Origin: Pseudomonadota bacterium
Lineage (GTDB): Bacteria > Pseudomonadota > Gammaproteobacteria > CALCKW01
Direction of reading: 5' to 3'
Assembly (NCBI GenBank): GCA_039196715.1
Contig: JBCCUP010000030.1
Location: 1 to 52,531 of the forward strand
DNA length: 52,531 bases
The position numbers were made by a program, and so were the translations under genes. Shown here one piece after another: positions 1 through 52,531 of the stretch; position 1 is the stretch's first letter, and the number at the start of each line of letters is the position of its first letter. The notes beneath the pieces were generated by a model. It was given only the letters and a program-made list of their open reading frames with translations, ran no database searches and was not told the DNA's origin.

Positions 1-20
1 CGGGCGGCCTGTCGGCCGTC

Positions 21-106
21 CCAAACGGCGTTGCCGTTTGGTCAAACGACCGTTCTTACCTGGACGGAGTGTGCCAAACAATAACGGCCACCCTGGGGTG
101 ACCGTT
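21..106. promoter_or_regulatory. Inverted-repeat cluster upstream of a ribbon-helix-helix-like gene
   Basis: Two inverted repeats lie just before the first gene. CCAAACGG (21-28) pairs exactly with CCGTTTGG (34-41) around a 5-base loop. AACGGCCACCC (83-93) pairs with GGGTGACCGTT (96-106) with one mismatch. The second ends five bases before the TTG start at 112. In plasmid and mobilisation operons such repeats serve as operators bound by the small DNA-binding protein encoded next, or as part of a transfer origin. Which applies here is inference. Confidence 0.4.
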
Positions 107-111
107 TTGGT

Positions 112-339
112 TTGGCGCGCATCGACGAAAAGTTTTCGAACACGCTTTCTGAGGAATTTAGCAGATGGGAGACCTATCTCCAAGCAGAAAAAATCAATAT
201 TTCTCAAGCGCTTAGACAAGCGGTGGCTCGGAACGCTTCGGCTGGTGTGAGCTCACCACCAGATCGGGCCAAACCGCCCGACAAATCATCCCGCAACGCG
301 GCATCACGCAGCCCTAAACCACGGGGGCTGACACGATGA
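112..339 (+). CDS. Small ribbon-helix-helix-like protein (plasmid/mobilisation type)
   Basis: A 75-aa protein with a TTG start and no clear Shine-Dalgarno sequence. The first 40 residues look like a ribbon-helix-helix DNA-binding fold: a short basic strand, then two helices ending NISQALRQAVARN. The rest is low-complexity, rich in Pro, Ser, Arg and Lys. The stop overlaps the next gene's ATG (ATGA at 336-339), which argues that both are real and co-translated. Proteins of this kind regulate or mobilise plasmids and integrative elements, and inverted repeats suited to autoregulation lie directly upstream. The family assignment is by eye only. Confidence 0.4.
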   Translation: MARIDEKFSNTLSEEFSRWETYLQAEKINISQALRQAVARNASAGVSSPPDRAKPPDKSSRNAASRSPKPRGLTR

Positions 340-612
340 GAGATGTTACAGATTTCAGCTTTGATGAAGAGCACGTCGCCGTCCGTCGTTCCCGGCGGGT
401 GGTTGCGACTAACACTCCGACCCTTGCTGCGACGAGCCCGCCGGTTAATGACCAACCAGTTGTCAAAGACCAACAAGAGATAGAGGAGCCTGCAGCGCCG
501 CCGGTCGCCTCTGAGTTCAACTTTGCTAGTGCTCCGAAGGTCACTGCTAAACCGGCCTCACCGCGCATCACGCTGCGCCTGACAGCGGGCGCGTTCAAGG
601 AGGTGCAGGCGG
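336..612 (+). pseudogene. Second gene of the RHH-like operon, truncated by an IS remnant
   Basis: The reading frame opens at ATG 336, overlapping the previous stop. It encodes an acidic, Pro/Ala-rich N-terminus and then PRITLRLTAGAFKEVQA, which resembles the opening strand and helix of a ribbon-helix-helix or MobC-like domain. At about 611 the sequence switches to the start of a transposase gene on the opposite strand, so the natural C-terminus is lost. The frame runs on through the IS fragment to a stop at 833, but those residues are IS DNA read backwards. The gene is probably inactive, or makes a chimeric protein. Its function is not established. Confidence 0.5.
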
Positions 613-786
613 TCAGGTCATGCTGTCGAGACACCTCTGCAACCGTGGTTTTCCCTTTGAGGATATCCAGCACAACCTGCGTCTTGCGCTTGGCTGTCCA
701 GCGTTTGATATCGGACTCTGAATCCACCATGTCTTCTGCCTCCTCGCCGCACTATATCCTGTGCAGCTATAGAGGGGGTCAGTTCA
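611..786 (-). mobile_element. IS3-family insertion sequence remnant (5' end and orfA start)
   Basis: On the minus strand an ORF starts at 730 and encodes about 40 residues of an IS3-type OrfA helix-turn-helix, including RWTAKRKTQVVLDILKGK and VAEVSRQHDLT. It breaks off at about 611. Upstream of that start the element ends in TGAACTGACCCCC (minus strand, ending at plus position 786), which fits an IS3-family terminal inverted repeat. Only about 175 bp of one end remain. OrfB and the other terminus are absent, so the element cannot move by itself. It has destroyed the gene at 336. Confidence 0.65.
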
Positions 787-1290
787 CCCATACCTTAATT
801 CGATTCGCTTCCGAGCGATCCAATCAACGTTAGATTGACAAGGTGGGAATTGTCGATGACGATGGTGTGGCGAGTTGCGTATTTATGCCGATCCACTTGC
901 TTTATCGAACCATATTCGCAATTCGGTTGCTACTGACAGCTGAGCAATTTATATTGTCTAGTGAGCGTGCCAGTGTAAGCAATCCGTTGCAATCAGTTCT
1001 TGGTTGTTGTACCAGCGTAACAGACGTCTTCTAACGCACCCGTGCTTGTGTATTGGCAGTAAACACCGTAGCTCGTGGGTTTGCAAGTGAAGGGATATGT
1101 GGTACTACTGATTGCAACAAATCTCATGTTTGAGAGTTCTACCAAAAACCTGCCTTAGGGCTAGCAGACGCAAAAAATCTAGCAATTCTTTAACTGATAG
1201 TGCAACGATGGGTCGCACAATCTGATTTCGTCGCCCACGTCAGCGATCTGCTAGTAGAAAACAAGCGGGCGCGCCACTCGCACGAACCGC
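787..1290. other. AT-rich intergenic stretch, no gene recognised
   Basis: About 500 bases between the IS remnant and the end of the papain-like gene. The short open frames here show no convincing start, composition or family resemblance. I see no tRNA, repeat array or strong hairpin. Confidence 0.5.
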
Positions 1291-3108
1291 TTACGAGATA
1301 TCCCGAATGTGACTACCCTCGACTGATGATAAGCCTATATATCTTTTTGGAAGATTTATCTCGTCTGCTTCGAATGCATTTTTGAGAATTTCTACAAAGC
1401 CCTTCTCAGCTTCGATATTGGTGGTATATATCAAGAAAGTTGAGACGGATTGAGTTGGATGGGCTGTGGTGGTGTCGTGGACGATATCAAAAAAGGGAAA
1501 TACACGCACGCTCGTTTGGTGTTTTTTTACTGCATATAGTCTTGTCACTCCAATAGTTTTACTCATTGAGCCCATCATGCCCGCAACGTCGAGCAAGAGC
1601 TGTCCTTTGTATGCATAGTTATTCGGAGTTGGAACCTGAGTCTTCATGTACTCAGAGCTGTTGTAGAATCTGAAGTCTGTGCAGAAAGTACCGTTGGCAG
1701 TGGCATATTGAAGGCCGTGCCTGCGAAGTAACTTGTCGACAAAAGGAGTCATTGCTCCTATTGCTTGATCAGAAAATATTTTTTGCACCTCCATTGGGCA
1801 CAGCCTATGGCTTTTTTCAACTGCAACAAAAGCCCTGTAGGGCATAAATATTACATCTTGAGCTTCCTCCTCAATAGCTCCTTCGCGCCCATCAGGCGGC
1901 TCTCTTTTTAGAAAGCAGTACTCGGCTGTGAAGATATCATCTTCTCCGTTATTCTTGATTTCTAGTGAGGCGCTCTTAGAGAAAAACCTAAATCTACTAT
2001 TAGGCCCAATATTATCGTCATGAACATAATATGTGGAAGCGTGATGAGAGTTTGGTATTATGCTGTGATTTCCAGTATATTCCGATAGATCGGTGCTCTG
2101 TCGGTAACCAGTTACGCATATGGCGTGCTGAGATAAGTTCTCGCTACCGTCGCTTTGGGATAGCTCGTCTTTGTTGACAATATAGTTTCCCGCTAAAACA
2201 ACCGGCACTCCCAGATGGAGAAAAGGGGTGAGAAACTTGTTTAGTTTCTTGCCGGACAGCATATGGAGCGCATGCTTTCCAAGGTTGTTAAACGTCTCAT
2301 CATGTCCATCTATTGCGGAAAGGTTCACGTTCGAGCCTGCTTCGTCACTCAGAAGTGCGCACAGTTGCGAGTCTGAAAGCCATAAAGCAACACCATCGCC
2401 GGTGTCCATTGGCTCTAAACCAGATGATTTAATAGCCTCTCCTATATGCCCAGACTCCCAGCCCTTTGCGGGAAAAATTCGATGTCCAGTCGAGTAGTTT
2501 TTGATTGCCGCTTCGGTTATCTCAGCTACAGTTGGTGTTCGGTAGTGAACAGAGTTTGCGGACGCATACAGCTGGGACCAGACAGCAACAGTGGAGCATA
2601 CAGATACTTCCATATCCTGTTGCTGCCAGGGTATGCCTTCTATGCTTAGGTTTAAGGTCCCGATGCTAAAACTGTGTCTATAGGACCGACACATTATTCT
2701 CGGGTTGATTTTGGTTTGATCATCGTGGTACCACCGCAAAAGCGTCTTTCCTATTCTTGCCTGCGGTAGTGGCCTGACGACTATTGTTCCGAGTAGCTTT
2801 CCGCTTATTTCGTTTCGGATGTCTACATTTTCCGGATCCTGCAGTGTCTGCAGCAAGGCTTCATCTATACGAGTGGAAAAAAATGTTAGGCGCTTGCAGA
2901 AATCGTAATGTAACCCTGAGCTGAGCGAGAAGTACTTGTGGTAGTCGGAAGAGTAGTTGCGATCCACGTAGCCGGTTTCGACTATGAAGCAAGCCGCGGA
3001 CTGACCTTTTAGATAATTGAATAGAAATTTAGCTTGATTACGTTCGCCGATGTGGTCGGTCAATTCGCCAAATTCGAAGTCCACGCACTGGATCGACTTC
3101 CTGCTCAT
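1291..3108 (-). CDS. Papain/C39-like cysteine peptidase-fold protein, uncharacterised
   Basis: A 605-aa cytosolic protein with no signal peptide or membrane segment. Residues 161-177 (WQQQDMEVSVCSTVAVW) carry glutamines followed by Cys171 at the start of a hydrophobic helix, as in papain-like and C39-like peptidases. QHAICVTGY (about 327-335) supplies a His on a hydrophobic strand, and YVHDDNIGP (361-369) a following Asp/Asn. Together they give a plausible Cys171-His328-Asp/Asn triad. The N-terminal 150 residues include GTIVVRPLPQARIGKTLL, and about 200 residues follow the His/Asp region. It stands alone in AT-rich DNA within an island, with long non-coding flanks. The substrate is unknown. 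Protease, transglutaminase-like or amidase activity are all possible. Confidence 0.6.
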   Translation of the reverse strand: MSRKSIQCVDFEFGELTDHIGERNQAKFLFNYLKGQSAACFIVETGYVDRNYSSDYHKYFSLSSGLHYDFCKRLTFFSTRIDEALLQTLQDPENVDIRNEISGKLLGTIVVRPLPQARIGKTLLRWYHDDQTKINPRIMCRSYRHSFSIGTLNLSIEGIPWQQQDMEVSVCSTVAVWSQLYASANSVHYRTPTVAEITEAAIKNYSTGHRIFPAKGWESGHIGEAIKSSGLEPMDTGDGVALWLSDSQLCALLSDEAGSNVNLSAIDGHDETFNNLGKHALHMLSGKKLNKFLTPFLHLGVPVVLAGNYIVNKDELSQSDGSENLSQHAICVTGYRQSTDLSEYTGNHSIIPNSHHASTYYVHDDNIGPNSRFRFFSKSASLEIKNNGEDDIFTAEYCFLKREPPDGREGAIEEEAQDVIFMPYRAFVAVEKSHRLCPMEVQKIFSDQAIGAMTPFVDKLLRRHGLQYATANGTFCTDFRFYNSSEYMKTQVPTPNNYAYKGQLLLDVAGMMGSMSKTIGVTRLYAVKKHQTSVRVFPFFDIVHDTTTAHPTQSVSTFLIYTTNIEAEKGFVEILKNAFEADEINLPKRYIGLSSVEGSHIRDIS

Positions 3109-3382
3109 TTTCTCGCCTAGATCCTTCCAAAATCCCAGGACACTAACTACACTTTTGTGCTATGTCAACGGAAAGGCAAAAGATATTCTATAGCTTAAAA
3201 TTTCAGCGCAAAAAGAAACTGCTCCAGCTATTTAACGCCAGAGAATCAAGGTGATGTCGGTTTTGGATGTTCACGGCCGTTAGACTGTAGGGCCTCGTAG
3301 GATGCCCAGTAGGTCAACAGCATAGAGTCAATCAAAAACAGATTTGGACGTGCCTTGTGCATCGACTGTTGCGGCAGTCTAG
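3109..3382. other. Upstream region of the papain-like gene
   Basis: AT-rich, non-coding as far as I can see. It must hold the leftward promoter of the gene starting at 3108. A weak GGCGAG precedes that ATG. I could not assign -35 and -10 boxes with confidence. Confidence 0.35.
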
Positions 3383-3613
3383 TTAATTAAAAGTAGGCTT
3401 TATCGTCGATGCTGACCGCAATCTGCTGTTTATTCTGGACTCTTGGTTGTGCCCGTATTCTTCACGAAGCTTTCCTTTCAAAGCTTGGTATTCTTGAATA
3501 TCAAACAAAGGGCCGTCTGTTTCTGTGGCTTTTGATGGGTCTGATGCAGCTAGAAACTGAACATGGCTATTGCCATTTCCCCACAAAGTGCAATATTTAG
3601 TTTTAGTAGTCAT
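3383..3613 (-). CDS. Hypothetical small protein
   Basis: A possible 76-aa hydrophilic protein starting MTTKTKYCTLWGNGNSHVQF. Its composition (many charged residues, a DIQEYQALKGKLREEYG helix) looks more like a real protein than the frames around it. No Shine-Dalgarno sequence is visible and no family is recognised. It is divergent from nothing obvious and lies about 275 bases upstream of the papain-like gene on the same strand. It could be a chance frame. Confidence 0.25.
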   Translation of the reverse strand: MTTKTKYCTLWGNGNSHVQFLAASDPSKATETDGPLFDIQEYQALKGKLREEYGHNQESRINSRLRSASTIKPTFN

Positions 3614-4420
3614 TTTTATAAGTATTCTTGTTATCTACTCAATGGATACATGAAGGCATTTGATTTGTATACAAATAATAATGATTTTTCACATTGTCTC
3701 ATTGCGGTGATTCTCTGTGCTGTCGCGCTACATTGCTTTGACATGTCGCGAGAGGGCCAAAACTGTACGTGAAGCAGGTGTATCTGCCACTGACTATTGT
3801 CAGGTAATCCGGGATGCAAGCTCAAGCGCTTGGGCGACTCAATGTTGTCCAACCCCGATATCTTAATACATCTGTATCAGTTTTGTCACAAGTCGAGCAA
3901 TCTATCCGCAGTAATACTGTCTAAAAAAACTCTAAAAAACAATACATATCAATGGTTTATGCCGTAATTGTTGTGAGACTGGCTTGCGCAATGGAGTCGC
4001 GAACCTGCAATGCTTGGGAGCCCGCCAGCGGGGCAAGCGAGGCCAGGAATCGTCGAATGGAATCGCTGTCAAAGCGTTCACGAATTGTTGCCTGAATTGC
4101 TACATGCTGCATGGGCTCTGAGGTGGAACGTTGTGTTCGACAGGAATACACGTATCATTCATCGATATATCGGCAAAGCTCGCAATATCTGTGCTAACTG
4201 CCGATCACAGCATTCGCAATGCACAAAATGAGCGCTTGTTGATTGTTAAATGCCCATCGAACAGATGTGTGAACCAATATGAAGTACATTTATACTACGC
4301 TAGCCCCTGCTATAAATTTGCAGACGCTCCCAGCCCCCCCAATATTGACTAGCGGAAAGGTTTTAATTCAATCGTGATGGGACTGGACGGGATGCAACGG
4401 GCTTGCCCTTGCCAAGGTGG
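3614..4420. other. Non-coding island DNA with one gene-like fragment
   Basis: Mostly AT-rich without convincing genes. On the minus strand, 3957 to about 4095 is locally GC-richer and reads IRERFDSDSIRRFLASL, then SQALQVRDSIAQAS, before a stop. This resembles the C-terminal tail of a lost gene, but I cannot name it. The rest shows no repeat array or RNA gene. Confidence 0.35.
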
Positions 4421-4445
4421 TGTTGTCAGATAACACACATCTTGC

Positions 4446-4475
4446 AGGCCGCGACATTTTTTCGTGTCGTGGCCT
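4446..4475. repeat. Long near-perfect hairpin
   Basis: AGGCCGCGACA (4446-4456) pairs with TGTCGTGGCCT (4465-4475) around an eight-base TTTTTTCG loop. The single mismatch would be a G-U pair in RNA, giving a continuous 11-pair stem. It runs directly into a TTGTCAGACA motif. It could be a structured RNA, a single-strand origin or a recombination or transfer site. Confidence 0.5.
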
Positions 4476-4477
4476 TG

Positions 4478-4750
4478 TCAGACATTGCGCCTGGACAGGC
4501 GCTCGATTGATCTGATTTTCACAGGCAAAAGCTTCACAGCCATTTCTCCTCGCTCGCTCTCTTCCAAGGCCACTGCGCCGTAGCGCGTTCTTGTCGCGCG
4601 TTTCAATGGCACAAAGCGGCGCCCGTGCTCGTTGATATGGACTAGATTTTCCGTTGGAATTGGTGGTTCGTCTGACGCTTTGTCTGACAAGTCGGACAAA
4701 GCGCGCAGGAAAATTAACAAGTAAATTGAGTGTGTGCAAAATAAATTCAC
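4478..4750 (-). CDS. Possible small hypothetical protein
   Basis: Frame of up to 90 aa. The stretch DEPPIPTENLVHINEHGR followed by RFVPLKRATRTRYGAVAL has protein-like character. A TTG at about 4699 would give a shorter protein beginning MSDLSDKASDEPP. The frame overlaps the inverted-repeat motifs, which encode the SDLSDKASD part, so apparent coding character may partly reflect the repeats. No family is recognised and no ribosome-binding site is clear. Confidence 0.25.
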   Translation of the reverse strand: MNLFCTHSIYLLIFLRALSDLSDKASDEPPIPTENLVHINEHGRRFVPLKRATRTRYGAVALEESERGEMAVKLLPVKIRSIERLSRRNV

Positions 4751-4995
4751 GCGCGCCGTGGCATGCTTCCGGTTGTACAGCGCTCACCCGCGCTCACCGC
4801 GCGTCACAGCGTGTTCTGGCGGTCGCGCCTGGGGCGCTGAACGCCCTGTTTCAGCGCGGTTTGGGCGCTTTGCAGCGTCATTCCGGGGTGGTTTTGCAGC
4901 CCGCGTCAGACAAATTGTTCGACATGTCTGACAAGCATGCTCATGCGGCTTGGGTGGCGCGGATTCAGGTCAAGTGCGGGTCATTGACACGCACC

Positions 4996-5022
4996 AAAAA
5001 GCCCGCTGGGTGACAGCGGGCT
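4996..5022 (-). terminator. Intrinsic terminator, leftward
   Basis: AGCCCGCTG (5000-5008) pairs perfectly with CAGCGGGCT (5014-5022) over a five-base loop. Read on the minus strand the stem is followed by five U residues (AAAAA at 4996-5000 on the plus strand). This is a textbook Rho-independent terminator for a leftward transcript. No intact minus-strand gene now ends at it, so it is probably left from a lost gene. Confidence 0.65.
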
Positions 5023-5093
5023 CAATGTCGTTCGTGTGGTTATGTAATTCAGTGTGTCAGGTGCGATACACACCCGCAGGGGTGGCAAGGTAA

Positions 5094-5311
5094 TGGGGCC
5101 AGGACCTTGACAGACTCTATACCGCCGGTTTTCAGCGATGGGGACAAGCGCAAGCAGATCGCTACTATGACGGTCTTCTGGCCCATTTTGACAATCTCAC
5201 AGACAATCCCTTTTTGTATCAAGCTGTTGATTTCATCCGCGAAGGGTACCGTCGCAGTGTCTACGGCAAGCACGCAGTGTATTACCGGTATATTCCCGCA
5301 CACAAGGTGGA
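5094..5311 (+). pseudogene. ParE/RelE-family toxin remnant
   Basis: An open frame without a start codon (TAA at 5091-5093) encodes a ParE-type core: LYTAGFQRWGQAQADRYYDG, then LLAHFDNLTDNP, and finally EGYRRSVYGKHAVYYRY. These match the helical hairpin and beta-sheet of ParE toxins, with the typical R-x-x-x-Y-x-x-H-x-V-x-Y-R pattern. The N-terminal 5-20 residues and start are missing, and the last strand drifts away from the family after HKVE. No ParD-like antitoxin is visible upstream. I read it as a decayed toxin-antitoxin module of the island. Confidence 0.6.
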
Positions 5312-5386
5312 AACGTCGTGCATGACACTCCTAGGAGTGGTGGCTTCTGTCCCAAGTGTGGTAAACCGATATAGAAATGAGATGCC

Positions 5387-5920
5387 ATGCAAAGCATACC
5401 TCAACATGTAGTTTTTCGACTGACAGACGGTGACATAAACGCTGTTGACGAATTCCTTGAAAACTTAGGAACCACAGAATCAGAAAGTTTGCACGAGGAA
5501 CTAACACAAAACTTCTCCCAGGCGGCTGTCACTAACTTGGTTGCCGCTCTGAGGGATAACCATCGACTTCTAGAGCATAAGATCATCCAATCTGAAGACG
5601 ATTTAAATAAGACCATATGGTCTGTTGCCGAAGACAGTGATCCCATCGCAGCCACAGTCCATTCCTGTGTTGAGAAAGATAAAGAATTTTTTCAGTTTGC
5701 TACATCACGAAACTCTTCGGACAACTTTCTATTTCTCGTTCTAACACAGGAGCGGCATTACGAACTACCGAGTCTTGTTGGTGGTGCTGTTATTGTCAAA
5801 AAAGGTTGCGATGGCCGAATGATTGAAGCCTATTACTACAACGACATTGATCAGATGTTGGCAACCTTTATGGCCTCAAATCAGTGGTACGATGAACTGA
5901 ATTTAGACAGTATCAATTAG
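5387..5920 (+). CDS. Hypothetical protein
   Basis: A 177-aa soluble, acidic protein starting MQSIPQHVVFRLTDGD. It has a helical N-terminal half rich in Glu and Asn and a C-terminal half with short beta-like stretches (FLFLVLTQERHYELP, GGAVIVKKG) and an aromatic tail (YYYND). AT-rich codon use matches the papain-like gene and differs from the chromosome to the right. No signal peptide, membrane segment or known motif is seen. The size and composition would suit a small cargo or immunity-type protein, but that is only a guess from context. Confidence 0.55.
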   Translation: MQSIPQHVVFRLTDGDINAVDEFLENLGTTESESLHEELTQNFSQAAVTNLVAALRDNHRLLEHKIIQSEDDLNKTIWSVAEDSDPIAATVHSCVEKDKEFFQFATSRNSSDNFLFLVLTQERHYELPSLVGGAVIVKKGCDGRMIEAYYYNDIDQMLATFMASNQWYDELNLDSIN

Positions 5921-6135
5921 ATCTCATTGCTACACATAACTTGACGCCAACCTTCATATGTTGCTAACAAAGAACTTGCAGCTTACCCAATTTATTGTGG
6001 CGAGGTCTCGTGAGACGCGTGGGAGATAGGAAGGACAAATTTGCATCCCACTGAGCTGCACATGAACTAGAGTGTGAACACTAAACTAGCAAAGCGTTTA
6101 CTTCTGATCAGCTTTGTCACGACTGAACGCACAGT

Positions 6136-6615
6136 ATGAAGATGAATTCTGATCTGTTCACTATGTTCGCCGCGCGGCGTTTGAACGCCACCGCGCTGGT
6201 GACCAGCGATGATGACGAAAAAACGCGCGATTTCCACATGTCCTTGAATAGTGCGTATCACCTGTTCAAGTGGACATTGGATACGCGCAATCCAAACGGT
6301 AGGCTGTTTCAGTACCACCCAGGCTTTATCACGACACCGACACCCAATGCTCTTGCTGATCAGGTTGATAGGCAGTATTTCATTGGGTTGCACGAACAGA
6401 TGTTCGTCTCTGTCAGTGAGTTTGCCCTTTTTTGCTTTGCGCAAAGCGACTTCTTTGCTGAGATGGGTGATGCCAGCAAGGAAACTTCACCGCCACCGTG
6501 GGATGAGACAGTACCGGGCCTATGGCTGATTGACAACACCACGCAAGGTGGATCGGTAGGTGAAGAGCATAGCCATCAATTGATACCTACCGACCTCACG
6601 GCGCTTGCGCGCTAA
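6136..6615 (+). CDS. Hypothetical protein next to recombinase remnant
   Basis: A 159-aa frame starting MKMNSDLFTMFAARRLNATA. It is soluble, with several aromatic residues (YHLFKWTLDTRNPNGRLFQY; FALFCFAQSDFFAEMG) and a Pro-rich segment near residue 123. Two Met codons (6136, 6142) could start it. It ends immediately before the recombinase remnant and in the same phase, separated by one TAA. I recognise no domain. It may itself be a truncated or junction product of the decayed element. Confidence 0.4.
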   Translation: MKMNSDLFTMFAARRLNATALVTSDDDEKTRDFHMSLNSAYHLFKWTLDTRNPNGRLFQYHPGFITTPTPNALADQVDRQYFIGLHEQMFVSVSEFALFCFAQSDFFAEMGDASKETSPPPWDETVPGLWLIDNTTQGGSVGEEHSHQLIPTDLTALAR

Positions 6616-7058
6616 ATGTTTGATACGGTTTGGGAGCAACGCGAATTGCAGGCCGAGGCCCTCAAGGAGACACTTCGAACCCAGAAAAAGGCGCTCACGC
6701 AGCAGGTCGAAGAGCTGTTGGATCGGGTGGTTGATGCCACAGAGCCAGCGGTGATCGGTACTTACGAGCGCAAGATCAAGATGCTGGAAAAAGAACGTCG
6801 TCTGATCGAGGAAAACTGGCCGTTGAAAGCCGCACTGTGGGCGCGCGGGCGCGCACCAAAGTGGAGTTGTTCGAACGGGCGTTGCAGTTTCTCTAGAACC
6901 CTTGGAATCTCTGGTGTTCTGGCGCGTATTGGCACAAGCGACTGGTGCTACGGCTGGCCTTTACGCAGCGCATTCGCTACTGTCGTGAAAAGGGCTTTTC
7001 GAACCAGAAAACGGCCTTATCTTTCAAGGTGTTTGGGATATTTTGGGTGGTCAAGTAG
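6616..7058 (+). pseudogene. Serine site-specific recombinase, C-terminal remnant
   Basis: The first frame reads MFDTVWEQRELQAEALKETL and continues through VEELLDRVVDATEPAVIGTY, the coiled-coil region typical of large serine recombinases (Pin/resolvase superfamily). Near 6840 the family sequence passes to another frame: RTKVELFERALQFL, a TAG stop at 6894-6896, then [26 protein letters not shown] and TALSFKVFG, ending at TAG 7056-7058. These are the usual C-terminal blocks. The catalytic N-terminal domain is absent, and there is a frameshift plus an in-frame stop, so it is inactive. It ends three bases before the tRNA-Arg, which suggests it integrated the island there. Confidence 0.75.
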
Positions 7059-7061
7059 AGA

Positions 7062-7138
7062 TGGCGCACCCGGCAGGATTCGAACCTGCGACCCCCGCCT
7101 TCGGAGGGCGGTACTCTATCCAGCTGAGCTACGGGTGC
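7062..7138 (-). tRNA. tRNA-Arg(CCG)
   Basis: On the minus strand the cloverleaf begins GCACCCG at 7138 and ends CGGGTGC-G-CCA at 7062, with CCA encoded. The anticodon stem CCGCC/GGCGG holds the loop CTCCGAA, giving anticodon CCG. The T arm reads CAGGTTCGAATCCTG. The recombinase remnant lies immediately off its 3' end, a common island integration site. I could not find a second copy of the 3' segment in the first 7 kb. Confidence 0.95.
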
Positions 7139-7328
7139 GGCGTGTGGTCCAAGCGAGACCAACGTAGCGAGGCAGTCTAGCCTGTCAAAGCGCCGACGTC
7201 CACGCGCTGGTTTGTCGCTGTGCAGCGCGATTGCTACACTTTGGTGCAGTTCAGGATACAAACCTGACCCGTTCGACGTGCGCGTGCAGTGGGGCACAGC
7301 ACCGCCGAACCCTCAAGAGGACGTTCGC

Positions 7329-7823
7329 GTGAGTACACTCGAGGTGGAAGGCCCATCCGACATCGAGTTTTTTCAGATGTTCGGCGTCGTATTGGGTGCG
7401 TTGACGTTGTTCACCGTCATCATTCTGGTGTTGGCCAACACGCTGGATGCTGGCAAACCGGTGAGCGCAATGGAGCTCAATCGCCTGGAATCGCGCATCG
7501 CGCCGGTGGGCGCTGTTCGGATGAGCGCTGACGACCCGGCTCCCACGGCGGCTGCGCCAGCAGCAGCAGACGCGGGTGAGGTTGTGGCGATGTCACCCAA
7601 GGAGATGGTTGATATGGCCTGTGCCGCATGCCACAGCGCCGGGGTGGCTGGCGCACCCAAACTCGATGACGCCGCTGCCTGGCAGGCTCGACTCGGTGAG
7701 CGCGGGATGGACGGCTTGATTGCCAGTGTGATCAACGGGCGTGGCGGCATGCCGGCGCGCGGCGGCTCGGCGCTTTCGGACGTGGATATCGCCAAAGCGG
7801 TCGAATGGTTGCTCGGCAACTGA
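7329..7823 (+). CDS. Cytochrome c5-type monoheme protein
   Basis: A 164-aa protein starting at GTG 7329, with AAGAGG just upstream. One N-terminal membrane anchor (about residues 15-37, FFQMFGVVLGALTLFTVIIL) is followed by a periplasmic Ala/Pro linker and a class I cytochrome domain. The heme site is MACAACHSAG near residue 98, and the Met ligand lies in the GGMPARGG segment. This layout is typical of gammaproteobacterial cytochrome c5 carriers that pass electrons between the bc1 complex and terminal acceptors. It is the first intact chromosomal gene after the island and stands alone. The antiporter gene converges on it. Confidence 0.85.
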   Translation: MSTLEVEGPSDIEFFQMFGVVLGALTLFTVIILVLANTLDAGKPVSAMELNRLESRIAPVGAVRMSADDPAPTAAAPAAADAGEVVAMSPKEMVDMACAACHSAGVAGAPKLDDAAAWQARLGERGMDGLIASVINGRGGMPARGGSALSDVDIAKAVEWLLGN

Positions 7824-7875
7824 CGCAACGCAGGATCCGACGACAGCCTGGCTCGCGCGGGTTGCCTTTCGTCTA

Positions 7876-9042
7876 TCAGTCGCGGCGCAAGCGGTCGTCG
7901 ACCGCAATTGGCGTGGGATAGCGGGCGACGATCCAGTAGCTCGACACCAGAAAGCTCAGCACGGTCGCGGCCTGCACCAGGCCCGCGGCGCGTTCGCTCA
8001 GGAAGCCGGTGGCAGTGCCCACCAGGGCGATCAGCAACGTGAACTCGCTGATCTGCCCCATGCGTACACCGATTTCTCGGGCCACATTGGCCTTCTCCTG
8101 CTCGCGCCGCAGCAGTAGCGTGAACACCCAGGGTTTGAGCACCAGCAACCCGCCGGCGAGCACCACGGCGGGCAGCCAGACGTCGGCAACGAGGTCGAGG
8201 TTGAACCCGGCGCCGAGGGCGAAGAAAAACATGATCAGGAAGAAGTCACGCAGCGGCTTGAGGCTCTCGGCGATGTAGCGGGCAATCGGGTTGGCTGCGA
8301 GGGTGATGCCGGCGACAAAGGCGCCGATCTCGTGTGACAGGCCGAGTGCGCCGGCGAGCTCGGCCATGCCGAGGCACCACCCGATGGCGAGCAGGAACAC
8401 GTACTCCTGGATCTGGTCGAATTTGGCGATCAGGCGATGCAGGGCGTAGCGCGAGAGAAACCAGGCGGCGCCGAGCAGGGTCGGTAGCAGGATCGCGAGT
8501 TTGGCCACGGCCAACGCCGGGTCACCCGGCTGGCTGAGGCCCTGCAACAGCAACAGAATCGCGATCGCGATGAGGTCCTGCAGCAGCAGGATGCTGACGA
8601 TGATTTCGCCCATGCGTTGGTGGTGCAGGGCGCTTGTCGGCAACAGTTTCAAGCCGATGATCGTGCTTGAAAACATGCACGCGGCGGCGATCAGCAGGCT
8701 GTCGGTCAGGCCGAAGCCGAAGGCCCAGGCCACGCCGTACCCGAACGCGGCAAAGCCGAAGCAGGAGAGGCAGGTGACGACGACGGCCTCGCGGAACAGC
8801 TTGCCGAGGTCGGCGGGTTCGAGGTTCAGCCCGAGCAGGAACAGCAGGAAGATGATACCGACGTTGGCGATGTCGGCGACCAGGGAAGGGTCCGGCACCA
8901 GGTTGACGCCTGCGGGTCCGAGCAGCAAGCCCAGTGCGATGTAAGCGATCAAGAGCGCCTGGCGAGCATAAAGTGCCGCGGTGGCGAAAACGGCCGCACC
9001 AGAGAAGATCAGGAAGAACAGGAAGATGATGGAGTCGTGCAC
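7876..9042 (-). CDS. KefB/CPA2-family cation:proton antiporter
   Basis: About 388 aa from GTG 9042 (an earlier in-frame start at 9189 lacks the hydrophobic character of the family N-terminus). It is almost wholly membrane-embedded, with about 12 hydrophobic segments. It begins HDSIIFLFFLIFSG, has the GLLLGP motif near residue 35, and GIIFLLFLLGLNLEP as in the CPA2 exchanger domain. LSHEIGAFVAGITLA and FFFALGAGFNLD are further signature blocks. There is no C-terminal RCK/TrkA-N domain, so it lacks the nucleotide-gated module of KefB/KefC. Its likely role is monovalent cation/H+ exchange at the inner membrane. The ion is not predictable from sequence. Confidence 0.85.
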   Translation of the reverse strand: MHDSIIFLFFLIFSGAAVFATAALYARQALLIAYIALGLLLGPAGVNLVPDPSLVADIANVGIIFLLFLLGLNLEPADLGKLFREAVVVTCLSCFGFAAFGYGVAWAFGFGLTDSLLIAAACMFSSTIIGLKLLPTSALHHQRMGEIIVSILLLQDLIAIAILLLLQGLSQPGDPALAVAKLAILLPTLLGAAWFLSRYALHRLIAKFDQIQEYVFLLAIGWCLGMAELAGALGLSHEIGAFVAGITLAANPIARYIAESLKPLRDFFLIMFFFALGAGFNLDLVADVWLPAVVLAGGLLVLKPWVFTLLLRREQEKANVAREIGVRMGQISEFTLLIALVGTATGFLSERAAGLVQAATVLSFLVSSYWIVARYPTPIAVDDRLRRD

Positions 9043-9209
9043 GGCGCTGTCATGCGGGGTGTTCTCCCACAGTGTAGGCCCATGCCGTTGCCGGTGGTCG
9101 TCGTGATCGGCGCACCGTGCCTTCGGTCGAGAAGGCAGCGTGGTAAACTGTGCGGCTGGCGCGCGCGAACGCCACACCGCGCGGCCCAACCCGACAGACA
9201 GCGTGACTC

Positions 9210-9635
9210 ATGGATCAGTACATCGAATTCGTCTCGAACCACCCCTACATGTTCCTGGCCCTGGCCGCGACCATCGGCATGATTGTCTACGTCGAGTACG
9301 AGCGCCTGACCAGCGGCGGCAAGGCGGTCAGCCCGATTGCGCTCACCCGCCTGCAGAACGACGGCGCGCTGGTCATCGACGTCCGCGACGACAACGCGTT
9401 CAAGTCGGGCCACCTGATCGACTCCAAGCACATTCCGATGGCCCAGTTGGAAAAGCGCGTGGGCGAAATCGAGCGACGCAAGGACGACCCGGTGGTCCTG
9501 ATCTGTGAGAACGGCATGCGGGCGCAGCGTGCGTGCAAGACCCTCAAGAAACACGGCTTCTCGACCCTTCACCACCTCGCCGGTGGCATCAACGCGTGGC
9601 AGAAAGCCAACTTGCCGACGGCCAGCAAGGCCTGA
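9210..9635 (+). CDS. Membrane-anchored rhodanese-like protein (YibN type)
   Basis: A 141-aa protein with one N-terminal membrane helix (MFLALAATIGMIVYV, residues 13-27) and a cytosolic rhodanese domain. The motif VIDVRDDNAFKSGHL is the CH2A-type segment, and CENGMRAQRA is the active-site loop with Cys near residue 100. The order rhodanese-secB-gpsA is the yibN-secB-gpsA arrangement seen widely in Gammaproteobacteria (grxC is missing here). The sulfurtransferase substrate is unknown. The conserved context suggests a role linked to membrane or envelope protein handling. Confidence 0.88.
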   Translation: MDQYIEFVSNHPYMFLALAATIGMIVYVEYERLTSGGKAVSPIALTRLQNDGALVIDVRDDNAFKSGHLIDSKHIPMAQLEKRVGEIERRKDDPVVLICENGMRAQRACKTLKKHGFSTLHHLAGGINAWQKANLPTASKA

Positions 9636-9697
9636 GGTCGCGCCGCGCCGCAACCGTGACGGCGCGCATCCCCCAATCAACCGACGAGTAAATCCCG

Positions 9698-10162
9698 ATG
9701 GCCGAAGAGACCCCGGCGCCCAGCTTTCGAATCCACAAGGTGTACGTGAAGGACATCAGCTTCGAGTCACCTCGTGCCCCCGCCCTGTTCGTCGAAAATG
9801 CCGGTTGGCAGCCGAAGGTGCAGGTCCAGCTCAATTCCGAATCCTCGCCGGTCAAGGACAAGCTCTACGAGAGCGTGCTCACCTTGACGGTGACCGTGCT
9901 ACAGAACGACGAGACCGCCTACCTGGTCGAGACCAAGTACGCGGGCTTGTTCGAGCTCGGCGGCTTCCCAGACCCGCAGCTCGCGCAGATGCTGGGCGCC
10001 TACTGCCCCAATGTCCTGTTTCCGTTCGCGCGTCAGCTCATCTGCGACACCGTTGTCGCTGGCGGATTCCCGCAGTTGCTGCTTGAACCGGTGAACTTTG
10101 ACGCGCTGTTCCAGCAGCAGCAGGCCAAGAGCCAGGCCAGCGCCGACCCGACGCTGCAGTAG
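9698..10162 (+). CDS. secB: Protein-export chaperone SecB
   Basis: A 154-aa acidic protein of full family length. Family features are FRIHKVYVKDISFESPRAP, the central ETAYLVETKYAGLFEL and CPNVLFPFARQLICDTV, then GGFPQLLLEPVNFDALF before a Gln-rich tail. SecB tetramers hold preproteins unfolded and deliver them to SecA. It lies between the rhodanese gene and gpsA with short spacers and reads with them, as in many relatives. Confidence 0.97.
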   Translation: MAEETPAPSFRIHKVYVKDISFESPRAPALFVENAGWQPKVQVQLNSESSPVKDKLYESVLTLTVTVLQNDETAYLVETKYAGLFELGGFPDPQLAQMLGAYCPNVLFPFARQLICDTVVAGGFPQLLLEPVNFDALFQQQQAKSQASADPTLQ

Positions 10163-10170
10163 TCGCCGCC

Positions 10171-11169
10171 GTGACGGCGACTCGGCTCACGGTGCTCGGC
10201 GCCGGGTCCTGGGGCACGGCCCTGGCCCTGCAAGCGGTCCGGGCCGGTCACCACGTCACCCTCTGGGGTCGATCGCCGGAACAGCTCGCTGCGCTGCAAG
10301 AGCAGCGAGAGAACGCGCGGTACCTGCCGGGCATTGCACTGCCTGACGCCCTGGTCATCGAGACCGACCTCAGCCGCGCGTTGCGCGCCTGTGAGGGCGC
10401 CTTGATTGCCACGCCCAGCCACGCCTTCGGCACCACACTGGAGGCCGTCGCCGCGGTGGCGGCGCCGCCGCTGTTGTGGGCGACCAAGGGCTTTGAACCC
10501 GGCACCGGTCGCCTGCTGCACGAACAGATCGAGCAGCGGCTTGGCCACGCCCATCCGGCGGCCCTTGTCACCGGGCCGTCCTTCGCCCGTGAGGTGGCCA
10601 CAGCGCTGCCGACCGCGGTCACGGTGGCGGCGCGCGACCATGCGACGGCGACGCGTTTCGCCGACTGGCTGCACGCCGGCGCGTTCCGCGTGTACCTGTC
10701 CAACGACCTGATCGGAGCCCAGGTGGGCGGTGCCCTCAAGAATGTTCTCGCGATCGCCGCGGGGATCAGCGATGGCCTCCGGTACGGTGCGAATGCGCGC
10801 GCCGCGCTGATCACGCGGGGCCTGGCCGAGCTGAGTCGCATCGGCGTCGCGCTCGGTGGCAAGGCCGAGACCCTCGCCGGCTTGACCGGGCTTGGCGACC
10901 TGCTGCTCACGGCCACGGACGACCAATCGCGCAACCGCCGATACGGTTTGGCGCTCGCGGCCGGTCAGGGGGCAGGCGAAGCCCAGCGGGCCATCGGGCA
11001 GGTGGTCGAAGGCCATGGCACGGCGCTCGAAGCGCACCGGCTGGCGCAGTCGCTTGGCGTTGACGCGCCGATCGTCGAACAGGTGCACGCCGTGTTGTAC
11101 GACGGCCGTCAGCCCGAGGCGGCCGTTCGCGCCCTGTTGGCACGCAGCGCAACGGCGGAGACGCGCTGA
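10171..11169 (+). CDS. gpsA: Glycerol-3-phosphate dehydrogenase [NAD(P)+]
   Basis: A 332-aa protein from GTG 10171, eight bases after secB. The N-terminal Rossmann motif is LTVLGAGSWGTALAL. LWATKGFEPGTGRLL and GPSFAREVA are family blocks, and GGALKNVLAIAAGISDGL carries the catalytic Lys. TGLGDLLLTATDDQSRNRR is the conserved C-terminal domain motif. It makes sn-glycerol-3-phosphate from dihydroxyacetone phosphate for phospholipid synthesis in the cytosol. Confidence 0.97.
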   Translation: MTATRLTVLGAGSWGTALALQAVRAGHHVTLWGRSPEQLAALQEQRENARYLPGIALPDALVIETDLSRALRACEGALIATPSHAFGTTLEAVAAVAAPPLLWATKGFEPGTGRLLHEQIEQRLGHAHPAALVTGPSFAREVATALPTAVTVAARDHATATRFADWLHAGAFRVYLSNDLIGAQVGGALKNVLAIAAGISDGLRYGANARAALITRGLAELSRIGVALGGKAETLAGLTGLGDLLLTATDDQSRNRRYGLALAAGQGAGEAQRAIGQVVEGHGTALEAHRLAQSLGVDAPIVEQVHAVLYDGRQPEAAVRALLARSATAETR

Positions 11170-11176
11170 GGGCCGG

Positions 11177-11719
11177 TCAGCGGGTCTCCGATGACCCGTT
11201 GTCGTCCGTGTCGAGCTGCCCGGACACCTTGCCGATCACCTGGGGCACCAGGCGCTCGCTGAAACCGGCGACAAAGGACCAGAAGATCAGTTTGGCGTTC
11301 TCGTGGTTGCTGATCGGGTAGCTGGTGCTCATCCAGTCGTAGAAGTCGGCGGTGTTGTTGATGGCTTGGTAGCTGTATTGGGGAAACAGCGAGCCCTCGA
11401 GCATGCCGCCCATGAACATGAACATGAACACCAGCGAGAACACCCCACCGTTGATCGGAATCAGGGTGATCGAGAGCCAGGACCGCGTCAGGGCGCGCAT
11501 CTCGAGCTCGCCCATCTTGGGCAGGCGCTGCTGGATGCTCACGAAACCGCCGAGCAACCCGCACATGAAGACGAGGACGGAAAGGACAGGAGGCGCCTCC
11601 TCGCTCAGTGTCATCAGCACGTAGGCCAATGTCCCGATCAGCGCCAGACTGCCGCCGGTGAAGCAGACAAGCTTGCGGGTGATCAACTGCATATAGGCCT
11701 GGCGATCGGCGTCGCTCAT
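11177..11719 (-). CDS. Hypothetical inner-membrane protein
   Basis: A 180-aa protein with four hydrophobic segments: LVCFTGGSLALIGTLAYVLM (about 18-37), VLSVLVFMCGLLGGFVSI, SLVFMFMFMGGMLEG, and a weaker one near LIFWSFVAGFSERLVPQVI. The charged, Asp-rich C-terminus is probably cytosolic. GFSERLVPQ recalls small membrane proteins whose role is unknown. It converges on gpsA with a seven-base gap and is followed by trmL on the same strand. Confidence 0.7.
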   Translation of the reverse strand: MSDADRQAYMQLITRKLVCFTGGSLALIGTLAYVLMTLSEEAPPVLSVLVFMCGLLGGFVSIQQRLPKMGELEMRALTRSWLSITLIPINGGVFSLVFMFMFMGGMLEGSLFPQYSYQAINNTADFYDWMSTSYPISNHENAKLIFWSFVAGFSERLVPQVIGKVSGQLDTDDNGSSETR

Positions 11720-11814
11720 GTGTGTTCTCCGTGGACCGGGGGGCTCAAGGGCTTTTCACAGCAATCGGTTGACCAGGTCACCGTGCGGCGGGGATCGGTG
11801 ACACCGTGAACCTG

Positions 11815-12279
11815 TCAGGCGCTGCCCGGAAAACCCTGCTGTCGCCAACTTTCGTAGGTTGCGACGGCGGCCGCGTTGGCGAGGTTCAAGCTGCGGCCCG
11901 CCCGGCACATCGGCAAGCACAGGTGCCGGTCCGTCGGGATGGCGTCCAGCACCGCCCGCGGCAGGCCACGGGATTCCGGTCCGAACAGCAGCGCGTCGTC
12001 GCGGGCGTAGTCCGCGTCGGTGTAACGGCGTGTCACCTTGCTGCTGAATGCCCAGACACGGGTCTGCGGCTGTGCACTGCGGTAGTCGGCGAACGATTCG
12101 AAGACCGCGACCGTCGCCCATTCGCGGTAGTCCAGGCCAGCCCGTCGAAGCCGTTTCTCGTCCATGTGGAAGCCCAGTGGCTCGATCAGGCAGAGGCGGT
12201 ACCCGGTGTTGGCTGCCAGGCGGATCAGGTTGCCGGTGTTCTGGGGTATTTCGGGTTCGAAGAGGACGATATCGGGCAC
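11815..12279 (-). CDS. trmL: tRNA (cytidine(34)-2'-O)-methyltransferase TrmL
   Basis: SPOUT-class methyltransferase. I take GTG 12279, giving 154 aa that begin VPDIVLFEPEIPQNTGNLIR, close to the family's usual size. A longer frame to 12351 would add an atypical 24-residue extension. The conserved blocks EIPQNTGNLIRLAANTG, LLFGPESRGLP and SLNLANAAAVATYE form the SAM-binding knot. It methylates the wobble base of certain leucine tRNAs. It is divergent from the pilus operon. Confidence 0.93.
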   Translation of the reverse strand: MPDIVLFEPEIPQNTGNLIRLAANTGYRLCLIEPLGFHMDEKRLRRAGLDYREWATVAVFESFADYRSAQPQTRVWAFSSKVTRRYTDADYARDDALLFGPESRGLPRAVLDAIPTDRHLCLPMCRAGRSLNLANAAAVATYESWRQQGFPGSA

Positions 12280-12409
12280 GACGGGGCGGTCGAAGGCGGC
12301 AAGGCTTGCCGGGGCGGCGACGATTCTCCGGACTCGGCCCGATTTTGGCAATGCATTGGCAGTTGACTACGTTCCGCCAAACACCTGGCGGTTGAAGAGA
12401 CGGTGACCC

Positions 12410-14131
12410 ATGGCTACATCCTCCCCCGACCTCGCCCACGCGCCGTTCTCGGCGTCCCTTGAGCCGGCCTTTTTCTTTTCCGGTGCCGCTCGGGGCGACG
12501 TCTTGCAGACCCTGTACGCCGCGGTTGACGGTGGTGATCCTGTTTGCCTCGTCACGGGCGGGCAAGGCAGTGGCAAGAGTGCGCTGGTGTCGGAACTCGA
12601 ATCCCGACTCGAGCACGTCGCCGACGTGCTCTATCTGCCTCAACCCCAGCTCCCGGCGATGGATCTCTACCGCGCCTTGGCGGAGCAATGCGGCCTGCGG
12701 AGCGGCGCGCTCGACAGCGACAAGGCGGTCGAACAGGCGGTCGAGCAGTGTTTGCAAGCGCGTCGCATGCAAGGCCGTCGCACCGTGCTGGTGGTCGAGG
12801 AAGCGCAAGCGGCCGCGTCGGCGACGCTGCGCAGCCTGCACCGCATGTGCCACAGCGGCGGAGCGGACCCGTGGTTGCAATTGCTGGTGTTCGCCGACAG
12901 CGAGGCAGAGCAGACGGCGCAGTTGCCGCGGTTGTTGACGCCGGTCTCTCACCACGTGGCGTTGGCGGCGCCGACGCCGGAAGACGTGGAGGCGTATTGC
13001 AACGAACACCTGCAACGGGCCGGCCGCGGCGCGATTGACGCGCCCGTCGCACGGTCGATTCACGCGCTGTCGAAAGGCTCGTTTCGGCGGATCAATGTCC
13101 TGGCTGCCGCGGCGCTCGAACACGCGGATCAGGCCGGTTCGGTGACGCTTGCCGAGGCGCATGTGGACGCTGCGGCCCGGCAGTTCGGCCTGGTGCCGTC
13201 CACGGGTGTGGTGTCGGCCGTGCGCGCCCGATTGCGCCGGGTGCCGCGCCTGCGCCGGCCAAGTCTGCCCGCGGTCGGGGCGGTGCCACGTTTGCTGCGC
13301 CTCGCCGCAGTGGGCGTCGCGGCGAGCGCGGCCATCACGGCCGTTGTCCTGTCCGTGATGCTCGATCAGTCGACGGACGCCGCGCCGCGTGCTGGTGTCG
13401 ATGTCGAGCCCGCCGTGGCTGAGGTCGGAGCGGCGCGCGAGATTGAGCGGCGTGCGGTCGTCGAGGACGACGCACCGCTGGCATTGACCGACCCTGTGTC
13501 GCCTGTACCGTCAGCGCCGGCCGTCGCCTCGGCGGAGCCGTCGGCACTGCCCGGCGTGCCACGTCAATCACCGTCGCTGGGTGATCCGCGCATCGCTGCG
13601 CTCGGTAGAGCCATTGGCCGCTTGGCCACGCGCGTCTCGGATGTGGGTGACGGCGCCTTCGCACTGCGCACCGACGCGGGTTTCAACGGTGACTTCTCCC
13701 TGGTCAGGCGCGTCAACGACGCCGCGTTGCGCCTTGGCTCTGCACCGATGTCGAACACGGCACGCGCAGCGGGCGACCCGGTGACACTCGACAACCCCGC
13801 TCAGTCGCTGGACATGTGGTTCGGCCAGTCGGGTGATTGGCTGGCGGCCAGCGCGGCCGACCGCTACAGCATCCAGTTGTTGCTGGTGTCGCGTGACTCC
13901 GACAAGCTCGCGGATTTCATGGCGACCTTGCCACCGACACTCGACCGCCAGACGATCCGCGCGTTTCCCACCCAGCGCGACGGACGTGCGCTGACCCTGG
14001 TGGTGTTTGGCGACTACGCCTCGGCGGACGCGGCGCGTGACGCCATTGCGGCCTTGCCGCGGAGCCTGCGCCGCTTGCAGCCCTTCGTGCGCAGTGTCGG
14101 CAGTCTGCGTGGTGTCGTCGCCTCCGCCTGA
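12410..14131 (+). CDS. AAA ATPase fused to a SPOR domain (MshM/ExeA-like)
   Basis: A 573-aa protein. The N-terminal ExeA/GspA-type ATPase has Walker A GGQGSGKSALV (about 45-55) and Walker B RTVLVVEEAQAA. A membrane helix near residue 310 (AASAAITAVVLSVML) leads into a disordered Ala/Pro-rich periplasmic linker. The C-terminal domain (about 470-560; YSIQLLLVSRDSDKLADFM, then RALTLVVFGDYASADAARDA) is a SPOR domain that binds septal-type peptidoglycan. It opens the pilus/secretion operon. The ATPase-plus-peptidoglycan-binder design suits insertion of the secretin through the cell wall, as ExeA does for ExeD. Confidence 0.8.
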   Translation: MATSSPDLAHAPFSASLEPAFFFSGAARGDVLQTLYAAVDGGDPVCLVTGGQGSGKSALVSELESRLEHVADVLYLPQPQLPAMDLYRALAEQCGLRSGALDSDKAVEQAVEQCLQARRMQGRRTVLVVEEAQAAASATLRSLHRMCHSGGADPWLQLLVFADSEAEQTAQLPRLLTPVSHHVALAAPTPEDVEAYCNEHLQRAGRGAIDAPVARSIHALSKGSFRRINVLAAAALEHADQAGSVTLAEAHVDAAARQFGLVPSTGVVSAVRARLRRVPRLRRPSLPAVGAVPRLLRLAAVGVAASAAITAVVLSVMLDQSTDAAPRAGVDVEPAVAEVGAAREIERRAVVEDDAPLALTDPVSPVPSAPAVASAEPSALPGVPRQSPSLGDPRIAALGRAIGRLATRVSDVGDGAFALRTDAGFNGDFSLVRRVNDAALRLGSAPMSNTARAAGDPVTLDNPAQSLDMWFGQSGDWLAASAADRYSIQLLLVSRDSDKLADFMATLPPTLDRQTIRAFPTQRDGRALTLVVFGDYASADAARDAIAALPRSLRRLQPFVRSVGSLRGVVASA

Positions 14132-14268
14132 TGTGGCCCCACGTTGCGCGCGCAGCGTCTGTTGTGCGTCGCTGACGTATCGCCGCTGAGACGCCTGTGG
14201 CAGGCGTGAGCCGATTTGTGCAACTGTGGGAGTGGACGCCCACGCGGTGATCGCGCTTCACTGCCGGC

Positions 14269-15822
14269 ATGGCAGCGTGGCAATACAACACAACGGCTTG
14301 CATTTCGGGACTCCTCCTGTGGGTGTCGCTGTCGGCGTGTGCCAACACGCGTGACCCGGAGCCCCCGTTCTCAGCCGACTGGCGCAACCCGGTGCTGCCC
14401 GCGCTGGTGCAGCCGGACCGCTACCCCGTTCCAGCCCCGGCGTCGACTGAGGCTGACACCCTCGTTGATACCGCCGTGCTGGCGGAGGACATAGCGCTAA
14501 ACCGTTTCGATCTGGTGGCCGAGGGTGTGCCCTGTGGCGCCGTGTTTAACGAGTTGGCCGAACATGCGTCGGTGTCGCTCGCCGTGCACGTGCCGTTGAA
14601 GGCTGCTGTCTGGATGCGTGCGCAACAGCGGCCGCTGGACGAGCTGCTCGAATCGCTGGCGAGTCAATGCGGTTGCCGTACCGAGTTGCACGCGAACCGG
14701 CTCGACATCCTGCCCGATCGGGCTTTCCTCAGGCACTATCGCGTCGACTACCTCAACGCCACTCGGAGCTTCGAGACGGCGTACACGGTGGACCTGCATG
14801 TCGGCACCCCGAGTCGAGAGGCGGTTGCCAGTCGGGCGAGCTCGGCGTCTTCGCTGCAGACGGCGGTGAGCTCGCAGCCGTGGGACGCCGTTGTCGACGG
14901 CATCACGGCGCTTGTCGATGCGGCGGGTGACGCGGAGTCGCGGGTGGTCAACGTGAACCGTGAGGCCGGCTTGGTCAGCGTGTTGGCGCGTCAGTCTCAC
15001 CACACGGATGTAAAACGCTACCTCGACCACATTGTCTCGCGCATGCAGCGCCAGGTGCTCATCGAAGCCAGTGTGATCGAGATCGCCCTCGATGAACGCC
15101 ATGCCCTCGGGGTTGACTGGCAGCAGCTCGCACAACCTGACGGGTGGAGCTGGGTTCAGCACCTGGGCAGTCGCATCGAGGTCGGCGCAGAAAGCGGTGG
15201 TGCGGTGTTGCAATTCAACTCAACCGACACCCGCCACAGCGTGGCTGCGGCCGTGAAAGTGCTGCAGCAGTTCGGTGACGTGCGCGTGGTGTCGACACCG
15301 AGGCTGATCGCGCTGAACAACCAGCCGAGCGTGCTCAAGGTGGTCAACAACACGGTGTATTTTTCACTGGATGTCGACCGCGAAGTGAACGGCGAAACCG
15401 GCTTGGAACGGCAGTCCGTACGTTCGACCATCCACACGGTACCGGTCGGTCTGATGATGCACGTGACCCCGCAGATCGACTCGGGCGGTGTGGTGTCGCT
15501 GAATGTGCGACCCAGTGTGTCCAGGATCATCCGCTATGCCCGTGACCCCAACCCGACGCTCGCCGCGGTTGGAGTGCGAAACGACATTCCGGAAATACAA
15601 GTGCGTGAAATTGACACCAGCTTGCGCGTGCGTTCGGGCCAGACGGTGGCACTCGGTGGACTGCGTCAGCTGACCGATGGCAGCCACCGCGGTGCCGTGC
15701 CCGGACTCGAACGCCTGCCCCTGGTCGGGCGGCTCTTTACCGCGCGCGACAGTGCACGGCACCAGGTTGAGCTGCTGATCCTGCTGACGCCCCATGTGCT
15801 GCCGCTGGAGGACGTTGTATGA
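14269..15822 (+). CDS. mshL: Secretin, MshL-like outer-membrane lipoprotein
   Basis: A 517-aa protein. The N-terminal signal ends in a lipobox (WVSLSAC, Cys near residue 24). A short periplasmic domain (FDLVAEGVPCGAVFNELAEH) follows, then N-domain-like regions. The C-terminal secretin domain (about 250-510) includes VLIEASVIEIALDERHALG, VVSTPRLIALNNQPSVLKV and the ending VPGLERLPLVGRLF...VELLILLTPHVL. It should form the outer-membrane gate for a type IV pilus or pseudopilus. A 137-base gap separates it from the ATPase gene. Its stop overlaps the next start by four bases. Confidence 0.9.
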   Translation: MAAWQYNTTACISGLLLWVSLSACANTRDPEPPFSADWRNPVLPALVQPDRYPVPAPASTEADTLVDTAVLAEDIALNRFDLVAEGVPCGAVFNELAEHASVSLAVHVPLKAAVWMRAQQRPLDELLESLASQCGCRTELHANRLDILPDRAFLRHYRVDYLNATRSFETAYTVDLHVGTPSREAVASRASSASSLQTAVSSQPWDAVVDGITALVDAAGDAESRVVNVNREAGLVSVLARQSHHTDVKRYLDHIVSRMQRQVLIEASVIEIALDERHALGVDWQQLAQPDGWSWVQHLGSRIEVGAESGGAVLQFNSTDTRHSVAAAVKVLQQFGDVRVVSTPRLIALNNQPSVLKVVNNTVYFSLDVDREVNGETGLERQSVRSTIHTVPVGLMMHVTPQIDSGGVVSLNVRPSVSRIIRYARDPNPTLAAVGVRNDIPEIQVREIDTSLRVRSGQTVALGGLRQLTDGSHRGAVPGLERLPLVGRLFTARDSARHQVELLILLTPHVLPLEDVV

Positions 15823-16388
15823 CCCGCGCTGCCCTCAAACCTGCAATCCCGGTGGGGTGGGTTCGCCCGGGTGTGGTCGTCGCGTTGTTGATAGCCGTTT
15901 GCGTGGCGTCTGGTGTGGGTGTGCTGCGCGTCGCCCCCACACCGGTGCGAGACCGAGCTGAGCTGGAGCAGCGCCTTCGCGCTGCGTTGGTGTTGCAACG
16001 CGAGGCTGCCGCTTTGCTGTCGACGCCCATGGCCGCAGCGTCACTTGTCACGGCGGTTCAACTGCCACGCTTGCCCGCCGTCGAACCGCGCCGGCCGCAG
16101 CCTGCAGCGGCACCCAAGCCGACACCAATGCCACGCGTGCGCGTCTCGGTGCGTGCACTGAGTCCATCAGCGTCGGCCCTCGACCGTGTCCGTGTGCGGT
16201 GGGCGCGCGGCGATCGCGAGGCCGCGATCACCCTGGCTCGGGGTGCGGCTCTGCACCTTCAGGACGATGGCCTGGCGCGCGCGGTGGTCGCCATGTCCCG
16301 GCGCGCCGGTGTGCCCGTGCCCGTTTCGAGTGCGTTGGTGGCGAAACCGGTGGCGGGTGCGACGGCACCCACTGCGGCGTTGCCGTGA
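15819..16388 (+). CDS. Bitopic membrane protein of the pilus operon (MshN position)
   Basis: A 189-aa protein whose ATG overlaps the secretin stop. There is one membrane helix at about residues 15-31 (VVVALLIAVCVASGVGVL). The periplasmic part is Ala/Pro/Arg-rich, with a charged helix REAAITLARGAALHLQDDG that may be a single TPR-like repeat. In MSHA loci a TPR-bearing MshN lies between the secretin and the GspE ATPase, which matches this position, but sequence support is weak. It may couple secretin to inner-membrane parts. Confidence 0.55.
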   Translation: MTRAALKPAIPVGWVRPGVVVALLIAVCVASGVGVLRVAPTPVRDRAELEQRLRAALVLQREAAALLSTPMAAASLVTAVQLPRLPAVEPRRPQPAAAPKPTPMPRVRVSVRALSPSASALDRVRVRWARGDREAAITLARGAALHLQDDGLARAVVAMSRRAGVPVPVSSALVAKPVAGATAPTAALP

Positions 16389-17983
16389 GCACCCCGGCCC
16401 AGACGGACCTGGTCCAGTCCCTCGTGCGAGCGGGTCTGTTGACGCGGCACGAACAACACGCCGTGGACAACCTCGTTCAGGCGCTCGGTGAGGGCGCGCT
16501 CGGTGCCGTGCGGCGGCTCGACACGGTCGATGCGCAGGTGCTCTTCGAGACACTCGACAGAATCAACCCCTACCCACAGGTGAATATCGACACGGTCGCG
16601 CCCGACGCGCGCGCACTGGCGCTCTTTTCGCCGGAGTGGCTGTCGGCGTGGCAGGTCATCCCCTTCGCTTTGTCCGACGGTGGCGATGAGGTATCGGTTG
16701 CGTGTGGTCAACCCGGCGACCTCGCAACCCGCGACGCGGTGCAGGCGCAAGTGCCCGATCTCACCGTCCTCTGGTTCCGCTGTGAGCCTCTGGACCTGGC
16801 CCGCGCACTGACGCGACTCCGCGCGTCGGCCGAGCGCCTGCAGGCCGTGATCGAGTCGGGTGACGACAACGCCGTGGCGATCGTCGATCAGCTGCTGCAG
16901 CGCGCAGTCATACACCGAGCGTCCGACATCCACGTCCAGCCTGAAGCCGGGTTTGCGCGTCTTCGCTTGCGCGTTGACGGTGTGCTCGAGACGGCGGCGC
17001 TGGTGTCGTCGTCTCAATGCCAGGCGCTCTGTGTGCGCTTGAAAGTCCTTGCCGGGCTCGATGTCGCAGACTCACGCGCCGTGCAGGACGGCCACGTCAC
17101 GCGCGTGTTCTGGAGCGAGGAACACCGGTTCCGCCTGTCTGTGTTGCCGACCGACCAGGGCGAGGCGATCGTCCTCCGGGTGCTGTCGACGGACAGCCGG
17201 GCCTTGCCCCTCGACGCGTTGGGCATCGATGCCGAGAGCATGGCGCTGTTGCACGGTGCGTTGGCTCGGCACGACGGCCTGCTGCTGATGGCCGGTCCCA
17301 CCGGCTCGGGTAAGACAACGACCTTGCACGCGCTCCTCGAAACGTACCGCGGGCCGCAACAGAACATTCTGACGCTCGAAGACCCGGCAGAGTACACAGC
17401 GCCCTGGTTGCGTCAGAGCAGCATCGATCCGCAGCACGGCATCGACTACGCCGATGGGGTCAGGGCGGCCTTGCGGCAGGACCCGGATGTGATCCTGATC
17501 GGCGAAATACGGGATCCGGAATCCGCGCGCATGGCCTGGCGCGCGTCGATGACCGGCCACCGTGTGCTCAGCACCGTGCACGCGTCCAGCGCCGTGGCGG
17601 TTGTTCCGCGGCTGGTGGACCTCGGCGTCTCGCGTGCGCTGATCGCCAACCAACTTGCCGCTGTCGTCTCGCAACGGTTGTTGCGACGGCTTTGTGTGCA
17701 CTGCGCGCCGAGCACGCCGCCGCCGCTTGACGACGCTGTCGGTTGCGACGCGTGTCAGGGTCGCGGCTACCGAGGGCGGCTGGCTGTCGTTGAGGTGCTG
17801 CGGTTCGACGACGCCGTGTGCGAGGCCACGGAGATGAACCGGCCGTTGCGTGGGGCCCTCGACGCTGTCGGGTTCGTCCCGCTCGCGCGGCGTGCCTGGC
17901 AGGCCGTGTGTGCAGGGCGAACCACCGTGGCAGAGTACCGACGCGTGATCGGCGTGCCGCCGACGGGGCGCGCGTGTGACTAG
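16385..17983 (+). CDS. mshE: GspE/PulE-family assembly ATPase (MshE-like)
   Basis: A 532-aa protein from GTG 16385, overlapping the previous stop. The N-terminal domain resembles MshEN. The ASDIHVQPEAGFARLRLRVD block begins the ATPase core. Walker A is GPTGSGKTTTLHALLE, the Asp box ILTLEDPAEYTAP, and Walker B DVILIGEIRDPESARMA. A tetracysteine zinc site CVHCA...CDACQGRGYRGR near the C-terminus is typical of extension ATPases. It drives pilin polymerisation from the cytosol, acting on the GspF-type platform encoded next. Confidence 0.93.
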   Translation: MSTPAQTDLVQSLVRAGLLTRHEQHAVDNLVQALGEGALGAVRRLDTVDAQVLFETLDRINPYPQVNIDTVAPDARALALFSPEWLSAWQVIPFALSDGGDEVSVACGQPGDLATRDAVQAQVPDLTVLWFRCEPLDLARALTRLRASAERLQAVIESGDDNAVAIVDQLLQRAVIHRASDIHVQPEAGFARLRLRVDGVLETAALVSSSQCQALCVRLKVLAGLDVADSRAVQDGHVTRVFWSEEHRFRLSVLPTDQGEAIVLRVLSTDSRALPLDALGIDAESMALLHGALARHDGLLLMAGPTGSGKTTTLHALLETYRGPQQNILTLEDPAEYTAPWLRQSSIDPQHGIDYADGVRAALRQDPDVILIGEIRDPESARMAWRASMTGHRVLSTVHASSAVAVVPRLVDLGVSRALIANQLAAVVSQRLLRRLCVHCAPSTPPPLDDAVGCDACQGRGYRGRLAVVEVLRFDDAVCEATEMNRPLRGALDAVGFVPLARRAWQAVCAGRTTVAEYRRVIGVPPTGRACD

Positions 17984-19166
17984 TTTTGCCTACCGCGCAA
18001 TCAGCGCAGAGGGCCTGAACGTGGAGGGCGTCTGTGACGCACACGACCTCGATGACCTGTCACGCCAGGTTGCCGCACGCGGTGAGGTACTGGTGCGGGC
18101 ACGGGCAGCGCGACGGGGCTGGCGAGCCACGCCGAGCACTGCGGAACTGCAGGGGTGGCTCAGCCAGCTGACCGTGTTGATCTCCGCGGGCATCGCGGTG
18201 TCGGACGCGCTCGCGCACCTCGCGGACGCCCCGGATCGAACAGGGCCGGTTTCACGGCAGTTGTTGCATGCGCTCGATCGCGGGCTGCCGCTGTCAGACG
18301 CCATGTCAGCACAGCCGGGAGTCTTCAACGCGCGGGTCTGCGCGCTGGTGCGGAGCGGGGAGGCGACCGGTTCGCTCGATGCGGCCTTGTTGGCACTGCA
18401 CGGCATCGCTGAGCGGCGCACCGCGATGGCCTGCCAACTTCGGCGTGCCGTGACCTACCCGGCGCTGACCTTGTTGGTGTTGATGGTGGCTACGCCGCTG
18501 CTGCTGGCGATGGTCGTTCCGCAGGTCGCCACGCTCGCCGCGCTGACCGGTGCTGCGTTGCCGTGGTACACGGTGTCGCTGGTGGCGACGGCCGATGCGA
18601 TCACGGCATGCGGGCCGACAGTGTTGCTTGCGGTCCTCGTCGCCACAGCGGGGCTTGCGCTCGCGTGTCGACTGAACGCGTCCGTCGGCATGGGGTGCGC
18701 GCGTGCACAGTTGCGTGTACCCCTGGTTGGCACGGTTCTGTGTCAGGCGCATCTGGCAGTGGCCTGTCGGCAACTTGCGGCGATGCACGGTGCCGGCCTT
18801 GTGATCAGCGACGCGCTCGCACTGGCGGCCGAGGGCATCCCGAACCGCTATCTCGCACAGTGCGTGCGCGACGTGGCGATGGATGTCAGCGCCGGTCGGC
18901 AGGTGCACCAGGCCATGGCGCGTGGCGCGGTGTTTCCGCGTGTGATGGTACACCTCATTCGCACGGGGGAAGCGAGCGGTCGATTGGAGGACACCGTATC
19001 GCACGCGGCCGCTGTGCTGGAACACGCCGTGTCGCGCACCACAGACAGGGCAACCCGGGCGCTCGGGCCGCTGGTGCTCCTGGTGGTGGCCGGACTGCTG
19101 GTCTGGCTGGTCGCGGCGTTGTTTCTGCCTCTCTACGACACCCTGTTTTCGCTGGGCAGCGTGTGA
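17976..19166 (+). CDS. mshG: GspF/PilC-family inner-membrane platform protein (MshG-like)
   Basis: A 396-aa protein from GTG 17976, overlapping mshE by eight bases. It has two repeated T2SSF domains, each with the L-x-x-x-G-x-x-x-x-x-A segment (WLSQLTVLISAGIAVSDAL and CRQLAAMHGAGLVISDALA) and RTGEASGRLEDT. Three membrane helices are seen, including LTLLVLMVATPLLLAMVVP and the C-terminal LGPLVLLVVAGLLVWLV. It is the rotary platform that the assembly ATPase acts on. Confidence 0.92.
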   Translation: MTSFAYRAISAEGLNVEGVCDAHDLDDLSRQVAARGEVLVRARAARRGWRATPSTAELQGWLSQLTVLISAGIAVSDALAHLADAPDRTGPVSRQLLHALDRGLPLSDAMSAQPGVFNARVCALVRSGEATGSLDAALLALHGIAERRTAMACQLRRAVTYPALTLLVLMVATPLLLAMVVPQVATLAALTGAALPWYTVSLVATADAITACGPTVLLAVLVATAGLALACRLNASVGMGCARAQLRVPLVGTVLCQAHLAVACRQLAAMHGAGLVISDALALAAEGIPNRYLAQCVRDVAMDVSAGRQVHQAMARGAVFPRVMVHLIRTGEASGRLEDTVSHAAAVLEHAVSRTTDRATRALGPLVLLVVAGLLVWLVAALFLPLYDTLFSLGSV

Positions 19167-20482
19167 GACGGCGGTACGCCATCCTCGAGCACGACACGCT
19201 GACCGTGCTCGGTCGGGGCGGGGTGCGCCGCTGGCCCGTGACCGCGCTCGCCACGGACCCGGGTGCCGCGGCCCGCGCCTGTGCGGGTGCCACCCTGGTC
19301 GTGGAGTCCGGCACGGTCCAGTCGGCGGTGCTGGACACGGCCGCCGTGCCACCGGCCGATCTGCGCCGCTACTGTCACCATGCCTGGCTTGAACACACGC
19401 GAGACGGGTGCGGCAGCTTGCAACGCGTGGGCGAGGTACAGCTGGTGCAGCGAATCGACGGCGCGTCCGGCCTGTCGGCGCTGATGGCGTGGGCCGCGCA
19501 ACGCCGCGTGGGGTTTCGACGTATCCGGCACGGGGGCCAGCGCGCTGAGGTGGTGTACCGCTGCCTCAGGTCACCGCCGGCCGCCTGTGTGATCGGCTGG
19601 GAGGGCGATGCCTGTCGTCACCTCGCGGTGGTGGTGCACGGCACCCTCCTGTGGCACCGCCGCTTGCACCGGGCTGTGGTGTTGTCTGATGCCATGGCTG
19701 AAACACACGCTTTTGTGCAGGAGCGTCGGCTGGTCACGGCAGACACCAGGGTGACGCGGGTCTGGGTCGGTCCGTCGGCCGACGGCGATGGCGCAGAGCA
19801 GGTGGTCGACCCGGACGAGCTCGCGCGCACGCTGCGACTGGTGCCTGCGCGCAACGCCGCGGCCCGTCGGTCGCCAGAGCTGCCCGTGTTGGTGCTCGAC
19901 TCGGCACGCAGTGATTTGCGCAACCCGGCCATGCGCTCCAGCGCCCGGTGGCGCGCGGGTGCACACTGCGCTGCGCTCGTGTCTTCTATTGCTCTGGGCG
20001 TGCTGCTGTCCGAAGCCTGGCGGGAACGCGCGGCAATCGCGCCGATGGCCTTCGGCGCGCCGACAGAAGCCGATAACAGCGGCCTCGGTACCTATCCGGC
20101 GGCTGTGCTGACTGCAGTGCAACGAGACCGCTGGCGGGCGGTGCAGGCGTGGGAGCATCGGCCTGGTGGCGACGTCACGGCCTGGCACGGCGCCATGTTG
20201 AGCGCCGCACGCGCTGTCTCAGCGCTGCCGTTGGGGACGCAGCTGCTGGCTGTCGATTGGGTGGCGGACCCGCCAGCGCAGCACCTGCAGCTGGTGTTCG
20301 CCCCGCCGTCGCGAGCGGGTTCGCGGCTGCCAACCCTGGCGCTCTTCCTCTCTGATGTCTTGCAGCGACAGGGGTGGGGTGAAAATCCGTCGCACCCAAA
20401 CGGGCACGGTGCCACGCAGCGCGACACCGCGGGCGGGCTGACACTGTCGTTCAGCAAGGCACTCGGTGAGCGGCGTGAGTGA
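19163..20482 (+). CDS. Pilus assembly protein, MshI/PilM-N-like
   Basis: A 439-aa protein from GTG 19163, sharing bases with the mshG stop. The N-terminal half is cytosolic and may be a divergent actin-like PilM/MshI domain (VVHGTLLWHRRLHRAVV and earlier strands), with no clear ATP motif. A membrane helix at about 265-283 (AALVSSIALGVLLSEAW) is followed by a PilN-like periplasmic helix and ferredoxin-like domain (TQLLAVDWVADPPAQHLQLV). This would combine the PilM and PilN functions in one chain, as GspL does. The position after mshG and before two further small proteins matches an I-J-K order. Confidence 0.6.
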   Translation: MRRRYAILEHDTLTVLGRGGVRRWPVTALATDPGAAARACAGATLVVESGTVQSAVLDTAAVPPADLRRYCHHAWLEHTRDGCGSLQRVGEVQLVQRIDGASGLSALMAWAAQRRVGFRRIRHGGQRAEVVYRCLRSPPAACVIGWEGDACRHLAVVVHGTLLWHRRLHRAVVLSDAMAETHAFVQERRLVTADTRVTRVWVGPSADGDGAEQVVDPDELARTLRLVPARNAAARRSPELPVLVLDSARSDLRNPAMRSSARWRAGAHCAALVSSIALGVLLSEAWRERAAIAPMAFGAPTEADNSGLGTYPAAVLTAVQRDRWRAVQAWEHRPGGDVTAWHGAMLSAARAVSALPLGTQLLAVDWVADPPAQHLQLVFAPPSRAGSRLPTLALFLSDVLQRQGWGENPSHPNGHGATQRDTAGGLTLSFSKALGERRE

Positions 20483-20996
20483 GCGCGCGCTGTGGGCCCT
20501 GACCGTGTTCAACCTGGCTGCGCTCGCCGCCCTGGGGTGGGCGATCGAGGCCGGTCGAGCGCACCGGGACGCGCGGCTGGACCAAAGGCGCGATTGGGTC
20601 GACGCGCAGCACGACCGCGCAGCCAAGCAGCACGCTGCGGCGGCTGGCTTTGTTGACGCGCTCGAGCGCGCGGGGCCCGTCAACACATTCGACCCCGCGA
20701 TCTGGCGCTGGAACGCCGGCCAACTGGATGCCAACCGCTGCCGTGAGGCTGCCAGCCCCTGTGGTCTGTTGTGGATCGACGAAGACGCCAAGGCCGTTTC
20801 GGCTGATCGGTCACTCCGCAGTTTGGGGTGGCAGTTGCGCTGGCCGGTCGCACACGGTGTCGACGCGCTCGCGGCCCTGCGGTCACTTGACCTGGCACTC
20901 GGGGCCGTTCGGCTGAGCCGCTGCGGCGTGCAACGGGTAGGGTCGATACTGTGGCTCGACTGTACCGGCAGGGTGTTCGGGATGGTCGCGCCGTGA
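20466..20996 (+). CDS. Small bitopic protein, MshJ/PilO-like
   Basis: A 176-aa protein starting at GTG 20466 (an in-frame GTG at 20475 is possible), overlapping the previous gene by 17 bases. One N-terminal helix (ALWALTVFNLAALAALGWAI) precedes a charged coiled-coil segment and a small Cys-containing periplasmic domain. PilO/GspM-type proteins share this plan and pair with PilN. Sequence similarity is too weak to be sure. Confidence 0.55.
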   Translation: MSGVSERALWALTVFNLAALAALGWAIEAGRAHRDARLDQRRDWVDAQHDRAAKQHAAAAGFVDALERAGPVNTFDPAIWRWNAGQLDANRCREAASPCGLLWIDEDAKAVSADRSLRSLGWQLRWPVAHGVDALAALRSLDLALGAVRLSRCGVQRVGSILWLDCTGRVFGMVAP

Positions 20997-21241
20997 CGAA
21001 GTGGCTCGGGTTGCTGCTGCTGGTGGTCAGTGGGGTCGCGTCCGCGACGCCGCTGACCGACCTGCGGCTGTTTTACACCCCCGAAGAACGGGCTGCGATC
21101 GACGCCCCGACGGTGGGTGATCCCAGTCTGCCCACACCCGACGTGGCGGGTTGGGTTCGCTCCTCGGCTGGTCGATCCGAGTTCGCGCCGGGTGACCGTG
21201 GCGGGGCTCGTTCCGGCCTTGTCATTCGGGCTGCGCCGTGA
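20993..21241 (+). CDS. Small secreted protein, MshK position
   Basis: An 82-aa protein from GTG 20993, overlapping the previous stop (GTGA). It has a cleavable signal peptide (WLGLLLLVVSGVASA, cleavage near residue 18) and a short periplasmic part with LTDLRLFYTPEERAAIDA. This resembles the beginning of MshK/GspC-like or PilP-like periplasmic linkers, which connect inner-membrane parts to the secretin. It ends in a four-base overlap with the next gene. Confidence 0.5.
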   Translation: MTKWLGLLLLVVSGVASATPLTDLRLFYTPEERAAIDAPTVGDPSLPTPDVAGWVRSSAGRSEFAPGDRGGARSGLVIRAAP

Positions 21242-22413
21242 GGTGTCGGGGTGGGGTTGCTGTGATGGTGTTGGTGGCGCTGGGGTCGTTGAGCCTGCTA
21301 TCCCTGCTGGTGTGGCGGGGTCCGCCGACGGCCGTGCCCATCGACGGCGAGACGCACCGATTGATGCAAGCGCGCTCGGCGCTGATCGAGTACGCCGTGA
21401 GTTACCCGCAGAACTACCACAGCAGCTCGGCGGGACCGGGCAAGTTTCCGTGCCCGGACACCAATGGCAACGGCAACAGCGGCCCCCGCTGTGCTGCGTT
21501 GGCGATGGGGTTGCTGCCGCGCGACTTTGCCACCTCGCTCGGGGCAGTCCAGGAGCTGCAGCACGATACCAGTACCGCAACCGAGCCGCTGTGGTGGGTG
21601 GTAGCCGGGCCGTACCGAAACCGGCCTGCACCGAGCGGCTCGCCGTCGCACGCGATGGTGTTGAACTCGGACACGGTGCCGGTGCTGACGCTCGATGGCG
21701 TCGCGGATGTGATCGGGCTGGTCATTGCGCCCGGTCCACCCCTGGCAGGCCAGGCGCGGCTGCCCGGCACGGTGCGTGTCGAGGACTACCTCGAGGGCGA
21801 GAACGCCGATGGCGACACCGCCTTTTCACGTGCGGCCGGCAACGACCGGATTGTCGCGATTCGGTGGCGCGATGTGATGCCGTTGGTCGAGCGTCAAGCG
21901 GTGGCGGCGGTGCGAGCGTCGGTGCGGGGGTACTACCTCGCCCACGGCCGGTTCCCCCACCTCGGCAGGCTCGGTGCGCTGGACAGTGCGGGTGACCTGC
22001 CGTGCTCGGCGTGTCACATGCAGGGGTGGGTCTCGGTACCGCGCTACCGGGCCGCTGCCGGTGCGGCGACGATGCAAACCTGTGTCGACGCGCTCGGCGG
22101 TGCGGTCGAGCAGCCGGTGGTCGACCTCCCCGCGTGGTTGGTTCGCAACTTCTGGCACACGCGTGTCTGGCTTCACCTGGCTGGCGACGACTGTGGCGCT
22201 GCGCCCCGGGTGGACGGGCGTGCGGTGTCGGGGGTGTTCGTCGGGGTGGGTCCGCCGCTGGAGATGCCGCCGAGCGGTGTGCGCCAGACACGCGCGGTGC
22301 CCGCGCTCGAGCACTACCTCGACCACCCGGTCAACACGGACGGCGACCACCTCTACACCCGGTACCCCGGGGGGAACGACACCTGGGTGCTGTTGTCGCC
22401 GGGTGCCCCCTGA
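21238..22413 (+). CDS. Pilin-like protein with duplicated LPC-type module
   Basis: A 391-aa protein from GTG 21238. The N-terminus VAVMVLVALGSLSLLSLLVW is a membrane helix without a canonical prepilin cleavage site, as in PilX or GspK-type proteins. Residues about 45-95 hold RSALIEYAVSYPQNY, then GKFPCPDTNGNGNSGPRC, the module found in some pseudopilin-like proteins. A second related unit appears about 220-260 (AVRASVRGYYLAHGRFP, DLPCSACHMQGW), so the module looks duplicated. It is probably a minor pilin or tip protein of the machine. Confidence 0.55.
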   Translation: MRCRGGVAVMVLVALGSLSLLSLLVWRGPPTAVPIDGETHRLMQARSALIEYAVSYPQNYHSSSAGPGKFPCPDTNGNGNSGPRCAALAMGLLPRDFATSLGAVQELQHDTSTATEPLWWVVAGPYRNRPAPSGSPSHAMVLNSDTVPVLTLDGVADVIGLVIAPGPPLAGQARLPGTVRVEDYLEGENADGDTAFSRAAGNDRIVAIRWRDVMPLVERQAVAAVRASVRGYYLAHGRFPHLGRLGALDSAGDLPCSACHMQGWVSVPRYRAAAGAATMQTCVDALGGAVEQPVVDLPAWLVRNFWHTRVWLHLAGDDCGAAPRVDGRAVSGVFVGVGPPLEMPPSGVRQTRAVPALEHYLDHPVNTDGDHLYTRYPGGNDTWVLLSPGAP

Positions 22414-23126
22414 TGCCCACTGGGCGCGACCGTGGCTTCACGCTGCTCGAAGTGGCGCTCGTGCTCGTGGTGCTGTCCATCCTGCTGTCAGGGTTGTTGA
22501 CCCCGCTGGGGTCGGCGCGCGAAGCACACCGCCGTGCGGTGCAGCGCGTCCAGTGGCAGCAGCTCGAGACTGCCCTGGTGGGCCACCTGTTGGCGCGTGG
22601 CCGGCTGCCGTGTGCAGCAACGGCCGACAGCGCCGGGCACGAAGTGATGTCGTCAACCGGGTGTCAGGCCTACGCTGGCTTTGTGCCGGTTGCGTCGCTG
22701 GGCGTCTCCGGTTCGGTTGACCGGCAGGGACGGTTGCTCGATGCCTGGTACCGTCCGCTCCGATACCGGCTATCCGCGTCTGACAACGACGGTGATGGAC
22801 GCGCTGACTACGCCGTCACCGACGGTGTCGTGCTGCAGGCGCCGATCTCGATCCGGGCTGACAACCGCATCGTGCACGCTGTCGACGCGGCATGCGGCAG
22901 CACGGCGACCCGCGCCGACGGCGTGGTTGTGGTGTTGGTGTCGGAGGGGCAGGGCGCCGTGCGCAGTGCGGCTGAGCGCGAGAACCTCGACGACGACAAC
23001 CGTTTCGTCAGCCGGGGTGTCAGCGACGTGCCGGCGTGTGCTTTCGACGACGCGGTGCACTGGGTGACGGAGAACCGCATTCTGACGCTGCTGCTGCGAG
23101 CGGGTGTACTGCCGCGCAGCGACTGA
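22413..23126 (+). CDS. Type IV prepilin-like protein
   Basis: A 237-aa protein whose ATG shares one base with the previous stop. The N-terminus MPTGRDRGFTLLEVALVLVV is a class IV prepilin leader: cleavage after Gly8, then Phe+1 and Glu+5, and a long hydrophobic helix. The globular part contains HLLARGRLPCAATADSAGH, related to the LPC module of the preceding protein, and two further Cys residues. It is the only canonical prepilin in the operon. No prepilin peptidase is encoded here, so one elsewhere must process it. Confidence 0.8.
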   Translation: MPTGRDRGFTLLEVALVLVVLSILLSGLLTPLGSAREAHRRAVQRVQWQQLETALVGHLLARGRLPCAATADSAGHEVMSSTGCQAYAGFVPVASLGVSGSVDRQGRLLDAWYRPLRYRLSASDNDGDGRADYAVTDGVVLQAPISIRADNRIVHAVDAACGSTATRADGVVVVLVSEGQGAVRSAAERENLDDDNRFVSRGVSDVPACAFDDAVHWVTENRILTLLLRAGVLPRSD

Positions 23127-23311
23127 CCATTCCGAGACAGGTGTTGGCGCATTCGACCGTCCGACGTCTGCTCGACCACACCGGATGTCTGACCGTGGGT
23201 GTGGCGCCATCAAGTTCGTCTGCGCCTCACCGATCTGTGCTCTGAGGTGACGCGCTGATCGGCAGGGAGCCGTGCGCGTGCCGATGTGTCCACATGAGCA
23301 AGGAAGCCCGG

Positions 23312-24553
23312 ATGAAGCAGGGAAGCGTGGCGTGGCGTGTGGTGTGCCTGATGGCGTGGGCGTGGTTCGCAACGCCCGCCCAGGCGGCGGACACCGACCT
23401 GCCTGTGGCTCGCATCTACCTTGACGCCGACAGGCAACACCACGTGCAAGCCGCTGCGTCCATTGAACTTGGCGTGCGCGCGGCGCTGTACTCGGTGGGC
23501 AACCGGGCCGGTGGCTACCGGCTGGAGGTCGTGCCTCTGGACCACCGCGGCAACGTCAAGCGTTCCAAGTTGAACATGTTGACGTACCTCGCTGACGACG
23601 CAGCCCTCGCGTTTGTCGGCGGCATGCACTCACCCCCGTATTTGCGCTACAAGGCGTTCATCAACACGAAACGCGTGCTCACGCTGCTGCCCTGGTCGGC
23701 CGCTGGCCCACTGACGCGCGTGGAGAGCGGCGAAAACTGGGTGTTTCGCCTGTCGATCGATGACACAAAGGCCGCCGAGCGGTTGGTCGATTTTGCCCTC
23801 AATCAACAGGACTGCCAGCGTCCGGCACTGCTGCTCTGGGAGTCGGGTTGGGGGCGCACCAACCACAAGACCCTGACGACGTCCCTGGCGCGCGCCGGCC
23901 ACGACGCGGTGCCGGTGTTTTATTTTCCGGGCAGCCTGGCGCGGACCGATGCCTATCTTCTGGCCACAAAGGTGTACGACGCGGGCATTGATTGCGCAGT
24001 GTTGGTCGCCAACGCGCCGGAGGGGGTGCAGGTGGTGTCGGAGTTGTCTCGGCTGCCCGAACCGCCGCGTGTCATCAGCCATTGGGGCATCACCGGTGGG
24101 GACTTCAAACACACCGTGGCAGCGCCCACCCGTGATCGAGTCGACCTGCACTTTCTGCAAACCTGCTACGCCCCGGTGGGTTCGGATGTGTCACCGTTGC
24201 TCGACGACGCCTGGCGGCACGCGCAGGCCGTGGGCGCGGACGTGCTGTCGCTGTCGCAGCTCGATGCGCCTGCCGGCTTCTTCCATGCCTACGACCTCAC
24301 CCTGCTGCTGATTGCAGCGCTCGAGGAGAGCGGTGCGCAGCCCGACGTCGAGACGCTGCGGTGGCGGGTGCGCGAGACGCTGGAGAGCCTGTCCGAACCG
24401 GTCGCGGGGCTCATGCGGACGTACCGGAAACCGTTCGCGGCCTTTGCCGCGGCCACGCCGGACGCGCACGAAGCCCTGGGCCTTGATGACATGTGCATGG
24501 CTCGGTGGGATGACGACGGCCGGATGGTGACGCGGCTTGGGCGGGATCGTTGA
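23312..24553 (+). CDS. Periplasmic substrate-binding protein (LivK/Peripla_BP_6-like)
   Basis: A 413-aa protein. I choose ATG 23312 because AAGGAAG lies just upstream; ATG 23294 has no such site. The signal peptide ends ATPAQA. The mature protein has the two-lobed type I fold: ASIELGVRAALYSVGN, YRLEVVPLDHRGN, AFVGGMHSPP, RPALLLWESGWGRTNHKT, and the second lobe AGIDCAVLVANAPEG. No permease or ATPase follows. The next gene is a membrane histidine kinase, so it may be a sensing partner rather than an uptake protein. The ligand is unknown; amino-acid-like or small organic acids are usual for the family. Confidence 0.75.
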   Translation: MKQGSVAWRVVCLMAWAWFATPAQAADTDLPVARIYLDADRQHHVQAAASIELGVRAALYSVGNRAGGYRLEVVPLDHRGNVKRSKLNMLTYLADDAALAFVGGMHSPPYLRYKAFINTKRVLTLLPWSAAGPLTRVESGENWVFRLSIDDTKAAERLVDFALNQQDCQRPALLLWESGWGRTNHKTLTTSLARAGHDAVPVFYFPGSLARTDAYLLATKVYDAGIDCAVLVANAPEGVQVVSELSRLPEPPRVISHWGITGGDFKHTVAAPTRDRVDLHFLQTCYAPVGSDVSPLLDDAWRHAQAVGADVLSLSQLDAPAGFFHAYDLTLLLIAALEESGAQPDVETLRWRVRETLESLSEPVAGLMRTYRKPFAAFAAATPDAHEALGLDDMCMARWDDDGRMVTRLGRDR

Positions 24554-24602
24554 GCATGCCGATCCAACCGTTGTCTCGGCAACACGAGACGGGCGCACAG
24601 CG

Positions 24603-26702
24603 ATGAGCCCGTCTCGTGCTGCACTGCCCGCCTTCTGGACCTTCATCGTACTGGGTCTGATGGTATCGCTTGCCTTCGGCATGGCGGCCATCTGGCGTGC
24701 AGCGCAAGCACCCCTCGACAGCGCCCGCGACGACTTCGTGCTCATGCAGAATCGCCTGATCGAGGATTGGATCGATTTTCAGCTTGACAGTTACGTAGAG
24801 GGGCTGCGCTACCTGGCGTCCAAGCCTCTGGTGATCTCAACGGCGATCGGCGAGTCGATGGACAACAAGGGCCTGTCGCAACTCATCTCCCAGTTCGACC
24901 TGTTGCCGAGCATGACGCACATCGAGGTGATTGACGTGCTGGGCGAGCGGTTGGCCGTGCGTCCGGTCGCGCCGGAGTGGTACGGCGTCTACTCGGGCTC
25001 CGAGTTGCTCGACGTCGCAAACCGTCAACTCGGCAGCGCGGACATCAGCGTGGGGAACCGGCTGTCCAACGGGCAGAACATCGTACTGGTGACGGTGCCT
25101 GTGCTGTATTCCGGAAACGTTGAGGGCGCTGTCGTTGCGAATTTTCATCTTGATGTCAGCGCCACCGACTTCAGTGACATGGGGCTGCAATCGGCCACAC
25201 TCATTGAAACCCGGTTGATGGAAGAGGTGCCGGTCTCGCATGGCGAAATCCTGCGTAGCCTCGACACGCCCGGTGTGATTCTCAAGACCCACTGGAATGA
25301 CGACCGGCTACGCGCGAGCAAGAAAGCCCTGATCGCCACGCTGTCGCAGAGCCTGTTCGTCGCCATGGCGGTGGCTTTTCTGGGCTTGGGTGTCTTTGGT
25401 CACCTGATGATTGCCAAACAGCGTCGTGTGTTGCGTCGTTCGCACGCCGAGTTGCTCGCGAGCGAGCAACGCGCAAGTGAACTGGCCGAAGTGGCTGAGA
25501 ACGCCAACGACGCCGTCGTCATCGCCGACCGGAACGGCCTCGTGCTTTGGATCAACCGCAGCATGTCGGCGTTGTCGGGCTATGGCCTCGAGGAGATGCG
25601 GGGGCGGGCGCCGGGGACGCTATTGCAGGGCCCCGACACCGACCCGGACGACGTGGTGCTGTTGCGCGACGCGGTGCGCGAGGCAAGGCCCGTGCGCACG
25701 GAAGTCTTGAACTACACGAAGTCAGGCGACGCGTACTGGGTCGAGATCGCGTTGACGCCCGTTCTGGAGCCGAACGGCGATGTGCGCCGGTTCATCGCGG
25801 TCGAACGTGACATCACCGAACAGAAGCAACGGCGCGAGTTGGAAGCGCAGTTGCACGCGGCGCGCAAATTGGAGGCGGTTGGGCAGTTGGCTGCTGGCAT
25901 TGCCCACGAGATCAACACACCCTGCCAGTACGTCGGCGACAACATCGTCTTCTTCGCCGATGCCCTCGATGAGCTCACGCCGGTCATGGAGGCGGTTGCC
26001 CAGCTTGTTGAGGCCCCGTCCGGCGCGGCACCGGATGCGGCGGTTTGGGCCGACGTCAAACGCCTTGCCAGTGAGGCGGACCTCGCCTTTCTGATGGCTG
26101 AGTTGCCTGACTCGATTGGCCAGGCCAGGGAGGGTGTGTCCCGCATCTCGGAAATCGTTCGTGCCATGAAGGACTTCTCCCACCCCGGCACGGAAAAACA
26201 GTTGATCGATCTCAATCGGTCGGTCGAGAGCTGTCTGACCGTGTCACGCAGTGAGTGGAAATACGTCGCCGTGCCAGCCCTTTCGTTGGCGCCCGAGCTG
26301 CCACGGGTCCGTGTGAGTCCGGGAGAAATCAACCAAGTGTGCGTCAACATCATCGTCAACGCCGCGCACGCCATTGCCGATCGCCATGACGGCCAGACGG
26401 GGGTGCAGGGCCAGATATCCGTTTCGACACGGCAGGAGGGCGACACTGTGGTGATCGAAATCGGCGACAACGGCTGCGGTATGCCGGAGGACGTGAAAGA
26501 CAAGATTTTCAACCCATTCTTCACGACCAAGGAAGTCGGTCGGGGCACCGGTCAGGGCCTGGCCATCGCCCACGACATCGTCGTGAAGCGGCACGGCGGC
26601 GCGTTGCGCGTCGAAAGTGAAGAGGGGGTGGGGACCCGCTTTCTGATTGAGCTGCCATTGGGACAGCCCGACCAGGTGGTGCCGTTCGAGGACGCCGCCT
26701 GA
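24603..26702 (+). CDS. PAS-domain sensor histidine kinase
   Basis: A 699-aa protein from ATG 24603. The first membrane helix (about 8-30) and a second near 265-285 (LFVAMAVAFLGLGVFGHLMI) flank a periplasmic sensor domain of about 230 residues. A PAS domain follows (NANDAVVIADRNGLVLWINR, MRGRAPGTLLQGPDTDPDDV) with a PAC segment ending RFIAVERDITEQKQ. The phosphoacceptor is LAAGIAHEINTPCQYV. The ATPase has NIIVNAAHAIAD, IGDNGCGMPEDV and GTGQGLAIAHDIVVKRHGG. No receiver domain or response regulator is nearby. With the binding protein just upstream it probably senses a periplasmic ligand complex. Confidence 0.9.
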   Translation: MSPSRAALPAFWTFIVLGLMVSLAFGMAAIWRAAQAPLDSARDDFVLMQNRLIEDWIDFQLDSYVEGLRYLASKPLVISTAIGESMDNKGLSQLISQFDLLPSMTHIEVIDVLGERLAVRPVAPEWYGVYSGSELLDVANRQLGSADISVGNRLSNGQNIVLVTVPVLYSGNVEGAVVANFHLDVSATDFSDMGLQSATLIETRLMEEVPVSHGEILRSLDTPGVILKTHWNDDRLRASKKALIATLSQSLFVAMAVAFLGLGVFGHLMIAKQRRVLRRSHAELLASEQRASELAEVAENANDAVVIADRNGLVLWINRSMSALSGYGLEEMRGRAPGTLLQGPDTDPDDVVLLRDAVREARPVRTEVLNYTKSGDAYWVEIALTPVLEPNGDVRRFIAVERDITEQKQRRELEAQLHAARKLEAVGQLAAGIAHEINTPCQYVGDNIVFFADALDELTPVMEAVAQLVEAPSGAAPDAAVWADVKRLASEADLAFLMAELPDSIGQAREGVSRISEIVRAMKDFSHPGTEKQLIDLNRSVESCLTVSRSEWKYVAVPALSLAPELPRVRVSPGEINQVCVNIIVNAAHAIADRHDGQTGVQGQISVSTRQEGDTVVIEIGDNGCGMPEDVKDKIFNPFFTTKEVGRGTGQGLAIAHDIVVKRHGGALRVESEEGVGTRFLIELPLGQPDQVVPFEDAA

Positions 26703-26730
26703 GGCTAGCGTGTGCCGGACGGCTCGGTCG

Positions 26731-26753
26731 ACCGACCCCGTTACGGGGTCGGT
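26731..26753. terminator. Hairpin between convergent genes, likely terminator
   Basis: ACCGACCCCG (26731-26740) pairs perfectly with CGGGGTCGGT (26744-26753) over a TTA loop, giving a very stable 10-pair stem. It lies in the 63-base gap between the kinase and the leftward aldehyde dehydrogenase. The T tract is short (TTT including the end of the stem), so it may be an imperfect intrinsic terminator acting in both directions. Confidence 0.6.
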
Positions 26754-26765
26754 TTGAAGGCGGCC

Positions 26766-28202
26766 TTAGGCTTCGATGCCGGCGACCGCCTTGACCTCGA
26801 GAAAGTCCTCCAGGCCCCAGACGCCTCCCTCTCTGCCGTTTCCGGATTGTTTGTATCCGCCGAACGGTGAGCAGGCTCCGAGTGACTTGCCGTTGACTTC
26901 GACCATGCCCGAGCGCAACTGACGTGCCACCCGGCTTGCACGTGCTGTGTCCTGGGTCTGGAGGTAGTTGGTCAGGCCGTAGGCTGTGTCGTTGGCGATC
27001 GCGACCGCTTCTTCCTCAGTGTCGAACGGGATGATTGAAAGCACAGGGCCGAAGATCTCTTCGCGCGCAATCGTCATGTCGTTGTTCACATCGGCGAACA
27101 CCGTGGGTTGAACGTAGTAACCCTTGTCCAGCCCCTCGGGCCGACCGGGGCCACCTGCAACCAACCGCGCACCCTCGTCGATGCCCTTCTGAATCAGCGC
27201 TTGAATCTTGTTGTATTGCAGCTCCGACACGACCGGGCCAATGTGTCGGCCGTCGTTGGCGGCGTTGTCCACAGCCGTCTTGCCTGCTGTTTCGGCTGCG
27301 ATTCGCACAGCCTCGTCGTAGTAGCCTCGCTCCACCAGCATGCGGGTCGGCGCGTTGCAGGACTGGCCACTGTTGTTGAAACAATGGCGAGCCCCGCGCA
27401 CCACGGCCTTCTCATCGGCGTCAGCGAAAATCAGGTTGGCGCCTTTGCCACCAAGCTCGAGACTGACGCGTTTGACCGAGGGCGCGGCGTTCTGGGTGAT
27501 TGCCGTGCCAGCGCGCGTGGATCCGGTGAACGAGATCATGTCGACATCCGGGTGCCCGGAGAGCTGCGTGCCCACGCCGGTGCCGTCTCCGTTGACGAGG
27601 TTGAACACACCGGGGGGGAAGCCCGCTTCGTGCATGAATTCAGCAAACAGGTACGACGAGAGCGGGGCAATTTCCGACGGCTTGAGCACCATGGTGCAGC
27701 CGGCGCCGATGGCCGGTGCGACCTTGAGCGTGACCTGGTTCATCGGCCAGTTCCACGGCGTGATCAGGCCGCAGACCCCGATGGGTTCCATGATGATGTG
27801 ATTGTCTGGCGCATGCGCTCCGAGTGGCCGTTCGAAAGAGAAGTCTTCGAGCACCTTGAGAAAGTTTCGCAGGTGGTAGGTGCCTGCACCGGTTTGTGCT
27901 TGTTTCGCCAGCGCGATGGGCGCCCCCATCTCGAGGGAGATCGCCTCGGCCATCTCGTCGCCGCGTGCGTCGTAGATGTCGGCGAGTTTGGTCAGCATGG
28001 CGACACGCTCGGCCTTGGGCGTGGCGGCCCAGGCCGGGAACGCGGCACGCGCTGCTGCGACGGCCGCATCGGTGTCCGACTGGTCGCCCAGTGAGATGAC
28101 CGCACAGACCGACTCGTCGGATGGGTTGATCACGTCGAAATCACGGGCAGTGTGGGGCGCGACCCAGTGTCCGTTGATGTAGAAAAGGCGTTTGTCGAGC
28201 AT
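26766..28202 (-). CDS. NAD(P)-dependent aldehyde dehydrogenase
   Basis: A 478-aa protein. I start at ATG 28202 (MLDKRLFYINGHWVAPH) because AAGGAA sits seven bases upstream. The ALDH fold has the cofactor block LITPWNWPMNQVTLKVAPAI, FTGSTRAGTAI, the catalytic Glu in VSLELGGKGANLIFADAD, the nucleophilic Cys in FNNSGQSCNAPTRML, and EEIFGPVLSIIPF. The substrate cannot be read from sequence. It is transcribed alone, leftward, with 248 bases of apparently non-coding DNA before it. Confidence 0.92.
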   Translation of the reverse strand: MLDKRLFYINGHWVAPHTARDFDVINPSDESVCAVISLGDQSDTDAAVAAARAAFPAWAATPKAERVAMLTKLADIYDARGDEMAEAISLEMGAPIALAKQAQTGAGTYHLRNFLKVLEDFSFERPLGAHAPDNHIIMEPIGVCGLITPWNWPMNQVTLKVAPAIGAGCTMVLKPSEIAPLSSYLFAEFMHEAGFPPGVFNLVNGDGTGVGTQLSGHPDVDMISFTGSTRAGTAITQNAAPSVKRVSLELGGKGANLIFADADEKAVVRGARHCFNNSGQSCNAPTRMLVERGYYDEAVRIAAETAGKTAVDNAANDGRHIGPVVSELQYNKIQALIQKGIDEGARLVAGGPGRPEGLDKGYYVQPTVFADVNNDMTIAREEIFGPVLSIIPFDTEEEAVAIANDTAYGLTNYLQTQDTARASRVARQLRSGMVEVNGKSLGACSPFGGYKQSGNGREGGVWGLEDFLEVKAVAGIEA

Positions 28203-28450
28203 GGCAATTCCTTGTATCGGGTTTGACACCGCACCGGTGTGATGAAGAGGCGGCGCGAGGGTTTGGCTGGTGTGTCCAGCAGGGTAGACAGGCCAGGTCC
28301 GGAGCGCGTCGCCGGAATACCTCGATTATCACGTCCTGAGCCTGCCCTGCGCAATCGGACGTTGCGCTCTTGTCCCGTCAGTGTCGTGTCAGTGGGTTGC
28401 CTGTGTGCGCCGTGGCCGGTGACAGACGCCCGGTGGCTGGTCGGGGGGCG

Positions 28451-28957
28451 TCAGTTCGTGCCACCTGGCGCGGGCGAAATCGGTTTGCCGAGGGCCTCCA
28501 CCACTTCGGCGTTCGGCAGGGCGGTGAGCAGGTCCGGCGCCGCGATGATCTTGCTGCGCCGGTCGCCACCGCCGAGCACCACACGCTCGAGTGTCATGAT
28601 GGCGGCGTCGATCCAGAGTGGCAGGGTCTCCGGCAAGCCGATCGGGGTAACGCCACCCAGCGCCATGCCCGTGAGCTCAAGCGTTTGCTCCGGGCTTGCA
28701 AATGAGACCCGACGTGACCCCAGTTTCTTTCGAGCGACCTTGTTGACATCCAGGCGGCAACTCGCAAGCACCAGGCAGGCTGCGTATCTCTGCTCCCCGC
28801 TCTTGCCTCGGATCACCAGGAGGTTTGCCGATTCGGCCAGGCTATAGCCGTACTGTGCGCAGAAGGCCGCCGTGTCAGCGTGCTCTGGGTCGCACTCGAT
28901 GATGCTGTAGTCAGCGCCTGTCCGCTCTAGAAACGGGGTCAAGGGATGGGTTTGCAT
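28451..28957 (-). CDS. YbaK/ProRS-associated aminoacyl-tRNA deacylase-like protein
   Basis: A 168-aa protein from ATG 28957 (MQTHPLTPFLERTGADYSII). It has the YbaK fold: NLLVIRGKSGEQRYAACLVL, a Lys in NKVARKKLGSRRVSFASPEQ, the LTGMALGGVTPIGLP block and IDAAIMTLERVVLGGGDRRS. Family members hydrolyse mischarged tRNAs such as Cys- or Ala-tRNA(Pro). It lies downstream of the Gfo/Idh gene with a 63-base gap on the same strand and may share that transcript. Confidence 0.85.
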   Translation of the reverse strand: MQTHPLTPFLERTGADYSIIECDPEHADTAAFCAQYGYSLAESANLLVIRGKSGEQRYAACLVLASCRLDVNKVARKKLGSRRVSFASPEQTLELTGMALGGVTPIGLPETLPLWIDAAIMTLERVVLGGGDRRSKIIAAPDLLTALPNAEVVEALGKPISPAPGGTN

Positions 28958-29020
28958 GGGTATCTCGTTCGCATTCCTTCGGGAATCGGTGCGGTGGTAC
29001 ACGGGTACCCATTCGCTTTT

Positions 29021-30166
29021 TCAGCGGGGGCGGAGCAGTTCAGTCGCCGCATTGGCCGAAAGCGCAATAGGCCGCCCGCAGCTTGTCGACACGTGCACGG
29101 TATCGCCGTTTTCGGTGGCGGTTTGGATGGCCAGTAGCACTTCCAGCACGTGTGTGGCCAACGCCAAGGTGCACCTGTGTGGACGATTCTGTCGTATCGC
29201 GCTGGCCATGTCAGCCAGACCGACGCCTCGGTAGTTTGCTCGAGGCTGGTCGGCGGCATCGGCTTCATTCTCGACCGCCAGAGGGTGTTCGATTGCAAGA
29301 CGCTGACCGGTCGGGTGTCGGTCGGTGCACAACACGATCGCGCCACCAAAGAAGTTCGGGTCAGGCAACGTCAGGCTGCCGTGCTCGCCGTACAGCTCCA
29401 TCGGGAGGTGGCTGTGGTGTTGCACGTCCCAGCTGGTGCCCAGGGTGACCACGGCGCCGGAGGCGAAGCCGAGGACCGCGTGCACTGTCGTTGGCGTCTC
29501 GACCGGGATCACCTCCCCGGCGCGCGGTTCGGACAGCACCGTGCGCTGGGAGCGGCCGCGGTTGCCCAGCGCGACGACCTGCTCGACCGGACCGAGCAGG
29601 TGCACGAGTTGGGTGACGTAGTACGGTCCCATGTCCAGCACCGGCCCGGCACCCGCCTGAAAGAAAAACGCCGGGTTCGGGTGCCAGTGTTCCATGCCTC
29701 GGCCCATCATGTGGGCAGTGCCGCTGGTGATGCGCCCGAGGATGCCGTTGTCGACAAGCTGCCGGGCGCGCTGGTGGGCACCGCCGAGGAAGGTGTCGGG
29801 CGCGGCGCCGACGCGGACGCCGTGCGCGTCCGCAGCCTGCGCGAGCGCAGTGGCCTCCTGCAGGCTGCTCACGACCGGCTTTTCGCAGTAGACGTGCTTG
29901 CCGGCAGAGACCGCTGCGTGCGCGACAGCGAAATGGGCGCGGGGCGGCGTCAGGTTGGCAACCACGTCGATGTCGCCCTGGGCCAGCAGCGACTCGACAG
30001 AGAGCGCTGTCAACCCGTGTTCGGCCGCGCGTGCCCGGGCGGCCTCGGGGTTGAGGTCGGCACAGGCCACGATCTCGATGTCGCCGAACGACGGAGCCAA
30101 ACGGAGGTAGGTGCGAGCGATGTCGCCGCAACCGACGAGTCCGACGCGCACGGGAGCGGTGCGCAT
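29021..30166 (-). CDS. Gfo/Idh/MocA-family oxidoreductase
   Basis: A 381-aa protein. The N-terminal Rossmann fold is VGLVGCGDIARTYLRLAPSF. The family CEKPVVSSLQEATALAQAA supplies the conserved Lys-Pro. GAAPDTFLGGAHQRARQLVD and GPVLDMGPYYVTQLVHLLGP are typical of sugar, inositol or sugar-acid dehydrogenases. Its start follows the isomerase stop with no gap, so the two are co-translated. It is the last gene of the leftward sulfonate operon. It may oxidise a polyol or sugar-like sulfonate, but this is inferred only from position. Confidence 0.85.
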   Translation of the reverse strand: MRTAPVRVGLVGCGDIARTYLRLAPSFGDIEIVACADLNPEAARARAAEHGLTALSVESLLAQGDIDVVANLTPPRAHFAVAHAAVSAGKHVYCEKPVVSSLQEATALAQAADAHGVRVGAAPDTFLGGAHQRARQLVDNGILGRITSGTAHMMGRGMEHWHPNPAFFFQAGAGPVLDMGPYYVTQLVHLLGPVEQVVALGNRGRSQRTVLSEPRAGEVIPVETPTTVHAVLGFASGAVVTLGTSWDVQHHSHLPMELYGEHGSLTLPDPNFFGGAIVLCTDRHPTGQRLAIEHPLAVENEADAADQPRANYRGVGLADMASAIRQNRPHRCTLALATHVLEVLLAIQTATENGDTVHVSTSCGRPIALSANAATELLRPR

Positions 30167-30922
30167 TCAGCCCTCGGCAAGCGCGGTCAGGGCCGCGAGT
30201 GAACGCGCGGCAAACCGGGCGTCGTCGGACGGGCGATCGTGTTCCACGACAAAACTGGCCGCCTGCGTGTTTCGGCACAATGGCCACAGCGTGTGCCACG
30301 GCATCGTGCCGTCGCCAACATCGGTCCAGCCGTCCTCGTCGGTGTGCTCGCGCGCGGGCGCGAGGTCTTTGATGTGCAGGGAGGTGATGCGGTCGGCCCA
30401 GTGCGTGAGCCAGTGGGCCGGGTCGCCGCCGGCTCGTGCTATCCACGCGAGGTCGGCCTGCCAGCCGATGTGTGGGGCCGCCTGAAGCAGCAGAGCCATC
30501 GGCTGTGCGCCGTCGGCCAGGGGGACGAACTCGAAGTCGTGGTTGTGCCAGCCAAACGCGATGCCGTGCTCGCCGAGCTGCTCGGCGACACGCTCGAGGC
30601 GGGCGCCGAGGTGCTGCCAACCCGCGCGGTCAACCGGACGGTCAGCGGGGGCAAGGTAGGGGGCGTACACCTGCGATGCGTTGAACAGCGCCGCCAGTCG
30701 CACGCACGCGTCGATCGAGGATTCAAGCGCATCGAGTGGCCAGTGCAGGCTTGGCATGCGGAGTCCGGATTGCAGCAGCAGGTCACGCACGGTGGCGGCG
30801 TCGTCGAGGATGGCAGGGTAGCCTTCGACCTGGGTATAGCCGGTGGCGGCGAGCATGCGCAGTGTACGCGCGAGGGGTGGGTGCCCGCGCGAGCTGTACA
30901 ACTGATAGGAAAACGGCGTCAC
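30167..30922 (-). CDS. Sugar phosphate isomerase/epimerase family protein (TIM barrel)
   Basis: A 251-aa protein with the AP-endonuclease-2-like barrel. It begins FSYQLYSSRGHPPLARTLRM and has YTQVEGYPAIL, GIAFGWHNHDFEFVPL, IGWQADLAWIARAGGDP and ITSLHIKDLAP. The His and Glu/Asp residues at these strand ends form the usual metal site. Such proteins isomerise or epimerise keto-sugars and polyols, often with a Gfo/Idh partner as here. It lies 24 bases after the FMN dehydrogenase gene. Confidence 0.85.
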   Translation of the reverse strand: MTPFSYQLYSSRGHPPLARTLRMLAATGYTQVEGYPAILDDAATVRDLLLQSGLRMPSLHWPLDALESSIDACVRLAALFNASQVYAPYLAPADRPVDRAGWQHLGARLERVAEQLGEHGIAFGWHNHDFEFVPLADGAQPMALLLQAAPHIGWQADLAWIARAGGDPAHWLTHWADRITSLHIKDLAPAREHTDEDGWTDVGDGTMPWHTLWPLCRNTQAASFVVEHDRPSDDARFAARSLAALTALAEG

Positions 30923-30946
30923 TTGGTCCCCTGGTCGGCCGGGGAG

Positions 30947-32125
30947 TCAGGTGTTGTCCTGCCTGACGCCCACCCGACGCACGTCCGCAGGCGTCCGACA
31001 GCGCAACTGCGTGAGTATCTGCTCGCACTCATCGTACAGCAGGCCGAGTGCGTGGTCGGCCCCGCGTGCACCCAGGGCACTGACACCGTAGGCCGCGGCG
31101 CGGCCGCTGAACACGGCGTCGGCGCCGAGGGCAAGGTACCGGGCGATGTCGGTGCCACTGCGCACACCCCCGTCGACCATCACCGTGCACTGGGCGCCAA
31201 CGGACTCGGCGATGGCGGGCAGAACCGTTGCCGGTGCGGGCGCCGCGTCGCTCTGGCGGCCGCCGTGGTTCGAGACGATCAACCCGTCGGCACCCGCCGA
31301 CACGGCGGCGCGTGCGTCCGACACGCTCAACACCCCTTTCACCACCAGGGCGCCGTCCCACCGGCTGCGCAGGTCGCGCAAGGTGTCAAGGTCGACCGGC
31401 TTGCGCAGCGCGAAGCGAATCTCCGCCGCGGTGCGTTTCAGGTCGCCCTGTTGCAGGTAGGGTTGCAGGTTGGCGAATTGCGGCAGACCCTGGCGTGCCA
31501 TCGCGAGTGCCCAGCGCGGCTTCAACGCGGTCTGCATCAGCGAGCGCAGGTCGATGCGGGGCGGCACGGCGAGGCCGTTTCGGATGTCGGCTGGCCGGCG
31601 TCCGGGCGTCGGCACGTCAACGGTCACGACCAGCACCGAGACGCCCGCTGCGCGCGCCCGGGCGAGCAGGTCGTCGCGGATGTGCGCGTCTGCCGGGGCG
31701 TACAGTTGGAACCACAGGTGGTCGCCCGCGACCGACGCCGTGTCCTCGATCGAACTGGTTGACATGGTACTGAGCACGAACGGCAGGCCCAGTGCCTTCG
31801 CCGCGCGCGCCTGGTGGCGTGATGCGTCGGGCCAAAACAGACCACTGAGGCCGAGCGGGGCGACGCCGAACGGCGCGCGGTAGGCCTTGCCGAACAGCGG
31901 GGTGCCGAGGTCGACGGTGTCGCAGTCGCGGAGGTAGTCCGGGCACAGCGTGACCCGATCCAGCGCCTGGGTGTTGGCACGCACACCGATGTCGTCGGCG
32001 CAGCCGCCGGCAAGGTAGTCCCACACGAAGGACGGCAACCGGCGCCGCGCCAGCCGCTCCAGGTGCGCGATGGACGCCGCCCGCTTAAGCAAAGCGGGCG
32101 AGCGACCGGGGATGGCCTCAGGCAT
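30947..32125 (-). CDS. FMN-dependent 2-hydroxyacid dehydrogenase (LldD/glycolate-oxidase type)
   Basis: A 392-aa protein whose ATG overlaps the comE stop by eight bases. The (beta/alpha)8 FMN barrel shows RRRLPSFVWDYLAGGCADD, APFGVAPLGLSGLFWPD, STMSTSSIEDTA, WFQLYAP, TVDVPTPGRRPADIRNGL, LVVKGVLSVSDA, and the active-site SNHGGRQSD, where most relatives have QLD. It should oxidise an (S)-2-hydroxyacid to the 2-oxoacid. Placed between sulfopyruvate decarboxylase and HpsN, the best candidate substrate is sulfolactate giving sulfopyruvate. Described sulfolactate dehydrogenases (ComC/SlcC, SlcD) belong to other families, so this would be a non-homologous replacement. Confidence 0.85.
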   Translation of the reverse strand: MPEAIPGRSPALLKRAASIAHLERLARRRLPSFVWDYLAGGCADDIGVRANTQALDRVTLCPDYLRDCDTVDLGTPLFGKAYRAPFGVAPLGLSGLFWPDASRHQARAAKALGLPFVLSTMSTSSIEDTASVAGDHLWFQLYAPADAHIRDDLLARARAAGVSVLVVTVDVPTPGRRPADIRNGLAVPPRIDLRSLMQTALKPRWALAMARQGLPQFANLQPYLQQGDLKRTAAEIRFALRKPVDLDTLRDLRSRWDGALVVKGVLSVSDARAAVSAGADGLIVSNHGGRQSDAAPAPATVLPAIAESVGAQCTVMVDGGVRSGTDIARYLALGADAVFSGRAAAYGVSALGARGADHALGLLYDECEQILTQLRCRTPADVRRVGVRQDNT

Positions 32126-32681
32126 TCGCGGCGCTGAGTGCGGCCATGAAGCGGTGGCGGATCACGGCCGGGTCGGTCTCGATCACCGGCAGCTTGATGT
32201 TGCCCGACTCGCAATGGCACACGATGACGGTTTTCTTCTGGCTGTCGATGGCTGCTTGCAGCGCAGCGGGGCCCTCGGTGTCCTGGCACTCGACCACGTT
32301 CTCGCAGCCACAGGCGCGGGCCACGTCGGCGAGCGAGGTCCTGGCGCCGGCATAGGTCGGCTGGTCACCGGTCGAGCCGTAGCTGCCGTTGTCGACGATG
32401 AAGAGGACGTAGTTGTCCGCGTCGTTGTTGCCGATGGTGGCGAGGGTGCCGAGGTTGGTCAACACGGAGCCGTCGCCGTCGATGGCAATGATCGTCTGTG
32501 GCTGGTTCAACGCCAGACCGAAACCGATCGACGAGGACAAGCCCATGGTGCCAAGCATGTAAAAAAAGGTGTCCCGGTCACCGAGCTGGTGCAGTTCCTG
32601 GCTCGGCAGGCCGATGTTGCACACCACGAAGTGCTTTTCGAGGATCGGGTAGAGGGTCTTGAGCAGTTCGGAGCGGATCAT
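32118..32681 (-). CDS. comE: Sulfopyruvate decarboxylase, beta subunit
   Basis: A 187-aa protein from ATG 32681, one base after the alpha-subunit stop. It carries the TPP/Mg-binding half: MGLSSSIGFGLALNQP, IIAIDGDGSVLTNLGTLA, NNDADNYVLFIVDNGSYGST and GDQPTYAGARTSLADVA. The split arrangement, with TPP domains on two short chains, is that of ComDE rather than single-chain phosphonopyruvate decarboxylase. With the alpha chain it converts sulfopyruvate to sulfoacetaldehyde and CO2. Phosphonopyruvate remains an alternative substrate, but no phosphonate genes are nearby. Confidence 0.88.
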   Translation of the reverse strand: MIRSELLKTLYPILEKHFVVCNIGLPSQELHQLGDRDTFFYMLGTMGLSSSIGFGLALNQPQTIIAIDGDGSVLTNLGTLATIGNNDADNYVLFIVDNGSYGSTGDQPTYAGARTSLADVARACGCENVVECQDTEGPAALQAAIDSQKKTVIVCHCESGNIKLPVIETDPAVIRHRFMAALSAANA

Positions 32682-32682
32682 C

Positions 32683-33180
32683 TCAGTAGCCTCCCCAGAA
32701 GTTGGCATCGGTCAGAATCGCGACAGGTTTCTTGCTCATGAAGCAGTACTTGAGGATGGCGTCGAACTCCTCGGCATCCGATTCATTGTGGAAGTGGTAG
32801 GTCGGAATCAGCAGCTGGTCCAAAAGTGCCTTGGTGTGGACAGCCATCTCGACCTGGCAGGACACCGGCTCGCGCAACTCGCCCCGGTAGCTGATCAGCA
32901 TCGGCAAGGGCATGCGGTAGAACTGGGTCAGGGTCACGAGCGTGTTGACGGTCACACCAATCGCCGTGTTTTGCATGATGATCGCCGGTCGAGTGCCAGC
33001 CATCCACGCGCCGGCGCACAAGCCGATGCCCTCGTCCTCCTTGTTACAGGGCACGTGTTTGATATCCGGGTGTTTGTCGACGCCCTCGATCACGCCGCCG
33101 AGCTGCTTGCACGGAACGGTGGTAACAAAACCGATCTGGTTTGCCGCGAGGTCGTTCACCAGCGCATCACTGATGGACAT
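32683..33180 (-). CDS. comD: Sulfopyruvate decarboxylase, alpha subunit
   Basis: A 165-aa protein, the pyrimidine-binding half of the enzyme. FVTTVPCKQLGGVIEGVD, HVPCNKEDEGIGLCAGAWMA (with the Glu that activates TPP), RPAIIMQNTAIGVTVNTL and LPMLISYRGELREP match ComD. ISYRGE is the family's end-of-strand motif. It precedes comE by one base and follows the SDR gene by 30 bases, so all should be on one message from the hpsN promoter. Confidence 0.88.
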   Translation of the reverse strand: MSISDALVNDLAANQIGFVTTVPCKQLGGVIEGVDKHPDIKHVPCNKEDEGIGLCAGAWMAGTRPAIIMQNTAIGVTVNTLVTLTQFYRMPLPMLISYRGELREPVSCQVEMAVHTKALLDQLLIPTYHFHNESDAEEFDAILKYCFMSKKPVAILTDANFWGGY

Positions 33181-33210
33181 GTCAGAGTCTCCTGTTGGGG
33201 GACGGGGTGG

Positions 33211-33975
33211 TCATTTGGCAGTGAAGCCGCCGTCGACTGGCAGCACTTGGCCGGTCACATAGGCAGAGGCATCACTGCAGAGAAAGATCAGCGGTCCGAC
33301 CAGGTCGGCGGGTTCGCCGTTTCGGCCGACGCAGGTCTGCGCGGCCAACTTGCCGGCGAGCTCGCCGTCCTCGAACACGGGTGCAGTCAGCGGCGTGCGG
33401 AAAAAGCCGGGCGCTACAGCGTTGGCGTTGATGCCGTCGCCGGACCAGGCTTCCGCCATGGCCCGCGTCAGTTGGGCAAGTCCGCCCTTGGCAGCGCCGT
33501 AGGCGATACCGGCGTGGAAGGCCCGAAAGCTCTGCAACGAGGCAAAGTTGACGATGCGGCCCCAGCGGTTCTGCTTCATGCCGGGCACCAGTGCCTGACT
33601 GAGGTAGAACGGGGCGCTCAGGTTGAGGTCGAGGCTGAGCCGCCATTTGGCTGGCTCGACGTCGTCGGCCGGTTGTCGGGTGTTGATGCCCGCGGCGTTG
33701 ACCAGGATGTCCGGCGCGCCAAAGGGCGCGGCGATGTGCTGCGCCACCGCGCTCAGACTGTCGAGGTCGGCGAGGTCGGCACACACCGTCGCGGCGCGGG
33801 GCCCGGCGGACTCGCGCCAGGCGCTGAGCTCGGCGTGGCGGCGCGCGACGCCGACGACCTGTGCACCGGCGGCAATCAGCGCATCAGCCGCCGCCTGCCC
33901 GAGTCCCGAGCTCGCGCCCGTGACGCAGGCGATGCGCCCGGTCAGGTCGAACAGCTCCGCGGGTGCGCGTTTCAC
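33211..33975 (-). CDS. Short-chain dehydrogenase/reductase (HpsO/HpsP-like role)
   Basis: A 254-aa protein from GTG 33975, overlapping the hpsN stop by four bases (GTGA). Longer upstream frames overlap hpsN and are not used. Classical SDR motifs: CVTGASSGLGQAAADALIAA (cofactor), DILVNAAGIN, the catalytic Ser near FASLQSFRAF, and YGAAKGGLAQLTRA (Tyr-x-x-x-Lys). The C-terminus VTGQVLPVDGGFTAK is typical. In dihydroxypropanesulfonate degradation SDRs HpsO and HpsP interconvert the substrate's enantiomers, so this is a reasonable role here. Confidence 0.85.
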   Translation of the reverse strand: MKRAPAELFDLTGRIACVTGASSGLGQAAADALIAAGAQVVGVARRHAELSAWRESAGPRAATVCADLADLDSLSAVAQHIAAPFGAPDILVNAAGINTRQPADDVEPAKWRLSLDLNLSAPFYLSQALVPGMKQNRWGRIVNFASLQSFRAFHAGIAYGAAKGGLAQLTRAMAEAWSGDGINANAVAPGFFRTPLTAPVFEDGELAGKLAAQTCVGRNGEPADLVGPLIFLCSDASAYVTGQVLPVDGGFTAK

Positions 33976-35273
33976 GGTGCCAACTCGAAGTCGGTGTCCG
34001 GGAAGTACTTGTGCAGCCGCACGTCGGCGGCGCGTGCGTGGCCCTCCATACCCTCGAGGCGCGAAATCCGCGCCGTCGCTTCGGCGACCGGCATGGCCCC
34101 CTCGCGCGTCGCGCGCTGCCAGGTCACGACCTTCATGTACTTGTGCACGGACAACCCACCGGTGTACTTCGCGGCACCGGAGGTCGGCAACACGTGGTTC
34201 GGGCCGGCGGCCTTGTCGCCGTAGGAGACGGTGGTCTCTTCGCCGAGGAACAGCGAGCCGTAGCACTTGAGGCGTTGCAGCCACCAGTCGAGGTCGGCAG
34301 CCTGGACGGTCAGGTGCTCGGGCGCGTAGTCGTCCGACACCGAGGCCATTTCCTCGCGGTCGTCGCAGAGGATCACCTCGGCGTAGTCGCGCCAGGCCGC
34401 TTCGGCGTTGCCGCTGTTGAGTTCGGGCAGGTCGGCGATCAGCTCCGGCACCCGTGCCATGACGGTTTCGGCCAATGTGCGGTCGTCGGTGACCAGCCAG
34501 ACCGGCGAGTTGTAGCCGTGCTCCGCCTGGCTCACGAGGTCGACAGCGACGATCTCGGGGTCGGCGTCGCCGTCCGCGAGAATCAGGCTGTCGGTCGGGC
34601 CGGCAAACATGTCGATGCCGACCTGGCCAAAGAGGATGCGCTTGGCTTCGGCCACATACTGGTTGCCCGGTCCGACCAGGATGTCTGACTTGGGTAGGCC
34701 GAACAGCCCGTAAGTCATCGCCGCCACGCCCTGCACGCCGCCCATGGCAAGCAGGGTGTCGGCGCCGGCGATGTGCGCGGCGTAGATGATCGCGGGTGCG
34801 ATGCCGGTGTCCGGCCGTGGTGGTGAGCACGCGGTGATGTGGTTGACGCCGGCCACCTTGGCGGTGGTCACGGTCATGATCGCCGAGGCGATGTGGCTGT
34901 AGCGGCCGCCGGGCACATAGCACCCGGCTGCGCGGCAGGGAATGCAGCGTTGGCCTGCGGTCACACCCGGCGCCACTTCGGTTTCGAACTCGAGCAGCGA
35001 GTCGCGCTGTGCCTCGGCAAAGCGCGCCACGTTGCCGTGGGCGTACTGGATGTCGCGTTGCAGTTGCGCCGGCACCTGTTCGGTTGCCGCCTTGATCGCC
35101 GCCGCGTCGAGCAGGACATCGCCCTCGTACTTGTCCAGGTCCTTGGCGTACTGCAGCGCCGCGGTATCACCGCCCTCGGCGATGGTGTCCAGCATGGTGC
35201 GCACCTGGGCGTTGACGGTGTTCTGATCCGCTGTGGCGGTGTGGGTCGCTTTCTTCAGGTAGGTGACGGTCAC
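33972..35273 (-). CDS. hpsN: Sulfopropanediol 3-dehydrogenase, HisD family
   Basis: A 433-aa protein from GTG 35273, preceded by GAGAGGA. It is a histidinol dehydrogenase homologue with the zinc and catalytic residues kept: SQAEHGYNSP, DDYAPEHLTVQ, AAGPNHVLPTSGAA and the final EGMEGHARAADVRL. It differs from biosynthetic HisD at GYNSPVWL and KYTGGLSVHKYMK and is not near his genes, which fits HpsN. HpsN oxidises (R)-2,3-dihydroxypropane-1-sulfonate twice with NAD+ to (R)-sulfolactate. It is the first gene of the leftward operon, directly downstream of the LacI-type operators. Confidence 0.85.
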   Translation of the reverse strand: MTVTYLKKATHTATADQNTVNAQVRTMLDTIAEGGDTAALQYAKDLDKYEGDVLLDAAAIKAATEQVPAQLQRDIQYAHGNVARFAEAQRDSLLEFETEVAPGVTAGQRCIPCRAAGCYVPGGRYSHIASAIMTVTTAKVAGVNHITACSPPRPDTGIAPAIIYAAHIAGADTLLAMGGVQGVAAMTYGLFGLPKSDILVGPGNQYVAEAKRILFGQVGIDMFAGPTDSLILADGDADPEIVAVDLVSQAEHGYNSPVWLVTDDRTLAETVMARVPELIADLPELNSGNAEAAWRDYAEVILCDDREEMASVSDDYAPEHLTVQAADLDWWLQRLKCYGSLFLGEETTVSYGDKAAGPNHVLPTSGAAKYTGGLSVHKYMKVVTWQRATREGAMPVAEATARISRLEGMEGHARAADVRLHKYFPDTDFELAP

Positions 35274-35323
35274 AAGCGAATCCTCTCGGTGTGCTCGCAA
35301 AGGTGTGCGTTCGATGCCGACAG

Positions 35324-35360
35324 TGTAAGCGCTTGCATTCTTGCGATGCAAGCGCTTACA
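35324..35360. promoter_or_regulatory. Paired LacI-family operators
   Basis: TGTAAGCGCTTGCA (35324-35337) and TGCAAGCGCTTACA (35347-35360) are two copies of a LacI-family operator (TGnAAnCGnTTnCA). They are exact reverse complements of each other, so the 37-base block is one large inverted repeat with a 9-base spacer. They lie 50 bases from the hpsN start and 32 bases from the lacI-type start, placed to control both directions. A dimer at each half or a tetramer across both is possible. Confidence 0.85.
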
Positions 35361-35392
35361 TATAGGCCCCCCTCGGTGGCAGACGGTGACCC

Positions 35393-36415
35393 ATGGCGGA
35401 CTCGACTCTCCCCACGCTCGAAGACGTTGCACGGCTTGCCGCGGTGTCGACCGCGACGGTCAGCCGGTGTCTCAACGCGCCCGAACGCGTCGCCGAGCGC
35501 ACCCGGGAACGGATCGAAAGTGCGATCGAGACCCTGGGTTACACGCCCAACTTCGGTGCGCGCGCGCTGGTGATGCGGCGCACCGGCATCGTCGGCGCGG
35601 TGATACCGACCCTGTCCAGCGCGATCTTTTCGCAGGCGATCCAGGCGTTTCAGCAGGAACTCGACCGGCTCGGGTTCACCCTGATTCTCGCGAGTTCGGA
35701 CAGCGATCGGGACACCGAGGCGCGGCAGATCCGGGCCCTGATCGCACGCGGCGTCGACGGGTTGTTTCTGGTCGGTGCCGAACGCGATGAATCGGTGTAC
35801 CACTTCATGCGGCAACGTCAGACGCCCTATGTGATCGGCTGGACCACCGAGGTGTCGCCTGGCCAGTGCTGTGTGGGCTTCGACAACGCAGCCGCAATGG
35901 CGCGCCTCACCGAGCGCGCGCTCGCGCTCGGCCACCGGCGTTTCGGGGTGATTTCCGCGCCGCTCGTCCACAACGACCGGGCGCGCGCCCGCGTCGCCGG
36001 GGTGCGCGACACACTCGCGCGCCACGGGCTGCCTGAAACGGCGTTGCAGGTGGCCGAGGTGCCCTACGAGATCGACGCCGCCGGTCAGGCCTTCGACCGG
36101 CTGTTGGCTGCGTCGCCACAGCCGAGCATCGTCATGTGCGGCAATGACGTTCAGGCCGCGGGCGCTTTGCGGCGGGCGCAGGCGCGCGGGCTCTCGGTGC
36201 CGGGTGACCTTTCGATCACCGGCTTTGACAACCTCGAGCACGCCGAGCTGGTTGAGCCAGGCATCACAACGGTTGCAGTACCGCACGTGGAAATGGGCAA
36301 ACGCGCCGCCTCGGCACTCGCCGCCCAGGTCGCCGGCGGGCACGTCGACAACCGGACACGCCTGCCCACCGACATCGTCGACCGCGCATCGCTCGGGCCC
36401 GCGCCCCCACACTGA
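35393..36415 (+). CDS. LacI-family transcriptional regulator
   Basis: A 340-aa protein, full family length. The helix-turn-helix is TLEDVARLAAVSTATVSRCL with the hinge helix PERVAERTRERIESAIETLG. The effector domain has the periplasmic-binding fold (GIVGAVIPTLSSAIFSQAI, LTLILASSDSDRDTEARQI-like strand, GVDGLFLVGAE, ALGHRRFGVISAP, RGLSVPGDLSITGFDN). It should bind the operator pair next to its own start and control both the leftward hpsN operon and its own rightward transcript. The effector is probably a pathway intermediate. Confidence 0.93.
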   Translation: MADSTLPTLEDVARLAAVSTATVSRCLNAPERVAERTRERIESAIETLGYTPNFGARALVMRRTGIVGAVIPTLSSAIFSQAIQAFQQELDRLGFTLILASSDSDRDTEARQIRALIARGVDGLFLVGAERDESVYHFMRQRQTPYVIGWTTEVSPGQCCVGFDNAAAMARLTERALALGHRRFGVISAPLVHNDRARARVAGVRDTLARHGLPETALQVAEVPYEIDAAGQAFDRLLAASPQPSIVMCGNDVQAAGALRRAQARGLSVPGDLSITGFDNLEHAELVEPGITTVAVPHVEMGKRAASALAAQVAGGHVDNRTRLPTDIVDRASLGPAPPH

Positions 36416-36498
36416 GCCGCCCGGCGCCGCAGGCGTCGTGGCACACTGTCGTGCAGTGCGCCACCGATCCGGGGCGGACAACACGACGGAGACGGCCG

Positions 36499-37500
36499 GT
36501 GGCGGAGATACCCGGGGACCCCTACGAGCGCGCGATGATGGAAAACCTCTATTGGTGGGGTATTCCGACGCTGTTCCGGTGTGAGCACGCGCCCGCACAG
36601 AAAGACGATATCGCGCTGGTAGGCGTGCCGCATTCGACCGGCAACGGCACGACCGAGCGTGACCAACACCTCGGGCCCCGTGCGCTGCGCAACGTGTCGG
36701 CGGTGCAGCGGCGGGTCCACAGTGTGTTCGAGATCGACCCGTGGTCGGCGGCGCGGGTGGTCGACCTTGGCGACGTGCCGTTTCCGCGCGCCAACGACAA
36801 CGAAGACTGCATCGAGCGCATCACCGCGTTCTACCGCGAGATTGACGCCGTCGGTGCCCGGCCCGTCTCGATCGGCGGCGATCACTCGATCACCGGTGGG
36901 ATTTTGCAGGCTTTCGGTGCGGCTGCAGTGAGCGGTGGACAACCCGTGAGCCTCTTGCACCTCGACGCCCACACGGACGTCTTCACCAAAGTCGACCACT
37001 TTCTCGGCGCGCGCAAATCGGCTGCGCACTGGGGCGCTTACCTCGCCGATCAGGGCCGCGTCGACCCCAGCCGATCGATGCAGATCGGGTTGCGCGGTCA
37101 CCCGCGCAGCCAGGACTGGCTTCAGCCGTCGTACGACTACGGATACAACATTGTCACCATGCGGGAGTTCCGCGAGCGCGGCCTGGCCGAGGTCGTCAGC
37201 CAGGCGCGCGAGGTGCTCGGTGACCGCCCGGTCTACATCACCTTCGACCTCGATTGCCTTGACCCGACGATTGCGCCTGCCGTGGCGAACCTCGAGACGG
37301 CCGAGAAAGGCTTTGACATCGACGAGGCCATGGGGCTCTTGCGGGCAGCACGCGGTCTGAACATCGTCGGTGGCGACGTGGTCTGCATGATGCCGACCAA
37401 GGACAGCCCGAATCAGATCACCGCGCTCACGGCTGGCGCGGTGATGTTCGAGATGATTTCGATGATGGCCGAGAACGCCGCTGCGCGAGGTGCCGCATGA
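36499..37500 (+). CDS. Ureohydrolase (agmatinase/guanidino-acid hydrolase type), first of a pair
   Basis: A 333-aa protein from GTG 36499, with GGAG upstream. The binuclear manganese site is complete: PVSIGGDHSITGG, LLHLDAHTD and ITFDLDCLDPTIAP. The family opening VGVPHSTGNGTTERDQHLGP binds the guanidino group. It hydrolyses a guanidino compound to urea plus an amine. Substrate type (agmatine, guanidinobutyrate, guanidinopropionate or other) is not fixed by these motifs. It is 83 bases after the regulator and overlaps the second ureohydrolase by four bases, so it probably belongs to the LacI regulon. Confidence 0.88.
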   Translation: MAEIPGDPYERAMMENLYWWGIPTLFRCEHAPAQKDDIALVGVPHSTGNGTTERDQHLGPRALRNVSAVQRRVHSVFEIDPWSAARVVDLGDVPFPRANDNEDCIERITAFYREIDAVGARPVSIGGDHSITGGILQAFGAAAVSGGQPVSLLHLDAHTDVFTKVDHFLGARKSAAHWGAYLADQGRVDPSRSMQIGLRGHPRSQDWLQPSYDYGYNIVTMREFRERGLAEVVSQAREVLGDRPVYITFDLDCLDPTIAPAVANLETAEKGFDIDEAMGLLRAARGLNIVGGDVVCMMPTKDSPNQITALTAGAVMFEMISMMAENAAARGAA

Positions 37501-38465
37501 CAATCGATCCCTTCTTCCAGCCGGTGTCGGCGATGGAGCTCGCCCGCTTTGCCGGTGTGCCCACGTTCATGCGTCTGCCCGCGCTGACCCCAGAGCACCC
37601 GCGCTACGGCGATGTCGACATCGGCCTGGTCGGTGTGCCCTGGGACGGCGGCACCACCAACCGCGCCGGCGCGCGCCACGGCCCGCGCCAGCTGCGGGAC
37701 TACTCCACCATGATCCGCGCGATGAACGCCGCGACCGAGGTCGCGCCTTTTCAGCGGGTCAACTGCGCAGACCTCGGTGACGTCCCGCCCAACCCCGTGG
37801 ACATCGAGGACAGCCTCGCCCGTGTCACCGCGCACTTCGGCGCCCTGCGGCGCGCCGGCATCGTGCCGCTGACAGCGGGTGGGGACCACCTCGTGAGCTT
37901 GCCGATCCTGCGTGCGCTCGCGGTCGATGGCCCGCTCGGCCTGATCCAGTTCGACAGCCACACCGACCTCTTTGACAGCTACTTCAACGGCAGCAAGTTC
38001 ACCCACGGCACCCCGTTTCGGCGCGCAATCGAGGAAGGCCTGGTCGACCCCAAGCGCTTTGTTCAGATCGGCATTCGCGGGACGGCCTACAACACCGAGG
38101 ATGTCGATTGGGGGCGCGAGCAGGGCGTTCGGATCATTCGGATCGAGGAGCTTTTCGACCGCGGGATCGCGGATGTGATGGCCGAAGCGCGGGCCATCCT
38201 TGGCTCGGCGCCGTGCTACTGCACCTACGACATCGACTTCGTCGACCCCACCTTTGCGCCCGGCACCGGCACGCCGGAAATCGGCGGGCCAAACAGTTTT
38301 CAGGCACAGCAGGTGATCCGTGAGCTGCGCGGGCTGAACCTGGTGGGCGCAGACCTCGTGGAGGTGTCGCCACCCTTCGACAACGCGGGCGGGACGGCGT
38401 GGCTGGGCGTGTCCCTGATGTTCGAACTGCTCTGTGTGCTGGCCGAGTCCACAACGAACTCTTAG
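37497..38465 (+). CDS. Ureohydrolase, second of a pair
   Basis: A 322-aa protein whose ATG overlaps the preceding stop (ATGA). Metal-site motifs are PLTAGGDHLVSLP, IQFDSHTDLFDSY (Ser where most relatives have Ala) and TYDIDFVDPTFAPGTGTPE. The VGVPWDGGTTNRAGARHGP opening resembles agmatinase and guanidinobutyrase. GTPEIGGPNSFQAQQVIREL is also usual. Its sequence clearly differs from its neighbour, so the two may have different substrates or form a hetero-oligomer. Confidence 0.88.
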   Translation: MTIDPFFQPVSAMELARFAGVPTFMRLPALTPEHPRYGDVDIGLVGVPWDGGTTNRAGARHGPRQLRDYSTMIRAMNAATEVAPFQRVNCADLGDVPPNPVDIEDSLARVTAHFGALRRAGIVPLTAGGDHLVSLPILRALAVDGPLGLIQFDSHTDLFDSYFNGSKFTHGTPFRRAIEEGLVDPKRFVQIGIRGTAYNTEDVDWGREQGVRIIRIEELFDRGIADVMAEARAILGSAPCYCTYDIDFVDPTFAPGTGTPEIGGPNSFQAQQVIRELRGLNLVGADLVEVSPPFDNAGGTAWLGVSLMFELLCVLAESTTNS

Positions 38466-38538
38466 GCGTGTGACTGGCGTCGGAGGTACACTCGCGCCCG
38501 CCGCCACCTCGCCGTTGCCACTGCACCTGGGAGAACCT

Positions 38539-40251
38539 GTGACCCCATCCCTCAACCTCGGCCCCGTCCCCGAGTTGTACGTGTCGGCCGACAGCGCCGA
38601 AAAACTCAAACGCGAAGCGGCAGACTTGCCGAGTTGGGACCTGACGCCGCGTCAGATCTGCGACCTCGACATGCTCATGAATGGGGGTTTCAACCCTCTC
38701 AAAGGCTTCCTGGGTGAGGCGGACTACAACAGCGTGGTCTCGGACATGCGCCTCGGCAATGGCGCGCTCTGGCCCATGCCGATCACGCTCGATGTCTCGG
38801 CCGACTTTGCGGCATCACTGGAGGTGGGGCAGGACATTGCCTTGCGGGATCAGGAAGGGGTCATTCTCGCGATCCTGTCGGTCTCAGACCGCTGGACACC
38901 CGACAAGTCCCACGAGGCAGCCCAGGTGTTCGGTGCTGACGACCTCGCGCACCCTGCGGTCAACTACCTGCACAATACGGCCGGTGAGGTGTACCTCGGC
39001 GGGCCGATCACCGGCATCCAATCGCCGGTGCACTACGACTTTCGCGCGCTGCGCAACACGCCGAACGAGATGCGCGCGTTCTTTCGCAAGCTTGGTTGGC
39101 GGCGAATTGTTGCCTTCCAGACGCGCAACCCCTTGCACCGGGCCCACCAGGAGCTGACGTTCCGCGCCGCGCGCGACGTGCAGGCCAACCTGTTGATTCA
39201 CCCGGTCGTCGGCCTGACCAAACCGGGCGACATCGATCACTTCACCCGGGTGCGGTGCTACGAGGCTGTGCTCGAGCACTACCCGGCGAGCACCACCTCG
39301 CTGAGCCTGTTGAACCTCGCCATGCGCATGGCCGGCCCGCGTGAGGCGGTCTGGCATGGGCTGATCCGACGCAACTTCGGTTGCACGCACTTCATCGTCG
39401 GGCGTGACCACGCGGGACCGGGCAGCAACAGCCAGGGTGAGGACTTCTACGGCCCCTACGACGCGCAAGACCTGTTTCGCGAACACCAGGATGAAATGGG
39501 CATCGAGATGGTCGATTTCAAACACATGGTGTACGTCCAGGAACGCGTCCAGTACGAGCCCGCCGACGAAGTCGAAGACGGCGCCACGGTGTTGAACATC
39601 TCGGGGACAGAGTTGCGTCGGCGGTTGGCCGAGGGCCTCGACATTCCCGAGTGGTTTTCGTTTCCCGAAGTGGTGGCGGAGCTGCGCAAGACCAAGCCGC
39701 CGCGCTCGAAACAAGGGTTCACGGTATTTTTCACCGGGCTTTCCGGGTCCGGCAAATCCACCGTCGCCAATGCGTTGATGGTGAAACTCATGGAACTCGG
39801 CGGCCGACCGGTGACCCTGCTTGACGGCGATGTGGTGCGCAAACACCTCTCCTCGGAACTCGGCTTTTCCAAGGTGCACCGCGACCTCAACATCCGCCGG
39901 ATCGGCTACGTGGCCTCCGAGATCACCAAGAACGGTGGCATCGCCATCTGTGCGCCCATTGCGCCCTACACCGCGACTCGGCGCGCGGTGCGGGAGTCGA
40001 TCGAAGACCACGGTGCTTTCGTCGAAGTCCACGTGGCCACCTCGCTCGAGGAGTGTGAACGGCGTGACCGCAAGGGCCTCTACAAGCTCGCGCGCGAGGG
40101 CAAGATCAAGGAGTTCACCGGCATCTCCGACCCGTACGAGGCACCCGAGAACCCGGAAATGCGGCTCGACACCGAGGGCCAGACGGTCGACTACGTGGCC
40201 CAGCAAGTGATCCTCAAACTCGAATCACTCGGGCTGATTGCGGGCAACTGA
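38539..40251 (+). CDS. sat/cysC: Bifunctional sulfate adenylyltransferase / adenylylsulfate kinase
   Basis: A 570-aa fusion from GTG 38539 (GGGAG upstream). The N-terminal two thirds is single-chain ATP sulfurylase: NGGFNPLKGFLGEADYNSV, FQTRNPLHRAHQELTFRAA, HFIVGRDHAGPG and ILNISGTELRRRL-like block. The C-terminal third is APS kinase with P-loop FTGLSGSGKSTVANAL, LLDGDVVRKHLSSELGFS and ICAPIAPY. Together they make PAPS from sulfate and two ATP. This differs from the CysDN type common in Gammaproteobacteria. It follows the ureohydrolases by 73 bases. Its job beside sulfonate genes is unclear. Confidence 0.95.
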   Translation: MTPSLNLGPVPELYVSADSAEKLKREAADLPSWDLTPRQICDLDMLMNGGFNPLKGFLGEADYNSVVSDMRLGNGALWPMPITLDVSADFAASLEVGQDIALRDQEGVILAILSVSDRWTPDKSHEAAQVFGADDLAHPAVNYLHNTAGEVYLGGPITGIQSPVHYDFRALRNTPNEMRAFFRKLGWRRIVAFQTRNPLHRAHQELTFRAARDVQANLLIHPVVGLTKPGDIDHFTRVRCYEAVLEHYPASTTSLSLLNLAMRMAGPREAVWHGLIRRNFGCTHFIVGRDHAGPGSNSQGEDFYGPYDAQDLFREHQDEMGIEMVDFKHMVYVQERVQYEPADEVEDGATVLNISGTELRRRLAEGLDIPEWFSFPEVVAELRKTKPPRSKQGFTVFFTGLSGSGKSTVANALMVKLMELGGRPVTLLDGDVVRKHLSSELGFSKVHRDLNIRRIGYVASEITKNGGIAICAPIAPYTATRRAVRESIEDHGAFVEVHVATSLEECERRDRKGLYKLAREGKIKEFTGISDPYEAPENPEMRLDTEGQTVDYVAQQVILKLESLGLIAGN

Positions 40252-40275
40252 GGCGCCTGTCACCGGCTGACGACG

Positions 40276-41121
40276 TCAGTCGGGGGGCGTTGAGGGCGGC
40301 GCGTTCAGCGCCGCGTGCAGGTGTTGCCAGCGCGTCGCGGCGGGCTCGCTGACGAGGAAGAAGGTGGGGCGCTCGAACGTGGGCGCGTCCAAGCGGTGCA
40401 GCGTGCCGCGTGCCAAGTGCGGCTCGACCAGGCTGGCGGGCAGGTACGCCGAGCCGCCGTGCGCCAACAGGTGATCCAGTCCCCACACCGTGGAACCCAG
40501 GTGAATCTTCGCGACCGCGGCGTCGGTGTAGGCGGCGGTGTGGTCTCGCGCAAATTGGTCGCCGGCGTCGACGTAGACGTAGCCGGGCTGGTGGGTGACC
40601 GAAGCCGCCGCGTCGGGTGAGACCAGCACCAGGGTTTCGATCGGCAAGGGCAGGCTCTGCTGCGCGGCTGTGGACGACGGTTGAAAGCACAGTGCGCAGT
40701 CGATCACCCCGTTGGTGAGCGCCTGTTCAAGGTCGCTTTGCGTGCCCGGCACCGCCGACAGAACGGTCCGCGGCGAGTGGTGCATCAGGTGGGTGAACAG
40801 CCGTGTGCCAAGGGTCGGCCAGAGATCGGGGTGGCAGCCGATGTTGCAGACGTCGTCCGCGCCGTCGGGCAGCGCGGTTTCCTGTTGCGCTTGCCACCAC
40901 AGGTCCAGCATCGCCTCGGCGTAGCGCTTGAACTTGACCCCCGCGGCCGTGAGCGTGATGCCGCGCTTGTGCCGCAGCAGCAGGGTGGTGCCGAGCGCCT
41001 CCTCCAGCGACTGCAGGCGCGCTGTCACCGTGGATTGGGTGACGTTGAGACGCTCGGAGGCACGCACCAGACTGCCGGTTTCCACGATCGCGAGGAAGGT
41101 CTTGAAGGCCGCGAGTTGCAT
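40276..41121 (-). CDS. LysR-family transcriptional regulator
   Basis: A 281-aa protein. The winged helix-turn-helix is LAAFKTFLAIVETGSLVRAS, then ERLNVTQSTVTARLQSLEEA. The effector domain follows (DVCNIGCHPDLWPTLGTRL, VIDCALCFQPSSTA, HLLAHGGSAYLPASLVEPHL-type block). It is divergent from the flavin reductase operon with a 104-base gap, the usual LysR layout, and converges on the ATP sulfurylase gene. It probably activates the rightward catabolic operon in response to its substrate. Confidence 0.93.
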   Translation of the reverse strand: MQLAAFKTFLAIVETGSLVRASERLNVTQSTVTARLQSLEEALGTTLLLRHKRGITLTAAGVKFKRYAEAMLDLWWQAQQETALPDGADDVCNIGCHPDLWPTLGTRLFTHLMHHSPRTVLSAVPGTQSDLEQALTNGVIDCALCFQPSSTAAQQSLPLPIETLVLVSPDAAASVTHQPGYVYVDAGDQFARDHTAAYTDAAVAKIHLGSTVWGLDHLLAHGGSAYLPASLVEPHLARGTLHRLDAPTFERPTFFLVSEPAATRWQHLHAALNAPPSTPPD

Positions 41122-41130
41122 GGCTCGTAA

Positions 41131-41147
41131 ATTCGATAAAAGCGAAT
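41131..41147. promoter_or_regulatory. Candidate LysR-type binding site
   Basis: ATTCG (41131-41135) and CGAAT (41143-41147) form an inverted repeat over seven bases and contain a T-N11-A core. It lies 10 bases upstream of the LysR start and about 80 bases before the flavin reductase, inside the divergent promoter region. A second ATTCG occurs at about 41161. Position and symmetry fit a LysR recognition site. Confidence 0.55.
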
Positions 41148-41225
41148 TATGTCTGCAGTATTATTCGTTTTTCAAATCGATAGAGAGCTGCCACAGTATC
41201 GGCGTTCCCGTTTCGGAGCCTGGCA

Positions 41226-41795
41226 GTGGCAGCTCAGTGTGCAGAAACCGTCGGTACAGCCGACCCCGTCCCGCGTGCGGCCTTCATTGGGGCGATGCGC
41301 GCGGTGGCCAACACCGTGACGGTGGTTACCACCGAGGGGCCCGCGGGCCGGCACGGCGCCACGGTCAGCGCGTTCTGCTCGGTGTCAGCGGACCCCCCGT
41401 CGGTGTTGGTCTGTCTGCACGCCGAGAGCCGCATTGCCCGCTTGGTGAAACACAACGGCAGCTTTGCCGTGAACGCGCTGGCAGCAGATCAGCCCGACCT
41501 GGCGCTGCGTTTTGCCGGCGGCGACGACGCCACACTCAGGTCGGTCCAGGGCTGTGAGACCGGTGCCTGCGACCGCTTCGACGCTGTGGCGCTGGACCCG
41601 CTCGCGTCGCAACCGTCGCTCCACGGCGCGCTGGTCTTTTCCTGCCGGGTACAACAGTGTCAGCAGGTGGGCAGCCACGAGGTGGTCGTCGCCGAGGTCG
41701 TCGGCGTGTCTGGCAGCGTCGATGACCCACTCGTCTACCGCGACGGCGGCTTCGTTCGCGTGGTCAGTGACGAGGAGAGCGGTCGCCGTGGCTGA
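41226..41795 (+). CDS. Flavin reductase family protein (FMN reductase component)
   Basis: A 189-aa protein from GTG 41226. It has the RutF/HpaC flavin-reductase fold: FIGAMRAVANTVTVVTTEGP, GRHGATVSAFCSVSADPPSV (flavin-binding), LVCLHAESRIARLVKHNGSF and FAVNALAADQ. The C-terminal part supplies VVVAEVVGV and PLVYRDGGFVRV. It reduces FMN with NAD(P)H and passes it to a partner monooxygenase. The luciferase-like enzyme two genes downstream is the obvious partner. It starts the LysR-linked operon and overlaps the next gene by eight bases. Confidence 0.88.
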   Translation: MAAQCAETVGTADPVPRAAFIGAMRAVANTVTVVTTEGPAGRHGATVSAFCSVSADPPSVLVCLHAESRIARLVKHNGSFAVNALAADQPDLALRFAGGDDATLRSVQGCETGACDRFDAVALDPLASQPSLHGALVFSCRVQQCQQVGSHEVVVAEVVGVSGSVDDPLVYRDGGFVRVVSDEESGRRG

Positions 41796-43269
41796 ACTGA
41801 CGCGCTACCGCATGTTGATCGATGGCGCCTTTGTCGACGCCGAGGACGGTGCGGTGTTCGAGAGCGTCAACCCGGCCACGGGCGAACCGTGGTGTGAGGT
41901 GCCCGCGGCGACGGAAGGGGACGTCAACCGGGCGGTGCAGGCGGCGCACCGCGCGTTTTCCGAAGGCCCCTGGTCGCGCATGACCGCGAGTGAGCGGGGC
42001 GCGTGTCTGCATCGCCTCGGCGATGTGCTGGCCGAGCACAGCGAGGCGCTGGGCCGCACCGAAAGCCGAGACACCGGCAAGCTGTTCAAGGAGACGGCGT
42101 GGCAGGCGCAGTACATCGCGCGCTTCTTTCACTTCTATGCGGGTGCGGCAGACAAGCTGACTGGAGATACACTGCCGATTGACAAGCCTGACTTGTTCGT
42201 CTTCACCGCGCGCGAGCCGCTTGGGGTGGTCGCGGCGGTGGTGCCCTGGAACTCGCAGCTCTTTCTGACCGCGGTCAAGATGGCGCCGGCGCTTGCGGCC
42301 GGCAACACGCTGGTGCTCAAGGCCTCCGAGCACGCGTCGGCGTCGATCCTCGAATTTGCCGCGCTGATCGAGAAAGCCGGCATCCCGCCGGGCGTGGTCA
42401 ACGTCGTGACCGGCTTCGGCGAGCCCTGCGGTCGGACACTGACCTCGCACCCGCTGGTGGCACGGGTGGCCTTCACCGGCGGCCCGGCGTCGGCGCGCCA
42501 CGTGATCCGCAACACGGCGGAGAATTTTGCCGAGCTCTCGCTCGAACTCGGCGGCAAGTCGCCGTTCATCGTGTTCGAGGACGCCGACATCGAGAGCGCG
42601 GTCAACGGCTGTGTCGGCGGCATTTTTGCCGCGTCGGGCCAGAGCTGTGTGGCCGGGTCGCGCTTGTACCTTCAGTCCGCGATTGCGGATGACTTCCTCG
42701 ACAGATTGGAGCGGGAAGTGGCGAAGATTCGCATCGGCGACCCGCAGGACCCCGACGTGGAGATGGGCCCCTTGTGCACGGTGGCGCAACTCGAACACAT
42801 CGAGGCGCACGTGGCACTAGCGCGACGCGAGGGCGGCACGGTGCGGTGTGGCGGAGCGCGACCGCCTGGCCGCGATGGACACTTCTACCAACCCACGGTC
42901 ATCGAGTGCCCACGGCAGGACATGACGATCGTCGACACCGAGCTGTTCGGGCCGGTCCTGGCAGTGCAGCGCTTCGAGACCGAGGCGGAGGCACTGGCAC
43001 TCGCCAACGATACCGTGCACGGGCTGGCCGCCGGCATCTTCAGCCGCGACAGTGCCCGCTGCTTGCGCATGAGTCGGGCGGTCAAGGCCGGGATTGTCTG
43101 GGTCAACACCTACCGGGTGATTTCACCCGTCGCCGAGTTCGGCGGCATGAAAGGGTCCGGCTACGGGCGCGAGAGCGGGTTCCAGGCCCTGTGGGACTAC
43201 ACCCGGCCGAAGACCGTCTGGATGAACACCTCGAGCAAGCCCTTGGCGAGCCAGTTTGTCGGGCGCTAG
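41788..43269 (+). CDS. Aldehyde dehydrogenase
   Basis: A 493-aa protein. I choose GTG 41788, with GAGGAGAG upstream, overlapping the flavin reductase end. Motifs: VPWNSQLFLTAVKMAPALAA, FTGGPASARHVI, the catalytic Glu in LSLELGGKSPFIVFEDADIE, Cys in AASGQSCVAGSRLYLQ, and ELFGPVLAVQRF. It is close to betaine/hydroxymuconic-semialdehyde-type dehydrogenases. In this operon it would oxidise an aldehyde released by the monooxygenase step. It has only low similarity to the aldehyde dehydrogenase at 26766. Confidence 0.92.
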   Translation: MAELTRYRMLIDGAFVDAEDGAVFESVNPATGEPWCEVPAATEGDVNRAVQAAHRAFSEGPWSRMTASERGACLHRLGDVLAEHSEALGRTESRDTGKLFKETAWQAQYIARFFHFYAGAADKLTGDTLPIDKPDLFVFTAREPLGVVAAVVPWNSQLFLTAVKMAPALAAGNTLVLKASEHASASILEFAALIEKAGIPPGVVNVVTGFGEPCGRTLTSHPLVARVAFTGGPASARHVIRNTAENFAELSLELGGKSPFIVFEDADIESAVNGCVGGIFAASGQSCVAGSRLYLQSAIADDFLDRLEREVAKIRIGDPQDPDVEMGPLCTVAQLEHIEAHVALARREGGTVRCGGARPPGRDGHFYQPTVIECPRQDMTIVDTELFGPVLAVQRFETEAEALALANDTVHGLAAGIFSRDSARCLRMSRAVKAGIVWVNTYRVISPVAEFGGMKGSGYGRESGFQALWDYTRPKTVWMNTSSKPLASQFVGR

Positions 43270-43296
43270 GTGCTCGGCATCGAACGGAGACAGCAG

Positions 43297-44337
43297 ATGA
43301 AATTTCACCTCGCGATCAACCTCGAGCGCATGGACGAGCGCCTGGACATGGCGTCGGTGCGCGACCACACGCTGGAGATGGTGCAGATGGCAGACCGGGC
43401 CGGTTTCGAGACCGTCTGGGCCGCCGAACACCACGCGCTCGAGATGACCATCGCACCCAACCCCTTTCAATTGCTGACCTGGTGGGCCACGCACACGTCG
43501 AACATCCGGTTGGGCTGCGGGGTGGCCAACGCCGCCTACTGGCACCCGATCAACCTCGCCGGTGAGGCGGCGATGGTCGACCTGATCAGCGGGGGGCGGC
43601 TCGATCTCGGCCTGGGGTCGGGCGCCTACCAGCGGGAATTCGACCGCATGAAACCCGGTCTCGACCAGAAGGACAGCTGGCGTTACATGCAGGAGATGCT
43701 GCCGTTGGTGCGCGACTTGTGGCGTGGCGACGTGGCGCACGACGGCGCGCACTGGCAGTTTCCCAGTGCCACTTCCTGCCCGAAGCCGGTGCAGGCCGAG
43801 GTGCCGATGGGGGTGGCGGCGCGGGCGCCGATCACCTTCGACTACGCCGTGGCAAACGACTGCAACATCATGAGCTGGCCGCTGACCATGCCATTCTCCG
43901 AGGCCGAGGCGTACCGCGCGCGGCTCGAGGACGCGGTCGAACGGCTCGGCAAGCCCTTCGAGGGCACCTGGGCGCTGATGCGTCACACCGGTGTCTACAC
44001 CACCGACGTCGACCGCCAGGCCACCCTCGACGCCGTGCGTTCGGTGCTTGGCATGTTCGGCAACCTCATGATGAAGGCGGGGGACGTGGTCAACGGCTTC
44101 CCGGAGAAGATTCCGTTCGAGCAACTCGACGGCAACGTGCGCGTCGACCCGGAGATGCTGGAGACCAACCTGGTGTTCGGCTCGCCCGAGACGGTGATCG
44201 AAAAGCTGCACGGCTACGCCGGGCTCGGGGTGGACGCGTACATCTACTACGCCTCGATGGGGCTCGACCACGACGTTCAGAAACGCTCCCTGCAAACCTT
44301 CATCGACCGGGTCATGCCGGCATTCTCCAAGGACTGA
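43297..44337 (+). CDS. Luciferase-like (LLM class) flavin-dependent monooxygenase
   Basis: A 346-aa protein from ATG 43297, GGAG upstream. The bacterial-luciferase barrel shows MVQMADRAGFETVWAAEHHA, PFQLLTWWATHTSNIRLGCG, YWHPINLAGEAAMVDLISGG, RLDLGLGSGAYQREFDRM and the C-terminal GSPETVIEKLHGYAGLGVDA. The AEHH motif is of the LuxA type rather than SsuD or RutA. It uses FMNH2 supplied by the flavin reductase to oxygenate a small substrate. The substrate is not predictable from sequence. Confidence 0.88.
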   Translation: MKFHLAINLERMDERLDMASVRDHTLEMVQMADRAGFETVWAAEHHALEMTIAPNPFQLLTWWATHTSNIRLGCGVANAAYWHPINLAGEAAMVDLISGGRLDLGLGSGAYQREFDRMKPGLDQKDSWRYMQEMLPLVRDLWRGDVAHDGAHWQFPSATSCPKPVQAEVPMGVAARAPITFDYAVANDCNIMSWPLTMPFSEAEAYRARLEDAVERLGKPFEGTWALMRHTGVYTTDVDRQATLDAVRSVLGMFGNLMMKAGDVVNGFPEKIPFEQLDGNVRVDPEMLETNLVFGSPETVIEKLHGYAGLGVDAYIYYASMGLDHDVQKRSLQTFIDRVMPAFSKD

Positions 44338-44340
44338 CCC

Positions 44341-44946
44341 ATGAGTGAATCGCATCTCGACATCAGGCGCACGCTGTTGCACGTGCAGACCACGCACATC
44401 GAGGGTGGCAAGGCCGTGCCGATGCCGACGAAGCTGGTCGCCGCGCTCGCGATCATCCGCAACCCCTGGGCGGGCAGGGGCTTTGTCGAGAACCTCCGCC
44501 CTGAAATACAGGCCTGCGGACCGTCGCTTGGCAAGCTGCTGACGGACATGATCCTGGACGTCACCGGCGACACGCTCGAGGGCTACGGCAAGGCCTCGGT
44601 GGTCGGCATGGGGGGAGAGCTCGAACACGCCCAGGCGCTGACCCACACGCTGTGGTTCGGCAATCAGTACCGCGAGGCCGTCGGCGCGAAGACCTACCTC
44701 GCGTTCAGCAACCTGCGCGGTGCGGCCGGCACGTCGGTGGTAATCCCGCTGATGGACAAGCACGACGCGGGTCGCCGCTCGCACTACCAGACGATCCACC
44801 TCGCGGTGCCCGATGCCCCGGCAGAGGACGAAGTGATCGTCGCACTGGGCGCGTCCGTGGGCGGCCACCCGCACCACCGCATTGGCGACCGCTACCAGGA
44901 CCTCGCCGAGATGGGCCACGACCCCGACAACCCGGCGGGCGTGTGA
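44341..44946 (+). CDS. Amino acid synthesis family protein (PF06684/DUF1185 type)
   Basis: A 201-aa protein starting three bases after the monooxygenase. It carries features of this family: RRTLLHVQTTHIEGGKAVP, AALAIIRNPWAGRGFVENL, the GYGKASVVGMGGELEHAQAL block, RGAAGTSVVIPLMDKHDAGR and VALGASVGGHPHHRIGDRYQ. The biochemical role of the family is not established despite its name. It recurs with luciferase-like monooxygenases and flavin reductases, which suggests a catabolic isomerase or hydratase role. Its stop overlaps the hydrolase start (GTGTGA). Confidence 0.85.
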   Translation: MSESHLDIRRTLLHVQTTHIEGGKAVPMPTKLVAALAIIRNPWAGRGFVENLRPEIQACGPSLGKLLTDMILDVTGDTLEGYGKASVVGMGGELEHAQALTHTLWFGNQYREAVGAKTYLAFSNLRGAAGTSVVIPLMDKHDAGRRSHYQTIHLAVPDAPAEDEVIVALGASVGGHPHHRIGDRYQDLAEMGHDPDNPAGV

Positions 44947-45755
44947 GTGCGCTGAGCCGGACACCCGGCGGCACGGCCTGGTGCGAGCACGGGGACCCAA
45001 AGGCCCGTCCGCTGGTCTTGATCCACGGGCTCGGCTTGACGCTCGGCACCTGGGACGGGCATGTCGACGCGCTGGCCTCACAGTACCGCGTGATCCGCTA
45101 CGACCTCGCCGGTCACGGGGCAAGCGACGCGCCGGCGCGCAAGCCCGATCTCGCACTCTATGCTGCCCAGCTGATCGAGCTGATGGACACGCTCTCGATT
45201 CCGCGCGCGGCGGTGTGGGGCTTTTCGCTCGGTGGCATGATCAACCGGCGTGCTGCGATGGACACCCCGGATCGCATCGTTGCGCTGGGCATTCTCAATT
45301 CACCGCACGAGCGCGGCGAGGCGGCGCAGGCGCTGGTTGAACAACGCGCACTCGACACGGCTGCAGGTGGCCCGGCCGCGACCCTCGACGCGACGCTTGC
45401 GCGCTGGTTCACGCCCGCGTTTCTCGAGCGCGGCGACCCCTGGGTCGCACGGGTGCGGGACTGGGTGCTCGCCAACGACCACCAGGTGTATACCGAATGC
45501 CGGTGGGTGCTGGCCAACGGCGTGGTCGAGCTCATTCGGCCCGAGCCGCCGCTCGCCGTGCCGGCCCTGGTGATGACCTGCGAGCACGACTCGGGCAGCA
45601 CGCCCGCGATGTCAGAGGCGATCGGACAGGAAATCGCCGGCAGCACAGTGCGCGTCGTGCCGGCGTTGCAACACATCGGTCTGGTCGAACAACCCGACGC
45701 GTTCACGGCGCCCACGCTGGCGTTTCTCAACGCGCTGTCGGACAGCGCATGGTGA
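44943..45755 (+). CDS. Alpha/beta hydrolase
   Basis: A 270-aa protein from GTG 44943, overlapping the previous stop. The oxyanion segment is RPLVLIHGLGLTLGTWDGH, the nucleophile elbow VWGFSLGGMINRRAA, the acid MTCEHDSGSTP, and the His PALQHIGLVEQPDAF. The layout resembles 3-oxoadipate enol-lactonase and RutD-type hydrolases. It may open a lactone or cleave an ester, thioester or carbamate produced by the monooxygenase. The TPP enzyme follows after 10 bases. Confidence 0.88.
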   Translation: MSALSRTPGGTAWCEHGDPKARPLVLIHGLGLTLGTWDGHVDALASQYRVIRYDLAGHGASDAPARKPDLALYAAQLIELMDTLSIPRAAVWGFSLGGMINRRAAMDTPDRIVALGILNSPHERGEAAQALVEQRALDTAAGGPAATLDATLARWFTPAFLERGDPWVARVRDWVLANDHQVYTECRWVLANGVVELIRPEPPLAVPALVMTCEHDSGSTPAMSEAIGQEIAGSTVRVVPALQHIGLVEQPDAFTAPTLAFLNALSDSAW

Positions 45756-45765
45756 GGACAGGACA

Positions 45766-47454
45766 ATGAAAACTCAGTCAGGCGGCCAGGCTGCGGTCGA
45801 GGCCTTGCAAACTGAATCGGTCTCCCACGTGTTCGGCCTGATCGGCTCGGCCACCATGGAGATGTTCGACGCCTTATACGACGCTGACGGCATCCACTTT
45901 GTCGGCGTGCACGACGAACGCACGGGCTGCCACATGGCCGACGGTTACGCGCGCGCGAGCGGCCAGGCCGGTGTGGTGTTGGCTGGCCAGAACGGGCCCG
46001 GCGCGACCAACCTCGTGACCGGCTTGTCGCAAGCGGCCGCGGCCTTCTCGCCGGTGGTGTCGATTGCCGGCGCGCTGTCGAGCGAGCACGTCTACCGCGG
46101 GGCGTTTCAGGAGGTCGACCAGCAAGCGTTGTTTACGCCTGTCACCAAACAGACCTGGACCGCCACATCGGCCGCGCGCGTGCCGGAGATGTTTCGTGAG
46201 GCCTTTCGGGTGGCGCTCACGCCGCGACGTGGGCCGGTCCAGCTCAACCTGCCACGCGATGTGCTGTCCGCGACGGCTGAGGTCGAGCCGCCGCAGTCCC
46301 CGGCGGCCTACCGTAACCAGCGGTCACCCGCCGCGAACCGCGAGGCCATCGACGAGGCGGCGGCGCGTTTGCACGCTGCCAGACAGCCGGTGATCGTGGT
46401 CGGGGGTGGGATCAAGAACACCGGCGGCCACGCTGCGGCCCTTGCGCTGGCCGAGGCGCTGAACTGCCCGGTGGTGAGCTCGCCTGGGCACGGTGACGCG
46501 GTGCCTTTCGCGCACCCCTTGAACGCCGGGCAAATGGGGCCGCGGGGCAACCCGGTCGCCAGTCGGTTGGTCAAGGAAGCCGATGTGATCCTGGCGCTTG
46601 GCACCCGGCTCGGTTTCAACAGCACCTTCTACTCCTGGGACAACCTCAACCGCGCGGCCGACATCATCCAGGTCGAGCTCGACCCGCTCGCGATCGGCCG
46701 GCACTTTCCAGTCGCGCTTGGCATCTGGGCCGATGCGCCCACGGCGGCGCATCAGCTCGTTGCGGCGCTGCCCGCCGCGGCTGCGCGCGCCGAGGTCGAT
46801 GCCTGGACCGCCCGGTTCCAGGCAGAGCGACGTGCCTACCTTGGCAACCGCGACGCCGACGCCGACCTGAACGACACGCTCATTCAGCCATCGGGCCTGT
46901 TCAAGACCTTGCGCGATGTGCTGCCGCAGGACGCCATCCTGACGCTCGACGCGGGCACCCTCTGCCTGCAAGCCACCGACGCGATGAATTACTGGCAGCC
47001 GCCCGCGTTGTTTTCACCGCTCGACTTCGGGCTCGTCGGTTTCTCCTTCGCCTGCGGCCTCGGCGTCAAACTCGCCCAGCCGGCGCGGCCAGTGGTCAGC
47101 CTGATGGGCGACGGCGGTTTCGGCATGACATTTTCCGAACTCAGCACCGCCGTCGACCACGGTATCAACACGGTGACCCTGGTGATGAACAACCAATGCT
47201 GGGGGGCGGAGAAGGCCTACCAGCGTGATTTCTTCAACGGCCGCTACATCGGTGCCGACGTGTCGAGCCCCCCGTTTGACAAGGTGGCTGAGCTCTACGG
47301 TGCGGTGGGGTACAAGGTCGACCGCCTGTCGCAACTTGCCGACGCAGTCGAGGCCGCGCTGGGGTGTGGCAAACCCGCGGTGGTCGACATCGCGGTGGAC
47401 CCGGCGGCGCTGTACAGCTTCCGACGCGACAGCTTCAAGCACCGAGGGGGGTGA
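45766..47454 (+). CDS. TPP-dependent enzyme, sulfoacetaldehyde acetyltransferase (Xsc)-like
   Basis: A 562-aa protein with the full acetolactate synthase-type three-domain architecture. The activating Glu is in VGVHDERTGCHMADGYARAS. GAFQEVDQQALFTPVTKQTW and ADVILALGTRLGFNSTFY are central blocks. The TPP motif is MGDGGFGMTFSELSTAVDHG, followed by MNNQCWGAEKAYQRDFFNGR and FDKVAELYGAVGYKVDR. The NN-x-x-WGAEK-x-x-Q-x-DF pattern and what follows are, as I recall them, Xsc hallmarks rather than acetolactate synthase ones. Xsc splits sulfoacetaldehyde with phosphate into acetyl phosphate and sulfite. The usual partner gene pta is absent, so another substrate is possible. Confidence 0.75.
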   Translation: MKTQSGGQAAVEALQTESVSHVFGLIGSATMEMFDALYDADGIHFVGVHDERTGCHMADGYARASGQAGVVLAGQNGPGATNLVTGLSQAAAAFSPVVSIAGALSSEHVYRGAFQEVDQQALFTPVTKQTWTATSAARVPEMFREAFRVALTPRRGPVQLNLPRDVLSATAEVEPPQSPAAYRNQRSPAANREAIDEAAARLHAARQPVIVVGGGIKNTGGHAAALALAEALNCPVVSSPGHGDAVPFAHPLNAGQMGPRGNPVASRLVKEADVILALGTRLGFNSTFYSWDNLNRAADIIQVELDPLAIGRHFPVALGIWADAPTAAHQLVAALPAAAARAEVDAWTARFQAERRAYLGNRDADADLNDTLIQPSGLFKTLRDVLPQDAILTLDAGTLCLQATDAMNYWQPPALFSPLDFGLVGFSFACGLGVKLAQPARPVVSLMGDGGFGMTFSELSTAVDHGINTVTLVMNNQCWGAEKAYQRDFFNGRYIGADVSSPPFDKVAELYGAVGYKVDRLSQLADAVEAALGCGKPAVVDIAVDPAALYSFRRDSFKHRGG

Positions 47455-47460
47455 GCACCC

Positions 47461-47835
47461 GTGGATGACACCGACCGCTACCCGGCGACCGCGGCCCATC
47501 GGCGCAGCGGAGACTGGAACCCGCTCTGGGACCAGATGCACGCGCTGGACCCCGATTTTCTCGAAGCCTACCTCGCGTTCCGCTCCGTGCCCCACACGAA
47601 CGGCCCGCTGGACGCGAAAACGCGTGAGCTGATCATGATCGCGATCAACGCCGCCACCACTCACCTCTACGGGCCCGGTGTGCGACGGCACATGCAGAAT
47701 GCGTTCAAGGCCGGCGCGACGCAGGCCGAGATTCTCGAGGCGATACAACTCACCACGGTCATGGGCATCCACGCCTGCAACCTGGCGGTCCCGATCCTGA
47801 TCGAGGAGGCGGAAAAACACGCCGGTGGAGCGTGA
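47461..47835 (+). CDS. Carboxymuconolactone decarboxylase-like (PcaC/AhpD superfamily) protein
   Basis: A 124-aa protein from GTG 47461, six bases after the TPP enzyme. The helical CMD fold is shown by LDAKTRELIMIAINAATTHL, VRRHMQNAFKAGATQAEILE and AIQLTTVMGIHACNLAVPIL. It lacks the Cys-x-x-Cys of AhpD-type peroxidase partners, so a decarboxylase or isomerase role like PcaC is more likely than a redox one. It keeps the His in RRHMQ. It probably handles a late intermediate of the operon's pathway. Confidence 0.85.
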   Translation: MDDTDRYPATAAHRRSGDWNPLWDQMHALDPDFLEAYLAFRSVPHTNGPLDAKTRELIMIAINAATTHLYGPGVRRHMQNAFKAGATQAEILEAIQLTTVMGIHACNLAVPILIEEAEKHAGGA

Positions 47836-47886
47836 AGGCGTGGCGCGCGGTGTGCGAGACTGGTTGAAACAGACGGAGGGCACGCC

Positions 47887-48192
47887 GTGACAGTGCGATG
47901 GGTGGTGATGCACTTGCCAGGGCCTGCGTGGCAGGCCGGGGTGGATTTTCGAGAGCAGGTCGGTGTGATGGACCATGTCAGCCACTACGCTGTCTGGCAC
48001 GCAGACGGCAAGCTGGAGGCCGGCGGACCGTTTCTCGACCCGGCGGGTGGCGGGATGATGATCGCATCCGAAGACGTCAGCGAGGCGGAACTGGAGGCCT
48101 TCGCCGCGGCCGACCCGGCCGTTGCCAGCGGCCTGCTGAGCTATAGGGTCCGCCCCTGGTACCGGGCAATGACGCAGGCGCCGACCGACTGA
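47887..48192 (+). CDS. YCII-related protein
   Basis: A 101-aa protein from GTG 47887, with CGGAGGG upstream. It has the YCII ferredoxin-like fold: MHLPGPAWQAGVDFREQVGV, HVSHYAVWHADGKLEAGGPF and GGGMMIASEDVSEAELEAFA, ending in YRVRPWYRAM. The conserved His and Asp residues suggest a small-molecule enzyme of dehydrochlorinase or muconolactone-isomerase type, but the function is unproven. It follows the CMD gene by 51 bases and is the last gene of the operon. Confidence 0.78.
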   Translation: MTVRWVVMHLPGPAWQAGVDFREQVGVMDHVSHYAVWHADGKLEAGGPFLDPAGGGMMIASEDVSEAELEAFAAADPAVASGLLSYRVRPWYRAMTQAPTD

Positions 48193-48346
48193 CCGTGGCG
48201 CGACCCCTGTCGGTTATCGACCGCGTTCGTCGGGGTCGAATGCCGCCGTGCCGGTGCGACGCGCCACCGATCGTCTCGCGTGCGTGGCGGCGCGAACAGG
48301 CATCTGATACCATTTAGTGGGTCAGCGCGCTGCGTTGCATCTCTGG

Positions 48347-48421
48347 GGGCGATTAGCTCAGCGGGAGAGCACTGCCTTCACACGGCAGGGGTCACTGGTT
48401 CAATCCCAGTATCGCCCACCA
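48347..48421 (+). tRNA. tRNA-Val(CAC)
   Basis: GGGCGAT (48347-48353) pairs with ATCGCCC (48411-48417), followed by A and an encoded CCA. The anticodon stem CTGCC/GGCAG holds the loop TTCACAC, giving anticodon CAC. The T arm reads CTGGTTCAATCCCAG. The length with CCA is 75 bases. Confidence 0.95.
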
Positions 48422-48441
48422 CCCCACCTTTTTCTCGACAG

Positions 48442-48966
48442 TCACCCTGACGTGTTCGGTTTGAAGCGGTCCGGGCCGATGTGGTCCAGCGTTGTCAGGC
48501 CGTCGCCGCTCAACTCGTAGGCCTGGCCAAACCCCTCGATGAATCGGCCTGATTGCGGGACCAGGCGGTAGAGCGAAAAATCGCTCAACTGTCGCATCAT
48601 CGTGACGGTATCACCAAACTGCGCCGTGAACGCGTCCAGCACGGTGTTGGCACGCACCGACTCACGCTGTTCCACTTCTGCAGCGCACAGCAGGCTCTGG
48701 CGTCGCCTGGCAAATGCATTGGACGGCGACGCGTCCGGGTCGATGACCAACACGCTGAGCTGACCGGTGCGCTGGATGTTGCCGGTGTGCGGCGACAGCG
48801 TGCTGAGAAACAGCCAGAACGTGTCTTCGAAGTACAAGCAAGGTGCATGGCTCGCCTCCGGTGTGCCGTCTGTATTTTTTGTCGCCAGAAACAAGGCGTT
48901 ACAGGCCTGGCGCTGTGCAATCATGCGGTCGCGGGCTTGTACTCGTTGCTGATCAGTTTTCATCAT
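48442..48966 (-). CDS. Pyridoxamine 5'-phosphate oxidase-like (HugZ-type) protein
   Basis: A 174-aa protein from ATG 48966 (or 48963). It has the split-barrel flavin/heme fold: ALFLATKNTDGTPEASHAP, YFEDTFWLFLSTLSPHTGNI, LSVLVIDPDASPSNAFARRR and LLCAAEVEQ. The C-terminal half (FGDTVTMMRQLSDFSLYRLV, RFIEGFGQAYELSGD) is typical of HugZ/HutZ-like heme-utilisation proteins. It may bind heme or flavin. It is convergent on tRNA-Val and stands alone. Confidence 0.8.
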   Translation of the reverse strand: MMKTDQQRVQARDRMIAQRQACNALFLATKNTDGTPEASHAPCLYFEDTFWLFLSTLSPHTGNIQRTGQLSVLVIDPDASPSNAFARRRQSLLCAAEVEQRESVRANTVLDAFTAQFGDTVTMMRQLSDFSLYRLVPQSGRFIEGFGQAYELSGDGLTTLDHIGPDRFKPNTSG

Positions 48967-49058
48967 GTAGCAATATGCGTCATTGACGCCACGTGACGGT
49001 GTGTGGCTCCCTAGATGACGCCGCTGACAGCGGCGACAATTCAAACAGGGTATGGAAT

Positions 49059-49487
49059 ATGGAACGTTATGTACTCGACGCGCGTGTGGTGCGCGCGGCT
49101 TTGTGTGATCCCGATGGCCACTCGGCCGCGCTGCTCTCGCACGCGCTGGCAGACCAGTCGGTGTTGCTGACGAGCTACCCACTGTTCACGGAGTACGAAG
49201 CGCAGTGTATGCGACCTGCGATGTGGGGACCAATGGGTCTGTTGGCGTGGCAGGTGGGCGACTACCTCGACGGCCTGGCGGCGTTGATGCGGGTGGTCAG
49301 GGTGTCGGCGGCGTGGTTGCCGAAACTGAAGGATGTTGTGGCCGAGCTGGCCCTGGTGACGGCGGTGCAGGGGGACGCCGATGCGATCGTGTCGCTCGAT
49401 GCCGCGACCCTGGCAGACGCTGCCCACCGCTTCGACATCGAGGTGCTCACACCGCAGCAAGCGGTCGCGCGAGGTGCCCATGTCTGA
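49059..49487 (+). CDS. PIN-domain protein, probable toxin (VapC-like)
   Basis: A 142-aa protein from ATG 49059. The PIN fold is indicated by the opening strand with Asp (RYVLDARVVRAALCD), a Glu in PLFTEYEAQCM, and the acidic AVQGDADAIVSLDAATLADA followed by VLTPQQAVAR. PIN toxins are Mg-dependent RNases that cut tRNA or mRNA. A small antitoxin-like gene overlaps its 3' end by eight bases. Toxin-first order is unusual for vapBC. Confidence 0.7.
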   Translation: MERYVLDARVVRAALCDPDGHSAALLSHALADQSVLLTSYPLFTEYEAQCMRPAMWGPMGLLAWQVGDYLDGLAALMRVVRVSAAWLPKLKDVVAELALVTAVQGDADAIVSLDAATLADAAHRFDIEVLTPQQAVARGAHV

Positions 49488-49704
49488 GCTCGTCACCTGC
49501 CGTGTGCGTTTGCCCCGCGGTTTGCAGTCCAAGGTCAGTCTGGTCACGCGCCAGGAGGGCAGCACCGTCAACCAGTTCATTGCGCTCGCGATCGCCGAGA
49601 AGCTCTCCACGGTCGAGGCCCTGAAGGCGCTGCGACGGCGCGCAGACCGGGCGGACATGAAGTCGTTCCGCCAGATCCTGAAGCGCAGCTCGCAGGCGGG
49701 CTGA
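49480..49704 (+). CDS. Ribbon-helix-helix antitoxin-like protein (HicB-lineage)
   Basis: A 74-aa basic protein from ATG 49480, overlapping the PIN gene. LVTCRVRLPRGLQSKVSLV is the DNA-binding strand and helix, and GSTVNQFIALAIAEKLSTVE the second helix of an Arc/HicB-type fold. The basic C-terminus (RRRADRADMKSFRQILKRSS) could bind the toxin. Its place after the toxin suggests a paired antitoxin that may also regulate the operon. Confidence 0.7.
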   Translation: MSELVTCRVRLPRGLQSKVSLVTRQEGSTVNQFIALAIAEKLSTVEALKALRRRADRADMKSFRQILKRSSQAG

Positions 49705-50112
49705 TAGCCCGTCCATGTGATGCCCCTGCGGGTCGACGGTGCGGGTGCAGGAGTGCGTGCCCGCGCCGTCGACGCCGACTTGCCCGTGGTGAACGCCGCT
49801 CGGTTGATCCAATCTGGGCTGCGTTGTCTGGAACCAGTCCCAGGTGCGTCTACCTGCCGTAGGCTCATCCCTCAACACATTAGGTGTCATCGCTTGTCGT
49901 TTTCACTGGCACGATAACGGCACGCGCTCACTGGCTGAGTGCGCCACTATCCTCACGCCGCGAACGGACGACATCGCCTATGGCATTGGGCGGAGTGGCA
50001 GGCCGCTGGCCTGCACCCGTGGAGCCAGCAGGCAATTTGCTAGGGGTGCCCCATACTTCAAAAGCCCAAGCGGCTCCAGCAGATCAACTGCACAGACGTG
50101 AATCTAGAAGCG
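49705..50112. other. Intergenic region upstream of wecB, with one hairpin
   Basis: About 400 bases without a convincing gene. A perfect hairpin, GCAGGCC (49998-50004) and GGCCTGC (50008-50014), lies 100 bases before wecB. It has no T tract and could be leader RNA structure. I see no JUMPstart/ops element. The rest holds the presumed wecB promoter, not assignable by eye. Confidence 0.4.
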
Positions 50113-51231
50113 ATGAAAGTACTACTGGTATTTGGCACACGACCCGAGGCCATAAAAATGGCGCCCTTGGTGCGTCAACTTGCTGACGCAGAGGGCGTGG
50201 AGGCACGTGTGTGTGTGACGGGTCAGCACCGCGAGATGCTCGATCAGGTCATGTCGCTGTTCGAACTCGAAGCACACTACGACCTTGCCATCATGAAACC
50301 GGGGCAGGACCTGAGTGATGTCACAAGCGCAGTGATTCTCGGATTGCGATCGGTGATCGCGGATTTCAAGCCCGATCGGCTGCTCGTGCACGGCGACACC
50401 ACGACGACGCTGGCCGCGAGCCTCGCGGCGTACTACGCGCAAGTGGCAGTTGGCCACGTGGAAGCGGGCCTGCGCACCGGTAACATCTACTCGCCCTGGC
50501 CCGAAGAAGCCAACCGCAAGCTGACCGGCGCGATTGCCGACAAACACTACGCCCCGACTGAGGAGTCCAAGCAGAACCTGCTGCGCGAGGGCGTGGCTGA
50601 GGCCAATATTCTGGTCACGGGCAACACGGTCATCGACGCGTTGCAGTGGGTTGCGCACAAGCTCGATGCAACCGACGCCTTGCGCGCCGAGATGGACGCG
50701 CTGTTCCCCTTTCTCAGCACAGAGCGGCGACTGATCCTGGTCACGGGCCACCGGCGTGAGAGCTTCGGCGACGGATTCGAGCGGATTTGTGAGGGGCTGT
50801 CGCGCATTGCAGCGCGGGGTGACGTGGATGTCGTCTACCCGGTGCACCTCAATCCCAACGTGCGAGAGCCCGTCAACCGCATTCTCGGCTCTGCCGAGAA
50901 CGTCTTCCTCATCGAGCCGCAGAGCTACCTGCCGTTTGTGTACCTCATGAACCGCAGCCACACCATCATCACGGATTCAGGCGGTGTTCAAGAAGAAGCA
51001 CCGTCGCTTGGCAAGCCGGTGCTGGTGATGCGGGACACCACCGAACGGCCCGAGGCCGTCGCGGCGGGACCGGTGAAACTCGTCGGGACCGATGCCGAGA
51101 AAATCGTCGAGGTGACTGGCTCACTTCTTGATGACAAGCAGCTGTATCAATCGATGAGCGTGGCCCACAACCCCTACGGAGACGGCCGCGCGTGCGAACG
51201 CATAGTTGAGGATTTGCAGCGTGGCGACTGA
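50113..51231 (+). CDS. wecB: UDP-N-acetylglucosamine 2-epimerase (non-hydrolysing)
   Basis: A 372-aa protein from ATG 50113 (AGAAG upstream). Motifs: [81 protein letters not shown] and [20 protein letters not shown]. It interconverts UDP-GlcNAc and UDP-ManNAc in the cytosol for surface polysaccharides. It overlaps wecC by 11 bases. Confidence 0.96.
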
Positions 51232-52471
51232 ATTCAAGCGGGTGTCGATGATCGGCCTGGGCTACATCGGGCTGCCTACAGCCGCCCTGATGGCGTCACG
51301 TGGCCTTGAGGTGATCGGTGTGGACGTCAACCAGAGTGCGGTTGACACGATCAATGCCGGCGACGTGCACATCGTCGAACCCGACCTCGATATTGTGGTG
51401 CGCAGCACCGTCACCACCGGGAATCTCAGGGCGACAACCGCTGTCGAGCCTGCCGACGCGTTCTTGATTGCCGTGCCCACACCCTTCAAAGGGGAGTACG
51501 AGCCCGATCTCAGGTATGTCGAAGCCGCGACGCGGTCGATCGCTGGGGTGATCGAGGCTGGCAACCTGGTGATCCTCGAGTCCACCAGCCCTGTCGGCAC
51601 GACCGAGAAAGTCGAGCAGTGGCTCAAAGAGGAGCGACCCGACCTCAAGTTCCCGTCCGAGCACGGGGACAACACCGACATTTTTGTCGCGCACTGCCCT
51701 GAGCGGGTGCTGCCTGGCCACGTGCTGCAGGAGCTCGTGTCCAACGACCGCATCATCGGAGGCATCGGGCAGCGCAGCGTCGAGGCGGCAACCGCGCTGT
51801 ACCGCCTCTTTGTGAAAGGCCAGTGCATTCCCACCAACGCTCGCACAGCCGAGATGGCCAAGCTGACGGAAAACGCCTTTCGCGACGTCAACATCGCCTT
51901 CGCAAACGAGCTGTCGTTGATTTGTGAAAAGCTCGAGATCGATGTCTGGGAGTTGATCGCGCTGGCCAATCGCCATCCGCGGGTCAACATTCTCCAGCCT
52001 GGCCCCGGAGTGGGCGGGCACTGCATCGCGGTTGACCCGTGGTTCATTGTTGACAGCGCCCCCGAACTCGCTAAATTGATCAGCTCGGCCCGCCACATCA
52101 ACGATGGCAAACCGGGCTACGTGATTGACGCCGTGACCCGCTCCTCAGACCGTTTCAAAGCACCGGTGGTGGCGCTGTTTGGCCTGGCGTTCAAAGCCAA
52201 CATCGACGACTTGCGAGAGAGCCCAGCCGTGCACATCGCCGAGCAGCTAGGGCAGCACCTGGATGCGCGCGTGATCGCGGTTGAGCCCAACATCGAGTCG
52301 TTGCCCGCGTCGCTCGCTGGGGCAGGCGTCGAACTCGCGACGATCAACGACGCGCTCAACACGGCGGACATTGTGGTTGGCCTAGTCGACCATGATGAAT
52401 TCAAGTCCTTGTCAAGAGAAAAGCTTCAAGCCAAAGTAGTGCATGATTTCCGTGGAATGTGGGCTAAATAA
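51221..52471 (+). CDS. wecC: UDP-N-acetyl-D-mannosamine dehydrogenase
   Basis: A 416-aa protein from GTG 51221 (GAGGA upstream). The N-terminal NAD domain is [78 protein letters not shown] and [20 protein letters not shown] are central. The catalytic Cys is in [15 protein letters not shown], and [19 protein letters not shown] marks the C-terminal domain. It oxidises UDP-ManNAc to UDP-ManNAcA with two NAD+. With wecB it supplies the precursor for an antigen or capsule; glycosyltransferases probably lie beyond the window. Confidence 0.96.
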
Positions 52472-52531
52472 CATTTAATGACAAGAATACTAAAAAAAAC
52501 GTCGCGCCCAAAAAGAAAAAGCAAAAAAATA
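52472..52531. other. AT-rich window end
   Basis: The last 60 bases are strikingly A-rich (runs of up to eight A) compared with the GC-rich genes before them. This may be the edge of an AT-rich, variable polysaccharide locus. No feature can be defined. Confidence 0.4.

Follow-up and report, generated by a model that had tools for sequence, protein, structure and literature searches.

The window analysed here is the whole of contig JBCCUP010000030.1 (52,531 nt), one of 169 contigs of a gammaproteobacterial genome, and it carries near one end an open reading frame for a 605-amino-acid protein that we place in a family of predicted C39/papain-like cysteine peptidases. Residue numbers below are those of the window protein, and A8 is the 82-member family alignment.

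1291..3108, minus strand: 605-aa protein of the predicted C39/papain-like cysteine peptidase family; ATG at 3108, stop codon ending at 1291, reading frame intact
2674..3108, minus strand: N-terminal family-specific domain, residues 1-145, with R73 and the G107-T122 block (A8)
1924..2673, minus strand: predicted C39-like catalytic core, residues 146-395, boundaries approximate
2596..2619, minus strand: QDxxxxxC motif, with Gln164 (oxyanion-hole candidate) and Asp165 leading to the nucleophile candidate Cys171; invariant in 82/82 members
2125..2127, minus strand: codon of His328, general-base candidate; invariant in 82/82 members
2014..2019, minus strand: codons of Asp364 and Asp365 (HDDxxGP motif), candidates for the third triad residue; invariant in 82/82 members of A8
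1294..1923, minus strand: C-terminal family-specific domain, residues 396-605, with the invariant Asp545 (D-x-T) (A8)
3383..3613, minus strand: 76-aa open reading frame, tentative counterpart of the small gene found upstream of other family members; 275-nt gap to the peptidase gene
7062..7138, minus strand: tRNA-Arg(CCG), its 3' end facing the low-G+C island

The G+C content is 42-55% over positions 1-7000 and 61-71% beyond, and this low-G+C stretch, together with the tRNA-Arg gene that borders it, fits the genomic island proposed in the initial annotation. The low-G+C stretch runs to the contig end, which places the island's other end off the contig; a search of 1-7200 gave no direct repeat of the tRNA end. 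The same annotation had given the peptidase gene no neighbours other than relics of mobile DNA. Such relics do surround it, but the description was incomplete, as the 76-aa frame lies upstream on the same strand. Elsewhere in the island, a 138-aa frame near the contig end (314-730, minus strand) has an N-terminal fragment resembling an IS66-type TnpA (HTH_Tnp_1, weak) and appears to be a mobile-element relic. The start of a coiled-coil frame (6616-7060, plus strand), which looks like a serine-recombinase tail by eye only, abuts the 3' end of the tRNA-Arg gene. Two further plus-strand frames, 5387-5920 (177 aa) and 6136-6615 (159 aa), gave no convincing family matches.

Taken by itself, the window protein returned nothing reliable from Pfam, PADLOC, NCBIfam or PHROGs, and only chance-level matches in sequence and profile searches of the PDB. 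Relatives escaped pattern scans based on this one sequence; it took a query built from an alignment to find the 221 stretches of the species-representative genome collection that encode them, of which the best 80 were retained. These come from Pseudomonadota, Myxococcota, Planctomycetota, Gemmatimonadota, Bacteroidota, Cyanobacteriota, Armatimonadota, Verrucomicrobiota and other phyla, and the mixing of phyla in the tree indicates horizontal transfer of the family. Within the window's own phylum the distribution is patchy, with relatives in 21 of 398 genomes (about 5%), a search result confirmed by profile. Four plasmids carry relatives, all annotated as hypothetical, and members also occur in five viral contigs; the searches used found none in phages and E. 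coli genomes. PADLOC 2.0 models matched none of the 82 members consistently, and the family is unnamed, with no Pfam, NCBIfam or PADLOC model covering the whole of it. Some genomes hold several copies (G106, G122, G118, G094 and G154, Magnetococcales where named), and versions of 880-1261 aa, beside which no small partner was detected, are found elsewhere in that group.

The assignment to a C39/papain-like fold, which we infer from profiles and invariant residues, begins with the alignment. Residues R73, G107, G120, Q164, D165, C171, H328, D364, D365, G368 and D545 are all invariant in A8, and in 82/82 members the Cys, His and Asp stand in papain order with a Gln ahead of the Cys. The first family alignment had Cys171 and His328 in 24/24 sequences and Asp364 in 22/24; Asp364 and Asp365 were each substituted in 2/24 of that earlier set, as against none in A8. 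The triad proposed in the initial annotation (Cys171-His328-Asp/Asn364-366) held up in the family alignment called for there, and homologues lacking the Cys/His pair, the result that would have spoken against it, did not occur. The glutamines noted ahead of the Cys, Q162 and Q164, are likewise conserved family-wide, as is the N-terminal block GTIVVRPLPQARIGKTLL (G107, P113, G120, T122) that had been put forward as conserved and possibly family-defining; in relatives the G107-T122 block reads YxGFxVxRPxxxxxIGRTxL (A8).

Profile comparisons agree with a papain/C39-like reading. Pfam Peptidase_C39_2 scores above its cut-off in one member (L034) and matches 7/82 members at E<0.01. When the core was compared profile to profile (hhalign), C39_2 was returned at 88.8%, C39 at 54%, NlpC/P60 at 0.5% and transglutaminase at 0.4%; the Cys and His are in register with the C39 profiles, and the C39-specific match is modest. 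Single-sequence structure prediction of the window protein was too poor for a fold search (pLDDT 30.9). The family resembles Peptidase_C39_2 (PF13529) and Peptidase_C39 (PF03412) in the Gln before the Cys, the Cys-His order and the core profile match. It differs from them in that Pfam gives no match for the window protein itself, in its two extra family-specific domains and a long insert before the His, and in having neither an ABC transporter nor a secretion signal. A bacteriocin transporter of the PF03412 type proper was rejected, as there are no fused ABC transporter domains in the 82 members and no Gly-Gly in the tails of the small proteins described below. The N-terminus of the window protein has no hydrophobic stretch (best 19-residue hydropathy 0.67 in the first 50 aa), which bears out the earlier remark that it carries no secretion signal. 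The frame would encode a cysteine peptidase that adopts the C39/papain fold, resides in the cytoplasm and has Gln164, Cys171, His328 and Asp364 at its centre, its core set between two domains predicted to be exclusive to the family: in profile-profile comparison neither the N- nor the C-terminal domain matched C39, NlpC/P60 or transglutaminase profiles. One subgroup (L034, L033, L041, L136, L127, L138, L139, L058) has a C-terminal extension of about 100 aa with the motif GHPSxTGxxxARIAGE...N..SGRYS, over which a scan placed no Pfam model in L034 or L041.

At the family level the peptidase gene has company. Plasmid annotations show a gene of 52-60 aa directly ahead of each plasmid member, and a same-strand frame of 45-140 aa lies immediately upstream in 83/101 loci, compared with 186/460 control genes. 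Because presence alone is weak evidence, the sequence of the upstream frame was tested by profile. In five-fold cross-validation with profiles trained on other loci, the upstream frame came top in 68/78 loci, out of about 85 small frames per locus on both strands; where a locus had more than one candidate, in about a dozen cases, the training frame had been picked by eye. The full profile also matches loci outside the training set (L065, E 2e-7; L109, E 1e-6). The median gap from small gene to peptidase gene is 12.5 nt, and dN is below dS in those pairs for which dS could be estimated. Conservation is greatest in the C-terminal tail, [VI][TDS]xExLxx[PR]-hydrophobic-[TS][LI], where the Leu carries the most information; in the clade closest to the window the small protein takes a variant form, with YTLWxxP towards the N-terminus and LRxFxTPV ahead of the tail. 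A search for members in which the small protein is fused to the peptidase found none.

The surroundings of the family loci also recur. In a scan limited to these loci, three upstream neighbours were matched by CapH models and others by models for restriction, DISARM and BREX. Within 8 kb, 15/101 loci have a Bub-like conjugation operon (multiubiquitin, E1 or JAB-E1, E2, DUF6527); clustering of neighbours across loci gave E1-like ThiF in 15, DUF6527 in 8 and multiubiquitin or E2 in 7, and Pfam identifies ThiF in L032 and ThiF with DUF6791 in L034. In the usual arrangement the ubiquitin-like operon diverges from a set of genes on the other strand, namely an HTH gene, the small gene and the peptidase gene. 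Within the stretch available, the other 86 loci have no ubiquitin-like genes, many of their contigs being short. A protein of 389-406 aa with a QPCLFG motif adjoins the family on the opposite strand, downstream in L091, L093 and L130 and upstream in L056. A role in defence, as an effector or as a toxin, as suggested earlier, is favoured by this context of CapH-like regulators, restriction and Bub-like neighbours and by the mobile, patchy distribution. The description of a lone gene survives for the island setting in the window but fails for the family: with a conserved small partner and recurrent ubiquitin-like neighbours, the peptidase appears to belong to a cell-conflict module that is as yet uncharacterised, and not to be an isolated oddity.

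How close the tie to ubiquitin-like conjugation might be is the first question that these neighbours raise. The peptidase could carry out processing or deconjugation in the Bub-like pathway, as an analogue of papain-fold deubiquitinases that cleaves the ubiquitin-like protein or its conjugates, with the small protein as adaptor. Papain-fold enzymes are among the main eukaryotic deubiquitinases (PMC1779556), and the 15/101 loci, which span several separate lineages and phyla and often show the operon divergent from the module with the HTH gene between, stand far above the genome frequency of Multi_ubiq in the phylum (9/299, 3%). By our own estimate, that frequency implies chance proximity within 17 kb at about 1e-4 per locus, and on the tree the label of a ubiquitin-like neighbour changes independently at least seven times. 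Most loci, however, lack ubiquitin-like genes, many of the operons have a JAB domain of their own fused to E1, and neither Multi_ubiq nor Prok-JAB was detected in the window genome. The peptidase, moreover, was found in 0/9 Multi_ubiq-bearing genomes, so Bub does not need it and the link is one-way. This count rules out Bub as an obligatory partner and, with the 15/101 loci, sets aside the peptidase as a core Bub component in favour of an occasional associate. We consider a deconjugating role unlikely. Bub operons, which occur with CapH and CapP or with CapW regulators and have not been shown to protect against phage (PMC13373217), do share a neighbourhood with the family, as well as the CapH-like HTH regulators that stand beside many of them (PMC13373217), but the peptidase module is mostly without Bub and Bub is mostly without the module.

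Whatever the family does, the window copy could be a decaying remnant without function. It is the most divergent member, with the longest end branch in the tree (2.07, median 0.6), and lacks 10 of the 44 near-invariant residues, a greater loss than in any other member, both of which suggest that it may be decaying; mobile-DNA relics lie nearby, and the small-partner profile does not recognise the 3383-3613 frame (1.8 bits). That frame begins MTTKTKYCTLW, the KYCTLW as in the sister clade (compare MAKRKAEYTLW in L062), and is a tentative candidate for the copy's small partner, the bare [TSN][LPIV]W motif being found in 5.6% of background frames. Against decay, the 605-aa frame is intact and keeps every catalytic and invariant family residue, and we judge it improbable that the copy is functionless. 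It is best explained as an island-borne, divergent orphan of the family module, whose small partner is doubtful and in whose genome no Bub system was detected.

Slightly less probable again is that the small protein is a substrate whose conserved tail is cut off by the peptidase to give an active or signalling peptide, maturation and not inhibition: the maturation of small peptides is the classical role of C39 enzymes, and the small gene is adjacent with its best conserved part at the C-terminus, but the tails lack a Gly-Gly leader motif, the 25 Pfam families that recur most in the close neighbours to either side include no transporter or RiPP family, and RiPP cores are usually variable whereas this tail is conserved.

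What best accounts for the facts seen, in our view with about an even chance of being right, is a mobile conflict module made up of the small partner and the C39-fold peptidase. The first of its two genes would specify a small protein, about 50-90 aa long and conserved in its C-terminal tail, and the second, close behind, the peptidase. The tail probably docks in the peptidase active site, as gene order, size, co-conservation and the peptidase fold suggest, and by binding the cleft it would keep the enzyme inactive or present it to a trigger. Once freed by an infection or stress signal, the peptidase would act as an effector in conflict or defence by cutting proteins of the cell, and may sometimes serve a Bub-like system.

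Type II toxin-antitoxin pairs are arranged in a similar way, with the small gene first, a larger and putatively toxic enzyme second and sometimes an HTH gene ahead, and are also mobile and patchy. The small, conserved and closely spaced partner gene typical of such pairs is present at the family level, but the family's small protein has no recognised antitoxin domain. Peptidase conflict systems coupled through EADs (PMC7159879) likewise combine peptidase effectors with small helical partner domains and sometimes with ubiquitin-like conjugation. EADs, in contrast, are shared domains found fused, whereas the family's small protein is a separate gene of which no fused copy was found, and the peptidases of EAD systems are mainly caspase- or trypsin-like (PMC7159879).

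With no model covering the family as a whole and its plasmid members annotated as hypothetical, the module is likely to be invisible to current defence finders. A bolder reading, which we put forward only tentatively, is that it represents a conflict system shared across phyla and not yet recognised: the C-terminal tail of a dedicated small protein would gate a C39-fold protease, which bacterial ubiquitin-like conjugation pathways would have recruited repeatedly. If the partner does gate the protease, it would exemplify a new type of control over suicide or defence proteases in bacteria. Bub-like operons, themselves of unsettled purpose (PMC13373217), are paired with the module repeatedly, and this association would then give a way into what Bub triggers.
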